From: Ignavibacteriaceae bacterium
GTDB taxonomy: Bacteria > Bacteroidota > Ignavibacteria > Ignavibacteriales > Ignavibacteriaceae
Direction: 5' to 3'
Assembly (NCBI GenBank): GCA_013042995.1
Contig: JABDPB010000084.1
Coordinates: forward strand, 1-64,000
DNA: 64,000 nucleotides
The position numbers and the translations under genes are program-made. Below, piece by piece: positions 1-64,000 of the stretch. The notes beneath the pieces were generated by a model. It made no database searches, was not told where the DNA came from, and worked only from the letters and a program-made list of their open reading frames with translations. Position 1 is the first letter of the stretch. Each line of letters begins with the position of its first letter.

Positions 1-351
1 GGTGGTTCACTTTTAAGTATGAGCTATGTCGCATCTTATGATAAACAATCAGATAGTTTTTTTATTGAGGTAAGAAGTATAGATAATGTAGAAAATTTAA
101 TAATAGATAGTCCAGTATATAATAATGGCAGTGAGCAGATAAGATTAGAAGCATCAGTGCCACAAGCTGATGATTTTAATGACGAAGTTTTTAAAATCTT
201 TATAAACCATAATGAATTTAAATCTATAGTGGAAAATGGTTATTACATATCTTTCAGAGTTTTAACACCAGTAATCGGTAGTAATACTTATTACATAAAT
301 AAAACTGCAAAAGAGAAAGGAGATTTGTTAAACCTTTTTAATAACATCTGA
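1..351 (+). CDS. Unknown protein, 3' end only (5' truncated by window)
   Basis: The reading frame is open from the first base, with Gly-Gly-Ser-Leu-Leu-Ser before the first in-frame Met at base 19, so the true start probably lies outside the window. About 116 residues are visible. They are hydrophilic, without Cys or membrane segments, and look like alternating beta strands (for example EQIRLEASV and YYISFRVLTPV). I recognise no family. A 7-bp hairpin overlaps the stop codon. The next plus-strand gene encodes a lipoprotein 165 bp downstream, and no functional link can be claimed. Confidence 0.6.
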   Translation, partial: GGSLLSMSYVASYDKQSDSFFIEVRSIDNVENLIIDSPVYNNGSEQIRLEASVPQADDFNDEVFKIFINHNEFKSIVENGYYISFRVLTPVIGSNTYYINKTAKEKGDLLNLFNNI

Positions 352-365
352 CTAAATATCAGATG
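345..365 (+). terminator. Hairpin at the stop codon of the first gene
   Basis: CATCTGA and TCAGATG form a 7-bp stem with a 7-nt loop, and the left arm contains the TGA stop. What follows is only moderately T-rich, so this is a weak intrinsic-terminator candidate or simply a 3' hairpin. Confidence 0.3.
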
Positions 366-515
366 CACTTTATTGTTTCCTAATAAATTGCGGTATATTG
401 ATTACCAATTTGATTATCATCCCTCGATAATTTACTTGCCAATCATCAACCATTCTTTGCCTTCCTGAAATATTTAACTTAGTTTGCGGTAGTATTTTAA
501 CAAAGGGAGAATACA

Positions 516-1418
516 ATGAATGTTTCGACCAAAGTTATAGTGACACTTGCCTTGATACTTTTTTTCTTGATAATAAACTCTGGATGCGGTGAAGATGCCC
601 CCACAAATACTAATATCCAACCTCAAAATGGTATAATATTCGCTGACTCAGACCCACCCGGAGCAGAGATTTTTTTACAGAACACTTCCACAGGAAAATT
701 TACACCAGATAGTATTATAAACTTAGCTCCAGACTCGTATGATGTAAGACTAAAACAAAATGATTCTATGGATTCTTCATTGGTAGCTAATGTGAAAGCA
801 GGTTTAGTGACAACAGTTTATGTTGACTTCACGCAATTTTTTGGAAATCTATTTGTTGATTCTTCTCCGCAAGGGGCACAAATTTTTTTAGATAACGTTA
901 GCACTGGAGATATAACACCAGCTATAGTTGACAGTCTTTTCCCGAGCCAATATGCAGTTACACTTAAATTAGCAGGTTTTAGTGATACTACTGTTACAGT
1001 TCAAATACAAACTGGTTCTCAGGGATTATTTATTAGCTACTTCCCTGTTACTACAACTACAACAACGACTATATCTACAACAGCAACGGGAACTGGTTCC
1101 CTACCACCTGGAGTCTCCGGTTCAATAAGTAACACTCGTGTGGCACTTTATACAGACCTTAATAACTGGAATTTAGATATTACTTTCAAATTTGGTGCAT
1201 GCGATGCCAACGGTAACTATACATTGGCTGATTTTGTGCCGGGCAATTATTTTATGGATGCCTGGAAGGATAATGATAATAATTCGGTATGGGGTTCTTC
1301 TGGAGATTATATTTGGATTTTTGGTAGCGGGACGTTTCCTAACTACACTCTCGTAGCAAAATCATTTCCTGAAGGTAATCCGGTTGTTACAAATTTTGAG
1401 GTATTTATTGTTCCTTAA
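516..1418 (+). CDS. PEGA-domain lipoprotein
   Basis: The 300-residue product has an N-terminal hydrophobic segment (about residues 6-20) and a lipobox ending at Cys24 (NSGC), so it should be lipidated and anchored in the envelope. Two consecutive PEGA-like repeats follow, at about 39-106 and 110-176. Each begins with a beta strand and a DSxPxGAxIFL motif, then TG..TP. A threonine-rich linker (about 178-191) leads to a C-terminal beta domain of about 110 residues with a pattern of aromatic and Asn/Asp residues. A purine-rich GGGAG lies just before the ATG. PEGA repeats are known as surface or S-layer associated modules; the function here is not known. A strong terminator follows about 100 bp downstream. 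Confidence 0.85.
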   Translation: MNVSTKVIVTLALILFFLIINSGCGEDAPTNTNIQPQNGIIFADSDPPGAEIFLQNTSTGKFTPDSIINLAPDSYDVRLKQNDSMDSSLVANVKAGLVTTVYVDFTQFFGNLFVDSSPQGAQIFLDNVSTGDITPAIVDSLFPSQYAVTLKLAGFSDTTVTVQIQTGSQGLFISYFPVTTTTTTTISTTATGTGSLPPGVSGSISNTRVALYTDLNNWNLDITFKFGACDANGNYTLADFVPGNYFMDAWKDNDNNSVWGSSGDYIWIFGSGTFPNYTLVAKSFPEGNPVVTNFEVFIVP

Positions 1419-1516
1419 TAAGTATTTGTTTTTTTAGACTACAAGCAGGTTCTTTCGTCCAAACTAAGAAGATGGTGCTGATGAAGTAAACAGTTAATTA
1501 TATTTCACTTTTTAGC

Positions 1517-1548
1517 CCCCACTTAATAGCATAAGTGGGGAGTTTTTT
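1517..1548 (+). terminator. Intrinsic terminator after the PEGA lipoprotein
   Basis: A 9-bp stem CCCCACTTA / TAAGTGGGG with a 6-nt loop is followed by AGTTTTTT. It closes the lipoprotein transcript about 100 bp after its stop. Confidence 0.8.
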
Positions 1549-1563
1549 AATGGCTTATAATTT

Positions 1564-2100
1564 TTATACCATCATTTTTTGTGAATTACATACAATGTTC
1601 TCCCACATCTTTATACTGTTCTCCGCATCAGTAAGATGAAAATCAATGACGTAATTAAGTAGCCTTAAAAAAGCATCATCCAAATTTGTTCTCAAGTTCG
1701 TCGCCAAAATAACAAAACAAAGGTACTCTTCCATTTTTTGTATAAGATAACCTATTTCTATGTTGGCAAAACGGTCATGAGCGTCGTTCACTTGAGAATG
1801 CTTACCAAGTAGTGCATCAGCTTCATCATACAATAGAATCAAATTCTTGTTTTGGTTTCAATTATTACAAATCCAAGATTTCTCTCTGTTTCACCAATAT
1901 ACTTACTAACCACTTGTCTTAGGTCTATTTAATACAATTCAAATAGAAGTTAGTTGGATCACTTAAACTACCATGGTTTTTCATGTGCTGCTTGTTCCAT
2001 TGTATAGTGCAATCAATACGGCATTCTTAATTCTACCACCAGTTATTCTAGATTTGGAGGAAAATAACATTAGAACCAATTCAAATTTCAATTCTAAGCA
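1564..2100 (-). pseudogene. Decayed AAA+ ATPase (contractile-injection-system type)
   Basis: Reading the minus strand, the best-preserved piece (1842 down to 1564) has Walker B (LLYDEADALLG), the block DAHDRFANIEIGYLIQKME, sensor 1 (ILATN), and an arginine-finger region reading FLRLL where the family has FLRRL. Just upstream in another frame lies IDLRQVVSKYIGETERNL, the stretch normally preceding Walker B. It is interrupted by an in-frame TAA and joined to the Walker B piece by a frameshift near 1843-1860. No Walker A is visible. Further upstream (about 2100-1981) a segment SRITGGRIKNAVLIALY resembles the C-terminal lid of the same family, which is out of order, so a second copy or a rearrangement is likely. 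The wording resembles ATPases of extracellular contractile injection systems (Afp15-like). It is clearly non-functional. Confidence 0.75.
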
Positions 2101-2337
2101 AAAAACACCCCCCTCAACTAAGGATTTTTATAACTTTATAGTAGAGTAATAATAATAGTTGTGTAGAAATGTATTAGGAAAAAATAACTACTTGAGTTGG
2201 GAAAATTTTATTTTGAATTTTTGTAAATTAGTTGCATCTAAAAGTGTTTATATAATTGTATATACAGTGTTTATATGGATAGGGTAAATTAAGTTAACTT
2301 TGGAAAAGAAAGTTGCGAATTTAGCTTAAAAAAGAAT
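2101..2337. other. AT-rich gene-free stretch before tRNA-Arg
   Basis: I see no gene here. It carries two copies of AGTGTTTATAT about 23 bp apart, close to the tRNA, and probably holds the tRNA promoter. It separates the decayed ATPase from the tRNA gene. Confidence 0.4.
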
Positions 2338-2411
2338 GCGCCCGTAGCTCAACTGGATAGAGCATCAGACTTCGGATCTGAGGGTTGTGGGTTCGAATCC
2401 TACCGGGCGTA
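2338..2411 (+). tRNA. tRNA-Arg (anticodon TCG)
   Basis: A complete 74-nt cloverleaf. The acceptor stem GCGCCCG pairs with CGGGCGT (first pair G-U). The D arm is GCTC/GAGC. The anticodon stem TCAGA/TCTGA carries loop CTTCGGA, giving anticodon TCG (codon CGA). The T arm contains GGTTCGAATCC. The discriminator is A and CCA is not encoded. The neighbouring decayed ATPase makes this a possible historical integration point, but no duplicated tRNA 3' end was seen nearby. Confidence 0.95.
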
Positions 2412-2473
2412 CTAGAAGCAAGTCAAATCACATATATAAAAAGTCAAATCTACTTTAAGGTTCCGTTTTTAAA

Positions 2474-2947
2474 TTGAAATTTTCAGAAGAAACATACCGT
2501 TATATGTATGCAGCTCTGCAGGAAGCTCAAAAAGCTCTTGATGATCTGGAGGTTCCAGTTGGTGCAGTCGTAGTAAAAGAAAACAAAATAATTGGAAGAG
2601 GTTGCAATCAAGCTGAAAAATTAAAAGATGCCACCGCGCATGCTGAAATGATTGCACTAACCGCTGCGTCTAATCACATTGGAAATTGGAGACTGAATGG
2701 TTGTTCAATCTACATTACGCTTGAACCCTGCATAATGTGCACAGGTGCACTCCTAGCTTCTCGAATTGATGAGTTATACTTTGCGGCATTTGATCCAAAG
2801 TTTGGTGCGTGTGGAAGTTTGTATAATCTAGCTGAAGATGGGAAAACAAATCATAAAATAAAAGTATATTCTGGTATTTATATTGAGGAAAGCAAAAGGC
2901 TGCTGGATGAATTTTTCACAAAACTAAAAAATCAAAAACCATCCTGA
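2474..2947 (+). CDS. tadA: tRNA-specific adenosine deaminase TadA
   Basis: A 157-residue cytidine/deoxycytidylate deaminase-family protein that converts A34 to inosine in tRNA-Arg(ACG). Zinc and catalytic motifs are complete: HAE at 56-58 (catalytic Glu58) and PCxxC at 85-89. The core motifs PVGAVVV and LEPCIMC are typical of TadA, as is the length. The start is a TTG; the first in-frame ATG lies about ten codons in and would cut the first helix, so TTG is preferred. It sits 62 bp after tRNA-Arg(TCG) and upstream of adk in the same direction, with 82 bp between. Confidence 0.93.
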   Translation: MKFSEETYRYMYAALQEAQKALDDLEVPVGAVVVKENKIIGRGCNQAEKLKDATAHAEMIALTAASNHIGNWRLNGCSIYITLEPCIMCTGALLASRIDELYFAAFDPKFGACGSLYNLAEDGKTNHKIKVYSGIYIEESKRLLDEFFTKLKNQKPS

Positions 2948-3029
2948 TTTTCTCTAGCTAAAGCTTGAGGCTACAATTTAATTTCCATAATTTTGATATC
3001 ATTATTTTTAACAATAAAATTATACTCTT

Positions 3030-3677
3030 ATGCGACTAATACTTTTCGGAGCCCCGGGTGTTGGTAAAGGCACTCAGGCAAAACTCATATCATCTAAATT
3101 AAATATTCCACATATATCAACAGGAGACATTTTACGTCAGGCTGTAAAAGATCAAACTCAACTTGGTAAAAAGGCACACGAAATTATGAATAGGGGTGAT
3201 TTAGTTCCTGATGATATTATGATAGGTATAATTCAGGATCGGCTGCATAAACCTGATTGCGAAAAAGGTTTTATTTTAGACGGCTTTCCAAGAACTGTAA
3301 AACAGGCAATTGCACTTGATAAACTTCTTGATGAAATGAAAATATCTGATGTAAAAGTTGTAAACATCACTGCAAATGATGATGAACTTGTATCTCGTAT
3401 TGGTAACAGAAGAGCTTGCAAAAACTGCGGGCAGATTTTTATCCTGCAAGAAATTGATGGTAAAACCAACTGTACTAATTGTAATGCTGAAAACAGTTTT
3501 TATTTACGAGATGATGATAAAGAAGCAGTGGTAAGAAACCGATTACAGGTATTTAGAGAAAACACCAAACCTGTTTTGGATTTTTACGAAGATAAAGGAA
3601 ATGTAAATACGATTGACGGACTTGGAAGTATTACAGAAGTAAGCAAAAAAGTATTTGAAAAGCTAGATATAATCTAA
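3030..3677 (+). CDS. adk: Adenylate kinase
   Basis: A 215-residue enzyme catalysing ATP + AMP = 2 ADP. The P-loop GAPGVGKGT is at 8-16, the NMP-binding STGD motif at 30-33 and DGFPR at about 84-88. The LID domain has a four-Cys zinc-binding arrangement (Cys130, Cys133, Cys148, Cys151), the metal-binding long-type adk. Its stop codon directly abuts the stop of the convergent ftsE, with no base between them and no obvious terminator hairpin, so the two transcripts must overlap at their 3' ends. Confidence 0.96.
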   Translation: MRLILFGAPGVGKGTQAKLISSKLNIPHISTGDILRQAVKDQTQLGKKAHEIMNRGDLVPDDIMIGIIQDRLHKPDCEKGFILDGFPRTVKQAIALDKLLDEMKISDVKVVNITANDDELVSRIGNRRACKNCGQIFILQEIDGKTNCTNCNAENSFYLRDDDKEAVVRNRLQVFRENTKPVLDFYEDKGNVNTIDGLGSITEVSKKVFEKLDII

Positions 3678-4358
3678 TCAAGCGTCCATTTTTTGTTTAA
3701 TAACAACTTTTAAAGCTTTTCCATCCTCAAGCTTAATGATTCGTTCATTGGCTTTTTTTATAAGATCATAATTATGAGTTGCGACAAGAACTGCAGTACC
3801 CTTTTTATTGATAGTCTTTAAAATTGATAAAATTTCACTTGATGTATCAGGATCTAGATTACCAGTTGGCTCATCAGCCAGAACTAAAAAAGGATCGTTT
3901 AAAATTGCACGTGAAATTGCAACTCTCTGTTGTTCTCCACCAGACAGTTCATTGGGCATGCTTAGTCTTTTGTGAGATAAACCTACATCTGAAAGTGCAT
4001 CATTAATTTTTCTTTTAATTTCTTTTGAGGGTGTATTTGTAGCTTTTAAAACGAATAATAAATTTTCGTAAACATTTCTGTCTTGCAACAATTTAAAATC
4101 CTGGAATACAATTCCTAATTTTCTTCGGAGTATCGGTATTTGCGATGGTTTAATTGTAATTGAATCGAAATCACCTACTTGTACTGTCCCGGAATCGGGG
4201 CGCAGGTTCATATAAATTAGCTGCATGAGTGTGCTCTTACCAATTCCGCTTTTACCAATCACAAATGCAAATTCATTATCATTCAAATCAAAATTTAAAT
4301 CGCCAAACACCTGCTGCATAGGATAATGAAACTCTACGTGTTCAAATGATAAAATCAT
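3678..4358 (-). CDS. ftsE: ABC ATPase FtsE
   Basis: A 226-residue ATP-binding subunit of the FtsEX type, expected at the inner membrane where it controls peptidoglycan hydrolases at division. Walker A GKSGIGKS is at about 35-42, the signature LSGGEQQR at about 139-146, Walker [13 protein letters not shown] follows, and the H-loop is in ATHNYDL. The sequence VFQDFKLL with the D-loop region fits FtsE better than LolD or MacB, though those are close relatives. The partner ftsX is not in the window. It overlaps the upstream methyltransferase gene by 4 bp, indicating translational coupling. Confidence 0.85.
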
Positions 4359-5116
4359 ACTTTATTTTTCCCAATAATAAACTGAACTCTTTCCGATTCA
4401 GGGCTTCCGTCACTAAAAGTAAATCCATCATAACATTCTTTGACAAGCAGACCTGCTTTATTAATCAAATTAAAATAAGTTTCAAATTCATAAATTTTTT
4501 GCTTGTGAACTTCTTTATACTTTTTTCCATCTGCATTCTTAATATAGAAAATATTTGTGTGAATTCTTTTTTCCTTATCGTAACAGTTGATTCTTTTGAA
4601 ACTATTTCCGTCAAATTTATCTTCAGTTACCTGTTCTTCAGTAAATTCAAGGCTGTTATTTTCCAAACTTGCATCAAAAGTAAATACACCATCCCCGTCA
4701 AGCAGTGATTCAATTTCACTAAACAGGGTAATAAGTTCTTTTTTAGTCTGTAAATAATTTATACTATCGAACGTACAGTAAATAAAATCAAATTTTGTTT
4801 TGAAAGGAAGATTTAACATACTGCAGCAGACTTTTTTTAAGCTATTTTTTTTATCAATCTGCATCATTGGTAGAGAGAAATCTGTGGCAATTAAATCGGG
4901 ATAAACAGTATTAATTTTAACTGCCATTCGGCAGGTTCCTGCAGCAAGTTCTAAAAATGATGAGTTTTTTGTTGCATTGATTTTTGCGATATCCAAAATG
5001 TATCTTGTCCAGACGTTAAAATCCACGCTCTTCATCAGTCCATCATAAACATAAGAAAGTTTGTTGTAAATTCTGCTCTCAGAAATGACTGGCATTTTTC
5101 TTTCGATTTTTAACAA
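4355..5116 (-). CDS. Class I SAM-dependent methyltransferase
   Basis: 253 residues with a Rossmann-type methyltransferase fold. Motif I is ELAAGTCRMAV at about 56-66, an acidic ATDFS follows the second strand, and FDFIYCTFDSINYL forms motif II/III. The C-terminal half is a mixed alpha/beta region common to small-molecule methyltransferases. The substrate is unknown. The start overlaps pdxA by 38 bp; a second Met seven codons in would reduce this to 17 bp and is equally plausible. It is the middle gene of pdxA-methyltransferase-ftsE. Confidence 0.8.
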   Translation of the reverse strand: MLKIERKMPVISESRIYNKLSYVYDGLMKSVDFNVWTRYILDIAKINATKNSSFLELAAGTCRMAVKINTVYPDLIATDFSLPMMQIDKKNSLKKVCCSMLNLPFKTKFDFIYCTFDSINYLQTKKELITLFSEIESLLDGDGVFTFDASLENNSLEFTEEQVTEDKFDGNSFKRINCYDKEKRIHTNIFYIKNADGKKYKEVHKQKIYEFETYFNLINKAGLLVKECYDGFTFSDGSPESERVQFIIGKNKV

Positions 5117-6077
5117 TCAATTTAGCATAATCAGTTGCTTTAATGATACTTGATGCATCTGCTATTCCTTTCGATGAAATATCATACGCAACTCCGTGAT
5201 CAGGTGAGGTTCTGATGATTGGTAATCCTGCAGTAAAGTTAACTCCTTTTCCTGCAGTGATGAACTTGAAAGGAATTAGTGCCTGATCGTGATACAATCC
5301 AAAGGTTAAATCGTAATCATTGAACCGCCGTTTAGCAAAGAATGCATCCGAAGAAAACGGACCAGCAATATTAATACTCTTTTTTAGTTTTTTAATTAGC
5401 GGAATAATTTTTTCTACTTCTTCTTTTCCAATTATTCCATATTCACCAGCATGTGGATTTAATCCCAGAACTGCTATTCTGGGTTCTTGTATTCCTAAAT
5501 CGAATTTAAGCGTGCGTTGCAAAACTTTTAACTTATCTATAAAAGTTTTTTCATTAATTGAGCTTGGAACATTCTTTAAAGGGATATGAATTGAATAAAG
5601 CGCTACATTTAATTTGTTTGAAAGGAACATCATTGTATAGTTTTTTGATTTGCTCCAATATGCAAACAGCTCAGTCTGCCCCGGAAAATTTATTTCGGCA
5701 AGATTAAATGCAGTTTTAGAAACAGGTGCTGTAACAACTGCATCCGCAATTCCTCTTTTTAACAAATTAAAAGATGCTTTAAGTGAATTATAAGCAGCCA
5801 TCCCTGAATCTTTAGTCGCATTACCAACATTTGTTATTACAGACGATTGTAAAATTATTGTTGTTGGAGATTGCGATTTTTCGAAATTGTCTTCATTAGT
5901 AAGTATGTATTCAAATTCAGGTTTTACGAGCTTAATGGTTTTACTAAAAACATTAGAGGGAATAAAAAAGAAGTACTTCGAATTTTTATTTCGGTTGGAG
6001 ATTTTATTAAGTGTCTTTAATACAATTTCAGGTCCAATCCCATTTGTATCCCCACACGTAAAAACTAATTTGTCCAT
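5079..6077 (-). CDS. pdxA: 4-hydroxythreonine-4-phosphate dehydrogenase PdxA
   Basis: 332 residues, the usual PdxA length. It catalyses NAD-dependent oxidation of 4-phosphohydroxy-L-threonine in the DXP-dependent pyridoxal phosphate pathway. Family hallmarks are GDTNGIGPEI at about 9-18, the metal-binding HAGEYG, the DAFF region of the active site, and LYHDQALIPFK. The C-terminal TSPDHGVAYD is also characteristic. Its ATG shares one base with the TGA of the upstream GWxTD gene (TGATG), so translation is coupled. Confidence 0.95.
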   Translation of the reverse strand: MDKLVFTCGDTNGIGPEIVLKTLNKISNRNKNSKYFFFIPSNVFSKTIKLVKPEFEYILTNEDNFEKSQSPTTIILQSSVITNVGNATKDSGMAAYNSLKASFNLLKRGIADAVVTAPVSKTAFNLAEINFPGQTELFAYWSKSKNYTMMFLSNKLNVALYSIHIPLKNVPSSINEKTFIDKLKVLQRTLKFDLGIQEPRIAVLGLNPHAGEYGIIGKEEVEKIIPLIKKLKKSINIAGPFSSDAFFAKRRFNDYDLTFGLYHDQALIPFKFITAGKGVNFTAGLPIIRTSPDHGVAYDISSKGIADASSIIKATDYAKLIVKNRKKNASHF

Positions 6078-7351
6078 CAGTTATCTATTAAAGTAAAGTT
6101 GCCTATTCCCCGCTTATCAACAAACACAAATTTTCTTTCGGGATTTTTATAAGTCCATGTCTCAACTACCTGTCCCTGGTTGTTGGAAGACCGTTCAACA
6201 TCTTCGGGTTTACCGAACCTAATATAAATCATCCCCCTATCTGTTTTAACTCCATTTTCTTTACCCAATCCTCTGAATTCTTTAGCAGCATAGTCAATTC
6301 GCCGGTAATATTCAGTCATTAGTTGATTGTACGAAGTTTCAGGAGTTGGATCGAAACCATTCCAGTATTCATGTAAAACTCGGGGATAGTCTAATTCATC
6401 CACACTAAGCAGTCTGGAAATGACTGAATCTGCGGTAATATATTTCAACAGTTCAATTGCCATTGCCGGATCTCTTAGTGAAAACGGTTTATCAATCCAA
6501 ATAACTTCTGAATTAAATTCTTTTATAATTTCTTCTCCATGAATAACAGTTAATTTTACTCTGCCTTCACGTAATTTTTCATTAACATTTCTTACAACAA
6601 AATTAATAGTTTCAATACTTTCATCATCCTGCTGAACTACCAAATTACTATTGCATTTTGAAATACCAATTGGAAATTCATATAGCTCAGTAATTGTACT
6701 ACTCAACAAAGTATCTTCATTATTTATAATTGAAACGTTTATAGTCTGTACTGAAGTATCAATTAGAGGAATAATTAGGTTATAAGCGTTTGGACTAAAA
6801 GGAACATTCCCACCAAAGTTGGCAAGTTTGAATGCATTTTCAATTTCGCATTCAGTGTCTTTAGTTTCAATTACAAGTGGATGTAAAATTTTTTCATCAG
6901 GGATTTTTGTTAGTTCAATTTTGGCAGGTTCCAGCTTGAGTTCATTCTGAGAATTGAGATCTGTGATTGTGGTTTTAACAAAATATTTATCACCTGTTAA
7001 TTCAAATTTCAAATAATCCTGGAGAAAAAAACCGCGCTCATTTGTTGCTTCAAAATTATTTACAATTAATTCGGTATCCTTTATATCTCTGTCAATTAAG
7101 TTAGACTGCTGGTCTTCTATCTCAACTAATACTCTTAGTCCTGCTGAATAATTGCCATTATCTCTTTCGAAAACAAGTCGGTTGTAAGGAATCTTGTAAG
7201 TATAATAAAGATTAAAGTTATTCGTGCTCTTGGGAATTATTATTGTTTCTGATTGAAATAATTGCTGAGCAACAGATATACGTTCACCTCTTTGGGGCTG
7301 TGCGGTTAAAATTGAAAGGAACAGAAGGAAAATTAATAAAAATGTTTTCAC
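6077..7351 (-). CDS. GWxTD-domain secreted protein
   Basis: 424 residues with an N-terminal signal peptide (about 1-17, hydrophobic FLLIFLLFLSILTA). The C-terminal part (about 290-424) matches the GWxTD domain common in Bacteroidota and Ignavibacteriota: RIDYAAKEF, then GMIYIRFGKPEDV and ETWTY, then FVFVDKRGIGNF. The middle is a beta-rich extracellular region. The biochemical role of GWxTD proteins is not established. It lies between rho and pdxA, 83 bp after rho. Confidence 0.75.
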   Translation of the reverse strand: MKTFLLIFLLFLSILTAQPQRGERISVAQQLFQSETIIIPKSTNNFNLYYTYKIPYNRLVFERDNGNYSAGLRVLVEIEDQQSNLIDRDIKDTELIVNNFEATNERGFFLQDYLKFELTGDKYFVKTTITDLNSQNELKLEPAKIELTKIPDEKILHPLVIETKDTECEIENAFKLANFGGNVPFSPNAYNLIIPLIDTSVQTINVSIINNEDTLLSSTITELYEFPIGISKCNSNLVVQQDDESIETINFVVRNVNEKLREGRVKLTVIHGEEIIKEFNSEVIWIDKPFSLRDPAMAIELLKYITADSVISRLLSVDELDYPRVLHEYWNGFDPTPETSYNQLMTEYYRRIDYAAKEFRGLGKENGVKTDRGMIYIRFGKPEDVERSSNNQGQVVETWTYKNPERKFVFVDKRGIGNFTLIDN

Positions 7352-7409
7352 GGAATTTTTTAGTGCAATATTGTTTTCCCCATCAATTTAATCAATGGAA
7401 AATAAGAGA

Positions 7410-7424
7410 ACCAATTTGATTGGT
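7410..7424 (-). terminator. Hairpin just after rho
   Basis: ACCAAT and ATTGGT form a perfect 6-bp stem with a 3-nt loop, beginning 10 nt after the rho stop codon on the minus strand and followed by TCTCTTATTTTCC. The U-tract is imperfect, so it is either a weak terminator or an mRNA-stabilising hairpin. Confidence 0.35.
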
Positions 7425-7434
7425 ACGTCGGCAT

Positions 7435-8688
7435 TTAATTATTCATATTATTGAGAAATTCTTTATTGTTCTTCGTACCCCTAATTTTATCCAATAGAAA
7501 TTCCATTGCTTCGACCGGACTGAAATCGCTAAGTATTTTTCTTAATATCCAAATCTTAGCCAGATCATCTTCTTTCAATAATAAATCTTCTCTTCTGGTA
7601 CCTGAGCGATTCACATCAATTGCGGGGAAAATTCTTCGATCACTCAAATCTCTATCCAGAACAAGTTCCATATTACCTGTGCCCTTAAATTCCTCAAAGA
7701 TAACATCATCCATTCTGCTGCCTGTATCTATTAGTGCAGTTGCAATTATAGTTAAACTGCCGCCATCTTCTGTGTTTCTTGCAGCACCAAAGAATCTTTT
7801 TGGCTTATGCAATGCATTTGAATCAACACCACCAGAAAGAATTCTACCGCTGTGTGGTACAACAATGTTGTGTGCACGGGCAAGTCGGGTTATACTGTCT
7901 AAAAGGATTACTACATGCTCACTTGCTTCCACCATTCTTTTAGCCTTTTCAATTACCATATCCGCCACCTGAACATGTCTGTCTGCAGGCTCATCAAAAG
8001 TAGAGCTAATTACTTCCCCTTGCACAGAACGTTCCATATCAGTTACTTCTTCAGGTCGTTCATCAATTAATAGTACAATTAATTTTATTTCAGGATGGTT
8101 ACGCGTGATTGAGTTTGCAATTTTTTGAAGCAGAATTGTTTTACCGCTTTTGGGAGGTGATACGATTAAACCTCGTTGTCCTTTTCCAATCGGTGCAAGC
8201 ATATCCATAACTCTCATAGAATATTCGCCGGGTGCGGATTCGAGATTTACTTTTTTTGTAGGATAAACCGGAACGAGATTATCAAAACGAGTTCTCTCCC
8301 GAATTCCTTCAGGAGCTAGTCCGTTTACAGCTTCCACTCTAAGCAGAGCGAAGAATCGTTCACCTTCTTTAGGAGGTCTAACCTGTCCACTGACAAAATC
8401 ACCTGTTCTTAAACTGAATTTTTTAATTTGAGATGGAGATACATAAATATCGTCGGGTGATGGAAGATAGTTATAGTCTGAAGACCTAAGAAAACCATAG
8501 CCATCGGGAAGTACTTCCAACACACCTTTCGAAAAGCTTAAGCCATCTTTAGCCGTTTGTGCTTCTAATATTTTGAAAATCAATTCCTGTTTACGAAGAT
8601 CGCTGTAATCAGCAATACCTAAATCTTTTGCTATTACATTAAGTTCAACAATCTTTTTTGATTTTAGTTCTGATATATCCATTGGCAT
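7435..8688 (-). CDS. rho: Transcription termination factor Rho
   Basis: 417 residues, standard length, hexameric RNA-dependent helicase terminating transcription. The N-terminal Rho_N helical domain (about 5-45) is followed by a cold-shock-like RNA-binding domain (about 52-125, LPDGYGFLR), then the ATPase domain with P-loop SPPKSGKT at 177-184, [13 protein letters not shown] and the Q-/R-loop region [15 protein letters not shown]. The start MPMD could also be the second Met. A 177-bp gap upstream separates it from folC and probably holds its own promoter. Confidence 0.97.
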
Positions 8689-8865
8689 GATTTAACCCTG
8701 AATGTTATTTGTGCATTATATAGATGTGAAATTCATTTATTTTTACTTCTTAAACCAGTTTCTACCGGAACAGAAATACGGGGAATATACTTTAACGATA
8801 ATCTATTTGTTTATTATGATAGGATTTTGAGGCCTATCGAAACATAAATCTTAAAAATTTAAATG

Positions 8866-10125
8866 TCAAGTAACTTCTAAGATGAGTTTACTTTTTACTT
8901 CACCTAGAAGATAGATACTGCCTAGCACCACTAGGCAATTGCTATATTCTCTCGTCCTAAAGTTTCTAACAAACTCTGCCGGGCTATTTGTTACCTCAGC
9001 AGCGATGTTATTTTTTTTACAGATTCTCTTTAACTCGTTAATCTTGGCAGATCGTTCGTACTCAATTTCTGTAAGAACAATTTCATCAAAATGCGGTTTT
9101 AGGGATACAATCATTTCTTCAATTGATTTATCTCTCATTGCTCCAAATAGTAATACCTTTTTACTAAACTGATTTGATTCTTTTTCAAATTCAGTTAAAA
9201 AATTCTCAATGCTTTCGCTATTGTGAGCAGAATCAAAAATGATAAAAGGATTTTTATGAAAATATTCATATCTGCCCTGAATGCATGTGTTCTTGCAAAC
9301 ATTTTTTATTCCATTTCTAAAAATACTTGTATTGTATAGGTTAAATATTTTTGAAACAACTAAAGAAGCCAGTGCAGCATTATATTTTTGATAATTTCCC
9401 TTTAAAGGGATTTCAATATTATTAAAATCTATTTCATTTTTTCCAATTTTTAGAATCAATTCTTCATTGAAAAAATTTTTTAATTGAAAGAGTTCGCTAT
9501 TTGTTTGAACGCATTTTTCTTGAATAACTTTTTCTACTTCAGGTTCTAATTTGCCGGTAAACACTTTTACTCGAGGTTTTATAATCTCAGCTTTTTCAGA
9601 AGCGATTTGTTTGAGTGTATTACCTAAAACGTTTATGTGTTCTAAACTAATCGTGGTAATTACAACTGCATTTGGATTTAAAACATTTGTAGCATCTAAT
9701 CTTCCACCCAAACCTGTTTCTATTATACAATAATCAGTATTTTTCTCTGCAAAATATTTAAATGCAAGAGCAGTAGTAACTTCAAAAAAAGTTAATTGAT
9801 ATTGATCAATATACACTTCGTGTTCAGTCATAAACTCTGCAATGTATTTATCATCGATCTGCAGTCCGTTTATCTGTACTCGTTCATTAAACTTAATAAA
9901 GTGAGGTGAAGTGTATAATCCAATTCTGAACCCAGATTCCTGTAAGATGCTTGCAATAAAAGATGCAGTACTACCTTTTCCATTAGATCCTGCTAAGTGA
10001 ATAATTTTTAATGTTTTTTGCGGGTTACCTAAATAATTAAGAAAGTTAACCGTATTTTCTAAACCAAGTTTTACACCAAAATTATGAAGCGAAAATAATT
10101 TTTTCAGAGATGTTTCAACGTCCAT
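8866..10125 (-). CDS. folC: Folylpolyglutamate synthase / dihydrofolate synthase
   Basis: 419 residues of the Mur-ligase superfamily, adding glutamate to folates or dihydropteroate. The P-loop HLAGSNGKGST is at about 42-52, with TSPH(LIKFNERV-like) at about 74-86, ETGLGGRLDATN in the central domain and DSAHN in the C-terminal domain. The start directly abuts the pyrD stop (zero gap), so it is co-transcribed with pyrK and pyrD. Confidence 0.94.
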   Translation of the reverse strand: MDVETSLKKLFSLHNFGVKLGLENTVNFLNYLGNPQKTLKIIHLAGSNGKGSTASFIASILQESGFRIGLYTSPHFIKFNERVQINGLQIDDKYIAEFMTEHEVYIDQYQLTFFEVTTALAFKYFAEKNTDYCIIETGLGGRLDATNVLNPNAVVITTISLEHINVLGNTLKQIASEKAEIIKPRVKVFTGKLEPEVEKVIQEKCVQTNSELFQLKNFFNEELILKIGKNEIDFNNIEIPLKGNYQKYNAALASLVVSKIFNLYNTSIFRNGIKNVCKNTCIQGRYEYFHKNPFIIFDSAHNSESIENFLTEFEKESNQFSKKVLLFGAMRDKSIEEMIVSLKPHFDEIVLTEIEYERSAKINELKRICKKNNIAAEVTNSPAEFVRNFRTREYSNCLVVLGSIYLLGEVKSKLILEVT

Positions 10126-11046
10126 TTACTTTAAATCGTAAGATGCAGTGAGTGATGAAATTTTTGAAATACCGGCTTTTGAACAATAATCTTCTAACTG
10201 GGCCATGATTTTACCAGGAGCTGAAGGATCAATAAAATTTAATGTGCCTATTTGTACTGCACTTGAGCCTACTATCATAAATTCAATAACATCTTTCCAA
10301 TCCATTATGCCTCCAATGCCAATAATAGGTATATCTACTTTCCTTGATATTTCTAAAACCTTTGCAAGTGCAACAGGTTTAATTGCAGGACCTGAAAGAC
10401 CCCCAGTGATATTTTGAATTTTTGGTTTGCGGGTAAAAATATTGAATGATGTGCCAACTAAAGTATTAATCGCCGAAACGGCATCAGCACCGTTTTCCTT
10501 AGCAGACTTTGCAAATGATGAAATATAAGAAACGTTGGGCGAAAGTTTTATTATTACCGGTTTAGAAGTATGAGCACGTACTTTTTCTGTTATTCTTCCA
10601 ACAGCACTTGCATCATTACCAAATATTAATCCGCCCTCGCTTACATTAGGACAGGAAACGTTTATTTCAAACGCATCGATTTCTTCTTCATGTGTTAATA
10701 TTTTTGTGCATTCAACATATTCTTCCATTGTGCTTGCGGCTATGTTGCAAATCAGTGGTACATCGAATTTTTTTAGGAAGGGAATTTTTTCTTTTAGAAA
10801 TGCTTCTACACCAATGTTAGTTAATCCAATTGCATTAAGCATTCCGGCTGGAGTTTCAGTAATACGCTGAGGAGGATTGCCCTTTCTTGGTTTTAAGCTA
10901 AGAGACTTTGTAACTATTGCACCAAGCTTATTTAAATCTGTGAATTCCGAAATTTCGTTTCCGTATCCAACTGTACCTGAAGCAAGCATTATAGGATTAC
11001 GAAGTTTTAGTGTTCCTATTTGAATTGATAAATCCGGAACACTCAT
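10126..11046 (-). CDS. pyrD: Dihydroorotate dehydrogenase B catalytic subunit
   Basis: 306 residues, an FMN-binding TIM barrel of class 1B that oxidises dihydroorotate to orotate in pyrimidine synthesis. Motifs include NPIMLASGTVGYG near the N-terminus, the catalytic-Cys loop EINVSCPNV in the middle, NTLVGTSFN for substrate and GGLSGPAIKP with IIGIGGI for FMN phosphate. Its ATG overlaps the last 4 bp of the electron-transfer subunit gene, as expected for a PyrD-PyrK pair working as an NAD-linked heterotetramer. Confidence 0.95.
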   Translation of the reverse strand: MSVPDLSIQIGTLKLRNPIMLASGTVGYGNEISEFTDLNKLGAIVTKSLSLKPRKGNPPQRITETPAGMLNAIGLTNIGVEAFLKEKIPFLKKFDVPLICNIAASTMEEYVECTKILTHEEEIDAFEINVSCPNVSEGGLIFGNDASAVGRITEKVRAHTSKPVIIKLSPNVSYISSFAKSAKENGADAVSAINTLVGTSFNIFTRKPKIQNITGGLSGPAIKPVALAKVLEISRKVDIPIIGIGGIMDWKDVIEFMIVGSSAVQIGTLNFIDPSAPGKIMAQLEDYCSKAGISKISSLTASYDLK

Positions 11047-11804
11047 ATCACCACATCCTTCACGTTAAAAACAGGACCATCTTTGCAAACGAGCAGATAT
11101 TTTTCAGGATTTTGGGTAGATTCAATCGGGCAACCCTGGCAAATTCCAAAACCGCATGCCATCGCACATTCTGTTGAAGCTTCACATTCAAATTCGTTTT
11201 CAATACAAAAAGTTTTTAAGGCTCTAAGCATTGGAGTTGGACCGCAAGCAAAAATTTTCACTTTCTTGGATTTTAAATTGTGTAAATTTTTGAATAACAA
11301 TTGAACTATATTTCCATTGAATCCCTCGGAGCCGTCATCTGTTGCAACATTAATATTATTCATGCCGTATTTAATAACATCATGATACGTTTTCCCACCA
11401 ATATAGGTTTGAACCTCTTTTTTATCTTCAACAGATCTTGTAAAAAATGGAAATGGTGCAGCACCCAATCCACCTGCGACTATAACGGCTGTATCATAAT
11501 CTCCATTTAAGTTAAATCCATTACCCAGTGGACCTAAAATATCAATTGTGGAATCAATTGGTTTGTTGGCTAAAATTTTTGTACCCTGCCCCATAATATT
11601 AAACATCAGATACAAATTATCACCTTCAATATCACAAACACTAAAGGGTCTTCTTAACAAGGGATAAACACTTTCGGATACTCTCACATTAAGAAACTGT
11701 CCGGGTTTAATTATAGAAGTTATTTCCGGAGCAAATAGTTTTATAAGAAAAATGTTATGGTCTAATTCAATGTGCTGTTTAACCGGTGCATCAATTATTT
11801 TCAA
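11043..11804 (-). CDS. pyrK: Dihydroorotate dehydrogenase electron-transfer subunit
   Basis: 253 residues of the ferredoxin-reductase superfamily. A FAD-binding barrel (LRRPFSVCDI at about 51-60) and an NAD-binding domain (VAGGLGAAPFPFF) are followed by a C-terminal [2Fe-2S] motif with Cys at CAMACGFGICQGC and a fourth Cys about 15 residues on. This is the PyrK arrangement, passing electrons from the FMN of PyrD to NAD. It is the first gene of pyrK-pyrD-folC, after a 157-bp gap. Confidence 0.93.
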   Translation of the reverse strand: MKIIDAPVKQHIELDHNIFLIKLFAPEITSIIKPGQFLNVRVSESVYPLLRRPFSVCDIEGDNLYLMFNIMGQGTKILANKPIDSTIDILGPLGNGFNLNGDYDTAVIVAGGLGAAPFPFFTRSVEDKKEVQTYIGGKTYHDVIKYGMNNINVATDDGSEGFNGNIVQLLFKNLHNLKSKKVKIFACGPTPMLRALKTFCIENEFECEASTECAMACGFGICQGCPIESTQNPEKYLLVCKDGPVFNVKDVVI

Positions 11805-11961
11805 AATAACTCGAGTAAATTTTTATATGAAAAAAAAGGTTTTGTTTAAAATATGATGTTCTCAAGGCAGGTTTAAGTTCACCTCAGCTATTTTATTTGG
11901 GTGAGAAAATTAACATATAATACATATAATTCAAAATATTCCTTCTTTAGTTGAGGAGTTA

Positions 11962-12591
11962 TTATTTACTCTCAATCTCAGAGATTTTATCCAGTCTTTT
12001 TTGATGTCTCCCACCTTCAAAATCTGTTGAAAAATAATCATCCACAATTTCTTTTATTGTTTCTTCACCAAGACTTTTTGCACCAATTACTAGTACATTG
12101 GAATTGTTATGCAAGCGTGAACTCTTTGCAGAATATGAACTGTAGCAAGTAGCTGCACGTATAGTTTTTATTTTGTTTGCTGTAATTGCCGATGGAATTC
12201 CGGTAGCATCTATTAATATTCCAAAATCATTTTCTCCAAGTGAAACACTTTCGGCAACAAGCTTGGCATAATCTGGATAGTCACATGATTTTTCATCAAA
12301 GGTTCCAAAATCCTTCAGCTTATAACCTTTATCGCTTAAGTACTTCAGTAAAAAATTTTTAACTTTAAATCCAGTGTGATCGCTGCCAATTGCAATTCTT
12401 TTAATGGTTGGTAGATTCGCATTTTGTGTTTGATTTATATCCGAACTGCTCTTTTCAACAATAATAATTTTACTCTGGCGGATTCTGTCTAATGCAAGAG
12501 GAGTGACAATGCAATTTTCAGTTTTTATTAAAACGTTGCTACCTTGCTTTTCAATAGCCTTAACATCTTCCTCTGTAATAAGTTTTTTCAT
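11962..12591 (-). CDS. rpiB: RpiB-like sugar-phosphate isomerase with N-terminal extension
   Basis: 209 residues. The RpiB/LacAB domain occupies about 64-207: GSDHTGFKVK (Asp71, His72), SRLHNNSNVL (His161) and GGRHQKRLDKI (phosphate-binding Arg). About 60 extra residues precede it (LITEEDVKAIEKQG...IVTPLALDRI), resembling the N-terminal segment seen on microcompartment-associated proteins. The position of the catalytic Cys in E. coli RpiB (CGTG) reads D128-A-T-G here, so chemistry or substrate may differ from ribose-5-phosphate isomerisation. It lies 15 bp after manC in a sugar-nucleotide context. The symbol denotes family only. Confidence 0.8.
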   Translation of the reverse strand: MKKLITEEDVKAIEKQGSNVLIKTENCIVTPLALDRIRQSKIIIVEKSSSDINQTQNANLPTIKRIAIGSDHTGFKVKNFLLKYLSDKGYKLKDFGTFDEKSCDYPDYAKLVAESVSLGENDFGILIDATGIPSAITANKIKTIRAATCYSSYSAKSSRLHNNSNVLVIGAKSLGEETIKEIVDDYFSTDFEGGRHQKRLDKISEIESK

Positions 12592-12606
12592 TTATGAATA
12601 TTAAAG

Positions 12607-13674
12607 CTAAATGTAATCATTAAGCTTATTCAGTTTAAGATGATCTATAACTTTTTTAACATCCTGTGATTTATCCATTTTACAGACAAGAAGTGCATCA
12701 TCATCATTAATTACAACAATGTTATCAAGTCCGATTACTGCAGCAAATTTATTTGGTGAATATATATATGAATCGTGAACCATATCTAAATATGTAGCCC
12801 CGATTTTAACATTTCCGTCTTCATCCTTCTCGCCAAGCTGGTAAACTGCTTCCCAGCTTCCAACATCACTCCACGAAAAATTACCTTTAACAAGAAATAC
12901 TTTATCGGAGTTTTCCATTATTCCGTAGTCAATAGAAATGTTTCTTAAATGACCATAAATATTCGTTAGCGAACTTTCATATTCAGTAGAATTTATTTTT
13001 TCTTTTATCTTTATTAGTCCAGTGTATAAATCGGGCATATGTTCTTTTATTTCATTAAAAATAGCTTCAACTTTCCAAATAAACATTCCACTGTTCCAAT
13101 AAAAATCTCCGCTTTCAATAAATCTTACTGCTGTAGAATAATTAGGCTTTTCAGCAAAAGTCAGTACTTTGCAAACATTCATATCTACAGCACTTTCATC
13201 TATTTGAATATAACCGTATCCTGTCTCGGGTCTTCTCGGTTCAATTCCAATAGTAACTAAAGCAGATTTTTTTTCGGCGAATTCTGCCGCAGTTCTTATT
13301 GTTTTAATAAATGCTTTTGTATCTTGAATAACATGATCGGCGGGTAGAACAAATGTAATTGCTTCGGGATCTTTACTTTGAATTACTACTGAAGCTAAAC
13401 CAATGCAAGCTGCAGTATTTCTGCCGAATGGTTCTATAATAATATTTTCTTCAGGTAGTTCGGGCAGCTGACTTATTATTCCATCCGTTTGTTCTCTATT
13501 CGTTACAATTAGAATATTTTCAATCGGAACTAACTCAGCAATTCGTTTTACAGTGTCTTGGATCATAGTTCTTTCACCAAATATTCTAAGAAGCTGTTTT
13601 GGAGTTTTCTTTTTACTTCTTGGCCAAAACCGTGAACCAACACCGCCTGCCATTATTACAGCATATAATTTCAT
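12607..13674 (-). CDS. manC: Mannose-1-phosphate guanylyltransferase
   Basis: 355 residues, a monofunctional GDP-mannose pyrophosphorylase making GDP-mannose from GTP and mannose-1-phosphate for glycans. The nucleotidyltransferase signature GGVGSRFWPRS...TPKQ is at about 10-26, with ILIVTNREQ, ITFVLPADHVI, ETGYGYIQ, FAEKPN and WNSGMFIW following. The C-terminal isomerase cupin domain of bifunctional enzymes is absent. It overlaps the upstream unknown gene by 4 bp. Confidence 0.93.
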   Translation of the reverse strand: MKLYAVIMAGGVGSRFWPRSKKKTPKQLLRIFGERTMIQDTVKRIAELVPIENILIVTNREQTDGIISQLPELPEENIIIEPFGRNTAACIGLASVVIQSKDPEAITFVLPADHVIQDTKAFIKTIRTAAEFAEKKSALVTIGIEPRRPETGYGYIQIDESAVDMNVCKVLTFAEKPNYSTAVRFIESGDFYWNSGMFIWKVEAIFNEIKEHMPDLYTGLIKIKEKINSTEYESSLTNIYGHLRNISIDYGIMENSDKVFLVKGNFSWSDVGSWEAVYQLGEKDEDGNVKIGATYLDMVHDSYIYSPNKFAAVIGLDNIVVINDDDALLVCKMDKSQDVKKVIDHLKLNKLNDYI

Positions 13675-14522
13675 TTATCTAACACCTGGTTTTTACTTTC
13701 AAAATATTTTTTCCCGAATTCTTCAGCTTTATTCAAATAATCTGTTATGTCAAGCTCTTTACCTTTGACAACAGCTGCTATAACAATTAAACATGCTCTG
13801 AGTGATTCAATAACTGATTTATTTATATTTAAGCTACCAAAATTAATTTCCTTAAATGCCGAAAATAGAATTTTATGCATATCTGAAATTATTCCAAAGC
13901 CGCGTGCACTTGCAAGAACAGAATGCTTTTCCATAATTGAAGAATACTTTTCAAGTTCTTCTTTATTAATTTTATCGGATTCTAATCTTTTTAAATAATT
14001 ATCAACTGTTTTTATTGGTGAAAGTATCTGATCTTCAAAATTGTTGAAGGAATCATGGTCTTCAGAATCATCCTGCATAATTATCTCTTCTTTAAGCATA
14101 TTACTTTCACTAATTAGTAATGAAGCAGCGTTTAAATCCTTAGCTACAAGTTCCACTTTAATTTCATCAGCTTCAATTCCGTTAATGTGATTAATGGCAT
14201 TGTTATAATCTATTGGGTTAACGTTATCTAAAAATTGATTTAAATCTCTAATTAGATATCGGCTGTGTTCCCTAAACTGTTCAGATATCTTTAAAAAATC
14301 CACTTTGCCCTGTGTTAAAAACGTATAAACTTCATTCAATCTAATAGCCAGCTTTGAGAGAACGGTAGATTTTTTCATTTTGAAAAGCGTATCGCCTAAA
14401 TTTTCGGAATTCATAATTGTTTCGCGCAGTAATCCAACCACTTCAATCTGCTGTGAATTTAAACGGAGATTGTTAGATGCAGTTGTTATGCTTTGAACAA
14501 TATATACTTTTACAAGATTCAT
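13671..14522 (-). CDS. Unknown helical protein upstream of manC
   Basis: 283 residues, nearly all alpha-helical, hydrophilic, with no signal peptide, Cys pattern or recognised domain. The C-terminal part (about 190-275) has the pattern HSVLASARGFGIISDMHKIL...ESLRACLIVIAAVVKGKELDITDYL. This loosely recalls HPt-type helical bundles, but no confident phosphotransfer His motif can be assigned. It is the first gene of the minus-strand manC-rpiB transcript and is divergent from nuoA across 231 bp. Translation is coupled to manC by an overlap. Confidence 0.65.
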   Translation of the reverse strand: MNLVKVYIVQSITTASNNLRLNSQQIEVVGLLRETIMNSENLGDTLFKMKKSTVLSKLAIRLNEVYTFLTQGKVDFLKISEQFREHSRYLIRDLNQFLDNVNPIDYNNAINHINGIEADEIKVELVAKDLNAASLLISESNMLKEEIIMQDDSEDHDSFNNFEDQILSPIKTVDNYLKRLESDKINKEELEKYSSIMEKHSVLASARGFGIISDMHKILFSAFKEINFGSLNINKSVIESLRACLIVIAAVVKGKELDITDYLNKAEEFGKKYFESKNQVLDK

Positions 14523-14700
14523 TTAAAAAGAGGATGTCAAATAAAAATTCCTGTGAGATCAAAATGAAGATATTAAAATTTGCCAAAATAAATACAGATA
14601 AGAATACTCTCACACAAACAAATTTTTGTACAGAAAATATATAGCTATTGTTATTTATAATCAATTTAATATAAGAACGATTGATTAGGTTAAAAGTTTC

Positions 14701-14732
14701 TTGACATTACTAAGAGGTAATATTAAGTTTCG
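14701..14732 (+). promoter_or_regulatory. Candidate promoter of the nuo operon
   Basis: TTGACA at 14701-14706 is followed at about 20 bp from its TTG by TAAGTTTC, close to the Bacteroidota -33 TTG / -7 TAnnTTTG pattern. No good TATAAT is found at 17 bp. It lies about 20-50 bp before nuoA. Assignment is by eye only. Confidence 0.35.
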
Positions 14733-14753
14733 TAATAAATTTTTTGAAAATTA

Positions 14754-15188
14754 ATGCTAACTGAATTCGGTAAGATCTTCGTATTCTTCTTAACAGCAAT
14801 TATATTTGTTGTTATCGCTCTATTTGTTGCAAAACTCATCAGACCTAGCCGTCCAACTAAAGAAAAATTAACAACTTACGAATGCGGCGAAAATCCTGAA
14901 GGTTCTCCTTGGGTTAAATTTAATATTAGATTTTATGTTGTCGCACTTATCTTTTTAATATTCGATGTAGAAGTTGTTATGTTAATTCCCTGGGCAGTTG
15001 TTTATCAGCAGCTTGGATTTGTTGGTTATTTGTTAGGTGCAATATTTTTGATTCTTTTAGGTGTTGGTATGGCATACGAATGGAGAAAAGGAGATCTTGA
15101 ATGGGCTAGGCCAAAAATTGAAGAACCTATCTTTACAAAATCAATTCCTCCTCCCGAAATACAAAAAAAGCTAACTCTAACTGAATAA
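14754..15188 (+). CDS. nuoA: Complex I subunit A
   Basis: 144 residues with three membrane helices (about 6-29, 58-80, 88-108). The conserved loop [22 protein letters not shown] lies between the first two and contributes to the quinone entry region; [12 protein letters not shown] is the family signature in helix 2. It is the first gene of an 11-gene operon, following a 231-bp divergent intergenic region. A short charged/proline-rich tail extends beyond the last helix. Confidence 0.96.
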
Positions 15189-15193
15189 AATTT

Positions 15194-15685
15194 ATGGGAA
15201 TACTTGATAAGGAATTTTCTGAAGGTAACATTGTAATTGCTAAAACTGATGATCTTTTCAACTGGGCAAGACTATCATCTCTGTGGCAGGTTGGATTTGG
15301 ACTTGCATGTTGCGCCATTGAAATGATGGCTACATCTGCATCACACTACGATTTTGATAGGTTTGGTGTTATCCCCCGCCCATCACCACGTCAATCTGAT
15401 ATTATTATTATTTCTGGCACTGTTACTCTTAAGATGGCCACTCGGATTAAAAGACTTTACGAACAAATGCCGGATCCGAAGTATGTAATTTCGATGGGAA
15501 GCTGTGCAAACTGCGGTGGCCCCTATTGGGAACACGGTTATCATGTTCTAAAAGGAGTTGATAGAGTAATTCCGGTTGATGTTTATGTACCAGGCTGTCC
15601 ACCAAGACCGGAGGCTTTGCTCGAGGGTTTAATGAAACTTCAGGAAAAAGTTAGAAATGAATCAATGATAAAGAAAAGTGCATGA
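15194..15685 (+). CDS. nuoB: Complex I subunit B (N2 cluster)
   Basis: 163 residues, a peripheral-arm subunit carrying the terminal [4Fe-4S] cluster N2 that reduces quinone. Ligand Cys are the tandem pair Cys39-Cys40 (CCAIEMM), the Cys in MGSCANCGG and the Cys of VPGCPPRPE. It lies 5 bp after nuoA and overlaps nuoC by 4 bp. Confidence 0.97.
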
Positions 15686-16212
15686 AAACTTCTGAAGAAA
15701 TATTGAACATACTTAAAGACAAATTTGGCGATTCTATTATTGAATTAAAATCGGATAAACCTATTGATTCATTTGTTTTAGCCGCACCGCTTGAAGTAGA
15801 TAAGATATGCATGTTTTTAAGAGATAATTCAGATTTACAATTTGACTCTCTAATGAATTTATCGGGCGTAGATGATGCTAATGGCGAAAAGGTGAAAGAT
15901 AATAAAGGAACAGAAACTATTAATGGTGGAACTCTAAGTGTATGGTATCATCTCGAGTCAACAAAACTTAAACACAAGTTTACTTTGAAAGTTTCTACCG
16001 AAAGGGCAAAACCTGAAGTTACAAGTGTAACTGAAATTTGGAAATGCGCCGATTGGCATGAGCGTGAAGCTTACGATATGTATGGAATAATTTTCTTAAA
16101 TCATCCTGATTTGAGAAGAATATTAATGCCGTACGATTGGGAGCACGGTTATCCTTTAAGAAAGGATTACCGAAATCCTGAATTTTATCAGGGAATGAAA
16201 GTACCATATTAG
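15682..16212 (+). CDS. nuoC: Complex I subunit C
   Basis: 176 residues, the 30-kDa subunit of the peripheral arm. The C-terminal signature is clear: [36 protein letters not shown]. It is not fused to NuoD, unlike in E. coli. A 9-bp gap leads to nuoD. Confidence 0.95.
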
Positions 16213-16221
16213 TAAGTAACC

Positions 16222-17337
16222 ATGGCATTAAAAACAGAAGAAATGGTATTGAATATGGGTCCTCAGCATCCATCTACACATGGTGTGCTACGTCTTGAAC
16301 TGCAGCTTGAGGGAGAAATAATTAAAGATGTTATTCCGCATATTGGATATTTGCACAGATGTTTTGAAAAACATTCTGAAGCAATGACTTACCCACAGGT
16401 AATTCCCTATACAGACAGAATGGATTATTTGGCCTCAATGTATAATGAGTTTGGATATGCACTTGCGATGGAAAGATTAATGGGAATAGAAGTTCCAGAG
16501 CGAGTAGAATATATAAGAGTAATTATGGGTGAACTTCAGCGAATCGCCTCTCACTTAGTTGCCCTTGGAACCTACGGTGCAGACATCGGAGCTTTCACTC
16601 CTTTCCTATTCTGCTTTAGAGACAGAGAAAGAATCCTTCATTTGTTTGAAATAACTTGTGGTGCTCGTTTACTTTATAATTATATATGGATTGGCGGCTT
16701 ATCTAACGATCTTCATCCCGATTTTATAAGATTGACAAAAGAATTTATTAAAGACTTTAAACCGAATTTAAAAGAATTAAACGATCTTCTTTCGTTCAAT
16801 GCAATATTTATTGAAAGAACGGCTGATGTCGGAATACTTCCATTAGAAACCGCAATTAATTACGGAGTAACAGGACCAAACTTGCGAGCAAGCGGAATGA
16901 AATGGGATTTGCGAAAGGATGATCCGTATTCAGTGTATAATAAATTTGATTACGAAATTCCTGTTGGTTCAGGGGAAAAAGGAAAAATAGGAGATTGCTG
17001 GGATAGATATTTCATTCGTGTGCGAGAAATGGAAGAAAGCTTAAAAATTATTGAGCAAGCTATTGAACAAATTCCAGATGGTGATGTAAAATCAGCAATT
17101 CCTAAAAGAGTAAAACCCCCCGAAGGACAAATTTATACACGTGTAGAAAATCCTAGAGGAGAACTGGGTTACTTTATAATAAGTGATGGTTCTTTAAATC
17201 CATCAAGAGTAAAAGTACGTGCTCCTTCATTTGTTACAATGCAAGTTTTCCCGGAACTCTGTAAAGGCTTTATGGTAGCAGATGTAGTTGCAATTCTTGG
17301 AAGCATTGACATCGTATTAGGAGAAATTGACAGATGA
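16222..17337 (+). CDS. nuoD: Complex I subunit D
   Basis: 371 residues, the 49-kDa subunit that forms the quinone pocket with NuoB. N-terminal MGPQHPSTHGVLRL supplies the quinone-site His, and GYLHRCFEK...YTDRMDYLA, GPNLRASG, and C-terminal ADVVAILGSIDIVLGEIDR complete the family signatures. It descends from hydrogenase large subunits but lacks their Ni-binding Cys. It overlaps nuoH by 4 bp. Confidence 0.97.
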   Translation: MALKTEEMVLNMGPQHPSTHGVLRLELQLEGEIIKDVIPHIGYLHRCFEKHSEAMTYPQVIPYTDRMDYLASMYNEFGYALAMERLMGIEVPERVEYIRVIMGELQRIASHLVALGTYGADIGAFTPFLFCFRDRERILHLFEITCGARLLYNYIWIGGLSNDLHPDFIRLTKEFIKDFKPNLKELNDLLSFNAIFIERTADVGILPLETAINYGVTGPNLRASGMKWDLRKDDPYSVYNKFDYEIPVGSGEKGKIGDCWDRYFIRVREMEESLKIIEQAIEQIPDGDVKSAIPKRVKPPEGQIYTRVENPRGELGYFIISDGSLNPSRVKVRAPSFVTMQVFPELCKGFMVADVVAILGSIDIVLGEIDR

Positions 17338-18407
17338 TTTACGAATGGCTTTACAATATAACTGGCAGTTCCATACTTTCTATGTTTGTGGTGAGTTTAC
17401 TGCCATTGTTTGTATTCATATTACCATTTGCCCTATTAGCTGTTTTAGCAGAAAGAAAAGTTAGCGCACATATGCAAGATCGCTTGGGTCCAATGCGTGT
17501 TGGCTACCATGGAATTCTTCAAACAGTTGCCGATATTATTAAACTTTTACAGAAAGAAGATCTTGTTCCGGCTGCAACGGATAAAAAACTATTTAATTTT
17601 GCACCATTGTTAGTATTTGCGGGTAGTTATGCAGTGTTCGCAGCAATTCCCTTTTCAAGTATTTTTATCGGTTCGCAAATTCAACTTGGAATTATCTATA
17701 TAGTTGCTGTGACAGGATTGGTTGTTGCTGGAATTTTAATGGCAGGATGGGCATCAAACAATAAATATTCTTTACTGGGCGCAATGCGCTCGGCTGCGCA
17801 AATTATTAGCTACGAAATTCCAACTCTGCTAATCATTTTAACAATTATAATGATTACAGGAACGCTCAGCCTTTACACTTTGAGTGAACTTCAAACCTCA
17901 TATTTCTGGAACTGGATGATTTTAGGTGGACCGGCAACAGGATTGCAAAAAATTCTTTACATACCTTTAATGATTATCGGATGCCTCGTAATTTATATTA
18001 GCACTCTTGCAGAAGTAAACCGAACACCGTTCGATATTCCGGAAGCCGAATCAGAACTTGTTTCCGGTTATCATACGGAATATTCGGGAATGAAATTCGC
18101 AATGTTCTTTTTAGCAGAATACGCAAATATGTTTGCTGTTTCTGCCATTGTAGCTATAATATTTTTTGGCGGTTACCAGTCGCCTTTTGGTTACCTAGGA
18201 AATGCAATAGGTTTACATTGGTTAGTTCCGATTGAACAATTTTTCTGGTTCACTGCCAAAGGATTATTTTTTGTTTTTGTTCAAATGTGGCTGCGATGGA
18301 CTTTGCCGCGTTTCAGAGTTGATCAGTTGATGGCATTTTGCTGGAAATATTTAATACCAATTTCATTTGTAATTTTATTACTCGCAGGTTTAATTTCATT
18401 AATATGA
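17334..18407 (+). CDS. nuoH: Complex I subunit H
   Basis: 357 residues, a polytopic subunit joining the peripheral and membrane arms and lining the quinone channel. LAERKVSAHMQDRLGPMRVG at about 37-56 and the loop RTPFDIPEAESELVSGYHTEYSG are diagnostic. About eight membrane helices are evident. The stop overlaps the ATG of nuoI (ATGA). Confidence 0.97.
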   Translation: MIYEWLYNITGSSILSMFVVSLLPLFVFILPFALLAVLAERKVSAHMQDRLGPMRVGYHGILQTVADIIKLLQKEDLVPAATDKKLFNFAPLLVFAGSYAVFAAIPFSSIFIGSQIQLGIIYIVAVTGLVVAGILMAGWASNNKYSLLGAMRSAAQIISYEIPTLLIILTIIMITGTLSLYTLSELQTSYFWNWMILGGPATGLQKILYIPLMIIGCLVIYISTLAEVNRTPFDIPEAESELVSGYHTEYSGMKFAMFFLAEYANMFAVSAIVAIIFFGGYQSPFGYLGNAIGLHWLVPIEQFFWFTAKGLFFVFVQMWLRWTLPRFRVDQLMAFCWKYLIPISFVILLLAGLISLI

Positions 18408-19015
18408 GAGATTATTTCTTAAAATTCTGGGAAGGGCTTTATACAATAATGATAGGAATGAAGGTAACATTCCGACATCTTTTTGTGCCTTCTGTTACTA
18501 TTCAATATCCTACTGTAAAACCGCAGCTTCCTGAAAGAGAACGAAACAGACTTTACGTAAATATGGATGATTGTATTGGTTGCGATCAATGTTCGCGTGC
18601 TTGTCCGGTTTCCTGCATTGAAATTGAAACAGTTAAATCAACACCCGGCGATGATTTGGGTAAAACATCAAACGGAAAAAAGAAAGCACTCTGGGTAACG
18701 AAATTCGATATTGATTTTGCAAAGTGTTGCTATTGCGAACTTTGCGTACCGCCATGTCCCACCGATTGTATTTATATGACTGATGTTTATGAATTTTCTG
18801 AATTTGAAAGAGACAGTCTATTGTACGATTTTGCTACGTTAACTCAGGAAGAAAGAGAAATTAAAAAGAAAAATTTCAAAGAATTCCAGGTAAAGAAAGA
18901 AGCTGAAAAAGCTGCTGCTGCTAAAAAAGCTGCTGAAGCAAAAGCTGCAGCTCAAAAAGAAAAACCCAATGCAAAAACTGATAAACCAACTGATGATAAA
19001 AAGGGAACAGATTAA
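18404..19015 (+). CDS. nuoI: Complex I subunit I (two [4Fe-4S] clusters)
   Basis: The start is placed at the ATG overlapping the nuoH stop, giving 203 residues (MRDYFLKFWEG...); a longer frame running back into nuoH is not credible. Two ferredoxin motifs are complete: CIGCDQCSRACP and CCYCELCVPPCP, binding clusters N6a and N6b. The last 40 or so residues form an Ala/Lys/Glu-rich low-complexity tail (AEKAAAAKKAAEAKAAAQKE) absent from the E. coli subunit. With NuoE/F/G missing from the operon, NuoI is the likely electron entry point. Confidence 0.94.
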   Translation: MRDYFLKFWEGLYTIMIGMKVTFRHLFVPSVTIQYPTVKPQLPERERNRLYVNMDDCIGCDQCSRACPVSCIEIETVKSTPGDDLGKTSNGKKKALWVTKFDIDFAKCCYCELCVPPCPTDCIYMTDVYEFSEFERDSLLYDFATLTQEEREIKKKNFKEFQVKKEAEKAAAAKKAAEAKAAAQKEKPNAKTDKPTDDKKGTD

Positions 19016-19017
19016 AA

Positions 19018-19506
19018 ATGGAAATTTATGATATAATATTTTATCTGTTTGCAGCAATTACCCTTTTATCAGCGTTCTTTGTTGTTACCAGCAGAAATAT
19101 TGTTCATGCTGCTTTTTATCTATTGTTTACATTTTTTGGAGTTACAGGCATTTACGTTTTGCTCGGTGCTGATTTTGTTGCAATCGTTCAGCTTATTGTT
19201 TACGTGGGCGGAATTCTAATTCTATTAATTTTTGGTGTGATGATTACAAATAAAATCACTCAAGTAGATATTAAGACAGGAACAGTTCACACACTGCCTG
19301 CAGCAATTGGAGTTGGCTTGTTTACTGGAATTGTAGGTGCTGTTATACTAAACACAGAATGGAGAATAGTTGATTCACCAATGCCTGTTGCAACACTTTC
19401 AACCCTGGGTGAAATGCTGTTAACAGAATATGTTTTAATTTTTGAATTACTAGGGATTCTTTTGTTAGTTGCGCTGATAGGCGCTGCATCAATGGCGAGA
19501 AAATAA
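19018..19506 (+). CDS. nuoJ: Complex I subunit J
   Basis: 162 residues with five predicted membrane helices. The HAAFYLLFTFFGVTGIYVLLGADFVAIVQLIVYVGGILIL stretch (about 24-65) contains the conserved pi-bulge helix of NuoJ. It starts 2 bp after nuoI, and its TAA shares one base with the ATG of nuoK. Confidence 0.95.
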   Translation: MEIYDIIFYLFAAITLLSAFFVVTSRNIVHAAFYLLFTFFGVTGIYVLLGADFVAIVQLIVYVGGILILLIFGVMITNKITQVDIKTGTVHTLPAAIGVGLFTGIVGAVILNTEWRIVDSPMPVATLSTLGEMLLTEYVLIFELLGILLLVALIGAASMARK

Positions 19507-19814
19507 TGGAAGTAACTTTAACACATTTTTTAATTGTCAGTACAATTCTTTTTTGCCTTGGTATTTACGGAATAGTTACACGTAAAAATGCTGTAATGGT
19601 TTTAATGGGTATTGAACTGATACTTAATGCTTCCAACATAAACTTTGTTGCTTTTTCAAGGTTTGGAAATTTCGGATTGCAAGGACAATTAATTGCACTA
19701 TTTGTAATTGTTCTTGCTGCCGCTGAAGCTGCTGTTGCTTTGGCTATTGTTCTTAATGTTTATAAAACTTTTGTAAACGTAAATGTAGATGAAATTGATT
19801 CTTTAAGAGATTAA
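19506..19814 (+). CDS. nuoK: Complex I subunit K
   Basis: 102 residues, three membrane helices, homologous to MrpC antiporter subunits. MGIELILNASNINFVAF carries the conserved Glu of helix 2 (GIELILNA), and EAAVALAIVLNVYK supplies the second conserved Glu. It overlaps nuoJ by one base. Confidence 0.96.
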   Translation: MEVTLTHFLIVSTILFCLGIYGIVTRKNAVMVLMGIELILNASNINFVAFSRFGNFGLQGQLIALFVIVLAAAEAAVALAIVLNVYKTFVNVNVDEIDSLRD

Positions 19815-19818
19815 CTGA

Positions 19819-21915
19819 ATGAACGAATCATTGTTAATAAATTTTGCTGTTGTAATTCTTTTCCTCCCGTTATTAGGGTTTATTGTTACACTGCTGCTAG
19901 GTAAAAAGGTCTCTAAAATTTTCATATTTGAAAATTTAGTGATGCTCATCGGACTTATTCTTTCAATCGTTCTGCTCATTGCGAAAGTTACTACTTTCAA
20001 CAACGTAAGTATCAGTTCTGAATTTATGTGGATCGATATGGGCGATGTTCCGGTTATCGGGCAAATACAAATTTTTCTTGGTTTACTGCTCGATGATATA
20101 AGTGCGTTGATGATATTTGTTGTTTTCCTCATCAGTTTTCTTGTGCATTTCTTTTCAATTGATTATATGAAAGGCGATATCCGCTACAACAGGTATTTTG
20201 CATATCTCGGTTTATTTACTTTTTCTATGGCAGGTATAGTTCTAACTCACAATTTATTAATGATGTATATTTTCTGGGAACTTGTCGGCGTATCATCTTA
20301 TCTATTAATTGGATTTTGGTTTGAAAAGAAATCGGCTTCAGATGCCGGTAAAAAAGCATTCATCGTTAACAGAATTGGTGATTTAGGATTCTTACTCGGA
20401 TTACTTACACTGTTTTTAACTTACAATACTTTTTCATTTGTAGAGATTTTTACAGAAATCTCGCAAGGAAATCTTCCGCTTAACAGCGAATTTGGTTTAA
20501 CGATAACAGGCATATTTATTTTTTGCGGCGCTGTTGGAAAATCGGCTCAATTCCCTCTTCATGTTTGGCTCCCGGATGCAATGGAAGGTCCGACACCTGT
20601 TAGTGCGTTAATCCATGCAGCAACAATGGTAGCCGCCGGTGTTTATCTTGTTGTAAGAATTTTTGGAATACTTACTGCAGATGCAATGCTAATCATCGCA
20701 ACAATTGGTGCACTATCTGCACTCATTCCTGCCACAATCGCTTTAACACAAAACGATATTAAAAGAGTGCTTGCATACTCAACGGTTTCGCAACTTGGAT
20801 ATATGATAATGGCATTGGGAGTTGGCGCTTACAAGTTTGCATTTTTCCATCTTATAACACATGCATTCTTCAAAGCTTGTATGTTTCTTGGCTCTGGTTC
20901 TGTAATTCACGCTATGCATCATGAGCAGGATATTCAAAACATGGGTGGGCTAAGAAAGAAAATGCCAATTACCTATGCAACTTTTCTGATTTCTGCCATA
21001 GCTATATCAGGTATACCGCTTACCTCAGGATTTTTAAGCAAAGATGGAATTCTTGCTGGAACGTATGCATTTGGAACGCTTACGGGCCACTGGTACTTCC
21101 CGTTTATTGGTTTTCTAGTTGCTATGATGACTGCCTTTTACATGTTCAGATTAATAATCCTAACTTTCCATGGCGAACCCCGGAACAAAGAAAAATATGA
21201 ACACGCCCACGAATCAAGTTTTATAATGGTAATGCCGCTTGTTGTTTTATCAATCCTGTCCTTCTTTATATGGTACACACCAAATCCAATGGATCCAGAA
21301 GCTGGATGGATGTATAGTGATTGGATTAAAAATCCAGAGTTACACACACCTGAAAATTTACGCTTTGGGTTTATGCAGAGTGATGTTACTTCAGTAATAA
21401 CTCCACCCGGTGAGCACAGAATTATGTATTCTGAAACATATACTGCTGCGTTGCATCACGTTCACGGCAGTGCTGTATTTCTTTCAATAGCGATGGCAGT
21501 TTTAGGAATACTGCTTGCATTTGTTATGTACCAGTGGAAGAAAATTAGTGCTGATATTCTAGCAGACAAATTAAAACCACTTTATAAATTTTCTTACAAC
21601 AAGTGGTATTTCGATGAACTATATCATAAAATTTTTGTAGCCGGGACAATTGGTTTAAGCAGATTAATTGCCTGGTTTGATTTAAAGGTAATCGATGGAA
21701 TTGTTGATGGAAGTGCTGCAGTAACAAAAGCATTCTCAAAATCTATTGGTTGGTTTGATGATAATGTAATTGATGGGCTCGTAAATTTGACTGCATCAGT
21801 TAGTGCATTTATTGGATTGATTTTCTCCAAGTTCCAAACAGGTAAAGTTCAAACTTATATTATTATGGTAATTTTCTCTTTAGTGATTTTGTTATTCTTA
21901 TTTAAATCTTTTTAA
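19819..21915 (+). CDS. nuoL: Complex I subunit L (antiporter-like)
   Basis: 698 residues, the distal proton-pumping subunit. Antiporter motifs are present: FWELVGVSSYLLIGFW with the key Glu, Lys in GKSAQFPLHVWLPDAMEGPTPVSALIHAATMVAAG, and the discontinuous helices that follow. The C-terminal region should form the long amphipathic arm. Near the end two similar segments (IAWFDLKVIDGIVDG and IGWFDDNVIDGLVNL) lie in tandem. It starts 4 bp after nuoK. Confidence 0.97.
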   Translation: MNESLLINFAVVILFLPLLGFIVTLLLGKKVSKIFIFENLVMLIGLILSIVLLIAKVTTFNNVSISSEFMWIDMGDVPVIGQIQIFLGLLLDDISALMIFVVFLISFLVHFFSIDYMKGDIRYNRYFAYLGLFTFSMAGIVLTHNLLMMYIFWELVGVSSYLLIGFWFEKKSASDAGKKAFIVNRIGDLGFLLGLLTLFLTYNTFSFVEIFTEISQGNLPLNSEFGLTITGIFIFCGAVGKSAQFPLHVWLPDAMEGPTPVSALIHAATMVAAGVYLVVRIFGILTADAMLIIATIGALSALIPATIALTQNDIKRVLAYSTVSQLGYMIMALGVGAYKFAFFHLITHAFFKACMFLGSGSVIHAMHHEQDIQNMGGLRKKMPITYATFLISAIAISGIPLTSGFLSKDGILAGTYAFGTLTGHWYFPFIGFLVAMMTAFYMFRLIILTFHGEPRNKEKYEHAHESSFIMVMPLVVLSILSFFIWYTPNPMDPEAGWMYSDWIKNPELHTPENLRFGFMQSDVTSVITPPGEHRIMYSETYTAALHHVHGSAVFLSIAMAVLGILLAFVMYQWKKISADILADKLKPLYKFSYNKWYFDELYHKIFVAGTIGLSRLIAWFDLKVIDGIVDGSAAVTKAFSKSIGWFDDNVIDGLVNLTASVSAFIGLIFSKFQTGKVQTYIIMVIFSLVILLFLFKSF

Positions 21916-21940
21916 GTTTTTGAAATTATTGGGTAGATAA

Positions 21941-23539
21941 ATGAATTTTCCAATACTAACGTTTTTAACTTTCATTCCTGTTGTGGGGATGATTGTGATT
22001 CTCTTTCTAAAAAAGGAGAATATTAAAGGCATAAAATACACCGCTTTAATTGCAACAGGAATCCAGGTAATACTTGCTGTGTTTTTAATGGGTAATTACA
22101 ATTACTCACTAGGCGGTATAAACGATGCAAGTTCTTTTCAGTTTGTAGAGCTTTTTAGATGGATTGAAATTCATGACTTTCCCTGGATTGGAACAATTAA
22201 GATAGACTACTTTATGGGTGTGGATGGATTGAGCACACCATTAGTGTTATTAACTGCAATCATTACATTTATTGCAACACTTTCTTCTTGGACAATTGAC
22301 AAACAGTTAAAAGGATATTTCGCATTATTCCTTCTACTTGATACAGGAATGATGGGCGTTTTTGTATCGTTAGATTTCTTTCTCTTTTTTGTATTCTGGG
22401 AAATTATGCTTTTGCCTATGTATTTTCTAATCGGTATTTGGGGCGGTCCACGAAGAGAATATGCAGCTATTAAGTTTTTCCTCTATACTTTATTTGGAAG
22501 TATTTTTATTCTGCTTGTAATGATTGGATTATATTTTAGTACTACTGAAGTTCTTGCAGATGGGTCTAAAGTCTTCACGTTCAACATTCTTGAGATGATG
22601 AACACAGCTAATTACACTTCGGATGGAATACTTTCGCCGCTTAATCCCAATAACTGGCGATTCCTGGCTTATATAGGTTTATTTGCTGGATTTGCTATTA
22701 AAATTCCCATGTTTCCGTTCCACACTTGGTTGCCAGATGCACATGTTGAAGCACCAACCCCAATAAGCGTTATTCTTGCAGGAGTGTTACTGAAAATGGG
22801 TATATACGGAATTCTCCGTTTCAATTACCCCATCTTTCCAGAAATCACACAGCAGCTTGCATGGTATATCGGATTGTTCGGGATGATCAACATTATTTAC
22901 GGTGCGCTAGCCGCAATGGCACAGAGAGATTTTAAAAAGCTGATCGCCTATTCTTCAATATCCCATATGGGTTACTGTTTGCTTGGAATGGCGGCACTTA
23001 ATACAATGGGAATTTCTGGCGCTATTCTTCAAATGTTCAATCACGGAACGATAACAGCAATGCTCTTCTTAATTGTTGGAGTTCTTTACGATAGAACTCA
23101 TACAAGAAATCTTGATGATTTCGGTGGAATGGCAACTCAAATGCCAATCTATACTGGTTTTGTTACAGTTGCATTCTTTGCTGCGATTGGTTTACCGGGT
23201 TTAAGCGGATTTATTTCCGAAATTTTTGTATTTCTTGGTGCTTTCAGTTACGATACTATAAGAATTATTGCCATTATTTCTACACTAGGAATTTTATTGG
23301 GTGCTGGATATATGCTCTGGACATTGCAAAGAGTTTATCTGGGAACATTAAAAGAAAAATGGGCAGGATTAAAAGATCTGGACAGAAGAGAATATTTAAT
23401 GTTCATTCCTTTAACCCTAATTATAATATTCTTAGGCATTTACCCATCTGCGATGTTAGATGTAATGAATACTTCGGTAAATACGATGGTTAAGTTTATG
23501 CAGGATTCACAAATGTTTTTCAGCTCATTTGGCGGATAA
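21941..23539 (+). CDS. nuoM: Complex I subunit M (antiporter-like)
   Basis: 532 residues, 14 or so membrane helices. YFMGVDGLSTPLVLLTAIITF, FWEIMLLPMYFLIGIWGG with the conserved Glu, and FPFHTWLPDAHVEAPTPISVILAGVLLKMG identify NuoM. HMGYCLLGMAALN belongs to the second half-channel. It begins 25 bp after nuoL. Confidence 0.97.
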   Translation: MNFPILTFLTFIPVVGMIVILFLKKENIKGIKYTALIATGIQVILAVFLMGNYNYSLGGINDASSFQFVELFRWIEIHDFPWIGTIKIDYFMGVDGLSTPLVLLTAIITFIATLSSWTIDKQLKGYFALFLLLDTGMMGVFVSLDFFLFFVFWEIMLLPMYFLIGIWGGPRREYAAIKFFLYTLFGSIFILLVMIGLYFSTTEVLADGSKVFTFNILEMMNTANYTSDGILSPLNPNNWRFLAYIGLFAGFAIKIPMFPFHTWLPDAHVEAPTPISVILAGVLLKMGIYGILRFNYPIFPEITQQLAWYIGLFGMINIIYGALAAMAQRDFKKLIAYSSISHMGYCLLGMAALNTMGISGAILQMFNHGTITAMLFLIVGVLYDRTHTRNLDDFGGMATQMPIYTGFVTVAFFAAIGLPGLSGFISEIFVFLGAFSYDTIRIIAIISTLGILLGAGYMLWTLQRVYLGTLKEKWAGLKDLDRREYLMFIPLTLIIIFLGIYPSAMLDVMNTSVNTMVKFMQDSQMFFSSFGG

Positions 23540-23561
23540 GTAAAACTAATATTGATGTAAA

Positions 23562-25046
23562 TTGAATTTCGAATCTTTAAATACAAGTCTCCAATTTCTA
23601 AAACCAGAAATTGCTGTTTCAATACTTTTAGTTGTGGTTGTTCTGTTTGATTTGATTTTCCAGAATAATAAAAAAGCGCTTCCAGTTATTTCTATCACTG
23701 GATTGTTAGTGACTGGATATTTTATAATTGAACAGTTTACGTTAAACGGGTATGCATTTAATTTACTCACAGCCGATGCTTTTGGAGCATTCTTTAAATT
23801 GATTGTAGCTCTCTCCGCCATTTTTGTAATTCTCTTTTCTATCTCATCAAGTGAAATTATCCGATGTGAAGATCGTCAGGGTGAATATTATACTTTGATT
23901 TTAGGAATGGTCCTGGGTATGTTCCTCATTTCATCTGCCACAGACTTAATTCTTATTTATCTATCCATTGAGCTACTTTCCCTATCTTCTTATATATTAG
24001 CAGGTTTTGTTAAAACAGTTGAGAGAGATTCTGAGGCATCTCTGAAATATGTAATTTATGGAGGAGTGGCTTCGGGAGTAATGCTTTTTGGTATTTCAAT
24101 TATTTACGGATTGACCGGTTCAACGAATCTCTACACTATTAATTCAATATTGCAAAGTGCCCAGTTAGGTGGATTTACTTTTATCTTTGCTGGTTTTATG
24201 GTTTTAAGTGGAATTGGATTTAAAATTTCCATTGCTCCCTTTCATTTCTGGACTCCGGATGTTTACGAAGGTGCACCCATCACAATTACTGCCTTCCTTT
24301 CAGTTGCAAGTAAAGCAGCGGGATTTGCACTGCTTGTTAGATTTATCAAAATAACATTTTTCGATAGTATGTCTGAAAGTGGTTATTGGATTCTGCTGAA
24401 TGTAATTGATTGGCAAAGTCTGTTGGTCCTTCTCTCCATTCTAACAATGACTCTCGGAAACTTTGCAGCACTCTGGCAGGAAAATCTTAAAAGAATGCTT
24501 GCATATTCAAGTATAGCACACGCAGGATACTTACTGCTAGCAGTTGCCGTACTTTCAAATGAAGGATTGATAGCCGTGCTTGTGTACTTTTCTATTTATC
24601 TTTTTATGAACTTAGGTGCATTCTTTGTTGTCATGCTAATTGCAAATAAAATTGGCAGCGAAGATGTTGATGATTATAAGGGATTGGGTTCTTCGGTTTC
24701 ATTTTTAGGTGTAGCACTTGCAATATTTCTACTTTCACTTGCAGGATTGCCCCCTACCGCAGGATTCATTGCAAAGCTTTATCTCTTTATTGCATTAATT
24801 GATGCAAATATGGTTACGGTTGCAATCATTGCTTTGCTTAATACCGTTGTTGCATATTATTACTATGTTCGTGTCCTTAAGAATTTGTACTTAGTTCGAA
24901 AAGAAGTTGAAATGGAACCGGTAGGTGTTTCTTTTGGAAATAAAATTATCATTCTCCTTCTTTTAATCCCAGTACTTGTTTTTGGAATTTATTTCACTCC
25001 AATTGTAAACCTCGCAAAAAGTTCTATTGCCTTTATAGGATTTTGA
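23562..25046 (+). CDS. nuoN: Complex I subunit N (antiporter-like)
   Basis: 494 residues, third antiporter-like subunit and last gene of the operon. Diagnostic segments are IYLSIELLSLSSYILAGF, FKISIAPFHFWTPDVYEGAPITITAFLSVASKAAG, and LAGLPPTAGFIAKLYLF. The start is a TTG (TTG AAT TTC); no in-frame ATG lies in a suitable place before the first helix. No clear terminator follows before the Rrf2-type gene. Confidence 0.96.
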   Translation: MNFESLNTSLQFLKPEIAVSILLVVVVLFDLIFQNNKKALPVISITGLLVTGYFIIEQFTLNGYAFNLLTADAFGAFFKLIVALSAIFVILFSISSSEIIRCEDRQGEYYTLILGMVLGMFLISSATDLILIYLSIELLSLSSYILAGFVKTVERDSEASLKYVIYGGVASGVMLFGISIIYGLTGSTNLYTINSILQSAQLGGFTFIFAGFMVLSGIGFKISIAPFHFWTPDVYEGAPITITAFLSVASKAAGFALLVRFIKITFFDSMSESGYWILLNVIDWQSLLVLLSILTMTLGNFAALWQENLKRMLAYSSIAHAGYLLLAVAVLSNEGLIAVLVYFSIYLFMNLGAFFVVMLIANKIGSEDVDDYKGLGSSVSFLGVALAIFLLSLAGLPPTAGFIAKLYLFIALIDANMVTVAIIALLNTVVAYYYYVRVLKNLYLVRKEVEMEPVGVSFGNKIIILLLLIPVLVFGIYFTPIVNLAKSSIAFIGF

Positions 25047-25094
25047 ACTCACGAATACTTGCATTTTCTTATAAAATTTTATAGTTTTGAATCA

Positions 25095-25107
25095 GACCAA
25101 AATAGTC
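25095..25107 (+). promoter_or_regulatory. Candidate Rrf2/IscR-type operator
   Basis: GACCAAAATAGTC is a near-palindrome with GAC/GTC ends and an AT centre, similar in shape to sites bound by Rrf2-family repressors. It ends 8 nt before the chosen start of the Rrf2 gene, a position suited to autorepression. Binding is inferred only. Confidence 0.4.
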
Positions 25108-25115
25108 CTATTACA

Positions 25116-25523
25116 ATGCTAAAATTATCAAAAAAAGCAGAATATGCACTAATGGCAGCCAAATTTATGGCTATGAAAAACTCTTCTGGTTATTCCACTG
25201 CAAAAGAAATTTCAGAGAGTTGCATGATTCCATATCAATTGGTTGCAAAAGTTCTACAGAATATGGTTAAGAGCAATTTGGCAATTTCTGCAAAAGGTAC
25301 TAATGGCGGATTTTCACTTGCAAAAAATCCTATTGATATTTCAGTTATGGATATAATTAAATCGGTCGAATCTAATTACAAACTTGTGGATTGCCTGCAG
25401 CCAAAAAGTTCACTGGAAGATTGTTCGCATCTAGATTGCTGCAAAATTAGAGACCCGCTAATTGAAATTCAACGAAAAATAGATAAGGTTTTTAGTGAAA
25501 CTTCTCTAGTTCAAATATTATAA
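25116..25523 (+). CDS. Rrf2-family transcriptional regulator
   Basis: The Rrf2 homology begins at MLKLSKKAEYALMA, so the start is placed at this ATG (135 residues) rather than at a further-upstream in-frame codon that would run over the likely operator. A winged helix-turn-helix (about 1-70, with IPYQLVAKVLQNM and GGFSLAK) is followed by a Cys-bearing region: Cys93, Cys103, Cys108 and Cys109. Three spaced Cys in this place bind an Fe-S cluster in IscR-like members. The downstream A-type Fe-S carrier supports a role in sensing Fe-S status or oxidative stress. Confidence 0.85.
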   Translation: MLKLSKKAEYALMAAKFMAMKNSSGYSTAKEISESCMIPYQLVAKVLQNMVKSNLAISAKGTNGGFSLAKNPIDISVMDIIKSVESNYKLVDCLQPKSSLEDCSHLDCCKIRDPLIEIQRKIDKVFSETSLVQIL

Positions 25524-25564
25524 TTTATTATTCAGCAAAAAATAGTTGCTAAAAAGAGGGAGCA

Positions 25565-25870
25565 ATGACAAAAAAATTAGAACAAAAACTTGAAATGTTA
25601 AAAAGCAGCGACTCATCTCTGCTTGAATTCCTCAAAGCAAAGTTTCCCGTGTTTCATAATTCAAATATATTTTTTAGAGATATTCAATACGGAATAAGAA
25701 GCTATCTTGAAAAGAAAGAAATTAAAATCTCTTACCAGGATGCTGAAAAACTTGCTAAGGAGATGATAAAATTATTTGAAGAACAAGGACTTTTTATAAG
25801 TATTAATAGTCAAAGCTGGAAAGTTCATTATCCAGAGTTTGTAACAGCTGAACCAGGGGACCCATTTTAA
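25565..25870 (+). CDS. Small unknown protein between Rrf2 and Fe-S carrier
   Basis: 101 residues, charged and helical at the N-terminus (TKKLEQKLEMLKSSDSSLLEFLKAKF), with no Cys and no signal peptide. A good GAGGGAG ribosome-binding site precedes the ATG. I recognise no family. Its position between an Rrf2 regulator and an A-type carrier suggests a role linked to Fe-S or redox stress, by context alone. Confidence 0.7.
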   Translation: MTKKLEQKLEMLKSSDSSLLEFLKAKFPVFHNSNIFFRDIQYGIRSYLEKKEIKISYQDAEKLAKEMIKLFEEQGLFISINSQSWKVHYPEFVTAEPGDPF

Positions 25871-25903
25871 GACACCAAATTAAAAATAAACTAAGGACAA
25901 AAT

Positions 25904-26254
25904 ATGGCAGAAGTAAAAGAAAAAACTGATATAACTGTAACTGAAAAAGCTCACAAAGAAATTAGAAGAATTATGCAGGAAAACAATATACCCTACACTT
26001 ACGGTTTACGTGTTGGAGTCAAAGGTGGTGGTTGTTCAGGTTTAACATATACACTTAATTTTGATGAAGCTTCAAAAGAGGGTGATTCTGTTATTGAATC
26101 GAATGATGTGAAGCTTTTTATTGATGGTAAGAGTCTATTCTACTTACTGGGAACCGAGCTCGATTTTTCTGCTGGCTTAAATGGAAAAGGATTTAAATTT
26201 CACAATCCAAATGCAACGAAAAGCTGCGGTTGCGGCGACTCATTCGGTGTTTAA
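25904..26254 (+). CDS. A-type iron-sulfur carrier (HesB/IscA family)
   Basis: 116 residues, standard family size. The three conserved Cys are present: Cys44 in GGGCSGLTY and Cys108/Cys110 in SCGCGDSF. It would carry [2Fe-2S] or [4Fe-4S] clusters to target proteins such as complex I subunits, encoded just upstream, and LipA elsewhere in the window. Sequence alone does not separate IscA, ErpA and SufA, so no symbol is given. Confidence 0.92.
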   Translation: MAEVKEKTDITVTEKAHKEIRRIMQENNIPYTYGLRVGVKGGGCSGLTYTLNFDEASKEGDSVIESNDVKLFIDGKSLFYLLGTELDFSAGLNGKGFKFHNPNATKSCGCGDSFGV

Positions 26255-26272
26255 TAAAGGGGGAGCAATAAA

Positions 26273-26995
26273 ATGAACAGAAGAAAGTTTATCTATTCGG
26301 TTGCAGCAATTTCTGCTGCATCCACAATTAATCCATTTGCAAAAAATATAATTAACAAATCAAATAAAAATGAAAGGAAAAAATTAAAAATGGGAAAATT
26401 CGAATTGCCAGACCTGCCTTATTCGTATGATGCTTTGGAACCGGTTATTGATAAGATGACTATGGAAATTCATCATACAAAACATCACAACGGGTATGTA
26501 ACTAAACTGAATGGAGCAATTGAAGGCACAGATTTAGAAGGAAAATCTCTTGAAGAGATTCTTAAAAATGTATCCAAACATTCTACTGCCGTAAGAAACA
26601 ACGGCGGTGGACACTGGAATCATTCGCTATTCTGGAAAATCATGAAAAAAAGCGGCGGCAATCCTGACGGTGCAGTTGCTGATGCTATTAATGGATCCTT
26701 CGGTTCTTTCGATAAATTCAAAGAAGAGTTTAGTAATGCTGCGGCTACACGTTTCGGTTCAGGCTGGGCTTGGCTTGTTGTTCAAAATGGAAAGCTTGCT
26801 ATTGGTTCTACACCAAACCAGGATAATCCATTGATGGATCTTTCCGACTTTAAAGGTAGTCCAATTTTAGGGCTTGATGTTTGGGAACATGCATACTATT
26901 TGAAATATCAAAACAGAAGACCAGAGTATATTGAAAACTGGTGGAATGTAATTAATTGGCAGGAAGTCGCTAAAAGATTTAGCGAAGCTAAATAG
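26273..26995 (+). CDS. Fe/Mn superoxide dismutase with N-terminal leader
   Basis: 240 residues, about 40 longer than cytoplasmic enzymes. The catalytic domain starts near Met40 ([18 protein letters not shown]). Metal ligands are seen in the N-terminal [10 protein letters not shown] region, in NHSLFW, and as Asp/His in [13 protein letters not shown]. The leader [16 protein letters not shown] looks like a twin-arginine signal (RRxF then a hydrophobic stretch), pointing to a periplasmic form. Met40 is itself preceded by AAAGGA and could serve as a second start giving a cytosolic form. A GGGGGAG Shine-Dalgarno precedes the first ATG. Fe versus Mn use cannot be told by eye. Confidence 0.9.
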
Positions 26996-27017
26996 ATTAC
27001 TAATTCATTAATTTAAG

Positions 27018-27051
27018 GAAGCAATCATTATTAATAATTGCTTCTTTTTTT
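27018..27051 (+). terminator. Intrinsic terminator after superoxide dismutase
   Basis: GAAGCAAT and ATTGCTTC form an 8-bp stem around an AT-rich loop and are followed by a run of seven T. Confidence 0.8.
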
Positions 27052-27078
27052 ATCTTTACTAGAAGAAATTTAATTGTC

Positions 27079-27696
27079 ATGAAAATTCCGATTTTTCCAC
27101 TATCGATTGTTATATATCCAAACTCGCAGTATCCGCTTCATATTTTTGAAGAGCGATATAAAAAAATGGTGAATAAATGTTCCGATGAAGCATCAGGGTT
27201 TGGTATCGTTAGTAAAATAAAAGATGAAATTTCTCAAATAGGAGTGTTTGTTGAAATAAAAAGTATTTCTAAACCGTATGGATCTGGCGAATTTGATATT
27301 GTTGTTAAAGGGTCATGGCGATTTACTCGATTAGATTTAGAAATTCATCCAGATGGTTATTTCATGAGCGAAGTGAAGAAATATGATGATAGATTAACTA
27401 AGTTTGACATTGATCTTTTTATTGAATTAAAAAGCAAAGTCAAAGAAATATTGACACAGGTCAACTACAATCTAAATCCAAATTTCTGGGAGAAATTAGA
27501 AAATTCAAATCTAAAATCTTTCAAGATTGCTGAAAAATCTGGATTAACACTTGTACAGCAGCAAGAGCTGCTTACGATTAAAGAAGAAAACAAAAGAATG
27601 CATTATTTAATTGACCACTTTGAAAAGCTTACCGAAAAGCTTGAAAAAAATATGGCGATGAGAAAAATAATTTTGGGTGATGGGTATTTAAATTAG
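27079..27696 (+). CDS. Lon substrate-binding (LON) domain protein
   Basis: 205 residues consisting of the N-terminal domain of Lon protease alone: IPIFPLSIVIYPNSQYPLHIFEERYKKM at the N-terminus and a C-terminal helical part with a coiled-coil-like end (IDHFEKLTEKLEKNM). There is no ATPase or protease domain. Such stand-alone proteins are widespread and their role is unclear. It has its own transcript after the superoxide dismutase terminator. Confidence 0.88.
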   Translation: MKIPIFPLSIVIYPNSQYPLHIFEERYKKMVNKCSDEASGFGIVSKIKDEISQIGVFVEIKSISKPYGSGEFDIVVKGSWRFTRLDLEIHPDGYFMSEVKKYDDRLTKFDIDLFIELKSKVKEILTQVNYNLNPNFWEKLENSNLKSFKIAEKSGLTLVQQQELLTIKEENKRMHYLIDHFEKLTEKLEKNMAMRKIILGDGYLN

Positions 27697-27747
27697 ATAG
27701 CAGTTCGTTCCTATTTTTATTTTTTTACACATCGTTAAAATTATTAA

Positions 27748-28236
27748 ATGTTACAAATCAATAAACTACCTGAAGAAAAATGGGACGACTTTAAATCACT
27801 TCGTCTGGAAGCACTACAAAAAGATCCTTTAGCCTTTGGCAGTTCGTATACAGAGGAAATTGAATTTACTGAAGACATCTGGAAGAATCGGTTGCAAAAT
27901 ACTTTGTTTGCTATACAGGAAAATAAACTGATAGGAATGGTTTCCTTTTTAGTCAATCAAAAATCCAAGCTCAATCACACAGCAGAAATATATGGAGTTT
28001 ATGTTAAATATGAATTTAGAAATAAAAAAATAGGAAAGCAGTTAATTGAAACTGCAATAAATCTGATTAGACAAAATAGAACTATTAAAAAAATAAAATT
28101 GGTTGTTTCTGCAATTCAGGAGTCTGCAGTTAATCTATACATTCAGCTTGGATTTGAAATTGTTGGCACGCTAAAAAATGAATTAAAAGTTGATGATAAT
28201 TTTTACGATGCACTTGTAATGGAAAAAATTTTTTAA
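27748..28236 (+). CDS. GNAT-family N-acetyltransferase
   Basis: 162 residues. The acetyl-CoA binding motif A is visible as VYVKYEFRNKKIGKQLIETA (RNKKIG replacing RGxGxG/A) with motif B in KLVVSAIQESAVNLYIQLGFEIVG. The substrate cannot be predicted. It is preceded by a short AT-rich gap and is not overlapping its neighbours. Confidence 0.85.
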   Translation: MLQINKLPEEKWDDFKSLRLEALQKDPLAFGSSYTEEIEFTEDIWKNRLQNTLFAIQENKLIGMVSFLVNQKSKLNHTAEIYGVYVKYEFRNKKIGKQLIETAINLIRQNRTIKKIKLVVSAIQESAVNLYIQLGFEIVGTLKNELKVDDNFYDALVMEKIF

Positions 28237-28366
28237 ACTGAAATAGTCTCATCTGATATCATTTCTAAAATCATTATCTCAAGCTATGTATCATTTGCAT
28301 CTGATAATTAAGAATCATTATATTTATATCAATTATTAACTAGTAGGTAGTAATAGGAGGTAAACA

Positions 28367-28411
28367 ATGAATAATAGGCAATCACTCTTGAATGCACCTT
28401 TGTTTCTGTAA
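28367..28411 (+). other. Interrupted signal-peptide segment (in-frame stop)
   Basis: A strong Shine-Dalgarno (TAGGAGG) precedes an ATG that opens MNNRQSLLNAPLFL and then meets TAA at 28409-28411. The same frame continues without break as IFIFITGLNTVFAQEES into the following gene. Together they read as a normal signal peptide ending at a VFAQ cleavage site, split by one nonsense codon in its hydrophobic core. Confidence 0.7.
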
Positions 28412-28432
28412 ATTTTTATTTTTATCACTGGA

Positions 28433-28819
28433 TTGAACACAGTATTTGCGCAAGAAGAATCTGCAACGAACAAACGAATGGCTGAAATGATGGCCAATAT
28501 GATTGATGAAATCTGGGACCAGTCCCCTGATAAAGGCTTAGCAAATATCAGAATTTCGATGACAAAAGATGGAGAACCGTTTGCTGGTAAAGTTTCAATT
28601 TTAACCGATTTTTTATTTCGTGCAGAACAAAGAGGCTCACAAAGTTCCCAGGGCTTCAATCCCAACAGCAATGGCAGATGGGTTTACGAAGGACTACAAC
28701 CGGGAACATACAAACTAGTTATAGAAGGAATTAACGATTTTGAAAGCTGGCAATGGAATAAAGAAGGAATTACAGTTTCAGCCGGTGATACTCCGCTTTT
28801 CGAAATCAGCTTGGATTGA
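28433..28819 (+). CDS. Small formerly secreted protein of unknown function
   Basis: The frame is intact from a possible TTG start at 28433 and encodes 128 residues; the natural start is probably the ATG at 28367, cut off by the TAA at 28409. After the likely cleavage site (VFAQ) comes a mature domain of about 120 residues resembling a small beta-sandwich: RISMTKDGEPFAGKVSIL, then RWVYEGLQPGTYKLVIEG, as in carboxypeptidase-regulatory-like or Cna-B-like folds. Without the upstream segment, export would be lost. It could be a recent pseudogene, a strain-specific mutation or a sequencing error. Confidence 0.6.
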   Translation: MNTVFAQEESATNKRMAEMMANMIDEIWDQSPDKGLANIRISMTKDGEPFAGKVSILTDFLFRAEQRGSQSSQGFNPNSNGRWVYEGLQPGTYKLVIEGINDFESWQWNKEGITVSAGDTPLFEISLD

Positions 28820-28893
28820 CTCCATAAATAAAACTAATTAAAAAAAGGGTGAGTATTAGTTCACCTCTTCTTAAAGTCAACAACAAAGTTTGA

Positions 28894-29304
28894 TTATAAA
28901 TATTTTTGTTTCGCGTTCAACCTGTTCAGAGCGCGCTTGAGAGCTGCTTCAGCTCGAGCTTCATCAATTTCTTCTTTTTGTTTTTGAGCTAAACGTTCCT
29001 CTGCTCTTTTCTGAGCATGCTCGGCCCGCTCGGAGTCAATTTTATTCACATTTTCCGCAGAGTTGGCAAGTATAAGTACTACGTTATCTTTTACTTCAAC
29101 CGTACCGCCGGAAGTAGTTAAATGGATTACATCGCTGTTCTTTTTAACTTTAATCACTCCAACTTCAAAATTGCTTATTAACGGAGCGTGGTTTTTTAGA
29201 ACTTGAAAACTTCCGAGTGAACCAGGAATTGTGATAGCATCAACCTGGTCTTTTAATACTGCTTTTTCTGGTGTAATAATTTCTAAATTTATTTCCTCTG
29301 CCAT
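28894..29304 (-). CDS. atpC: ATP synthase F1 epsilon subunit
   Basis: 136 residues: an N-terminal beta barrel (EIITPEKAVLKDQVDAITIPGSLGSFQVLKNHAPLIS) and a C-terminal pair of helices rich in Ala/Glu/Arg, as usual for the inhibitory epsilon subunit. It starts 1 bp after atpD. The remaining ATP synthase genes are not in the window, so atpD-atpC form a separate unit, as known in Bacteroidota and Chlorobiota. Confidence 0.94.
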   Translation of the reverse strand: MAEEINLEIITPEKAVLKDQVDAITIPGSLGSFQVLKNHAPLISNFEVGVIKVKKNSDVIHLTTSGGTVEVKDNVVLILANSAENVNKIDSERAEHAQKRAEERLAQKQKEEIDEARAEAALKRALNRLNAKQKYL

Positions 29305-29305
29305 C

Positions 29306-30757
<1,452 letters not shown>

Positions 30758-30800
30758 TTATGCGAAATATCGCTTTTTTACAAATTTTTAGCTAATAAAT

Positions 30801-32024
30801 CTACTTTAAAACGATTAGTTTTTTCGAAGAGATTTGGTTTGCTGTAATCAGACTATAAAAGTAGACACCACTATTTAAATCATCAGCAGAAAGAGTAATC
30901 TCAGTTATTCCTGCTTCAGCTTCCCCTTCAAAAAGTGTTTTCAATTTCCTTCCCAGTATATCATAAAGAACAAGTTTTGCCTCAGTAGTATTCTGAACTT
31001 CAAATTTTATTTTTGTAACCGGATTGAATGGATTTGGATAATTTTGATAAAGTTGAAAAGATAAATTTGAAGGATCAGTTGGTTCAACAGAACTAACTTT
31101 ACCAAAGTAAAATTCTGCAACAACCGGTAGATGATCTGAAACATCGTGAAGTGCAAATGCAATTTCCAAAGAAATTGGATAAGGCGGATTAATAATCTGT
31201 TGATTAAAATGCTGCCCGTCATTTCCATAGGTAAAATATGTATCTTCAATATACTCAATTCCACCTGAATCCTTAACTGCCTGAGAAATCAAAATGAAAT
31301 CAAATCGGTCATCCATACCTCCATTTGATCCGCCATCTGGTAATTGTGCTGTGCGTGGCGACTGAGTGTGAATATCTGCATAGCCTGAATTATTATGCCA
31401 GCTTCCAGACCTGTTAATTGGATCTAATACATAGCCTTGTGTTGACTGATTAAGAAGTTTTTCGTAAGCGGGTTCTGTTGCTCGGTATAAATTTAAATCT
31501 CCAACAAACATAAAATTAGAGTTTTCAGGAAGCATATCAGAAAAAATTCTAAATATTGACGCTTCATTTAGTCGGTTTGCTTCATCCTGAGGTGAGTTAC
31601 CAGCTTTAAAGTGCGCGACATAGATTATTAATGTATCTAATGTGAAATTATTATAAAGTTCATAAAATGTAATATAGCGTGGTGACGTTGGTAAAAAATC
31701 TACATTGTTTAAAGTAAATAAAGAATCTTTATAAAAAAGAGCATTGTCAGTATCTGGTCCATTTACGAATGTTGCAGCACTATATTCACTACCAAGTACA
31801 TCATCTTTGAATAGATTAACCGCAGATTGTGAAAGTATTTCCTGAACAGTAATTATATCGGGATTTATGTCATTTAAGATACGTTGAAAATCAGGATTTT
31901 TTTCGTTCGCAAAGTTGGGATAGTTTAAAATGTTGTAAGTAGCAATTTTTATTCTATCCTGACTTAAACACAGACTACTTAATACAAATAAAATTGACAA
32001 GATAATAATGGATTTAATTCTCAT
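30801..32024 (-). CDS. Secreted endonuclease/exonuclease/phosphatase with T9SS sorting domain
   Basis: 407 residues: signal peptide (about 1-21), an EEP domain (about 22-305) and a type A C-terminal sorting domain (about 320-407, LYQNYPNPFNPVTKI...SGVYFYSL...KKLIVLK). EEP catalytic motifs are intact: TYNILNYP, the Glu in DIITVQE, the His in YVAHFKAG, GDLNLY, DRFDFIL and SDHLPVVAE. The substrate could be nucleic acid or a phosphodiester; family members include secreted DNases. It should be exported by Sec and then type IX secretion. It is the last gene of the seven-gene minus-strand envelope locus. Confidence 0.85.
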   Translation of the reverse strand: MRIKSIIILSILFVLSSLCLSQDRIKIATYNILNYPNFANEKNPDFQRILNDINPDIITVQEILSQSAVNLFKDDVLGSEYSAATFVNGPDTDNALFYKDSLFTLNNVDFLPTSPRYITFYELYNNFTLDTLIIYVAHFKAGNSPQDEANRLNEASIFRIFSDMLPENSNFMFVGDLNLYRATEPAYEKLLNQSTQGYVLDPINRSGSWHNNSGYADIHTQSPRTAQLPDGGSNGGMDDRFDFILISQAVKDSGGIEYIEDTYFTYGNDGQHFNQQIINPPYPISLEIAFALHDVSDHLPVVAEFYFGKVSSVEPTDPSNLSFQLYQNYPNPFNPVTKIKFEVQNTTEAKLVLYDILGRKLKTLFEGEAEAGITEITLSADDLNSGVYFYSLITANQISSKKLIVLK

Positions 32025-32035
32025 AAAACTTATGC

Positions 32036-33133
32036 CTATTGATCAGTTGACAAAATAAATCTTACTATTCTATCATTCCCAGTATCTGCAACGTAAAGTG
32101 TTTTATCGAAGAAAGCAACACCCTGCGGTTGATTAAATGAATCATCCGCACCAAAGCTGCCGAAAGATTGTAATTCATCACCAAATGAATTGAACTTGTA
32201 AATACTATCTTTACCAGCATCGGCGATATAAATATTTCCAGACCTGTCAAGGGCACTTCCTTCGGGTTGTTCGAACTTATTAGGAATCATAAAAGAAACT
32301 CCCGAATTAGGAGAAAAGTTACTTTCATATCGTTGATCAATTGGTGTTATCACGTACTTGAGCCATTGTGCTTTAAAACTATTATCTCCTGTGAGCGTTA
32401 AAACTATATCAATGTTTTGCGTATTAAATGATGAAAGAGAACTGATACCAAAAGCTGAAACCGGCCCCTGTCCAATAGGATCAATGTTTGGAACTCTTCC
32501 AATTAAAGTGTCAGTTTCGCCACCGGTGAGCGAATTAGGTACAAATATTAAAATTGAATTATCTGGATCAATAAAACTTGAATTGTTTGGTCCAGTGCGT
32601 GCAATGTAGAAAATGTTATTGAAAAATGCACAAGCACCTGTATATTTTACTTCCGGTCTATTTAAATCAGCTGAACGTGGTAATAATCTTGTTATTGGTG
32701 CAATTTCAATTTGATGAGAAACAGAAAAGAGATCAACTTTAAAAACAGCACTAAAAGTTTGAGTTTGTCCACCAAAAGTGGTATCGAATTCAGCACATAC
32801 AATTAAGTTAAGTCTATAATCCTGAGCAATTGCTACTGGTTTTTGAATCGTCCTGCTCCCAAGTATATCTCCTGCTAAGTTCACTAAAACGATTCTATTG
32901 TTTTCGGTATCAGCAATGTATATAAATGGTTCCCTGCCTATCATAATATCCTGAGGCTTGTTAAATCCTTCCCATACAGGGTTCAGCTGAACAAAAACTG
33001 TATCCCCACCAATGTTTACATTCCCATCACCAACGTCTATTTCATTTATATCAAACTTCTCCATACAGGCTGATATAAAAACTATAAATAAAGTAATAAC
33101 AATTAGTTGTGTAATTTGTTTAAATTTTTTCAT
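32036..33133 (-). CDS. NHL-repeat lipoprotein
   Basis: 365 residues with a lipoprotein signal (lipobox ISAC, Cys at about 23). The rest is a beta-propeller of NHL repeats, seen in NKPQDIMIGREPFIYIADTENNRIVLVN near the N-terminus and in EQPEGSALDRSGNIYIADAGKDSIYKF and NQPQGVAFFDKTLYVADTGNDRIVRF near the C-terminus. Propellers of this kind bind ligands or proteins. It overlaps the upstream PorV-like gene by 4 bp and lies 11 bp before the EEP gene. Confidence 0.82.
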   Translation of the reverse strand: MKKFKQITQLIVITLFIVFISACMEKFDINEIDVGDGNVNIGGDTVFVQLNPVWEGFNKPQDIMIGREPFIYIADTENNRIVLVNLAGDILGSRTIQKPVAIAQDYRLNLIVCAEFDTTFGGQTQTFSAVFKVDLFSVSHQIEIAPITRLLPRSADLNRPEVKYTGACAFFNNIFYIARTGPNNSSFIDPDNSILIFVPNSLTGGETDTLIGRVPNIDPIGQGPVSAFGISSLSSFNTQNIDIVLTLTGDNSFKAQWLKYVITPIDQRYESNFSPNSGVSFMIPNKFEQPEGSALDRSGNIYIADAGKDSIYKFNSFGDELQSFGSFGADDSFNQPQGVAFFDKTLYVADTGNDRIVRFILSTDQ

Positions 33134-34107
33134 ATACCTAAAATAATTGAAAACCTATGAGCGGAACCGAGTCGTGAAAAATTAGCATATGCATAATCTA
33201 TTGTGATTTCTGTGAAGCTTATAGGTACGTTTAAACCTGCTCCGAATGAATAATTTTGTTCATCAACATTAAATTTATAACCACCTCGAATAAGAAATAA
33301 TTCCTTCCATGCATACTCTGCTCCCAGCACTAAGTTCTCACTATTATCATTTGGGTGATTTAATTGAATTGAAGTTGTAACTCTGTGTTCATCATTTTGA
33401 TAAGGTTCTAGTGCAAAACCAATTCTGAAAATTGTTGGTGGTGCAAATGACTGCCATTCAGATTTATTTCTATTGCCTACCAATACTATTTCGCCATCCG
33501 GGGCTAATTCAGCACCAAAGTTCGAAACAGTAACAGCAAAACGTGTGGAACCTAATCCGGTTTTGTAATAAGTTCCTAAATCAATCATCACACCACGCAT
33601 TTTCAGTTTATCCAGCGTCTCCTCAACGTATTTTACAGTTCCACCGAAGCTAAATTGTTCTGTCATCTTCCGTGCATAAGAAAGAGAAATCGCTATATCT
33701 GTAAACGAAAAATATTCACCAGTTCCAAAAGGTGCATATTCAGTTGTCACAGCCATATCATCCATCGTAAGGGCAGTAAGTGAAGCACCCAAAGTATTAT
33801 CAGAATCTAAATGATAAACCACTCCCAAAAAATCATGATTAATATCTACGACCCAATTATTATGCGAAAAGATAACTTCATTTTTTTTGAATTGTGCAAG
33901 TCCCGCAGGATTCCAATAGAGTGCAGAAGCATCATCGGCGATTGCCACAAAAGCTTCCCCCAAAGCTGCTGCTCTACCTCCAACTCCTATTTTCAGGAAC
34001 TGGGCGGTTGAAATACCTACTCGTTGTTCTCCCAAAATTGGAAGTAGCTGGGCTTTTGTTTCCAATGTGAGTAATAGAAATAAAAATATGTATAGTAACT
34101 TTTTCAA
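33130..34107 (-). CDS. PorV/PorQ-family outer-membrane beta-barrel
   Basis: 325 residues with a signal peptide (about 1-19). The N-terminal motif FLKIGVGGRAAALGEAFVAIADDASALYWNPAGLA is the hallmark of the PorV/PorQ (UPF0164) family, and the rest alternates aromatic beta strands ending in FSIILGI, as in FadL-like barrels. PorV shuttles T9SS cargo from the translocon. Here it sits among secreted proteins carrying sorting signals, so a dedicated cargo role is plausible. It starts 2 bp after the TonB receptor gene and overlaps the NHL gene. Confidence 0.85.
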   Translation of the reverse strand: MKKLLYIFLFLLLTLETKAQLLPILGEQRVGISTAQFLKIGVGGRAAALGEAFVAIADDASALYWNPAGLAQFKKNEVIFSHNNWVVDINHDFLGVVYHLDSDNTLGASLTALTMDDMAVTTEYAPFGTGEYFSFTDIAISLSYARKMTEQFSFGGTVKYVEETLDKLKMRGVMIDLGTYYKTGLGSTRFAVTVSNFGAELAPDGEIVLVGNRNKSEWQSFAPPTIFRIGFALEPYQNDEHRVTTSIQLNHPNDNSENLVLGAEYAWKELFLIRGGYKFNVDEQNYSFGAGLNVPISFTEITIDYAYANFSRLGSAHRFSIILGI

Positions 34108-34109
34108 AT

Positions 34110-36911
34110 TTAAAATCTTAAAGTAAACCCAAATTTTATATTACGTTTGGCTAAATATCTTGCTGGATTAATAGGATATGGATTTATTGGTGCCTGTAAA
34201 TCAGGGAATCTTGGATCATTCCAACTACTGGGAACATCATCACCAAACTCATACGCTTTTCCGGTTACGGGATTAATTATTATTGAATTTTGATTATCCA
34301 GCAAATTATTTACTTCTACAAAAACCGATAACCTCATTCCTGCAAGGTCAAAATATTTTTCAAAGTTTAAATCAATGTAAAACCAGTCATCACCTATATC
34401 AGTATACCTTTCATCTTGTTTAAATTCATACTCATTTCTTCCCTGCTCATCTACTGATCCTGTAAATAAAGCTGGTGTATATCTTTTTCCTGATTGATAA
34501 AATGCTCGTATAAAAAGACTCCAATCATCTAAGATATTTTCCGCAAAACCGAAAGAGCCAGGCTGCGCATAAAAATTTGTGTAGACAAACGCGGTGAATG
34601 GTCTATCCCAGGAGAGAAATTCCTCACGTATTGTTTCATTTAGATCGCCGCGAGCAATTAATACACCTTCTTCGGCAGAAGAACTTTTGCCAGTTACTAT
34701 TGCATAAGAAAACGAAGCGGTTCCATTAAACCAACTTCCAATTCTTTTTCTGAATTCTATTTCAACTCCTCTTGAGCGAGCATAATCTGTATTTACGTAT
34801 GTGATAAATCTCTGCGTTGCAAATCGCGCGGACGTAATTCTAGCAGTTCGTGTACTTACATAGTCAAAAATATCTTTGTAATACGCTGTGATTGTTAAAA
34901 CATCATCCGGAGTGAATTGTGTTTTTAATCCCAGCTCGTAAGCAACCGTTGTTTCTGGATTTAAGTTCGGATTCCCAAATTTTTGGAACGATGATTGAGC
35001 GCTGACAGGGCTCAGCTTTGCATACACAAATTGCGGTTTAGGCCATTTACTGAAATGACCATATGAGAAAAATAATGTTTGATAATCAGAAACCGGATGT
35101 GAAATTCCAAGTCGCGGACTAATTCTTGCTTTAAATCTTCTTTCTCCAAACCAAGAAAATGAATCTTCATTATATGCTTCTCTAATTTCATCGGGGATTG
35201 TAACTATATTAGTATCCTTAACAGCATCATCGACAAATTTTCCAGGGAACCAATAATCAAATCTTAAACCAAAATTAAGTATCATTCCACCAAAGTTTAC
35301 ATTATCCTGCGCATAAAATGAACCGAGTGCAGGATGAACTTTATATACATCATTATTCAAACCTAAGGCGCCTACCCATGGCTTATAAATGTCTACGACC
35401 TGCATTTCCTGAAATTGCAGATTAAATCCGGCTTTAAACTTGTTCATTTCATCAAAAAAACTTGTTATATCACCGCGAAATGAAAATTCTTCAAGGTAGT
35501 GGTCGTGCCAGGTAAATGGATTTCCAACATCCCAAAAACCATCTCCTGGAATTACTCCTATTGTATCTCCAAGTTCATTGAAATACTGAATAGGAAAATT
35601 AACTATGTCTTTCGGCTCAAAATATAGTGGATATCCCAGACCATTTGCATCGCTTCTTAAATTTGTATGAAAATAATTGAACTTGAATTCATAATATGTG
35701 TTCGAATTTAAGGTGTGAGTAAGACCCAAATTATGAAATATATTGTTGTGAGAAAAAGTATTAGCATTATCAAGTATGTTCTGAAATTCGTATTGATAGC
35801 CGGGAGATGGTTCAACATATTCCAAATTAGATTGGAGTGATTGTGAATTCTGATTAATACTAACAGATTGATTCAATGAATAATTGAATTTAATCGTGGG
35901 CGAATAATTATATGAAAGTTTAAATAACCAAAACCAGCTATTCTCAGCTCTTGGTGCAAATCTTGTCCCGCCAAATGTGGTTGAGTACAATTGTTCAGCT
36001 GTGGGTTTATAATAACCTTGAGTTATTCCATCACTAAAACCCGAATAGAAATTTGTGAAGAAATTTAGCTGACCGGGAATATCCAACCCTAATGCAGGTA
36101 ATAAAAAAGAAGTAATCGGCTCAGGACCACTTAAATTTGCTTCTATTATATCAATATTGAAGACGTGAGATGATTCAGTACTTCCTAAATTATCTCGTTT
36201 GTAAGATATTGCACCACTATATTTTTCAGAACCTTCACGTGTTTTAACATTTACTATTCCTGATGTTGCTTGACCAAATTCTGCATTGAATCCCCCTGTT
36301 ATAACCTCAACTTCTTCAATTGCAGAAGCACTTAACTGCAAACCAAAACCTGTCCCTGCAATTGGGTCCTGTACAGAAACTCCGTCTAAAAGAAATGCAT
36401 TTTCGTATGTTCTTCCACCCCTAATATGAACTTCATTATTGTTATTTACTACTACGCCGGATTGCTGTGATACAATATTTTGAACATTTTCAACTATTAG
36501 TGCATCAATTTCATCTTTTGAAACCGTCCTTTTACTTTGTGTTTCTTCAACATCCATTAAAGGTTTATCTCCAATTACAACTACGTCTTGCTCAAGAGTT
36601 AAAACTGTCTCCTCAAGATTTACATCAAGTTGAGTGGTTTTTCCTGATTCAATCTTAATCGACGTAAATCTAAAAGTTTTATAACCGATAAGTGACACAT
36701 CAACATTATATGCTCCGGTTGAAATATTATCAATTGTGTATCTTCCATTTATATTAGAAGCAGCTCCGTAGTATGTTCCCTTTAAAATTACATTCACGCC
36801 CGGTAATGATTCACCGGTTGCAGCATCTACAACAGTTCCAGAAAGTTTGCCCGTTTGCTGAGCAAATACAGACACAGTAAAGAGCAAATATGTTAAAATC
36901 AATTTCTTCAA
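34110..36911 (-). CDS. TonB-dependent receptor with CarboxypepD_reg domain
   Basis: 933 residues. Signal peptide (about 1-17), carboxypeptidase-regulatory-like domain (about 21-105, GKLSGTVVDAATGESLPGVNVILKGT), TonB-box-like linker, plug domain (about 115-225, VHIRGGRTYENAFLLDGV and GGFNAEFGQATSGIVNVKTR) and a long beta-barrel ending in the aromatic IKFGFTLRF. It should import or bind a large substrate at the outer membrane. No SusD homologue lies next to it. It overlaps the upstream lipoprotein gene by 4 bp. Confidence 0.92.
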   Translation of the reverse strand: MKKLILTYLLFTVSVFAQQTGKLSGTVVDAATGESLPGVNVILKGTYYGAASNINGRYTIDNISTGAYNVDVSLIGYKTFRFTSIKIESGKTTQLDVNLEETVLTLEQDVVVIGDKPLMDVEETQSKRTVSKDEIDALIVENVQNIVSQQSGVVVNNNNEVHIRGGRTYENAFLLDGVSVQDPIAGTGFGLQLSASAIEEVEVITGGFNAEFGQATSGIVNVKTREGSEKYSGAISYKRDNLGSTESSHVFNIDIIEANLSGPEPITSFLLPALGLDIPGQLNFFTNFYSGFSDGITQGYYKPTAEQLYSTTFGGTRFAPRAENSWFWLFKLSYNYSPTIKFNYSLNQSVSINQNSQSLQSNLEYVEPSPGYQYEFQNILDNANTFSHNNIFHNLGLTHTLNSNTYYEFKFNYFHTNLRSDANGLGYPLYFEPKDIVNFPIQYFNELGDTIGVIPGDGFWDVGNPFTWHDHYLEEFSFRGDITSFFDEMNKFKAGFNLQFQEMQVVDIYKPWVGALGLNNDVYKVHPALGSFYAQDNVNFGGMILNFGLRFDYWFPGKFVDDAVKDTNIVTIPDEIREAYNEDSFSWFGERRFKARISPRLGISHPVSDYQTLFFSYGHFSKWPKPQFVYAKLSPVSAQSSFQKFGNPNLNPETTVAYELGLKTQFTPDDVLTITAYYKDIFDYVSTRTARITSARFATQRFITYVNTDYARSRGVEIEFRKRIGSWFNGTASFSYAIVTGKSSSAEEGVLIARGDLNETIREEFLSWDRPFTAFVYTNFYAQPGSFGFAENILDDWSLFIRAFYQSGKRYTPALFTGSVDEQGRNEYEFKQDERYTDIGDDWFYIDLNFEKYFDLAGMRLSVFVEVNNLLDNQNSIIINPVTGKAYEFGDDVPSSWNDPRFPDLQAPINPYPINPARYLAKRNIKFGFTLRF

Positions 36912-38434
36912 GGGACAAGTCCAAAATCTTCAAACAAAACTTTTTCAAAAAGCTGCTTGACGTTTCCTTCACCACCATTGCATCTATCCAACGGTAATGC
37001 GATAAAGAATTGTGTAACCTCTGAATTTGTAAAACCAGTAAATCCTTTTAACTCACCGTTTGGATAATAGTAAATAGGATTTGCAGCAAGTGGATTCAAA
37101 TAAAATGATTTTACTCTAAATACATTTAATGTCAGTTCTAAATTAGGATAGGTATTATCTGTAGTATCGGATGATATTTCCGTCCCGGGTAACAATGATA
37201 CATTTACATCAATACTATCAGAAATAATTGGAATAAAACTTTGCAGTTCAACAGGATCTATAGTCTGAGGGAACTGCATTGAGTAAGCAAGCTTTCCTCC
37301 GCGTGTTAAATATTTTTGAGTAGAAAAACTTGCAAGATCCAGCGATGGATTGTTATCTGTATACCAAAAAAGGTAATCAAAGAGCTTTATTGTTTCAAGG
37401 AAAGTAACATTTTTAAACGGCGGCTCAAGATTCCTGATATCATAAACATCATAATTACCTGTCAATCCAAGACTATCGAACATATTTGCATAAAATGATT
37501 GTGCTCCATCATTTACGCCATAGTCATCTATTACAAGAAAAGTTCCTGAAGGTTTATTCACATACCACTGATCGCCTGGCGTGCTCTCAGGAAGACGTAT
37601 AAAATTTGATTTTGCACCTGATATATCTTCTGCCTGGACATAAAAGAAATTAAAATCATCAAATACTAATCCCGGTAGTGGTTCAGGATGAATATTATTT
37701 TCTTGCCCTTCAATTAATATTTCCATCAACGGATTTTGTGCAGTGAAATCATCTGTTCTGATAGTGATTGTTCTAACTTCACCATCCAGCTCAATAATAT
37801 TATCAGGATTCAACGTATCATTTAATGCTATGTTAATGCTTATGATAGTTTCTTCACCATCAATATCATCTGCAATCCAGCTAAATGACATTACGGGAAA
37901 AGAAGTATCAGGGACAAAACTCAATTCATTCCAATCAATTGTTGGAGCGGAATTTTTTAGCGGAAAGTTAAACTCAGCAGGAGTGGGATCTATTAGTCCT
38001 ATATCGTAAAAGAATTCCCCATCATCATAGATTCCATTCCCATTTTCATCAATAAATGGCTCAGGCCCAAAGTCAATTGCGTTGCGTATTATTTGCTCAT
38101 CAAACTTATTGTTTCCTTGATCATCTGCAGCAGATACTTTTAGGTTATAAGTAGTATCGTTTGCACCAATTTTTAATGCAAACAAACTATCGTTAGAAGG
38201 AGTAAAGTCCCAACTGCTGTTATTCCAATTAATATAGAACCCAGCAATCAAACCATCAGAATCATCGCCCCACCAGTGCACTCTTAGCCTGCTTGGTTGT
38301 GGCGCAATTGTGCTATCGGGATATAAAAATAGTCCAGTATTTGGAGGCTGGTTTCCAACTGGATTATTTACTGCATCTTCAGTGCAAGCAAATAATAAAA
38401 GCGCAGATATTAGAACTAATAGTAGTCGTATCAA
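36908..38434 (-). CDS. Lipoprotein with GATase-like domain, unknown function
   Basis: 508 residues with a lipobox LLFAC (Cys about 17). The N-terminal half has fibronectin-like repeats (NTGLFLYPDSTIAPQPSRLRVHWWGDDSDG and FSWIADDIDGEE). The C-terminal half begins at GTFLVIDDYGVNDGAQSFYANMFDSLG and continues YDVYDI...LFDYLFWYTDN...KYLTRGGKLAYS, which looks like a Rossmann/GATase-1-like fold found in large surface lipoproteins. The function is unknown. It precedes the TonB receptor with a 4-bp overlap, so it may be an outer-membrane partner of that receptor in place of SusD. Confidence 0.7.
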   Translation of the reverse strand: MIRLLLVLISALLLFACTEDAVNNPVGNQPPNTGLFLYPDSTIAPQPSRLRVHWWGDDSDGLIAGFYINWNNSSWDFTPSNDSLFALKIGANDTTYNLKVSAADDQGNNKFDEQIIRNAIDFGPEPFIDENGNGIYDDGEFFYDIGLIDPTPAEFNFPLKNSAPTIDWNELSFVPDTSFPVMSFSWIADDIDGEETIISINIALNDTLNPDNIIELDGEVRTITIRTDDFTAQNPLMEILIEGQENNIHPEPLPGLVFDDFNFFYVQAEDISGAKSNFIRLPESTPGDQWYVNKPSGTFLVIDDYGVNDGAQSFYANMFDSLGLTGNYDVYDIRNLEPPFKNVTFLETIKLFDYLFWYTDNNPSLDLASFSTQKYLTRGGKLAYSMQFPQTIDPVELQSFIPIISDSIDVNVSLLPGTEISSDTTDNTYPNLELTLNVFRVKSFYLNPLAANPIYYYPNGELKGFTGFTNSEVTQFFIALPLDRCNGGEGNVKQLFEKVLFEDFGLVP

Positions 38435-38476
38435 TTTATCATTTTGAAAAAATTGAATTACTTTATTATTTAACTA

Positions 38477-38524
38477 GAGGAGCATCGATCAATCTCTATA
38501 GCTAAAGTTTTAACCTAGCTCCTC
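38477..38524. repeat. Inverted repeat in the gap before the lipoprotein gene
   Basis: GAGGAGC and GCTCCTC (7 bp) flank a 34-nt loop within the 122-bp gap between two genes of the envelope locus. No T-run follows, so it is more like a structured leader than a terminator. The significance is uncertain. Confidence 0.3.
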
Positions 38525-38556
38525 CAAAATATTATTTAAACCAACAATATCTCATT

Positions 38557-40707
38557 TTACTTTAAGAGAATCATTTTCTTAGATTGTATGAAATCGTTTG
38601 CCTGCAAATTATATATGTAAATACCAGTTGGTAATCCACTTGCATTAAATGAGACCTGATGTTCACCAGCAGGAACAATTTCATTATTTAATAAAGTTTT
38701 TACTTCCTGTCCTAAAATGTTAAATATTTTTAAAGTAACATTTGCTTGAACAGGTAGATTATAATTAATGATTGTGGATGGATTAAATGGATTCGGATGA
38801 TTCTGGAATAATCCAAATTCTTCCGGTAATTGATTTTCTTCATTTACATCAGTTACCCAGCCAACAAAATCATTATCATTTCTTGGAACAAGTTTATAGT
38901 TACCAAATGAGTAGTATAGTAATCCGCCCAATTCATCAAATGCATTGCCCGTTTGAATATAATTCGCCCTGGTTGGATCAGATAGGTTATGATAACTATG
39001 GAATCCATCTTCCAATTCTACTCTTGTTTCTCCTGAATTGTCATCAACCAACATCTCTCCAAAATTACTTGGAGGTCCATCAGCATTTTCATCAGTGACT
39101 GTAACATTAAGATACTTAATTAGCACACTTTCCCACTGTTCTTTCGTCGGATCACCATTACCTGCTAATCCAATATCTCCTGTACTTAGAACTTTAAAAT
39201 CCGGTAAGGGATTATTTTGTGAATTTATAGTTAAACCAGATACACTATCAATTCTAGTAACATTAAATGTTGGTGAGATTGGACCATCCCAAATATAGCC
39301 GGTGATAGATACATCATCACCCTTCGCCAGTGCTGAAACATCGTTACTTAAGCTGCCCCTTGTTCCAATTCTGATTCCACTCCATGGTCCTGTTCCGTTT
39401 TGCATATATATTCTGTATGCAGTCACGCCAGAGCCTGGAAAATCTGAAGTATCAGCTGTTACAATTCCATTCAATGTTACATAATAACCGTTGTATCCGC
39501 TTATATCTGTTCCGAAAGGATTATACTGAATATCTTGTATTGTTACGCTCCTATTTAATACCAAATAAAAATATTGTGGATTTGTATCAGGGCTAGGTGG
39601 AACTTTCGACTCATTGCCCAAATTATCTTTAGCCCATAAGTAATAATCAACTAATGCTGAGTCACTGTTAACACCCGGAATTGTTCCCGAGTAAATATCT
39701 CCACCTGAAGATGTTAGTTCAATCATATTAAATGAACCGCCATCAATTCTGTAATAAAGCCTTGCTGAATCTACAGATCCATCTGTATCAACAATGGATG
39801 CTGAAATATCTACTGCCTGATTAGTCATAACTTCAGCTAGATTTCTTCTGATCATAGATATAGTAGGAGGCTGAGCTGAAATTTCTATGTCTCCTGGATA
39901 AAATGGAATGATGTGGTAGCCGGGGGCTGAACCACCCCATCGAGTTTGAATAACACCACGGATGTAACTAAGCACAGTCCCATCTGGTGGCGGCTGGTAA
40001 TCAGTCAAACCGGTTAATCTATGCCCTCTTAATGTAAAGTATCCAGATTGATCGTACATATAAATAAAGTTACCATTACCGTCATTTATTCTAAAAGTCC
40101 CTGTGCTAACATTTCGATCGCTAGTAATTCCACTTCTAACAACTACATACATCCCCTCATATTTTTCAGCAAGAACATTTTGTTGACCATCATAAAAATC
40201 AGATATATCAAGCTCAATAGGATCAGGTCGCTTTGGTTCATTACTGATTATTTGCACTGGAGTAACAGGATCAACGAGTATTGCACCTTGAGTGGTTTCG
40301 ATAAATTCTTCTACAACAACTGTGAATTCTACAACTTGTGCTGTATCAACTAAATCAAAAAAGGTTCCCTGTGCTGCACCGGTTGTATCTCCCTGTCTCA
40401 TAGTTATGCCATCAAACATTTCATAAACCAATCCGTTTTCATCTTGAATATATGTGTTCCAAGCAGCTCCAGCCCAGACAATAACTCGTCTGTCGTTTTG
40501 AGGGTCTACAAGAGGGGCGACCAGAACTGTCCCCCTGACTCGTACGGTATCTCCATTTAATGGCGAAGGTTGATCACCATTAGCCAGCAAAGAAGAATCT
40601 GATTGAAATTGAATATCCTCAACTGTAACTAAAGGATATGTTTGTGCAAATGTACTAAGCCCAAATAAAAAAAAGATAATACAAAAAAGAAGAACTAATT
40701 TTCGCAT
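38557..40707 (-). CDS. Secreted multi-OB-fold protein with T9SS sorting domain
   Basis: 716 residues: signal peptide (about 1-21), then several OB-fold-like domains marked by VRVRGTV...YIQDENG, VRSGIT...RINDGNGNF, VTLNGIV...IYMQNGTGPWSGI and LVDDNSGETRVEL. A region DGSVDSARLYYRIDGGSF lies between them like a fibronectin-like insert. The end carries a type A sorting domain (LFQNHPNPFNPSTIINYNL...GLPTGIYIYNL...KKMILLK). OB-folds of this type occur next to EEP domains in secreted nucleases such as ExeM. Here the EEP domain is a separate gene six genes on in the same locus. It has no catalytic motif of its own that I can see. Confidence 0.78.
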   Translation of the reverse strand: MRKLVLLFCIIFFLFGLSTFAQTYPLVTVEDIQFQSDSSLLANGDQPSPLNGDTVRVRGTVLVAPLVDPQNDRRVIVWAGAAWNTYIQDENGLVYEMFDGITMRQGDTTGAAQGTFFDLVDTAQVVEFTVVVEEFIETTQGAILVDPVTPVQIISNEPKRPDPIELDISDFYDGQQNVLAEKYEGMYVVVRSGITSDRNVSTGTFRINDGNGNFIYMYDQSGYFTLRGHRLTGLTDYQPPPDGTVLSYIRGVIQTRWGGSAPGYHIIPFYPGDIEISAQPPTISMIRRNLAEVMTNQAVDISASIVDTDGSVDSARLYYRIDGGSFNMIELTSSGGDIYSGTIPGVNSDSALVDYYLWAKDNLGNESKVPPSPDTNPQYFYLVLNRSVTIQDIQYNPFGTDISGYNGYYVTLNGIVTADTSDFPGSGVTAYRIYMQNGTGPWSGIRIGTRGSLSNDVSALAKGDDVSITGYIWDGPISPTFNVTRIDSVSGLTINSQNNPLPDFKVLSTGDIGLAGNGDPTKEQWESVLIKYLNVTVTDENADGPPSNFGEMLVDDNSGETRVELEDGFHSYHNLSDPTRANYIQTGNAFDELGGLLYYSFGNYKLVPRNDNDFVGWVTDVNEENQLPEEFGLFQNHPNPFNPSTIINYNLPVQANVTLKIFNILGQEVKTLLNNEIVPAGEHQVSFNASGLPTGIYIYNLQANDFIQSKKMILLK

Positions 40708-40726
40708 AACAATTACTCCAATTAAT

Positions 40727-42823
40727 TTATTTGATTACTAAAAATTTTCCTGTTTTAATATCTCCATTCCTGTTATTCTTAACAGTATATAAGTACATAC
40801 CCGTAGCAATCGCTTGTTCGTTATCAGTTAATAAATCCCAGGCGTGCTCACCACCAGCAAACTTTTGTTTTCCATCTGAGGCAAAAGTTTCAAACCATCT
40901 AATTTCAGAACTATTGCTTTGATTTGTATGTTGGATTCGTTTAACGATATCGCCAGCTAATGTATAAATAGTAATTTCGCAATCGGAAGGCAAATTAAAA
41001 AAATAAATTTTTCGAAGCCGTTCTGAACTGCCATCCCAAATTGCTTCTCCGTAATACGGATTTGGATAAACTCCAATTTTAAGTTCAGGATCGTCTGAAG
41101 CTGGAGTTCCCGGAAGGATTCGCTCAAAATTTGCCAGTGGGGATGATTCCAAACTTTCTAGATTATTATCAGGATCACCTTCATCAAACGCAGTAACTGA
41201 AAAGAGATACTGCCAACCGTTTAAGAGATTAGATAGTTCAAATTTATAAAAATACTGAATAGTATCCCCTGAAAAAGTTACAGGTTCTGTAAGTTCGGCA
41301 AATTCAAATCCCGCATCAAATCCAACTCCATTGGCAGCACTGTCGAACTCAGCAAGTACGGCCAGCGAGTTAAAAATATCCTGTGATTGAGTTAAATCAA
41401 ATCCAGCTTGAGTTCTGTACAATCTGTATCCCTCAAAATCTCTTTTTCCCGAAATTGGATCAACAGAAAGTTCCGATCTTTTATCCCAATAAATTTCTAC
41501 GCTTCTATCTTTAGGGACCACTTTTACATTTGGATTAACCGGTGGTGCAGGTAAAATGTATCGTGTAATGTTACCATCACCATCTAAATCTTCACCTGGA
41601 TCCAAGATGCCATTTCTATTTCTATCCTCACCATGGTAAGCTCGTAATGCCCAATCTGCATTAGCGTAAAGATTTTTTTTCTGCTCTTCAGTATCAAGGT
41701 TTGCCGGATCGGGACCAAATTTTTTACCACATACAATTGCAAATACAACATTGATAGAATCGCCCGGTGCAATAGATGAGAAACTTCCATTCGTAATTAA
41801 TATCGATCGGTTTGAGGGACCTTTAACCTGTCCAGGATTTATTCCGTTTTTCCATCTGTTGGTGCCACCAAAAAACCCACGCATTTTTCCATAACGATCT
41901 ACATCATTTTGCGGTGCAAAAAAGTTCGGGTCATCTGTGTTTCTGAATTGCCAGCTAACAAAGTTTACAGTCGGGATTGAGTCATTTAATCCTGCTGGTA
42001 AAAAATCAGGTAACCGAGGTTCTGAACCGCAATAAACAACACCAATATAGCTATCCGAAAAACCTAGATCGCCGGCTGCATCAAACTCGTAAGCTACTTT
42101 GATTGAATCACTATAACCATTTCCACCTTTATTATAAAATGCGCTTCCAGATGGTCTGCCGGTAATACGTGTATTGCGAACAACCGTATCAGTCCACATT
42201 CCAACAAAAACACTATCAATATAGTTATTGCTAACATTTTTGATCCAGTAGTTAAAAATCACAAAGAAATTAGCAAATTGAAAATCCCAGGAATAGGTTT
42301 CTTGATGAATCGAAATACCCAACGGATTGTGATCAATAATAGGTTCACCATTTTCAAAAACAGTATTTGTATCAACATAATCCATTAAAAAATCCTGGTG
42401 TGAAATAGCTGAGGGACTAAAGAATCTTGAATCGAAAAGTGAAGATCTTTCTTTAATTAAATCCCCTGGGGCATTTGTAAACTCAAAACCGCCACCTCTT
42501 GAAGAAACTGAAGCTGCATCTACTGCAGCGGTTGTAACAAGCGGACCGCCAATTCCTCTAACGAATCCGCCTACGTAAAGTCCCCCGTCGAAGAGATGTT
42601 CTATTCCACTGCCGAGTGGAAATTCACAGCTTGGTTGCTCCGGCCAAAGAACAAAACCATGTCCATAGGTTCCAAAATTTGAAACTGTAATTCCAATGTT
42701 TCCAATGTTTGTCCACTTACTGTTATCGTCATCCAAAATTTTAGGAAATTTCTGTTCATCTCCTGGATTTAGAGTGAACGCAAAAATGAAGGACAGTAAA
42801 ATTAATCGTAACAAATTTTTCAT
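40727..42823 (-). CDS. Large secreted protein with C-terminal T9SS-type domain
   Basis: 698 residues with a signal peptide (about 1-20). The body has beta-sandwich features and an acidic, Ca-binding-like segment EDRNRNGILDPGEDLDGDGN near the middle. The C-terminal 80 or so residues read IGVYPNPYYGEAIW...IYFFNLPSDCEITIYTLAGDIV...GMYLYTVKN...GKFLVIK, a sorting domain variant. Fibronectin-like VPKDRSVEIYWDKRSELSVDP lies before it. No enzyme motif was recognised. It is the first gene of the seven-gene locus, 19 bp before the next. Confidence 0.75.
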   Translation of the reverse strand: MKNLLRLILLSFIFAFTLNPGDEQKFPKILDDDNSKWTNIGNIGITVSNFGTYGHGFVLWPEQPSCEFPLGSGIEHLFDGGLYVGGFVRGIGGPLVTTAAVDAASVSSRGGGFEFTNAPGDLIKERSSLFDSRFFSPSAISHQDFLMDYVDTNTVFENGEPIIDHNPLGISIHQETYSWDFQFANFFVIFNYWIKNVSNNYIDSVFVGMWTDTVVRNTRITGRPSGSAFYNKGGNGYSDSIKVAYEFDAAGDLGFSDSYIGVVYCGSEPRLPDFLPAGLNDSIPTVNFVSWQFRNTDDPNFFAPQNDVDRYGKMRGFFGGTNRWKNGINPGQVKGPSNRSILITNGSFSSIAPGDSINVVFAIVCGKKFGPDPANLDTEEQKKNLYANADWALRAYHGEDRNRNGILDPGEDLDGDGNITRYILPAPPVNPNVKVVPKDRSVEIYWDKRSELSVDPISGKRDFEGYRLYRTQAGFDLTQSQDIFNSLAVLAEFDSAANGVGFDAGFEFAELTEPVTFSGDTIQYFYKFELSNLLNGWQYLFSVTAFDEGDPDNNLESLESSPLANFERILPGTPASDDPELKIGVYPNPYYGEAIWDGSSERLRKIYFFNLPSDCEITIYTLAGDIVKRIQHTNQSNSSEIRWFETFASDGKQKFAGGEHAWDLLTDNEQAIATGMYLYTVKNNRNGDIKTGKFLVIK

Positions 42824-43003
42824 TTATGATGAGAGTAAAAAATATTCTATTGTGATTGCCCGAATAGTTTGAAATACAAAATAGAAAATACTAATAATTT
42901 TTGAGTGAGTAAATGAAAGAAATGTTAAGTATCAGCAATTTAGAAAAGTGGGTCTCAAGCTTAAATTAGTCAAAAAACGTTGTCTCATTTTACAACAGGA
43001 AAA

Positions 43004-43909
43004 TCAAATATCTACCCTCGCATGTTCATCTGCATGGTAAGAGCTACGAACTAATGGTGACGATTCTACAACCTTGAATCCCATTTTCAATCCCTCTTCT
43101 TTATACAATTGAAACTCTTCCGGACTTACAAAACGATCAACAGGTAAATGCTGCTTGGTGGGCTGGAGGTATTGGCCAATTGTCATAATATCACATCCGT
43201 GTAAAAATAAATCATTCATAATGCTTAAAACTTCTTCAGGCCTTTCCCCTATTCCTACCATAATTCCGCTTTTAGTTTTAAGTCCTTTAGATTTAAACCA
43301 CTTAATTAACTTTAAGCTTCTTTCATATTTCGCTTGGGGGCGAACTGCGTGGTACAATCTCTTTACAGTTTCTAGATTATGATTTAAGATGTCAGGTGGA
43401 TACTGCATTATTATTTCATATGTTTTTTCGTTACCCTTAAAATCCGGAATTAAAATTTCTACAGTGCAATCTGGTTTTTCTTCACTGATTAGTCTCACAC
43501 ATTCTTTAAATATAGTAGCACCACCATCTTCAAGCTCATCTCTGTTTACTGAAGTTATTACTGCGTGTCTCAAATCAAGTTGCTTAATGGCATCAACTAC
43601 TCTTCGTGGCTCTTCCAAATCCAATTCGTTTGGCATGCCAAGTTTAACATTACAAAAACCACAGCTTCGGGTGCAAGTATCGCCTAAAATCATAAATGTT
43701 GCGGTTCGGTGATTCCAGCATTCGGCAATATTTGGGCAGCGTGCTTCCTCGCAAACTGTGTTTAATTTCTTTTCACGCATCAAGTTGCGCACATCCGAGT
43801 AGTTATCACCTGTCGGTAATTTCACTTTTAACCAATCAGGTCTTTTCCCTAATGGAATATTAGCTTTTTCCACTTTTTCTTTAAATTCTTTTTGATGCTG
43901 ATTTATCAT
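43004..43909 (-). CDS. lipA: Lipoyl synthase
   Basis: 301 residues, a radical-SAM enzyme that inserts two sulfurs into octanoyl groups on E2 and GcvH. Both clusters are provided for: auxiliary cluster Cys53, Cys58, Cys64 (CEEARCPNIAEC) and radical-SAM Cys79, Cys83, Cys86 (CTRSCGFC). The RSSYHADEH end supplies the conserved C-terminal Ser. It starts 2 bp after the E2 gene whose product it modifies. Confidence 0.97.
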   Translation of the reverse strand: MINQHQKEFKEKVEKANIPLGKRPDWLKVKLPTGDNYSDVRNLMREKKLNTVCEEARCPNIAECWNHRTATFMILGDTCTRSCGFCNVKLGMPNELDLEEPRRVVDAIKQLDLRHAVITSVNRDELEDGGATIFKECVRLISEEKPDCTVEILIPDFKGNEKTYEIIMQYPPDILNHNLETVKRLYHAVRPQAKYERSLKLIKWFKSKGLKTKSGIMVGIGERPEEVLSIMNDLFLHGCDIMTIGQYLQPTKQHLPVDRFVSPEEFQLYKEEGLKMGFKVVESSPLVRSSYHADEHARVDI

Positions 43910-43911
43910 AA

Positions 43912-45591
43912 TTAAACTGATTCCGGATCAAAACCTTCTAAAGTTTCCTTTAAATATTTTAAGAATAATCCTCCAAGCATTCCATCAACTAAACGGTGAT
44001 CGTGTGAAAGTGTTAAGGCAACCACAGGTTTAATTGCAATTGCATCTGCACCATCCACACTGATTACAACAGGTTTTTTCAATACAGCACCAACACCCAA
44101 AATTGCTACTTCCGGCTGGTTGATGATTGGTGTTCCAAACACCGTTCCGAAAACACCGTAATTTGTAATAGTAAAAGTTCCTCCTGAAATATCATCTGGA
44201 GATAATTTTTTATTTCTTGATTTGTATGCAACTTCATTTACAGCCTTTACCAAGCCAAATAGATTTAATTGATCAGCACCTTTAATATTAGGTACAATTA
44301 AACCCGTTGGTTCAATTGCAACGGCAATTCCAAGATTTACATACTTTTTCTTAATTATCGTATTTCCATCAAGAGTTGAGTTAATTAATGGATAAGCTTT
44401 TATAGCTTTAACACAAGCTTGTGCAATAAAAGCCATATAGGTTAGTTTCACGCCATCTTTTTGCTGAAGTTGTTCTTTATTGTCACGAATAAAATTATGT
44501 ATGCGAGTCATATCAACCTCAATCATGGACGTAACATGAACTGAAGTATCCCGGCTTGCAACCATGTGTTCCATAATTTTTTGCCGGATATTGTCCATTG
44601 GAATTTTTTCAACATCTTCCACAGAGGACTGGATTTGTTCTTTAGAAGCTGCAAATGATGTTTCTGGAGCAATAGCAGCTGTATCTTTCTTTTGTTCTTT
44701 AAGCTTATCTGTCGAAAACTTTTTAGTTCCTCTTTCTTTAATGTAATTCAAAATATCTTTTTTTGTTATTCGTCCATTTAATCCTGATCCGTCTATGTTT
44801 TCCAGTTCATCAAAACTTACATTTTCCTTTTGCGCAATGTTCAGGACTAATGGTGAGAAAAATTGTGCCCCTTCACCCTTTGGTTTCTCTCTTTCAACTT
44901 TAGCCTGTGAAAAATTATCATGCATTGCAGCAGGTGCAGTTGTTTCTTCATTAATCTCAGATTCTTCTTTTACATCAGAAGATGTAACTGTATCAGAGTC
45001 TGTTGAAATTTTTGCTACAACTGTGCCAACATCGGCAGTTTCTTGTTCGCCGATTAAAATTTCCGCAAGTCTTCCATCTACAGGTGACGGAATTTCTGTA
45101 TCAACTTTATCTGTGCTTATTTCAAAAATTGTTTCATCTTTGCTTACTTTTTCACCTACTTTCTTATACCATTTAATTATAGTCCCTTCCATAACTGACT
45201 CACCCATTTTTGGCATTTCAATGTTAATAAGTTTTCCGTTTGGTTCTTCACTTTTAACTTTAGCAACTGTTTCTTTAGTATCCTCTTCTTTCTGTTCAGG
45301 TTCAATTTTCGTTTGGATCTCTTGAGTATTAGTTTCCTCAACTTGATGAGATCCATCATTGCTTGAATCAATTATAGCTACAACTTTACCAACTTCAACT
45401 GTATCGTTTTCATTAAACTTAATTTCTTTTAAAACTCCCGAAGCTGGTGATGGAATCTCAGTATCAACTTTGTCAGTGCTGATTTCAAATATAATTTCAT
45501 CTTGTTGAACAGTATCACCAACTTTTTTGTACCATTTGATAATGGTTCCTTCATTAATACTTTCTCCCATTTTGGGCATAATGATTTCCAT
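43912..45591 (-). CDS. Dihydrolipoamide acyltransferase (E2), two lipoyl domains
   Basis: 559 residues. Two lipoyl domains at about 1-76 and 122-196 with lipoylated lysines Lys41 and Lys162 (both in the same TDKVDTE context), a charged Glu/Thr-rich linker, a peripheral-subunit-binding domain (about 245-285) and a catalytic acyltransferase domain with DHRLVDGMLGG (His/Asp active site). The first eight residues of the two lipoyl domains are nearly identical, showing a duplication. The neighbours suggest a branched-chain or mixed 2-oxoacid dehydrogenase rather than 2-oxoglutarate. Confidence 0.93.
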   Translation of the reverse strand: MEIIMPKMGESINEGTIIKWYKKVGDTVQQDEIIFEISTDKVDTEIPSPASGVLKEIKFNENDTVEVGKVVAIIDSSNDGSHQVEETNTQEIQTKIEPEQKEEDTKETVAKVKSEEPNGKLINIEMPKMGESVMEGTIIKWYKKVGEKVSKDETIFEISTDKVDTEIPSPVDGRLAEILIGEQETADVGTVVAKISTDSDTVTSSDVKEESEINEETTAPAAMHDNFSQAKVEREKPKGEGAQFFSPLVLNIAQKENVSFDELENIDGSGLNGRITKKDILNYIKERGTKKFSTDKLKEQKKDTAAIAPETSFAASKEQIQSSVEDVEKIPMDNIRQKIMEHMVASRDTSVHVTSMIEVDMTRIHNFIRDNKEQLQQKDGVKLTYMAFIAQACVKAIKAYPLINSTLDGNTIIKKKYVNLGIAVAIEPTGLIVPNIKGADQLNLFGLVKAVNEVAYKSRNKKLSPDDISGGTFTITNYGVFGTVFGTPIINQPEVAILGVGAVLKKPVVISVDGADAIAIKPVVALTLSHDHRLVDGMLGGLFLKYLKETLEGFDPESV

Positions 45592-45612
45592 TAGCTTAGT
45601 TTCCTTCCAAGT

Positions 45613-47733
45613 TTAAAACTCAATTAAATTTTTTATGTCTTCGTAAATTTTCTGGCGCGATGGTAAAACGTTATTTTCTAAAATAGGTGAATAAGGAATA
45701 TGAGTATCTTTAGCTGCGATGCGTTTTATTGGTCCATCTAAATATTGAAAACAGCTATCCGAAATTCTCGCAACTATTTCAGCACCAAATCCACCTGTTA
45801 AAGTATCTTCATGAATAACGATTACCTTATTTGTTTTCTTTACTGAATTAAAAATCGTTTCTTCATCTAAGGGAATAATAGTCCTTAAATCGATGACCTC
45901 AACAGAGTATTCAAACTCTTCTTCTAATCTTTTTGCCGCAAATAGTGAATCCCACATCGAAACTCCGTATGAAACAACCGTAATATCCGTCCCGACTTTT
46001 GCAACTTTAGCTTTACCAAAAGGTATAAGGTAATTATCATCTGGCTCTGGAGTGATAGCAAAACTTTGTCTATACAAACCTTTATGCTCGCAAAATAACA
46101 CTGGATCTTTTAAACGGCAGGCGGTTTTCAACAGTCCTTTTGCATCTGCTGCGTTGCTTGGATAAGCAATATAAATACCGGGAACATGTGCATAAATTGA
46201 TTCTATGTTTTGACTGTGACATAATCCACCATGAATGTAACCACCAACAGCAACTCTAACGACTACTGGTGTAGCCCAAGAGTTATTAGAACGGTAACGC
46301 ATTGCTGCAGTTTCATTTTTCATTTGCTGAAACGCTGGCCAGATGTAGTCCCCAAATTGAATTTCGACTACAGGTTTTAAACCGGCAAGTGCCATTCCAT
46401 TTGCAACTCCCAAAATACTTGCTTCAGCAAGAGGTGAGTTGAAAACTCTGTCGTCCCCAAAATTTGTCGATAAACCTTTTGTTGCAGTAAACACACCGCC
46501 CTTTTTATCAGCAATATCTTCACCAAAGATGTACATATCCTTATTCTTTTTCATTTCTTCGTGCAGTGCATGATTCACAGCATCAACAAGTACAATTTTT
46601 TGTCCTGATGGTTCGACAGTTTCATAATCAAGTGATTCTTTATATCCACTTTCATCATAAACATATTTTTCAGCTTCATCCGCTTCAGGATCTGAGGCAT
46701 TAAATGCTTTATCGGCAGCTTCATCAATTTCGTTTTTAATTTCTTCTTTAATTTTTTCATAGTCGCTCTCAGTAAGTAATTCCTCGCCTTGCAATACATC
46801 TTCAAACTTCTCAATAGGATCATTAAGTTTATCTTTTTCAAGCTCTTCATCTTTCCTGTATTTTTTTTGGTCATCAGATGAAGAGTGAGATTGAAGCCTC
46901 ACAACTTCAGCTTCTATCAGGGCTGGACCTTTGCCGCTTTTTATATAATCAATTGCTTCTTTTATTTTTTTGTAAGATTCAAAAAAATCTGTACCATCAA
47001 TTTTTAATCTGAACAGAGTATTAAAGCCTGACATCATTGCAGCAACAGATCCACCTTTACCGGCAGTTTGATGTTCAACAGGAACTGAAATTGCGTAACG
47101 GTTATTCTGAATCATAAATAAAACCGGTAGTCTCTCCCTACTTGCCCAATTTACAGCTTCGTGAAATTCTCCCTGGCTTGTGGTTCCTTCCCCACTACTT
47201 ACGTATGAAATATTTCTAATCCCTTTTCTTTTTGATGCGAGTGCAGTTCCAACTGCCTGCAAAAATTGAGTTCCAGTTGGACTAGATTGCGATGGAAGCT
47301 GGGCGTTGGTCATTCCCCAATGAACAGGTAACTGTTTGCCACCACTGGCGGGATCAGTAGCTTTAGCAAAAGTGCCAAGAAAAACTTCTTCAGGAGTTGT
47401 ACCAGCCATTAAAACTGTTCCAAGATCGCGGTAGTAAGGAAATAGCCAGTCCTTTTTTGGATCCAGATGCAAACCAACCGCCATTTGAACTGCTTCATGC
47501 CCCTCTGCTGCAATGTGAAAGAAAGTTTTACCCTGCTTAAGTAAACGCATCGCTTTCATATCAATTTCACGGGAACGCACCATCATTTTTAAAACATCTA
47601 TTAACTGTTTTTTCTCGAAGCCCAAATAATTTTTAGCGGAACTTTTCGTTTTATTTGGTTTGATGTTTGATGGTTTACTTTTTGTTTTTCGCTTTACAGT
47701 TGCAATAGTTTTACTGCTGTTTTTTCTAGCCAC
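45613..47733 (-). CDS. 2-oxoacid dehydrogenase E1, fused alpha and beta
   Basis: 706 residues joining what are often two subunits. A basic low-complexity leader (about 1-35, Lys/Ser/Thr-rich) precedes the alpha part (about 40-340), with the thiamine-pyrophosphate motif GEGTTSQGEF at 181-190 (GEG rather than the usual GDG) and NN at 210-211. An acidic linker (about 280-375) leads to the beta part (about 380-706, FGEDIADKKGGVF, EASILGVANGMALAGLKPVVEIQFGDY, GVSMWDSL). It resembles Bacteroidota branched-chain (2-oxoisovalerate) E1. It sits between lipB and E2, 15 and 21 bp away. Confidence 0.93.
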   Translation of the reverse strand: MARKNSSKTIATVKRKTKSKPSNIKPNKTKSSAKNYLGFEKKQLIDVLKMMVRSREIDMKAMRLLKQGKTFFHIAAEGHEAVQMAVGLHLDPKKDWLFPYYRDLGTVLMAGTTPEEVFLGTFAKATDPASGGKQLPVHWGMTNAQLPSQSSPTGTQFLQAVGTALASKRKGIRNISYVSSGEGTTSQGEFHEAVNWASRERLPVLFMIQNNRYAISVPVEHQTAGKGGSVAAMMSGFNTLFRLKIDGTDFFESYKKIKEAIDYIKSGKGPALIEAEVVRLQSHSSSDDQKKYRKDEELEKDKLNDPIEKFEDVLQGEELLTESDYEKIKEEIKNEIDEAADKAFNASDPEADEAEKYVYDESGYKESLDYETVEPSGQKIVLVDAVNHALHEEMKKNKDMYIFGEDIADKKGGVFTATKGLSTNFGDDRVFNSPLAEASILGVANGMALAGLKPVVEIQFGDYIWPAFQQMKNETAAMRYRSNNSWATPVVVRVAVGGYIHGGLCHSQNIESIYAHVPGIYIAYPSNAADAKGLLKTACRLKDPVLFCEHKGLYRQSFAITPEPDDNYLIPFGKAKVAKVGTDITVVSYGVSMWDSLFAAKRLEEEFEYSVEVIDLRTIIPLDEETIFNSVKKTNKVIVIHEDTLTGGFGAEIVARISDSCFQYLDGPIKRIAAKDTHIPYSPILENNVLPSRQKIYEDIKNLIEF

Positions 47734-47748
47734 TTAAAACCCTTACAG

Positions 47749-48447
47749 TTAAATGTTAACAAAATTTGATTGTCTTATTTCTGTTCTATCTTTTGAAATA
47801 ACATCATTGTAGCTAAATATTTCATTAAAGTGTTTAATAAGTTTTTCTTTCACTTCTTCTATATTAATTTCTCTTCGCAACTCATTCTTTAAAGAAGTAA
47901 CAGATTTATCCTGTATGCCGCAGGGGATTATTCCGTTGAAAAGATTTAAATCAGTATTAACGTTAAAAGCAAAACCGTGCATTGTTACCCATCTGCTTAC
48001 CTTTATTCCGATTGCAGCAATTTTTCTATCTTCAATCCAAACACCCGTATGCTGTAGATTTCTTTCACAATTTAAACTATAATCACTGCAAGTTTTTATA
48101 ATCACTTCTTCTAAAGCGCGTAAATATTTGTGGGTATCCTTTTCCCAATTATTTAAGTCAATAATAGGATATCCGACTATCTGCCCGGGTCCGTGATATG
48201 TTATATCGCCTCCGCGATCAATATCATAGACAGATATTTTATTAGAGTTTAAAAATTCTTGATTGCCCTTTAAATTTTCTCTATCGGCAGTTTTACCAAG
48301 CGTATAAGTATTTGGATGTTCGAGAAGTATAAGAACGTCTTCAATTTCACTATTTAATCTTCTATTAAAAATTACTCTTTGAAGGTCCCAGGCCTCCTTG
48401 TAATCAATAAATCCTACATTAAAATATGTGAGTATCTTATTTTTCAT
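47749..48447 (-). CDS. lipB: Octanoyltransferase
   Basis: 232 residues. It moves octanoyl from acyl-carrier protein to the E2 lipoyl lysine. The signature RGGDITYHGPGQIVGYPIIDL is at about 78-98, with catalytic Lys149 (GIKVSRWVTMHG) and Cys176 (PCGI). It lies between the genes for E3 and E1, so lipoate assembly is transcribed with its client enzyme. Confidence 0.96.
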   Translation of the reverse strand: MKNKILTYFNVGFIDYKEAWDLQRVIFNRRLNSEIEDVLILLEHPNTYTLGKTADRENLKGNQEFLNSNKISVYDIDRGGDITYHGPGQIVGYPIIDLNNWEKDTHKYLRALEEVIIKTCSDYSLNCERNLQHTGVWIEDRKIAAIGIKVSRWVTMHGFAFNVNTDLNLFNGIIPCGIQDKSVTSLKNELRREINIEEVKEKLIKHFNEIFSYNDVISKDRTEIRQSNFVNI

Positions 48448-48473
48448 TTTCTAATATTTTTAAGCATCTGCCG

Positions 48474-49877
48474 TTAAATGTGAATTGCCTCACCATAAGC
48501 ATTTGCTGCCGCCTCCATAATAGCTTCCGAGAGAGTTGGATGAGCATGAATAGTTTTGATTAAAGATTCTCCTGTTGCTTCGAGTGAACGTGCAAGTGCT
48601 ATTTCAGCTATCATTTCTGTAGCTTCACTTCCAATTATGTGTCCACCTAAAATTTCACCATATTTTTCATCAAAGATAATTTTAACGAAACCTTCTCTCT
48701 CGCCTATCGCGAATGCTTTGCCGCTTGCCATAAAAGGAAACTTTCCTATTTTAACTTTATACCCTTTTTCTTTCGCTTTTGCTTCAGTTAAACCAACGCT
48801 TGCAACCTGCGGCTGGCAGTATGTACATCCGGGAATGTTTTCATAATCAACAGGAGGATGAATAATTCCTTTAATTCTTTCAACACAATGAATTCCTTCA
48901 GCGGAAGCAACATGCGCTAACCAGGGAGGTCCAATCACATCACCAATTGCATAAATTCCTGGTATGTTTGTCTCATAACTTTCTTTATTTACCTTTATAT
49001 GATTTTTCTCCACCTGCACACCCAATTTTTCCAAACCAATATCCTCAACATTTCCAACTACACCAATTGCATTTAAAACTTTTTCTGCGCTAAGTTCTTT
49101 TTTCTCACCATTAACATTTACTTTCAGTTTAACTTTGTTGTTTTTTGGTTCTGCTTTTTCTACAGTTGCATTTGTTAAAATATTTATTCCCCTCTTCTTA
49201 AAATTTTTCTCAAGTGCTTTTGAAACCTCTTCATCTTCAATCGGTAAGACATTTTTCATCATTTCAATAATCGTAACTTTTGTTCCGAGTACAGAATAAA
49301 AGTATGCGAACTCAACCCCGATAGCACCAGCACCAATCACTATTAATTCCTTTGGCAGTTTATCCAATATCATAGCCTCGGTACTTGTAATTATATTTTT
49401 TCTATCAACAGGAATTGCCGGAATGGATCTTGGACGAGCACCGGTTGCAATGATTATTTTATCTACTTTTATGGATTCAATTTCTTTACCTTTTTCATCC
49501 CTAATTTCAAGTTCATTTTTTGAGGCAAGTTTGCCAAAGCCTCTTATTCTATCTACTTTATTTTTTTTTACAAGCAGTTCAACATTATTTGTAATTTTAT
49601 TAGAGATATCGCGGCTGCGCTTTATAATTCTGTTAAAATCGATATCAAGTGAAGTAGACTTAATTCCAAAATCATCGCCATGATTTTTTACCTGATCAAA
49701 TATTTCTACATTTTTAAGCAGTGATTTCGTTGGAATGCATCCCCAATTAAGGCATATTCCGCCCAGATTATCTTTATCAATTACGACTGTGTTAAAACCA
49801 AGTTGTCCTGCACGGATAGCTGCTACATAGCCTCCTGGTCCACCACCTAGTATTGCTATATCATATTGTTTTTGCAT
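48474..49877 (-). CDS. lpdA: Dihydrolipoyl dehydrogenase (E3)
   Basis: 467 residues, a flavoprotein that reoxidises dihydrolipoamide with NAD. FAD-binding GGGPGGYVAA at 11-20, redox disulfide Cys42/Cys47 (GGICLNWGCIPTK), NAD-binding GAGAIGVEFAY and the catalytic His/Glu in HAHPTLSEAI near the end are intact. It is the first gene of the operon; a TetR-type palindrome lies 84-97 bp upstream. Confidence 0.96.
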   Translation of the reverse strand: MQKQYDIAILGGGPGGYVAAIRAGQLGFNTVVIDKDNLGGICLNWGCIPTKSLLKNVEIFDQVKNHGDDFGIKSTSLDIDFNRIIKRSRDISNKITNNVELLVKKNKVDRIRGFGKLASKNELEIRDEKGKEIESIKVDKIIIATGARPRSIPAIPVDRKNIITSTEAMILDKLPKELIVIGAGAIGVEFAYFYSVLGTKVTIIEMMKNVLPIEDEEVSKALEKNFKKRGINILTNATVEKAEPKNNKVKLKVNVNGEKKELSAEKVLNAIGVVGNVEDIGLEKLGVQVEKNHIKVNKESYETNIPGIYAIGDVIGPPWLAHVASAEGIHCVERIKGIIHPPVDYENIPGCTYCQPQVASVGLTEAKAKEKGYKVKIGKFPFMASGKAFAIGEREGFVKIIFDEKYGEILGGHIIGSEATEMIAEIALARSLEATGESLIKTIHAHPTLSEAIMEAAANAYGEAIHI

Positions 49878-49960
49878 AAGTTATGGGTACCATTTTAATT
49901 GAAGATGGGCAAATATAAGTAAGCAAATCCTAAAATGAAAACTTCAGAGGAGAAATATTG

Positions 49961-49974
49961 ACTGACAGGTCAGT
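49961..49974. promoter_or_regulatory. TetR-type operator palindrome
   Basis: ACTGAC-AG-GTCAGT is a perfect 6-bp inverted repeat with a 2-bp centre, the form typical of TetR/AcrR-family operators (TGACTGACnnGTCAGT-like). It lies upstream of lpdA, within 200 bp of gene-free DNA, and would allow repression of the lpdA-lipB-E1-E2-lipA operon. No TetR-family gene is present in the window. Confidence 0.55.
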
Positions 49975-50072
49975 AAATCGAGTTAATATTATTTAGTGAT
50001 ACAAATATTATAGATAACTTCTTAAGATTTTCTCCTCAAATCTCAGATTTCGAAATCTACGGTAAATAATGA

Positions 50073-50570
50073 TTAGTATTTCACAGCCTGTCCTTTTACA
50101 GGCATTGATGTATGGATTTGAACAATTTTCCATCCATCCGGTTCATTTTCTAGAACTCCAGTTGTTCGGATTCCATCAAAAGTGAACTCCTCGCCCTCTG
50201 ATTCCACAAACCAGTTAACCTTCATATAAAACCATGCCTGGTGACCTGTGCCGCACATTTTTAGAATCTTATCCCTGACGGAGAGGTTAACAGTATTGAA
50301 TGTTTCATATGCTCTTTTTTGAGCATCACCCATTGAATATTTGTCCACCCAAAGTTCATCTTCATCGGTTCCTAGAATTATAATATCCGGTTTGGCAGAA
50401 AAACACGAAAGGAGCTTTTCCAGATTCCTCTCTTCATGCGCTTTAACGAAGTTATCAAGGACTTGCATTACTTTTGCTCTTTCAGATTCTAAATCAACTC
50501 TCTGATCATCTGCGCAAGATGTGAATAAAAAAATTGAAAATGGAATTATTAAGACAAGCAGATTTTTCAT
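50073..50570 (-). CDS. SnoaL-like lipoprotein
   Basis: 165 residues with a lipoprotein signal (lipobox FTSC). The remainder is one SnoaL/NTF2-like alpha+beta cone: ERAKVMQVLDNFVKAHEERNLEKLLSCFSAKPDIIILGTDEDE, then TVNLSVRDKILKMCGTGHQAWFYMKVNWFVESEGEEFTFDGIRTTGVLENEPDGWKIVQIHTSMPVKG. Catalytic or binding function is unknown. Members are often annotated as nuclear transport factor 2-like. Confidence 0.8.
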   Translation of the reverse strand: MKNLLVLIIPFSIFLFTSCADDQRVDLESERAKVMQVLDNFVKAHEERNLEKLLSCFSAKPDIIILGTDEDELWVDKYSMGDAQKRAYETFNTVNLSVRDKILKMCGTGHQAWFYMKVNWFVESEGEEFTFDGIRTTGVLENEPDGWKIVQIHTSMPVKGQAVKY

Positions 50571-50732
50571 GGCAGTCTCCTCAATTTTAGCAAAATTTAT
50601 TATCGGGGAATCTATTTTATTGGAGGAAAAGAATTACTGCCGCTTTTCCCCGAAAGTGTAAATATAAACTTCTATTAAACTAACAAAATTTTAGTAATAA
50701 TCAAGGTTATGTATAGTAAAAATGAAAAGTAT

Positions 50733-50761
50733 AAAAAAAGCCTTCACTAAAGTGAAGGCTT
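50733..50761 (-). terminator. Intrinsic terminator of the barrel protein gene
   Basis: AAGCCTTCAC and GTGAAGGCTT form a perfect 10-bp stem with a 4-nt loop. On the minus strand it is followed by a run of T, 28 bp past the stop of the outer-membrane barrel gene. Confidence 0.85.
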
Positions 50762-50788
50762 CAACTAATTAAATTCTAAGCAAATAAG

Positions 50789-51472
50789 TTAAAAACCGTA
50801 ATTAATTCCAATCATAAACCTTGGAATAAGTTTGGGTTGATTAACTGCATCATCAGCATCATTATAGGTGTAGTCTTCACGCGGATTAACATCATCACCA
50901 TTTGGACTGTAGGAAGTATCGTGTCCTTTTAATGTTCCTTCAAAAAAGTAATCGGCGCCACCGCCAAATACCATGTAAAGATTCGGCATTAACGGAAACT
51001 GAGTTTCGATTCCGCCACCGAGTCCAAACTGGTTACTTGTTACATCAAAATCTTCATTACCGCCAACGTAATTAAAGTTTGCAGTAAACATTGAATATCG
51101 TGGACCTACATAGATATGAGAATTTGTAAATACATTTACTGGTATTAGCATATCAAATCTCATATCCCAAATCCAGCCCCTTTCTTGTGGGGTTCCATTT
51201 GTAGCGTTATTGATAAAAACTCTTCGCGCTACATCAGATTTGCCGGGTTCTACTGCTGTATAACCAACTCCAAAGCGTGCACTTAAAGGAAATCCACTCT
51301 GGAAACTTGAAATGGTAAAATTTAATTGACCTCCAAAACCACCGTTGTAGCCAAAGACCACGCCGCCGTAAAATTTTGGACCAAAGCTGTAATTTGTTCC
51401 ATAGGTTTGGGAAAAAGAAATTGAAGAAAAGAGGAATAGAAAAACGAAGTTTGTTAATAGAGTGCTGCGCAT
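50789..51472 (-). CDS. Outer-membrane beta-barrel protein
   Basis: 227 residues with a signal peptide (about 1-21). The mature part is rich in Gly, Phe and Tyr, with alternating strands (YGGVVFGYNGGFGGQLNFTI, FMIGINYGF at the C-terminus), typical of small 8-stranded barrels of the OmpW/porin-like kind. No substrate can be assigned. It is followed by its own terminator and faces a large intergenic region. Confidence 0.75.
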   Translation of the reverse strand: MRSTLLTNFVFLFLFSSISFSQTYGTNYSFGPKFYGGVVFGYNGGFGGQLNFTISSFQSGFPLSARFGVGYTAVEPGKSDVARRVFINNATNGTPQERGWIWDMRFDMLIPVNVFTNSHIYVGPRYSMFTANFNYVGGNEDFDVTSNQFGLGGGIETQFPLMPNLYMVFGGGADYFFEGTLKGHDTSYSPNGDDVNPREDYTYNDADDAVNQPKLIPRFMIGINYGF

Positions 51473-51910
51473 TTATGTGTCTCCTGTTTTGTTTACTTAC
51501 TTTAAGAAAAAGTTATAGCAGTATCTATCCCCAATGACACGCTGAATTATAATTATTTTTTTCGAATTATAAAACAACTTTATATTTATTAAGTAATTTT
51601 AGTGCCAAATATTTCCCATTTAGAATCAATTTGTGTTTGATAATAGTACATTTTTATCCCTGAGTATTTATAAAAAGCAATTAATAATTATCGATCATTT
51701 TATTTGACACCATTAATAATTCCTATCAACTTTATTCGATATTAATTTTTTCTATTATACTTTATTCTTGAATTTAAGATTAAAGCACCCTCAATTCCCA
51801 TTCTTGAAAAAGAATTCTTCAAAAAACATCAAAAATCGAATAATAATCTACTACTAGCTAATGGCAGATAATTTGATAGTAAGTGGTAATAGAAATTCAA
51901 TAGAAAGAAA
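51473..51910. other. Divergent intergenic region, 438 bp
   Basis: It lies between the minus-strand barrel gene and the plus-strand MerR gene. It is very AT-rich and no gene fits. It contains GAATTATAA twice exactly 20 bp apart (51544-51552 and 51564-51572), and TTGAA-N9-TTCAA at 51804-51822 about 90 bp before MerR. Promoters for both genes must lie here. Confidence 0.5.
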
Positions 51911-52357
51911 ATGCAAACAAATATATCAACGAAACCAGTTTATACAATTAGCACTGCAGCAAGACTGCTTGGGATTTCAATTCCCACTCTTCGAATGTAT
52001 GAAACGGAAGGATTAATTATTCCATTTAAAAAATCTAGTAAACACCGTTTGTTTTCTGATGCCGATCTGGAGAGAATCCGCTGTTTAAGAAGAGCATTGA
52101 ATGGTGGTAAAATGGGTCTAGAAAGTATACGACGAATGCTTGCAATCATTCCCTGCTGGGCAATTATCGAATGCACTGAAAAAGACAGAAAAAACTGCGA
52201 AGCATTTACAAGTTATGATAAGCCGTGCTGGATGCACAATCATAAAGATAACGTTTGCAGAGACAGAGACTGTAGAGAGTGCGAGGTATATAACAGTTTT
52301 AGCGATTGTAGCAGCTTGAAAGAAAAGTTTAAAGAATTAGTTCCACCTAAAAAATAA
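51911..52357 (+). CDS. MerR-family regulator with Cys-rich two-CW-like C-terminus
   Basis: 148 residues. The winged helix-turn-helix (about 11-75: YTISTAARLLGISIPTLRMYE) is of the MerR type. The C-terminal half holds eight Cys: 82, 88, 96, 106, 116, 121, 124 and 133, with CW pairs at 82-83 and 106-107 and CRECEVY at the end, resembling a two-CW metal or cluster-binding module. It is 27 bp upstream of the SQR-like gene in the same direction, so it is likely its regulator, sensing sulfide, persulfide or a metal. Confidence 0.85.
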   Translation: MQTNISTKPVYTISTAARLLGISIPTLRMYETEGLIIPFKKSSKHRLFSDADLERIRCLRRALNGGKMGLESIRRMLAIIPCWAIIECTEKDRKNCEAFTSYDKPCWMHNHKDNVCRDRDCRECEVYNSFSDCSSLKEKFKELVPPKK

Positions 52358-52384
52358 TATCAATAAAAAAATAAAAGTAAAAAG

Positions 52385-53614
52385 ATGAAAAAATTAGTAA
52401 TACTCGGTGCCGGAACAGCGGGCACAATGATGTTAAATAAATTACATAATGTGCTAGATAAAAATGAATGGCAGATTACTATAGTTGATCAGCATGAAAC
52501 TCATTACTATCAACCTGGTTTTTTGTTCATTCCATTCAACATTTACACCTGTAAAGATGTTATTAAACCAAAGAGAGATTTCTTTCCAACAGGTGTAAAC
52601 GTAATAAATTCTGAAATAGATAAGATCGAACCGAAAGAAAATAGAGTTCTGCTTAAAGATGGACAGGTAGTCGGCTACGATCAATTAATAATTGCAACAG
52701 GTGCAAAAATAAAACCTGAAGAAACAGAAGGATTGAAAGAAGAACTTTGGTATAAAAGCATTTTTGATTTTTATACTGTGGAAGGTGCATGCGCTCTCCG
52801 CGATTTCTTTAAAAATTGGGAAGGCGGCAAGCTGGTAATTAACATTACCGAAATGCCAATTAAATGCCCGGTTGCACCATTGGAGTTTTCATTCCTCGCA
52901 GATTGGTTTTTTACTGAAAAAGGAATACGAGATAAAGTTGATATCCAATTTGTGACTCCTTTGCCTGGGGCATTTACACAGCCAAAAGCTTCCGCAATTT
53001 TGGGTGATTTTTTGGAGAAGAAGAATATTAAACTTAAAACTGAATTTGGAATAGCAAGAGTAGATGCTGAAAATAAAAAAATTGTTTCATGGGAAGAAGA
53101 AGAAATACCTTTCGATTGCTTGGTAACTATTCCAACAAACATGGGTGATGATGCGATTGAACGAAGCGGAATGGGCAATGAATTTAATTTTATACCAACT
53201 GATAAACAAACCTTAAAAGCATTGGAATACGAAAATATATTTGTTATTGGTGATGCAACCGATCTACCAAGTTCAAAAGCGGGTTCAGTTGCACATTTCC
53301 AGGCTGATATTTTATTAGAGAATTTTCTAAGTGTTGTAGAAGGCCGAGAACCAAATGAAAAATTTGATGGGCATGCAAACTGCTTTATCGAATCCGGCTT
53401 TGGTAAAGGAATTCTGATTGATTTCAATTACGATACCGAACCACTGCCTGGAAAATTTCCACTGCCCGGTGTTGGTCCATTTTCGCTTCTGGAGGAAACA
53501 AAGATGAATCACTACGGTAAAATTATGTTCAGATGGATGTACTGGAATTTTCTTATCAAAGGATTAGAACTGCCGATAGAATCACAGATGTCTATGGCTG
53601 GAAAGCGAGCTTAA
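52385..53614 (+). CDS. SQR-like FAD-dependent oxidoreductase
   Basis: 409 residues of the sulfide:quinone oxidoreductase / flavocytochrome-c sulfide dehydrogenase group. FAD-binding GAGTAGTMM at 8-16, ATG-A at 104-107, and the second FAD motif VIGDATDLP at about 287-295. Likely redox Cys are Cys161 (MPIKCPVAPLEF) and Cys333 (GHANCFIESGFGKG). A C-terminal region with a KMNHYGKIMF-type amphipathic end fits membrane association. It may oxidise sulfide or persulfide and pass electrons to quinone, but a homologue of unknown substrate is possible. Confidence 0.8.
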   Translation: MKKLVILGAGTAGTMMLNKLHNVLDKNEWQITIVDQHETHYYQPGFLFIPFNIYTCKDVIKPKRDFFPTGVNVINSEIDKIEPKENRVLLKDGQVVGYDQLIIATGAKIKPEETEGLKEELWYKSIFDFYTVEGACALRDFFKNWEGGKLVINITEMPIKCPVAPLEFSFLADWFFTEKGIRDKVDIQFVTPLPGAFTQPKASAILGDFLEKKNIKLKTEFGIARVDAENKKIVSWEEEEIPFDCLVTIPTNMGDDAIERSGMGNEFNFIPTDKQTLKALEYENIFVIGDATDLPSSKAGSVAHFQADILLENFLSVVEGREPNEKFDGHANCFIESGFGKGILIDFNYDTEPLPGKFPLPGVGPFSLLEETKMNHYGKIMFRWMYWNFLIKGLELPIESQMSMAGKRA

Positions 53615-53616
53615 AA

Positions 53617-54327
53617 ATGGAAGAAGTAAAAACCCAAACACAAATTGATGAAATAAACAGCAAGCTGGATTTGATTCTGGAAGAGATTGAACTGCAGAAA
53701 AAACACAGACGTGAAATGGAAGATCTAAAGGACGATTTGTTCAGAGTTGGAAAAGATGTTTACGAAACTGCAGTAACAGAACTTGAAGAAGTTCACGATC
53801 ATATAAAAACAGGAGATATCGTTCATCTCGGAAAAAAGCTTTTGAGAAATGTGAATAATCTTAACAGAGCATTTGATCAGCTTGAAAGTACCCGTGATTT
53901 TTTACACGATATTTCACCTCTCGTTCGGGAATCAATAATAGATACAATGAACAAAATGGATGAGTTTGACAGAAAGGGTTACTTCGAGTTCATCAAAGAA
54001 TTGCAAAAAGCAGGAGATAACGTTGTAACATCATTTACACCAAACGATGTTAAACAGTTAGGCGAAAACGTAGTCACAATTTTGAATACAATCAAGAATC
54101 TCACTCAGCCCGATATGCTTCAGGCAATTAATAACGCTATTTCAGTTTACAAAAATATTGATGTTAAAGTTGATGAAAATATATCGCTATTTGGTTTGAT
54201 GAGAGAATTAAATACACCTGAAGTAAAAAGAGGTCTGGCTGTAGGATTAAAATTCCTGAAAAATCTTGCATCGATAGAAGAAAATCAAGAAAAACTAATT
54301 AATATAAATAAAGAACAAATCAATTAA
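53617..54327 (+). CDS. DUF1641-domain protein
   Basis: The start is set at the ATG 2 bp after the SQR stop (236 residues); a longer reading would overlap SQR without support. Mostly helical, with coiled-coil-like N-terminus (EEVKTQTQIDEINSKLDLILEEIELQKKHRREMEDLKDDL) and the DUF1641 core (LQAINNAISVYKNIDV...ISLFGLMRELNTPEVKRGLAVGLKFLKNLA). DUF1641 is known to occur beside SQR-type oxidoreductases; its role is not known. It is followed 9 bp on by the TusE-like gene. Confidence 0.82.
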   Translation: MEEVKTQTQIDEINSKLDLILEEIELQKKHRREMEDLKDDLFRVGKDVYETAVTELEEVHDHIKTGDIVHLGKKLLRNVNNLNRAFDQLESTRDFLHDISPLVRESIIDTMNKMDEFDRKGYFEFIKELQKAGDNVVTSFTPNDVKQLGENVVTILNTIKNLTQPDMLQAINNAISVYKNIDVKVDENISLFGLMRELNTPEVKRGLAVGLKFLKNLASIEENQEKLININKEQIN

Positions 54328-54336
54328 GGAGTAAAA

Positions 54337-54654
54337 ATGGAAACTGTAGAATTAGTAGGAAAACAATTCGAACTTGACGATGATGGTCATTTAAAAAATC
54401 AAAGTGATTGGAATGAAGAAGTTGCAAAAGAATTTGCAAAGTTAGAAGGAATTGAAGAACTCAATGATCGTCATTGGATTGTTATAAACTTTATGCGAAA
54501 AGTTTACCAAGAGAAAGGTGACGCACCTTCAATCCGTAGATTAACCAAAGAAAGTGGTGTTGATACAAAAGAATTATATGCGCTTTTTCCAAAAGGTCCG
54601 GCTAAAAAAGCTGCTAAAATTGCCGGTCTTCCAAAACCAAAAGGTTGTATATAA
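54337..54654 (+). CDS. tusE: TusE/DsrC-family sulfur-carrier protein
   Basis: 105 residues, the family length. The C-terminal arm ends in GLPKPKGCI with the conserved Cys104 next to last. The second Cys of DsrC proteins (about ten residues before) is missing; Ala lies there (KAAKIAG). The single-Cys arm fits TusE-like transfer rather than DsrAB-coupled trisulfide chemistry. DDDGHLKN and RHWIVINFMRKVYQE are other family features. It lies in an operon with SQR and DsrE-like genes. Confidence 0.85.
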   Translation: METVELVGKQFELDDDGHLKNQSDWNEEVAKEFAKLEGIEELNDRHWIVINFMRKVYQEKGDAPSIRRLTKESGVDTKELYALFPKGPAKKAAKIAGLPKPKGCI

Positions 54655-54672
54655 AAAAGAAAGGGGAATAAA

Positions 54673-55158
54673 ATGGCAGAGCCAATTGAAAAAGTATCAA
54701 TCATTGTATCACGTGGTTCGCTTGAAGGAGTCTATCCAGGATTGATTATGGCTAACGGAGCAAGAATGGAGGGTATTGAGGCAACTTTGTTCTTCACTTT
54801 TTTCGGACTGGATGCAATTATAGATAATCGTATGGACAATCTTAGTGTGGCAACCGTTGGTAATTCTGCAATGCGAATGCCTGGAGGATTAAAGATGCCA
54901 ACCTTTTTGGGTGCAATTCCCGGGATGTCAAAGTTTGCAACAGTTATGATGAAAAAAGAAATGGAAAAAATAGACATTCCTCCAGTTCGTGAATTTGTTG
55001 AACTTATTCATGATTCAGGTGGTGAGTTGTACGCATGCAAAGCAACTGTTGATATGTTTCACTTAAATAAAAAAGATTTCTGCCCTCAGGTTTCAGAAAT
55101 TATTTCCGTTGGGGAATTTTATGAAAAATCTGCAGGTGCAAAAATAATTTTCACTTAG
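54673..55158 (+). CDS. DsrE/DsrE2-family sulfurtransferase
   Basis: 161 residues. The N-terminal strand EKVSIIVSRGSLEGVYPGLIMANGARMEGIEATLFFTFFGLDAI matches the DsrE-like fold. The conserved Cys122 in LYACKATVDMF is the probable persulfide-carrying residue, and Cys137 a second candidate. It is expected to move sulfane sulfur between SQR and TusE-like proteins. It is preceded by GGGG-rich RBS and lies 18 bp after tusE. Confidence 0.83.
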   Translation: MAEPIEKVSIIVSRGSLEGVYPGLIMANGARMEGIEATLFFTFFGLDAIIDNRMDNLSVATVGNSAMRMPGGLKMPTFLGAIPGMSKFATVMMKKEMEKIDIPPVREFVELIHDSGGELYACKATVDMFHLNKKDFCPQVSEIISVGEFYEKSAGAKIIFT

Positions 55159-55216
55159 AAAATCCTCAAATTAAAATTTAATTAACTATACTCTAATTAT
55201 TATAGGGGTCACTATA

Positions 55217-56539
55217 ATGGTTCGTCAAAATATTAAGATTGCAGTATTAACTTTAACTGCAACTGTTTTTTTAACAATTAACCTTTTTGCAACTGATGGT
55301 TACTTCAGACATGGCTATGGGATAAAGTATTCTGCATTAGCTGGTTCTGGTGTTGCAGTTCCGCTGAGTTCGCTTGGCGCAATTACAAATCCTGCGGGGT
55401 TAGCATTCGTTCCGACTCAGTATAATTTTAACATTGCATTCTTTAGTCCAATGCGAGAATATACTGTAACTGGAAATCCATCCGATCCAAATCAATTTCC
55501 AGGTACATTCGGATTGCAACCAGGAACAATAGAAAGCGAGACAAAATTATTTGTATTTCCAACTCTTGGAGCAAACTGGAAAATAAATCCAACAATGGCT
55601 GTTGGACTTGTTGTATACGGAAATGGCGGAATGAATACTGATTATCCAACACAAACATTCTATGATCCAAATTCACCGAGTACCGGTGTGAACTTAGAAC
55701 AATTGTTTGTTGGTGCTACGTATGCCATTGAATTTATAAAAGATCATTCACTTGGTGTTACTGCTTTATTTGCATGGCAGAAGTTTCGTGCAAAAGGTCT
55801 TGCTTCTTTCTCTGCTTTCTCAAGTGATCCGGCAAACCTAACTGGAAATAGTAATAGTATTTCTACAGGTTTTGGTGGAAAAGTTGGTTACCAGGGGCAG
55901 TTCGGAAATATTATAAGATTAGGTGCATCATTTCAAACGAAAATGTATATGAGTGAATTTGATAGATACAAAGGTTTATTTGCTGAAATGGGAGGTTTTG
56001 ATATTCCCGCAAATTGGCAAGCTGGAATTGCTGTGATGCCCAATAAAGAACTTACACTAATGCTGGATGTACAACAGATTCTTTACAGCGGGGTTAAATC
56101 TATTGCCAATCCTATGGATCTAGTTAACAACTCGCCTAGTCTTCCAAACGGAACTCCTAATCCTAACTTTCAACCTTTAGGAACGAATGAAGGATGGGGT
56201 TTTGGTTGGGAAGATATGACAATTGTTAAGTTTGGAGCAATGTATGAATTGCCACAAAACTGGACTTTGTATGGTGGTTATTCTTATGGCAAACAACCAA
56301 TTCCCGAAGCTGAAGTGTTATTTAATATTTTAGCTCCAGGAACAGTTGAACATCACATCACACTTGGTTTATCTAAAATGTTCTGCAACTCTCAAGAAGT
56401 AATGATTGCACTTATGTATGCACCAGCAGGAAATGTAAAAGGCAATAATCCCTTAGATCCTCCAAGCCAGCAAACAATTGAACTTCAAATGAGTCAATTT
56501 CAAGTAGAAGTTGGATACGCTTTCAGTTTAGTTCAATAA
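55217..56539 (+). CDS. FadL/OMPP1/TodX-family outer-membrane transport protein
   Basis: 440 residues, signal peptide (about 1-24) and then the FadL hallmark GYFRHGYGIKYSALAGSGVAVPL with NPAGLAFV. The remaining strands end in FQVEVGYAFSLVQ, as in a 14-stranded barrel. FadL channels pass hydrophobic molecules across the outer membrane. In this sulfur-handling operon the cargo might be hydrophobic sulfur compounds, but that is inference. A strong terminator follows. Confidence 0.9.
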   Translation: MVRQNIKIAVLTLTATVFLTINLFATDGYFRHGYGIKYSALAGSGVAVPLSSLGAITNPAGLAFVPTQYNFNIAFFSPMREYTVTGNPSDPNQFPGTFGLQPGTIESETKLFVFPTLGANWKINPTMAVGLVVYGNGGMNTDYPTQTFYDPNSPSTGVNLEQLFVGATYAIEFIKDHSLGVTALFAWQKFRAKGLASFSAFSSDPANLTGNSNSISTGFGGKVGYQGQFGNIIRLGASFQTKMYMSEFDRYKGLFAEMGGFDIPANWQAGIAVMPNKELTLMLDVQQILYSGVKSIANPMDLVNNSPSLPNGTPNPNFQPLGTNEGWGFGWEDMTIVKFGAMYELPQNWTLYGGYSYGKQPIPEAEVLFNILAPGTVEHHITLGLSKMFCNSQEVMIALMYAPAGNVKGNNPLDPPSQQTIELQMSQFQVEVGYAFSLVQ

Positions 56540-56554
56540 AAAATAAATTAACTC

Positions 56555-56582
56555 AGGGCATCGTTGCAGATGCCCTTTTTTT
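56555..56582 (+). terminator. Intrinsic terminator after the FadL-like gene
   Basis: AGGGCATC and GATGCCCT form an 8-bp stem with a 6-nt loop, followed by a run of T. It closes the MerR-to-FadL operon and separates it from the next gene. Confidence 0.88.
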
Positions 56583-56607
56583 ATGAAGTAAATACAATAA
56601 AAAGGGA

Positions 56608-57705
56608 ATGAATATGTATCGCTTAACAATTTCAATAACATTGCTACTTCTTAGTTTTGTTATTTATGCCGACGATGTTGAACATGGTATGTATATGCTC
56701 ACAGTGAAAAATGCAAAAGGTGATTTTAATCAAATTAACTCATTTGTTGTTAAATCAATTGAATCATCAGGATTTAGAATACTTGCTGACCGTGATGTAT
56801 CAACTCCAGATAACGTTAGGGAAGAGGGTGAGGATCTTTGCGGTTACAAAGGAAAACTAATCGTTTTTACAAATGATGACTATATAAATATGCTTACTTC
56901 CTTTGGAAACAAGTATTTAGTTGCTTCCTTTTTACGAATAGGAATTCACGAAACAAACGAGGGTATTCAGATCATAATTGCTGATCCTGAAACAATTAAT
57001 AGAATTATTTTTAATGATTTAGATGACGAAAATTATGAAAAGGCAGTCATGAAAACCTTGCCATTTAAGTCTAAAATTATTACTACCCTTCATTCGTTAA
57101 AATTGGGAACAAACGTCGAGGAAATCCGTGATCCTAAAAGGAGTACTGAAGATCTGCGGGAGGCATCTAGAGATATGTTCATGATGGTTGGACCGATGAC
57201 TTTTTTTGATGATGAAGATCAGTTCCCAAAAATTTATTCTCAGAAAAATGAAAATGGTAGTCAAGGACTTGAAAATTTAAAACAAAAAATGTTCAAGAAT
57301 ATAGAAAATTTTCAACCGACTGAAGATGATACAGAATATCGCTGGACAAAAGAACCAAAAGAAGATTTGAAGTGGAAAGTAGTTGGTAAAGTTATTTCAC
57401 CTGATAAAAAAGCAATTATGTTCGGATTGACACGTAACCGGACGGAAGCAGTTTCATTCTATATTGTAGGTGATGAAACTGAAGAAAATAAATGTCCAGG
57501 GCTCGATCATTTAACTGCATATCCGATTGAAGTTTTATTGATGATTGATGATGGAGAAGATGTAGTTTATACTCCGAGAGAAATGTTCAGAATGGATATG
57601 TATTTCTGGGATGCAGGTATGGGTGCGTTTATGAACCATATGAGTATGCCGGACATTCTCGATGAGTCTATTTACAAAGCTCTGTTTGCAAAAGAAAAAG
57701 ATTAA
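56608..57705 (+). CDS. Secreted DUF302-like protein of unknown function
   Basis: 365 residues with a signal peptide (about 1-21). The first half has a DUF302-like pattern: FVVKSIESSGFRILADRDVS near the start and FRIGIHE-like ASFLRIGIHE...IIIADPETINRIIF. The second half, after a linker rich in Glu/Asn, is a beta-rich domain (WKVVGKVISPDKKAIMFGL, YPIEVLLMIDDGEDVVYTPREMFRMDMYFWDAGMGAFMNHMSMP). It has its own promoter region after the FadL terminator. DUF302 proteins are often found in sulfur-oxidation loci. Confidence 0.7.
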   Translation: MNMYRLTISITLLLLSFVIYADDVEHGMYMLTVKNAKGDFNQINSFVVKSIESSGFRILADRDVSTPDNVREEGEDLCGYKGKLIVFTNDDYINMLTSFGNKYLVASFLRIGIHETNEGIQIIIADPETINRIIFNDLDDENYEKAVMKTLPFKSKIITTLHSLKLGTNVEEIRDPKRSTEDLREASRDMFMMVGPMTFFDDEDQFPKIYSQKNENGSQGLENLKQKMFKNIENFQPTEDDTEYRWTKEPKEDLKWKVVGKVISPDKKAIMFGLTRNRTEAVSFYIVGDETEENKCPGLDHLTAYPIEVLLMIDDGEDVVYTPREMFRMDMYFWDAGMGAFMNHMSMPDILDESIYKALFAKEKD

Positions 57706-57724
57706 ATGTGTTTTAACTAATCTC

Positions 57725-57767
57725 TTAAAAGGTCTGTCCTCCTAAAAGATTGACCTTTTAAGTTTTT
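57725..57767 (+). terminator. Intrinsic terminator
   Basis: TTAAAAGGTC and GACCTTTTAA form a 10-bp stem around a 17-nt loop and are followed by GTTTTTATC, about 20 bp after the stop of the DUF302-like gene. Confidence 0.65.
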
Positions 57768-57813
57768 ATCCTTCCATTCATTTTCCAATATTTGTTAGAA
57801 TAATTTTCATTTG

Positions 57814-58869
57814 ATGAGCATTTCTCTGCAAAACAATTTATTACAATCCAATAAAACTGATGACAGCACCAGGTTATTAAAAATAACTGCTCTCTGGGCT
57901 TTCAGCGAATCTGCTTTTGGTGGAATTTTACACGCACTCACTATTCCGCTTCGAGGATTATTTATTTCTTCAGCCGCAGTCCTTTTCATTTCATTGATTG
58001 CTCTGTTTTCCAAAAACAGTAAAGATATTTTAAAGTCAACTTTAATTGTAATTCTTATTAAAGCTGGAGTTAGTCCATACTCCCCTCTTGCCGCTTATCT
58101 TGCTGTTACACTACAGGGTGTTTTGGGATATTTATTATTCTCCACAAAGAAGTTTTATAAAATATCTTCTCTTCTGCTAGGATTATTAGTTTTATTTTTT
58201 TCCGGAATGCAGAAGATAGTTATCCTTACAATTCTATTTGGAAATACACTGTGGGAATCGCTGGATATTTTTATTAAACAGGTATCAATTGAAATATTTA
58301 ATATTCATCATCCTGAGATTAACTACGGGTATGTAATTATTGGAACTTACGTTATGCTACATCTTGTTGCAGGATTATTTATAGGAATTTATGCAGGAAA
58401 GCTTCCGCAAAAAATAAGTTATTATAAAAACCATTTTCTATCCTTTATAGATACCGAGAATGGTGAAGATATTCCCAAAAAGGAAAAAAGGAAAAAGAAA
58501 GGCTGGTTTTTACGACCTACTGGAGTATTTGTAATAGCCTTGTCAATCGGAGTTATTATTCTTTCTTATTTATCACCTGAACTAAAAGATAGTGTAGCGC
58601 TGTCGGTTGTAATTATGCTTGTCAGATCGCTGGTTATTACCTTTGTATGGTTGGTGATAGTTGCCCCGATTGTAAAAAAGATCTTTCAGAAATTTCTTGT
58701 AAAGAGAAAGTCAAAGTATTCTAAAGACTTTGAAGAAATTATATCAATGTTTCCAGAGTTTAAAGAAATTGTTAATTACTGCTGGAAACATTCTAGCAAT
58801 AGAAAAGGAGTAAAAAGAATTCGCTATTTCCTGTCGACATCTTTTTATTATTTATTGTTGAGTAAATAG
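57814..58869 (+). CDS. Multi-pass membrane protein of unknown function
   Basis: 351 residues counted from the ATG at 57814; a TTG three bases earlier is a less likely start. The N-terminal half has about five to six membrane helices (TALWAFSESAFGGILHALTIPLRGLFISSAAVLF, AAYLAVTLQGVLGYLLF), in a pattern resembling small ECF-type or CbiM-like membrane components. A basic loop (KKEKRKKK) precedes two more helices and a soluble C-terminal end. The substrate is unknown, and the ECF likeness is a suggestion. Confidence 0.65.
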   Translation: MSISLQNNLLQSNKTDDSTRLLKITALWAFSESAFGGILHALTIPLRGLFISSAAVLFISLIALFSKNSKDILKSTLIVILIKAGVSPYSPLAAYLAVTLQGVLGYLLFSTKKFYKISSLLLGLLVLFFSGMQKIVILTILFGNTLWESLDIFIKQVSIEIFNIHHPEINYGYVIIGTYVMLHLVAGLFIGIYAGKLPQKISYYKNHFLSFIDTENGEDIPKKEKRKKKGWFLRPTGVFVIALSIGVIILSYLSPELKDSVALSVVIMLVRSLVITFVWLVIVAPIVKKIFQKFLVKRKSKYSKDFEEIISMFPEFKEIVNYCWKHSSNRKGVKRIRYFLSTSFYYLLLSK

Positions 58870-58981
58870 CCGAATCCCTTTCACTGTACTATAGATTTTG
58901 TGAATCTTATTTTTATACTCATCATCAAATCCAACAAATAAAATAATAATTATACGCATTATACCTTTTTATACTAAACCT

Positions 58982-59791
58982 ATGAATTACGAAGTAAAAG
59001 ATTTTCAAAAAGAAGTAATCGAAAAAAGTTATGATAAACCTGTGCTAGTTGATTTTTGGGCTGAGTGGTGTGCTCCGTGCAAAATGCTAGGGCCGGTTAT
59101 CGAAAAACTTGCTGAAGAAAACAAGAATGATTGGGAACTGGTAAAAGTAGATACTGAAACTAACCAGGAGACAGCTGCAAATTATGGTGTGAGAGGAATT
59201 CCAAATGTAAAACTTTTTAGAAATGGTGAAGTGATAAACGAATTCACAGGGGCATTGCCTGAACCAGCAATCATAGAATGGTTAAAAAAATCCATACCAA
59301 GCAAATTTGCAGACCAGATTGAGCACGCCACAGTACTTTTGGAAAAAGGAAATACAACCGATGCAAAAATTATTTTGGAGGACGTGCAAAAGGGAGATAT
59401 AAACAACAACGATGTTAAAATTTTACTTGCTAAAATATTGTTTTTTGAAGATCAGAAAGAAGCATCGAGACTCATTGAAAATGCAGATGGAAATCTGGAC
59501 AACATTGAACTCACACAAGCTATGAGCACACTAGCAGAATTATTAAATCGTGATATAAGTTTATTTCCTGAATCTGACGTTAAACAAGAATACAGATCGG
59601 CAATAGAAGATATCAGGAGTCAAAATTTCGATTCAGCATTACAAAAATTCATTAATGTTATTAGAAAAGATAGGAATTACGATGACGATGGTGCACGGAA
59701 AGCCTGTATTGCAATTTTCAAATTTTTAGGTGAGAACAATCAAATCACGTTAAAGAACCGAAGAGATTTTGGAAGTGCGTTAAATGTATAG
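58982..59791 (+). CDS. Thioredoxin-domain protein with TPR-like C-terminus
   Basis: 269 residues. A thioredoxin fold (about 1-108) with the active site WCAPC (Cys30, Cys33) and cis-Pro (RGIPNVKLFRNG). The rest is helical, in a TPR-like arrangement as in YbbN/CnoX chaperedoxins. Unlike E. coli YbbN, the active-site pair is complete, so it should be redox-active. Its stop is 8 bp from the convergent acetoacetyl-CoA synthetase stop. Confidence 0.85.
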   Translation: MNYEVKDFQKEVIEKSYDKPVLVDFWAEWCAPCKMLGPVIEKLAEENKNDWELVKVDTETNQETAANYGVRGIPNVKLFRNGEVINEFTGALPEPAIIEWLKKSIPSKFADQIEHATVLLEKGNTTDAKIILEDVQKGDINNNDVKILLAKILFFEDQKEASRLIENADGNLDNIELTQAMSTLAELLNRDISLFPESDVKQEYRSAIEDIRSQNFDSALQKFINVIRKDRNYDDDGARKACIAIFKFLGENNQITLKNRRDFGSALNV

Positions 59792-59799
59792 AACTATTT

Positions 59800-61770
59800 T
59801 TAATTAAATTGATAAAATTCCGCAAGAGAATTCGGATTGGCAAGAGCATCTTTATTCTCAACGTTTTCACCATTTAAGATTTTTGATACAGCTATTTCAA
59901 CTTTTTTACCACTGATAGTTCTTGGTATTTCTTTCACTTTGTAAATTTCTGATGGAACATGTCTTGGCGTAGCTTTTTTTTTCAGGTCCATTTTGATTTT
60001 ATCTATAAGTGCTTTATTTAACTTTAATCTTTGTTTAAGAACAACAAATAAAATTATCTTTTCATCACCGTTGAACTTCTTACCTACAACAATACTGTCA
60101 GCAACTTCATCCAACTCTTCAACAATCCGATAAATTTCAGCGGTGCCGATACGAACACCACCAGGATTTAAAGTTGAGTCAGATCTTCCGTATACAATTA
60201 TTCCTCCATTCGGCTTTATTTTAATATAATCGCCGTGACTCCATACTCCTGTGAACTTTTCAAAATACGCTTTTTGATATTTTTTCCCATCTTTATCATC
60301 CCAAAAATAGATGGGCATTGAAGGAAAAGGTTCTGTGCAGACTAATTCACCTTTTTCATTAAATACTGATTGCCCTTTTTCACTAAAAGCCTTTACACTC
60401 ATTCCAAGTCCTGCACATTGTATTTCTCCGGGATAAACCGGCAATGTTGGATTGCCAAGCATAAAACAGGAGACTATGTCTGTACCGCCGGAGATTGAGG
60501 ATAATTGTAAATCAGACTTTATATTTTTATAAACCCAATTAAAAGTATCTTTGGGTAATGGAGAACCGGTAGAAAGAATTGCTCTTAATGAACTAAGATC
60601 GAACTTATCTTTTGGGGAATAATTTTTCTTAATAAAAAATGATAGATATTTTGGAGAAGTACCAAAAACAGATATCCGATTCTTTTCATTTTTCTTCCAC
60701 AATACATCATTGTCTGGATAAACAGGATTTCCATCATATAGAAATACAGTTGCTCCCACCTGAAGAGAACTGACCAGCCAATTCCACATCATCCATCCAC
60801 AGGTGGTATAATACGTAATAATATCATTTCGTTTTAAATCTGTATGAAGTGCATGTTCCTTAAAATGCTGCAGCAAAGTTCCACCAGCACCGTGCACCAT
60901 ACATTTAGGAAGTCCGGTTGTTCCTGACGAATACATTATATAAACTGGGTGATTGAAAGGCAACTGTTCAAACGATATTATATTTGAGTTAAAGTCTAAT
61001 AACTCATTAAAATATAAATATTTAGAATTAGATAGATTAAATATATTCTTGCTTATACTATTCTGTGCTAATTCCTGATAATGTGGAATTAGAATAACTC
61101 GTTGAATGTCTGCAATTTGAGATACAATTTTTTCAACTTTTTCTCGACAGTTTATATGCTTTCCATTGTATTGATATTCTTCAATCGCAAATAAGACTTT
61201 CGGTTCAACTTGTCCAAAACGATCTAGCACACCCTGTATTCCAAAATCTGGGGAGCACGATGTCCATACTGCTCCAATACTCGTAGCTGCAAGCATTGCA
61301 ATTATAGCTTCAGGTATATTAGTTACAAATCCAGCAACTCGATCACCTTTTTTCACACCAAGTTCCTTAAGCCCTGAACTACAAGCGGAAACAAGATTGT
61401 AAAATTCCTTATAAGACAATTGAACATCGGTTTTATCTTCCCTGCTGGAAATTATTGCTATTTTATCATCTCTATATCTCAAAAGATTTTCAGCAAAATT
61501 AAGTTTTGAGCCTTCAAACCATTTAGCACCGGGCATTATTCTTTTATCAAGAACCTTGAGGTACGGATTAGAATGAATTAATCCACTATACTTCCAAATC
61601 GATTCCCAAAAGGTTTCAATTTCTGTAACACTCCAATTATGCAATTCAGAGTAAGTTGAAAAAGAAAGATTATATTCTTTCTTTAGGAACTTTTTAAATT
61701 TTGAAAGGTTAGATTTTTTTATTTGTGCTTCAGAAGGAATCCAGAGTGGTTTTTCGATTTTTTCTTTCAT
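59800..61770 (-). CDS. Acetoacetyl-CoA synthetase
   Basis: 656 residues, a member of the acyl-CoA synthetase superfamily converting acetoacetate to acetoacetyl-CoA. N-terminal PLWIPSEAQIKKSN, ATP-binding YSSGTTGLPKCMVHG, GTAEIYRIVEELDEV and the C-terminal YGRSDSTLNPGGVRIG are typical of this family, and length fits. It lies in the homogentisate cluster, whose final step yields acetoacetate, so the substrate assignment is well supported by context. The start has no strong Shine-Dalgarno and the U-tract of a terminator-like hairpin abuts the ATG. Confidence 0.88.
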   Translation of the reverse strand: MKEKIEKPLWIPSEAQIKKSNLSKFKKFLKKEYNLSFSTYSELHNWSVTEIETFWESIWKYSGLIHSNPYLKVLDKRIMPGAKWFEGSKLNFAENLLRYRDDKIAIISSREDKTDVQLSYKEFYNLVSACSSGLKELGVKKGDRVAGFVTNIPEAIIAMLAATSIGAVWTSCSPDFGIQGVLDRFGQVEPKVLFAIEEYQYNGKHINCREKVEKIVSQIADIQRVILIPHYQELAQNSISKNIFNLSNSKYLYFNELLDFNSNIISFEQLPFNHPVYIMYSSGTTGLPKCMVHGAGGTLLQHFKEHALHTDLKRNDIITYYTTCGWMMWNWLVSSLQVGATVFLYDGNPVYPDNDVLWKKNEKNRISVFGTSPKYLSFFIKKNYSPKDKFDLSSLRAILSTGSPLPKDTFNWVYKNIKSDLQLSSISGGTDIVSCFMLGNPTLPVYPGEIQCAGLGMSVKAFSEKGQSVFNEKGELVCTEPFPSMPIYFWDDKDGKKYQKAYFEKFTGVWSHGDYIKIKPNGGIIVYGRSDSTLNPGGVRIGTAEIYRIVEELDEVADSIVVGKKFNGDEKIILFVVLKQRLKLNKALIDKIKMDLKKKATPRHVPSEIYKVKEIPRTISGKKVEIAVSKILNGENVENKDALANPNSLAEFYQFN

Positions 61771-61772
61771 AA

Positions 61773-61797
61773 TAAAAAACTCACTGTTTAAGTGAGT
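61773..61797 (-). terminator. Terminator-like hairpin abutting the acetoacetyl-CoA synthetase start
   Basis: ACTCACT and AGTGAGT form a 7-bp stem with a 5-nt loop, and on the minus strand TTTTTTATT follows directly, ending at the ATG. It may end the flavin-reductase transcript or act as an attenuator for the synthetase gene. Confidence 0.6.
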
Positions 61798-61826
61798 CTG
61801 TCAAATAATTAAATTTCGATAATTAA

Positions 61827-62786
61827 CTAAACCATTTTTACGTACAAAGCTGCATTCCAGGCATAGTTCATATCGTTATTTAGCAGCGCACATTTAGCAG
61901 CAAGTTCTAAATTTCTCTTTTCATTGTCATTTATTTTTACTGCAGCTTTAAGCATCTTTTTATATTCGTTCAATCGCTGATAGCGTAAAAAAGCTTCAAT
62001 ATTATTTTCGAAGTTATCCTGTTTCTCATCTATTACTTTTTGAATAAACTCTTTTACACTTTTATCATCCGGAAATGATTCGGAATTTCCAAACTTTCCG
62101 AGATCATTTGCTGAATAAATCTCAGATTCTCTAATATGTTTAGGGATTTGATCGTATCCAATACATTTTTTACCAATCGGTTTTTCAACTTCAAAAACTC
62201 CATTTCCCGCACGCGAATAAAAATTACCAGACATTCGGGCAACCAAATCAATTTTTAAAGGATCAATTACTCCATTGGTAAACAAATCATCAGCTACATG
62301 AAATTTTAATACTTCACAAATTGCCAGGTTTGCTGCTGCTCCACCATCACCATAACTTTTCATTTCAATTAATTTACATTCTATTTGAAAAGGAGATTCT
62401 TTCACGCGCTTCGGTTTAACCAAATCAGAATCAATTGGGGTTAAGCCTGATTTTACAAATTCATCAACATCAGTTGCATACTCTGCTGAAGCAAGACTGA
62501 TCTGCTCCACCATTGAATGAGTTACTGCTTGAATAACACATTCTTTCGTATCAATTAAATTGTTGTACGTATCTTTAAATGTTGCATCCCTTCCTCGGCG
62601 TGAAGGTGAAAATGCAACAACAGGTGGATTAGCTCCAAAAGCATTAAAAAAAGAATATGGTGATAAATTGTTTATTCCATCTTTTGAGATTGTTGATGCA
62701 AGCGCAATTGGTCGGGGTGCAACGCCGCCTAATAAAAGTTTGTGCACTTCCGGAATTGATAAATCCTTAGGTTCGTAGTGAAGCAT
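61827..62786 (-). CDS. Flavin-reductase-family (FMN split-barrel) protein
   Basis: 319 residues. The N-terminal domain (about 1-200) is a flavin-reductase-like split barrel: LGGVAPRPIALASTISKDGINNLSPYSFFNAFGANPPVVAFSPSR, with KDTYNNL and CVIQAVTH following. The C-terminal domain (about 220-319) is helical and unassigned. It lies 2 bp before the fumarylacetoacetase-like gene in this cluster, where such proteins are frequently found, but the reaction it carries out is not established. Confidence 0.82.
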   Translation of the reverse strand: MLHYEPKDLSIPEVHKLLLGGVAPRPIALASTISKDGINNLSPYSFFNAFGANPPVVAFSPSRRGRDATFKDTYNNLIDTKECVIQAVTHSMVEQISLASAEYATDVDEFVKSGLTPIDSDLVKPKRVKESPFQIECKLIEMKSYGDGGAAANLAICEVLKFHVADDLFTNGVIDPLKIDLVARMSGNFYSRAGNGVFEVEKPIGKKCIGYDQIPKHIRESEIYSANDLGKFGNSESFPDDKSVKEFIQKVIDEKQDNFENNIEAFLRYQRLNEYKKMLKAAVKINDNEKRNLELAAKCALLNNDMNYAWNAALYVKMV

Positions 62787-62788
62787 TT

Positions 62789-63808
62789 TTATACGTTCTT
62801 CTTTTTTTCTAATATTGACCGGTCTTTTTTTCTTTTTACTATTGAATTTTTTAGAACACCGAGACCGGATATTTCAAGTTCAATTGTGTCACCATCTTGT
62901 AACCAGATTGGGGTAAATTCTTCTCCCTTTTCTTTTGCTTCCAATGCCCAGGTTCCGTTTAGTTCAAGATAGCATCCTGTGCCCACTGTTCCCGAGCCAA
63001 TAACATCACCCGGGAATAATCTAACTCCGTAGGAAGCACGCTCTATTATTTCTGCAAAAGTCCAGTTCATATCCTTCATATTACCATCAGAAATTAATTT
63101 CCCGTTGTGCTTTGCAGTCATTCGCAAATCGTACTTGTTCCCAAAATCAGTACTAATTTTATTTTGCTCCAGCTCATCCGGTGTTACCAGCCAGGGACCA
63201 ATTGATGTTGCAAAATCTTTCCCCTTCGCCGGACCAAGATTAAGTTTCATTTCTTCCATTTGCAATAATCGGGCAGAAAGATCATTCATGATCGTGTAAC
63301 CGGCAATGAATTCATCAGCTTCTGCTGCAGAAATATTTCTTCCCTCTTTGCCAATCACTATTGCAGCTTCAAGTTCAAAATCAAGTTTTTGAAGATGGTC
63401 TGATTCAACTCTTATCTCCCCTTCTCCAAAAATTGCATTGTGGTTTGTAAAATAAAAAACCGAATATTGGTCGAATTCAGGAATCATTTCAACACCACGG
63501 TTTCTTCTGGCTGTAGCAACATGCTGTCTGAATGCATAGCCGTCTCTGCAGGATGGTGGATTAGGAATCGGTGCAAGTAATTTTGAATTTTCATCATCAA
63601 CAAAAGAAGTGATTTTACCCTCTTTTATTGCTTCTTGAACTTTGTTTACGTTTCCCAACATTTCCTTTCCACCGCGTAATAATCTTCTCATACGTCGAGG
63701 AATATTCAATCCTAAACCTGCGGCACATTCCTTTAAATCATAAATCTTTCCTTCTATAATTATTCCGGTTCTGGCTTTTTTCTTAGTAGTGTATGATACA
63801 AGTTTCAT
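62789..63808 (-). CDS. Fumarylacetoacetate hydrolase-family protein
   Basis: 339 residues. It probably cleaves fumarylacetoacetate to fumarate and acetoacetate, the last step of homogentisate catabolism. The metal-binding acidic cluster is visible (FELEAAIVIGKEG and NDLSAR), along with KGKDFATSIGPWLVTPDEL and the glycine-rich GSGTVGTGCYLELNG. The neighbouring homogentisate dioxygenase supports the specific assignment. It is 24 bp downstream of that gene on the minus strand. Confidence 0.87.
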   Translation of the reverse strand: MKLVSYTTKKKARTGIIIEGKIYDLKECAAGLGLNIPRRMRRLLRGGKEMLGNVNKVQEAIKEGKITSFVDDENSKLLAPIPNPPSCRDGYAFRQHVATARRNRGVEMIPEFDQYSVFYFTNHNAIFGEGEIRVESDHLQKLDFELEAAIVIGKEGRNISAAEADEFIAGYTIMNDLSARLLQMEEMKLNLGPAKGKDFATSIGPWLVTPDELEQNKISTDFGNKYDLRMTAKHNGKLISDGNMKDMNWTFAEIIERASYGVRLFPGDVIGSGTVGTGCYLELNGTWALEAKEKGEEFTPIWLQDGDTIELEISGLGVLKNSIVKRKKDRSILEKKKNV

Positions 63809-63832
63809 TCTATGCTTTTCTTTAGTGATTAA

Positions 63833-64000
63833 TTATTTTTTTTCCAACCAGGATTGGCTGTAAGATTCAGTCATTGTTTCTTTTACATTTTTTGTAACCT
63901 GCAAAGGTTGGAATGTATCAATCATAATTGCATATTCATTGGTTTCTTTCTTACCAATTGATGCTTCAGTCTTTCCAGGCTGTGGTCCGTGAGGAATTCC
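63833..64000 (-). CDS. hmgA: Homogentisate 1,2-dioxygenase, C-terminal end (partial)
   Basis: Only the last 55 residues are within the window, read from the right edge to a TAA at 63833-63835. GIPHGPQPGKTEASIGKKE...AIMIDTFQPLQ is typical of the C-terminus of homogentisate dioxygenase (HGP and DTF being conserved). The rest of the gene, and any 4-hydroxyphenylpyruvate dioxygenase, would lie beyond the window. Confidence 0.85.
   Translation of the reverse strand, partial: GIPHGPQPGKTEASIGKKETNEYAIMIDTFQPLQVTKNVKETMTESYSQSWLEKK

Follow-up and report, generated by a model that had tools for sequence, protein, structure and literature searches.

A cysteine-rich MerR-type protein as candidate regulator of sulfur operons with sigma-54-type promoters in Ignavibacteria and their kin

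Introduction

What does a MerR-type protein with an unusual cysteine-rich C-terminus control when its gene precedes that of a putative sulfide-oxidizing enzyme, where on the DNA would it act, and to which signal might it respond? These questions are raised by a gene in the window, the whole stretch of 64,000 nucleotides analyzed here from an Ignavibacteriaceae bacterium:

51911..52357, + strand: regulator gene, here called MerR-CW; 148 amino acids, with the helix-turn-helix (HTH) domain at residues 11-78 and a Cys-rich tail at residues 79-148

A sequence-only reading of this DNA had described the encoded protein as a MerR regulator with eight Cys residues in an arrangement with two CW pairs, and had suggested that it may bind a metal or an Fe-S cluster and sense sulfide or the redox state.

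A MerR-type HTH domain joined to a cysteine-rich tail

In a scan of the whole protein, the HTH domain is matched by the Pfam model MerR_1 (PF13411) with an E-value of 6.4e-15 and 55.5 bits (cut-off 21.6), and not a single Pfam model matches the tail of the 148-residue protein at an E-value of 1. There are nine cysteines in total (positions 58, 82, 88, 96, 106, 116, 121, 124 and 133), eight of which are located in the C-terminal half; the ninth, C58, which the original description passed over, lies within the HTH domain. The two CW pairs correspond to C82-W83 and C106-W107, and the segment CRECEVY comprises residues 121-127. The open reading frame, the Cys positions and the MerR_1 match thus agree with the original description of the protein.

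The AlphaFold2 model, built with 81 sequences (mean pLDDT 89.7, pTM 0.81), places C58 inside the helix formed by residues 50-64, and C133 opens the helix spanning residues 133-143. Past the HTH domain it predicts short helices only, and the long dimerisation helix is absent, which bears out the earlier remark that the C-terminus is unlike that of classical MerR proteins. Structures matching the model are HTH domains of the MerR family, for instance those of GlnR, TnrA, SoxR and HiNmlR. The Cys-rich tail had no match among PDB sequences at an E-value of 5, and a Foldseek search with a separate model of the tail (pTM 0.62) returned none either; a solved relative of the tail was thus not found in these searches.

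The MerR-CW family

MerR-CW proteins are, as judged from their sequences, one coherent family. Within a group of 41 related genomes, 25 places in 22 genomes match the regulator across about 126 or more residues, and the remaining matches cover the HTH region alone or reach slightly beyond it. Searching 84,980 species genomes added 77 loci (taken from the best 80 of 169 relatives), whose labels read Ignavibacteria/Ignavibacteriales, Melioribacteraceae, Kapaibacterium, Chlorobiota, Bacteroidetes or plain 'bacterium'. At the level of the phylum, 41 of 395 genomes contain a match (E 1e-15), and 117 of the 294 genomes of the class match a profile of the tail (E 0.01). From the longer list of tail-profile places, 100 were fetched, and most others were already in the set; some weak or cut places (e.g., in G545, G548, G591, G581, G487 and G172) were left out, and L208 (G029) and L209 (G034) stand outside the analyzed set.

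The first-pass sample consisted of 106 proteins with 105 upstream regions. In the final set, 298 matches were condensed to 189 distinct rows, each having 115 or more filled columns; one of these, L213, is a cut copy of the second regulator of L062, and its removal left 188 proteins and 186 upstream regions, two rows being without a usable upstream region. Counts given below on 189 proteins or 187 regions still include this copy. The genome from which the window derives possesses one paralogue of the regulator, L022 (G000:C48:9600-22000), which lacks both C58 and C133.

Seven constrained cysteines and a pair that tends to be lost together

Among the 188 distinct proteins, C82, C96, C106, W107, C121 and C124 never vary; C88 is present in 186 of them and C116 in 182. 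The seven-Cys pattern is not due to chance, because the cysteines from C82 to C124 are retained in 182-188 of the 188 proteins and W107 in every one. That this module holds a metal or a cluster is, in our estimate, evenly balanced; such binding would fit both the seven-Cys pattern and the distant relation of the tail to the two-CW domain discussed below.

The two other cysteines behave differently. In 187 proteins (the cut-short L102 being excluded; 188 if the copy L213 is counted), C58 and C133 are both present in 178 and both missing in six; only C58 is lost in two and only C133 in one. When one protein is taken from each of the 130 clusters at 80% identity, the corresponding numbers are 122, five, and two plus one single losses. 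Fisher's test on this co-occurrence yields 3.5e-9 on the tips of the tree, which are related to each other, and 4.3e-7 on the 130 clusters. On the tree, C58 and C133 need five and six changes, respectively, and the four independent pairs that can be drawn from it comprise on average 2.7 that change in the same direction, 0 in opposite directions and 1.3 that do not differ, too few for significance. The double losses are not all alike: L335 and L337, which are at least 60% identical, are both devoid of C116; the long-branch paralogue L022 has no Cys at aligned position 116 and a shifted one nearby; and L043, L134 and L338 retain C116 together with the other tail cysteines. Since proteins without C58 often also lack C116 (four of eight, as aligned), general decay explains part of the C58-C133 pattern. 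The genomic setting of these proteins differs as well: only one of the eight C58-less proteins accompanies a sulfur operon of the three main types described below (or lies just after an SQR operon), in comparison with 147 of the 179 proteins possessing C58. From these sequence patterns we tentatively suggest that C58 and C133 may form a second Cys pair that acts as a switch, an idea to which we give somewhat less than even weight.

In an alternative view, the tail would hold an Fe-S cluster as a sensor of oxygen or of the redox state, in the manner of SoxR, with the sulfur operons constituting an anaerobic regulon. Seven conserved cysteines would suffice for a cluster, and several of the partner proteins are anaerobic respiratory enzymes; however, the Cys spacing differs from that of the SoxR motif, and the SoxR model scores 26 bits where 117 are needed. 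We regard this explanation as unlikely.

A probable operator palindrome overlapping a sigma-54-type promoter element

The exact sequence TTGATA-N8-TATCAA is present in 45 of the 105 upstream regions of the first-pass sample, and any inverted repeat reached at most two in five shuffled sets; the consensus of the family operator reads AAAGTTGATATTTATAAATATCAACTTT. A PWM was built from the exact sites and refined on 83 sites. It exceeds the 99% shuffle level in 87/105 regions, a figure that is partly circular; beyond that set, 18 of 82 regions give a match, against an expectation of about one, and 64 are without the palindrome. This amounts to 105/186 regions, or 75/130 with one protein per 80% cluster; many of the distant members carry core variants or no recognizable site. 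A recognition-helix code that would relate residues 24-25 to the operator variant was sought, and it is not clean.

The palindrome overlaps a second element, TGGCA-N6-TTG, whose geometry is that of the -24 and -12 boxes of sigma-54 promoters. With TTG at an offset of 11, it occurs exactly in 115/187 regions (copy L213 included; 114/186 without it) and in 80/130 by 80% cluster; the exact TGGCA-TTG controls gave 0-1 at offsets 7-10 and 12-16, 0-2 in shuffles and five on the opposite strand. The element appears in 153/187 regions if one mismatch is tolerated, in comparison with 31 regions on the opposite strand and 13-46 at offsets other than 11. In the alignment columns beside 94 palindromes, TGGCA is conserved to 88-99% per base and starts 7 nt before the 28-bp site, and, of 106 palindromes, 93 begin 7 nt after TGGCA. 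Altogether, 90 of the 186 regions have both elements, 15 the palindrome alone, 24 TGGCA-N6-TTG alone, and 57 neither.

The consensus given in the source consulted for sigma-54 promoters is tGGcacg/tTGCt (PMC4641369). Across the 153 regions that match exactly or with one mismatch, the -12 box is TTGAT in 67, TTGAC in 27, TTGTA in 13, TTGCT in 12, TTGGT in six and CTGCA in five, with others making up the rest. Whereas the canonical sigma-54 -12 box reads TTGC, most palindrome-bearing promoters here read TTGA, and canonical-like TTGC or CTGC boxes are a minority; since TTGA or TTGT predominates, the box appears to have been remodeled by the palindrome arm. The rpoN gene is present in 39 of the 41 relatives, including the genome of the window, and the two misses concern genomes that are 77% and 81% complete. 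No gene for an enhancer-binding protein was detected in the window at an E-value of 1e-10; one is located within the flanks (E 1e-30) at seven of the fetched loci, of which L124 and L287 are the same place. Some of the leaders implied by the predicted start points would be very short. Taken by their upstream sequences, the regulators of this family probably sit at sigma-54 promoters.

Most characterized MerR proteins activate transcription by binding between the two boxes of a sigma-70 promoter and twisting it upon receipt of their signal, and MerR-CW might do the same, with TGGCA serving some other purpose. The left arm of the operator (TTGACA/TTGATA) indeed resembles a -35 box, and the palindrome center TATAAA a -10 box. 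TGGCA, however, is one-sided, nearly invariant at palindromes and positioned 11 nt before TTG in 115/187 regions; certain family members have TTGCT or CTGCA at the -12 position; and the column profile exhibits neither a conserved -10 box after the palindrome nor a TTG-like box 17-19 nt before its center. We consider a sigma-70 activator to be quite unlikely, and favor a regulator acting at sigma-54-type promoters.

Genes probably controlled by MerR-CW

In the window, the regulator is followed by co-oriented genes:

52385..53614, + strand: type III sulfide:quinone oxidoreductase (SQR)-like gene (NCBIfam NF049943, 663 bits, cut-off 525; Pyr_redox_2)
53617..54327, + strand: DUF1641 gene (PF07849, E 1.3e-10)
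54337..54654, + strand: DsrC/TusE-like gene (PF04358, E 1.3e-37)
54673..55158, + strand: DsrE2-like gene (PF13686, E 1.6e-30)
55217..56539, + strand: gene for a FadL/OmpP1-like outer-membrane protein (PF03349, E 1.1e-13)
56608..57705, + strand: gene for a 365-residue protein, without a Pfam match at E 0.001

The SQR-like gene is the first partner gene and starts 27 nt past the regulator; the two genes upstream of the regulator have the opposite orientation. As listed (53533-54327), the DUF1641 reading frame shares 82 nt with the SQR gene, and the likelier start is the ATG at 53617, which immediately follows the stop codon of SQR. A FadL/OmpP1-like gene closes, or nearly closes, several of these operons. 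Proteins resembling the 365-residue protein are also encoded directly after the regulator at L070, L072 (by length), L073 and L074 (by eye); the protein would be a further component of the SQR operon.

Across the 188 proteins, the co-directional genes after the regulator belong to PSR operons in 65 cases, OTR operons in 49 and SQR operons in 32, with the PSR and OTR operons beyond the annotated loci assigned by phmmer comparison to seed proteins. The regulator therefore leads three unrelated types of sulfur operon in 146/188 cases; the others lie after an SQR operon (three) or fall into the classes partial (seven), other (16) and none (16). In the single locus annotated for each, the PSR operon encodes a PhsA-like molybdoenzyme, PsrB-like and NrfD-like proteins, two YeeE/TsuA-like halves and a rhodanese, and the OTR operon a cytochrome of the octaheme tetrathionate reductase family (TIGR04315), a cytochrome b561, YeeE-like halves and a rhodanese. 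The partial and other classes include DsrE2-TusA-CCG/Fer4 operons and a Pyr_redox/Fer4-FlpD-FrhB-like operon (one locus annotated each); the partner at L043 is a DUF302 gene. The paralogue L022 leads a Nitrate_red_gam and CCG/Fer4 (DsrM/K-like) pair that may likewise have a link to sulfur; genes for a response regulator and a sigma-54 activator come next. Mapping the three partner labels onto a tree of 105 rows takes 17 changes, so that, as far as a short alignment can show, regulator and operons appear to have been re-paired often. At L316, L319, L320, L321, L324 and other loci there is no co-directional partner; instead, a convergent gene of about 750 codons and further genes are found, which at L320 are cystathionine- and cysteine-synthase-like (by eye).

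The association can also be viewed from the side of the targets. Among the 41 relatives, SQR genes are present in four genomes and lie behind the regulator in all four, and 11 of the 12 PhsA genes with at least 69% identity do so as well; the PhsA gene of G034 has neither the regulator ahead of it nor the palindrome. OTR genes (at least 52% identity) lie behind the regulator in seven of 19 cases (once with a FadL-like gene in between) and elsewhere in 12. At these 12 regulator-free OTR genes, the palindrome score never rises above 0 within 900 nt, and TGGCA-N6-TTG is absent within 750 nt. Seven of the 12 operons (L175-L180, L183) have a MarR-like gene just upstream, and Pfam MarR was matched in the three of them tested (3/3); a MarR-like gene in the place of the regulator at OTR operons is a natural regulator swap. 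Conversely, a PhsA-like gene without an adjacent regulator in G007 has both the palindrome and the TGGCA element, and a second perfect palindrome in this genome is flanked by a molybdate-transporter-like operon (by eye) on one side and by a Rieske/cytochrome operon on the other. The 20-bp palindrome core occurs nine times in 17 genomes with at most one mismatch; seven copies are at a MerR-CW gene, and the remaining two are in G007, ahead of other redox genes. MerR-CW is very probably the regulator of these sulfur operons.

These partners also bear on the proposal that the tail is a sensor of Zn, Cu, Cd or Hg like MerR, CueR and ZntR, with sulfide merely trapping or following metals. Cys-rich MerR proteins typically sense metals, and C82, by an unaligned comparison, would lie close to a metal-binding Cys of Tn501 MerR; yet the partners that could be named comprise enzymes of sulfur and other redox reactions together with their transporters, with no metal efflux gene among them, and the metal-sensor models of NCBIfam match mainly the HTH domain with scores far under their cut-offs, the MerR model (TIGR02051) extending to residue 95. 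We regard a metal sensor as very improbable.

The predicted operator and promoter in the window

51862..51877, + strand: sigma-54-type promoter TGGCA-GATAAT-TTGAT (-24/-12), with the letters TGGCAGATAATTTGAT; no other TGGCA-N6-TTGAT occurs on either strand of the window
51869..51896, + strand: degenerate operator copy, positioned as in relatives; the left arm TTTGATA is present, the right arm lost

The transcription start is predicted near position 51888 from the usual sigma-54 spacing. The PWM score of the operator copy is -4.6, under the 95% shuffle level of -1.5. In the genome of the window, an operator search at one mismatch gave 32 matches versus 23 for the control, no clear excess, and with three mismatches the 20-bp core was matched once versus three times for the control. 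The best other operator match in the window, at 9792, scores 10.3; it lies inside a folC-like reading frame (by eye) and was taken as chance, and eight other pairs of inverted repeats upstream of the regulator gene are unlike the family palindrome. Given the intact promoter element and the lost right arm, the promoter appears conserved in this genome and the operator is doubtful. That the window copy is a relic whose operon has escaped its control would agree with the low site score and the lack of a good copy elsewhere in the genome, but all nine cysteines, the HTH domain and the sigma-54-type element are intact and the gene is still part of the operon, and we give this explanation little credence.

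A model for MerR-CW and its implications

We consider it fairly probable that MerR-CW is an HspR-like autorepressor of sigma-54 sulfur operons that is released by a sulfur or redox signal at its cysteines. The targets and the promoter geometry are well supported by sequence comparison; the dimer, the repression, the signal, the metal and the binding of the half-degenerate site in the window are inferred. In this model, a compact seven-Cys, two-CW-like module would replace the usual MerR dimerisation helix. The regulator, encoded by the first gene of its own operon, would bind as a dimer to a TTGATA-N8-TATCAA-type palindrome and thereby cover the -12 element and the start point, blocking RNA polymerase. 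An operator over the -12 box and the start point favors repression, which we regard as a reasonably probable mode of action. Sulfane sulfur, sulfide or a related sulfur/redox signal would act on the cysteines, the likeliest site being the C58-C133 pair, which would connect the HTH domain and the last helix; the remaining seven cysteines would hold a structural metal or cluster. MerR proteins are not known to have an AAA+ part with which to open a sigma-54 complex, and an unlinked activator would therefore be needed: upon release of the repressor, an unlinked enhancer-binding protein would start transcription.

For the nature of the signal we rely on the partner enzymes and the Cys pair. The original suggestion that the protein senses sulfide or the redox state hence stands in part: the mostly sulfur-related operon partners, the constraint on the cysteines and the co-loss of C58 and C133 speak indirectly in its favor, and the signal itself is deduced.

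These data provide a candidate regulator, operator and promoter for operons of sulfide oxidation, of polysulfide/thiosulfate reduction and of the octaheme tetrathionate-reductase-like type in Ignavibacteria and their kin, for which none was found in the open-access literature that was searched. Finding a MerR protein at a sigma-54 promoter would, if true, be uncommon, and with C58 and C133 the mode of sulfur sensing comes down to just two residues that can be probed. A bolder reading, which we regard as speculative and rather doubtful, is that of a new class of sulfur sensors. A MerR repressor of sigma-54 promoters would here combine a seven-Cys, two-CW-like module of structural role with a distinct thiol pair, C58-C133, whose reaction with sulfane sulfur switches DNA binding, and its gene would have been placed many times at the head of unrelated operons for sulfur respiration throughout a bacterial class.

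Comparison with known systems

One of the closest known systems is HspR, a heat-shock repressor of the MerR family whose model is the best NCBIfam match of the window protein (NF047375, 50.6 bits, on the HTH part), although this score is below the HspR cut-off of 105 bits. The HAIR inverted repeat of HspR is given as CTTGAGT-N7-ACTCAAG in the source consulted (PMC6102357), and its TTGA/TCAA arms are also present in the operator described here. MerR-CW differs from HspR by its Cys-rich tail, its sulfur partners, the arms of its operator that are one base further apart, and its sigma-54-type promoter.

The tail resembles the two-CW domain (NCBIfam NF045718) in the order of the CW, Cys and C-x2-C-x-[VF]Y motifs, and hhalign pairs the conserved motifs when the tail profile is compared with seven two-CW proteins (probability 82.5, E 9.8e-6); 28 of 81 family tails match at an E-value of at most 1 (best 0.0013). 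In contrast, the tail of the window protein itself has no match, that of the orthologue from G023 reaches 16.6 bits against a cut-off of 35, and the MerR-CW tail is shorter; the HTH domain is absent from the seven two-CW proteins seen. Stand-alone two-CW proteins of about 100 residues are encoded in related genomes (L045-L049, L057, L058), as neighboring pairs in two of them.

MerR, CueR, ZntR and SoxR share the HTH fold with MerR-CW, whose model lacks their long dimerisation helix and whose Cys pattern is another one; the SoxR model (TIGR01950) yields 26.2 bits against a cut-off of 116.9. Classical MerR activators, though not all members of the family, have their operator inside the long spacer of a sigma-70 promoter, whereas the operator here, on sequence evidence, overlaps the TGGCA-N6-TTG element.

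FisR is an enhancer-binding protein of sigma-54. Together with SqrR, CstR and MarR proteins, it is listed among the sulfane-sulfur regulators in the literature (PMC11211675). These proteins control sulfur genes through reactive cysteines, as we propose for MerR-CW, but they belong to other protein families.
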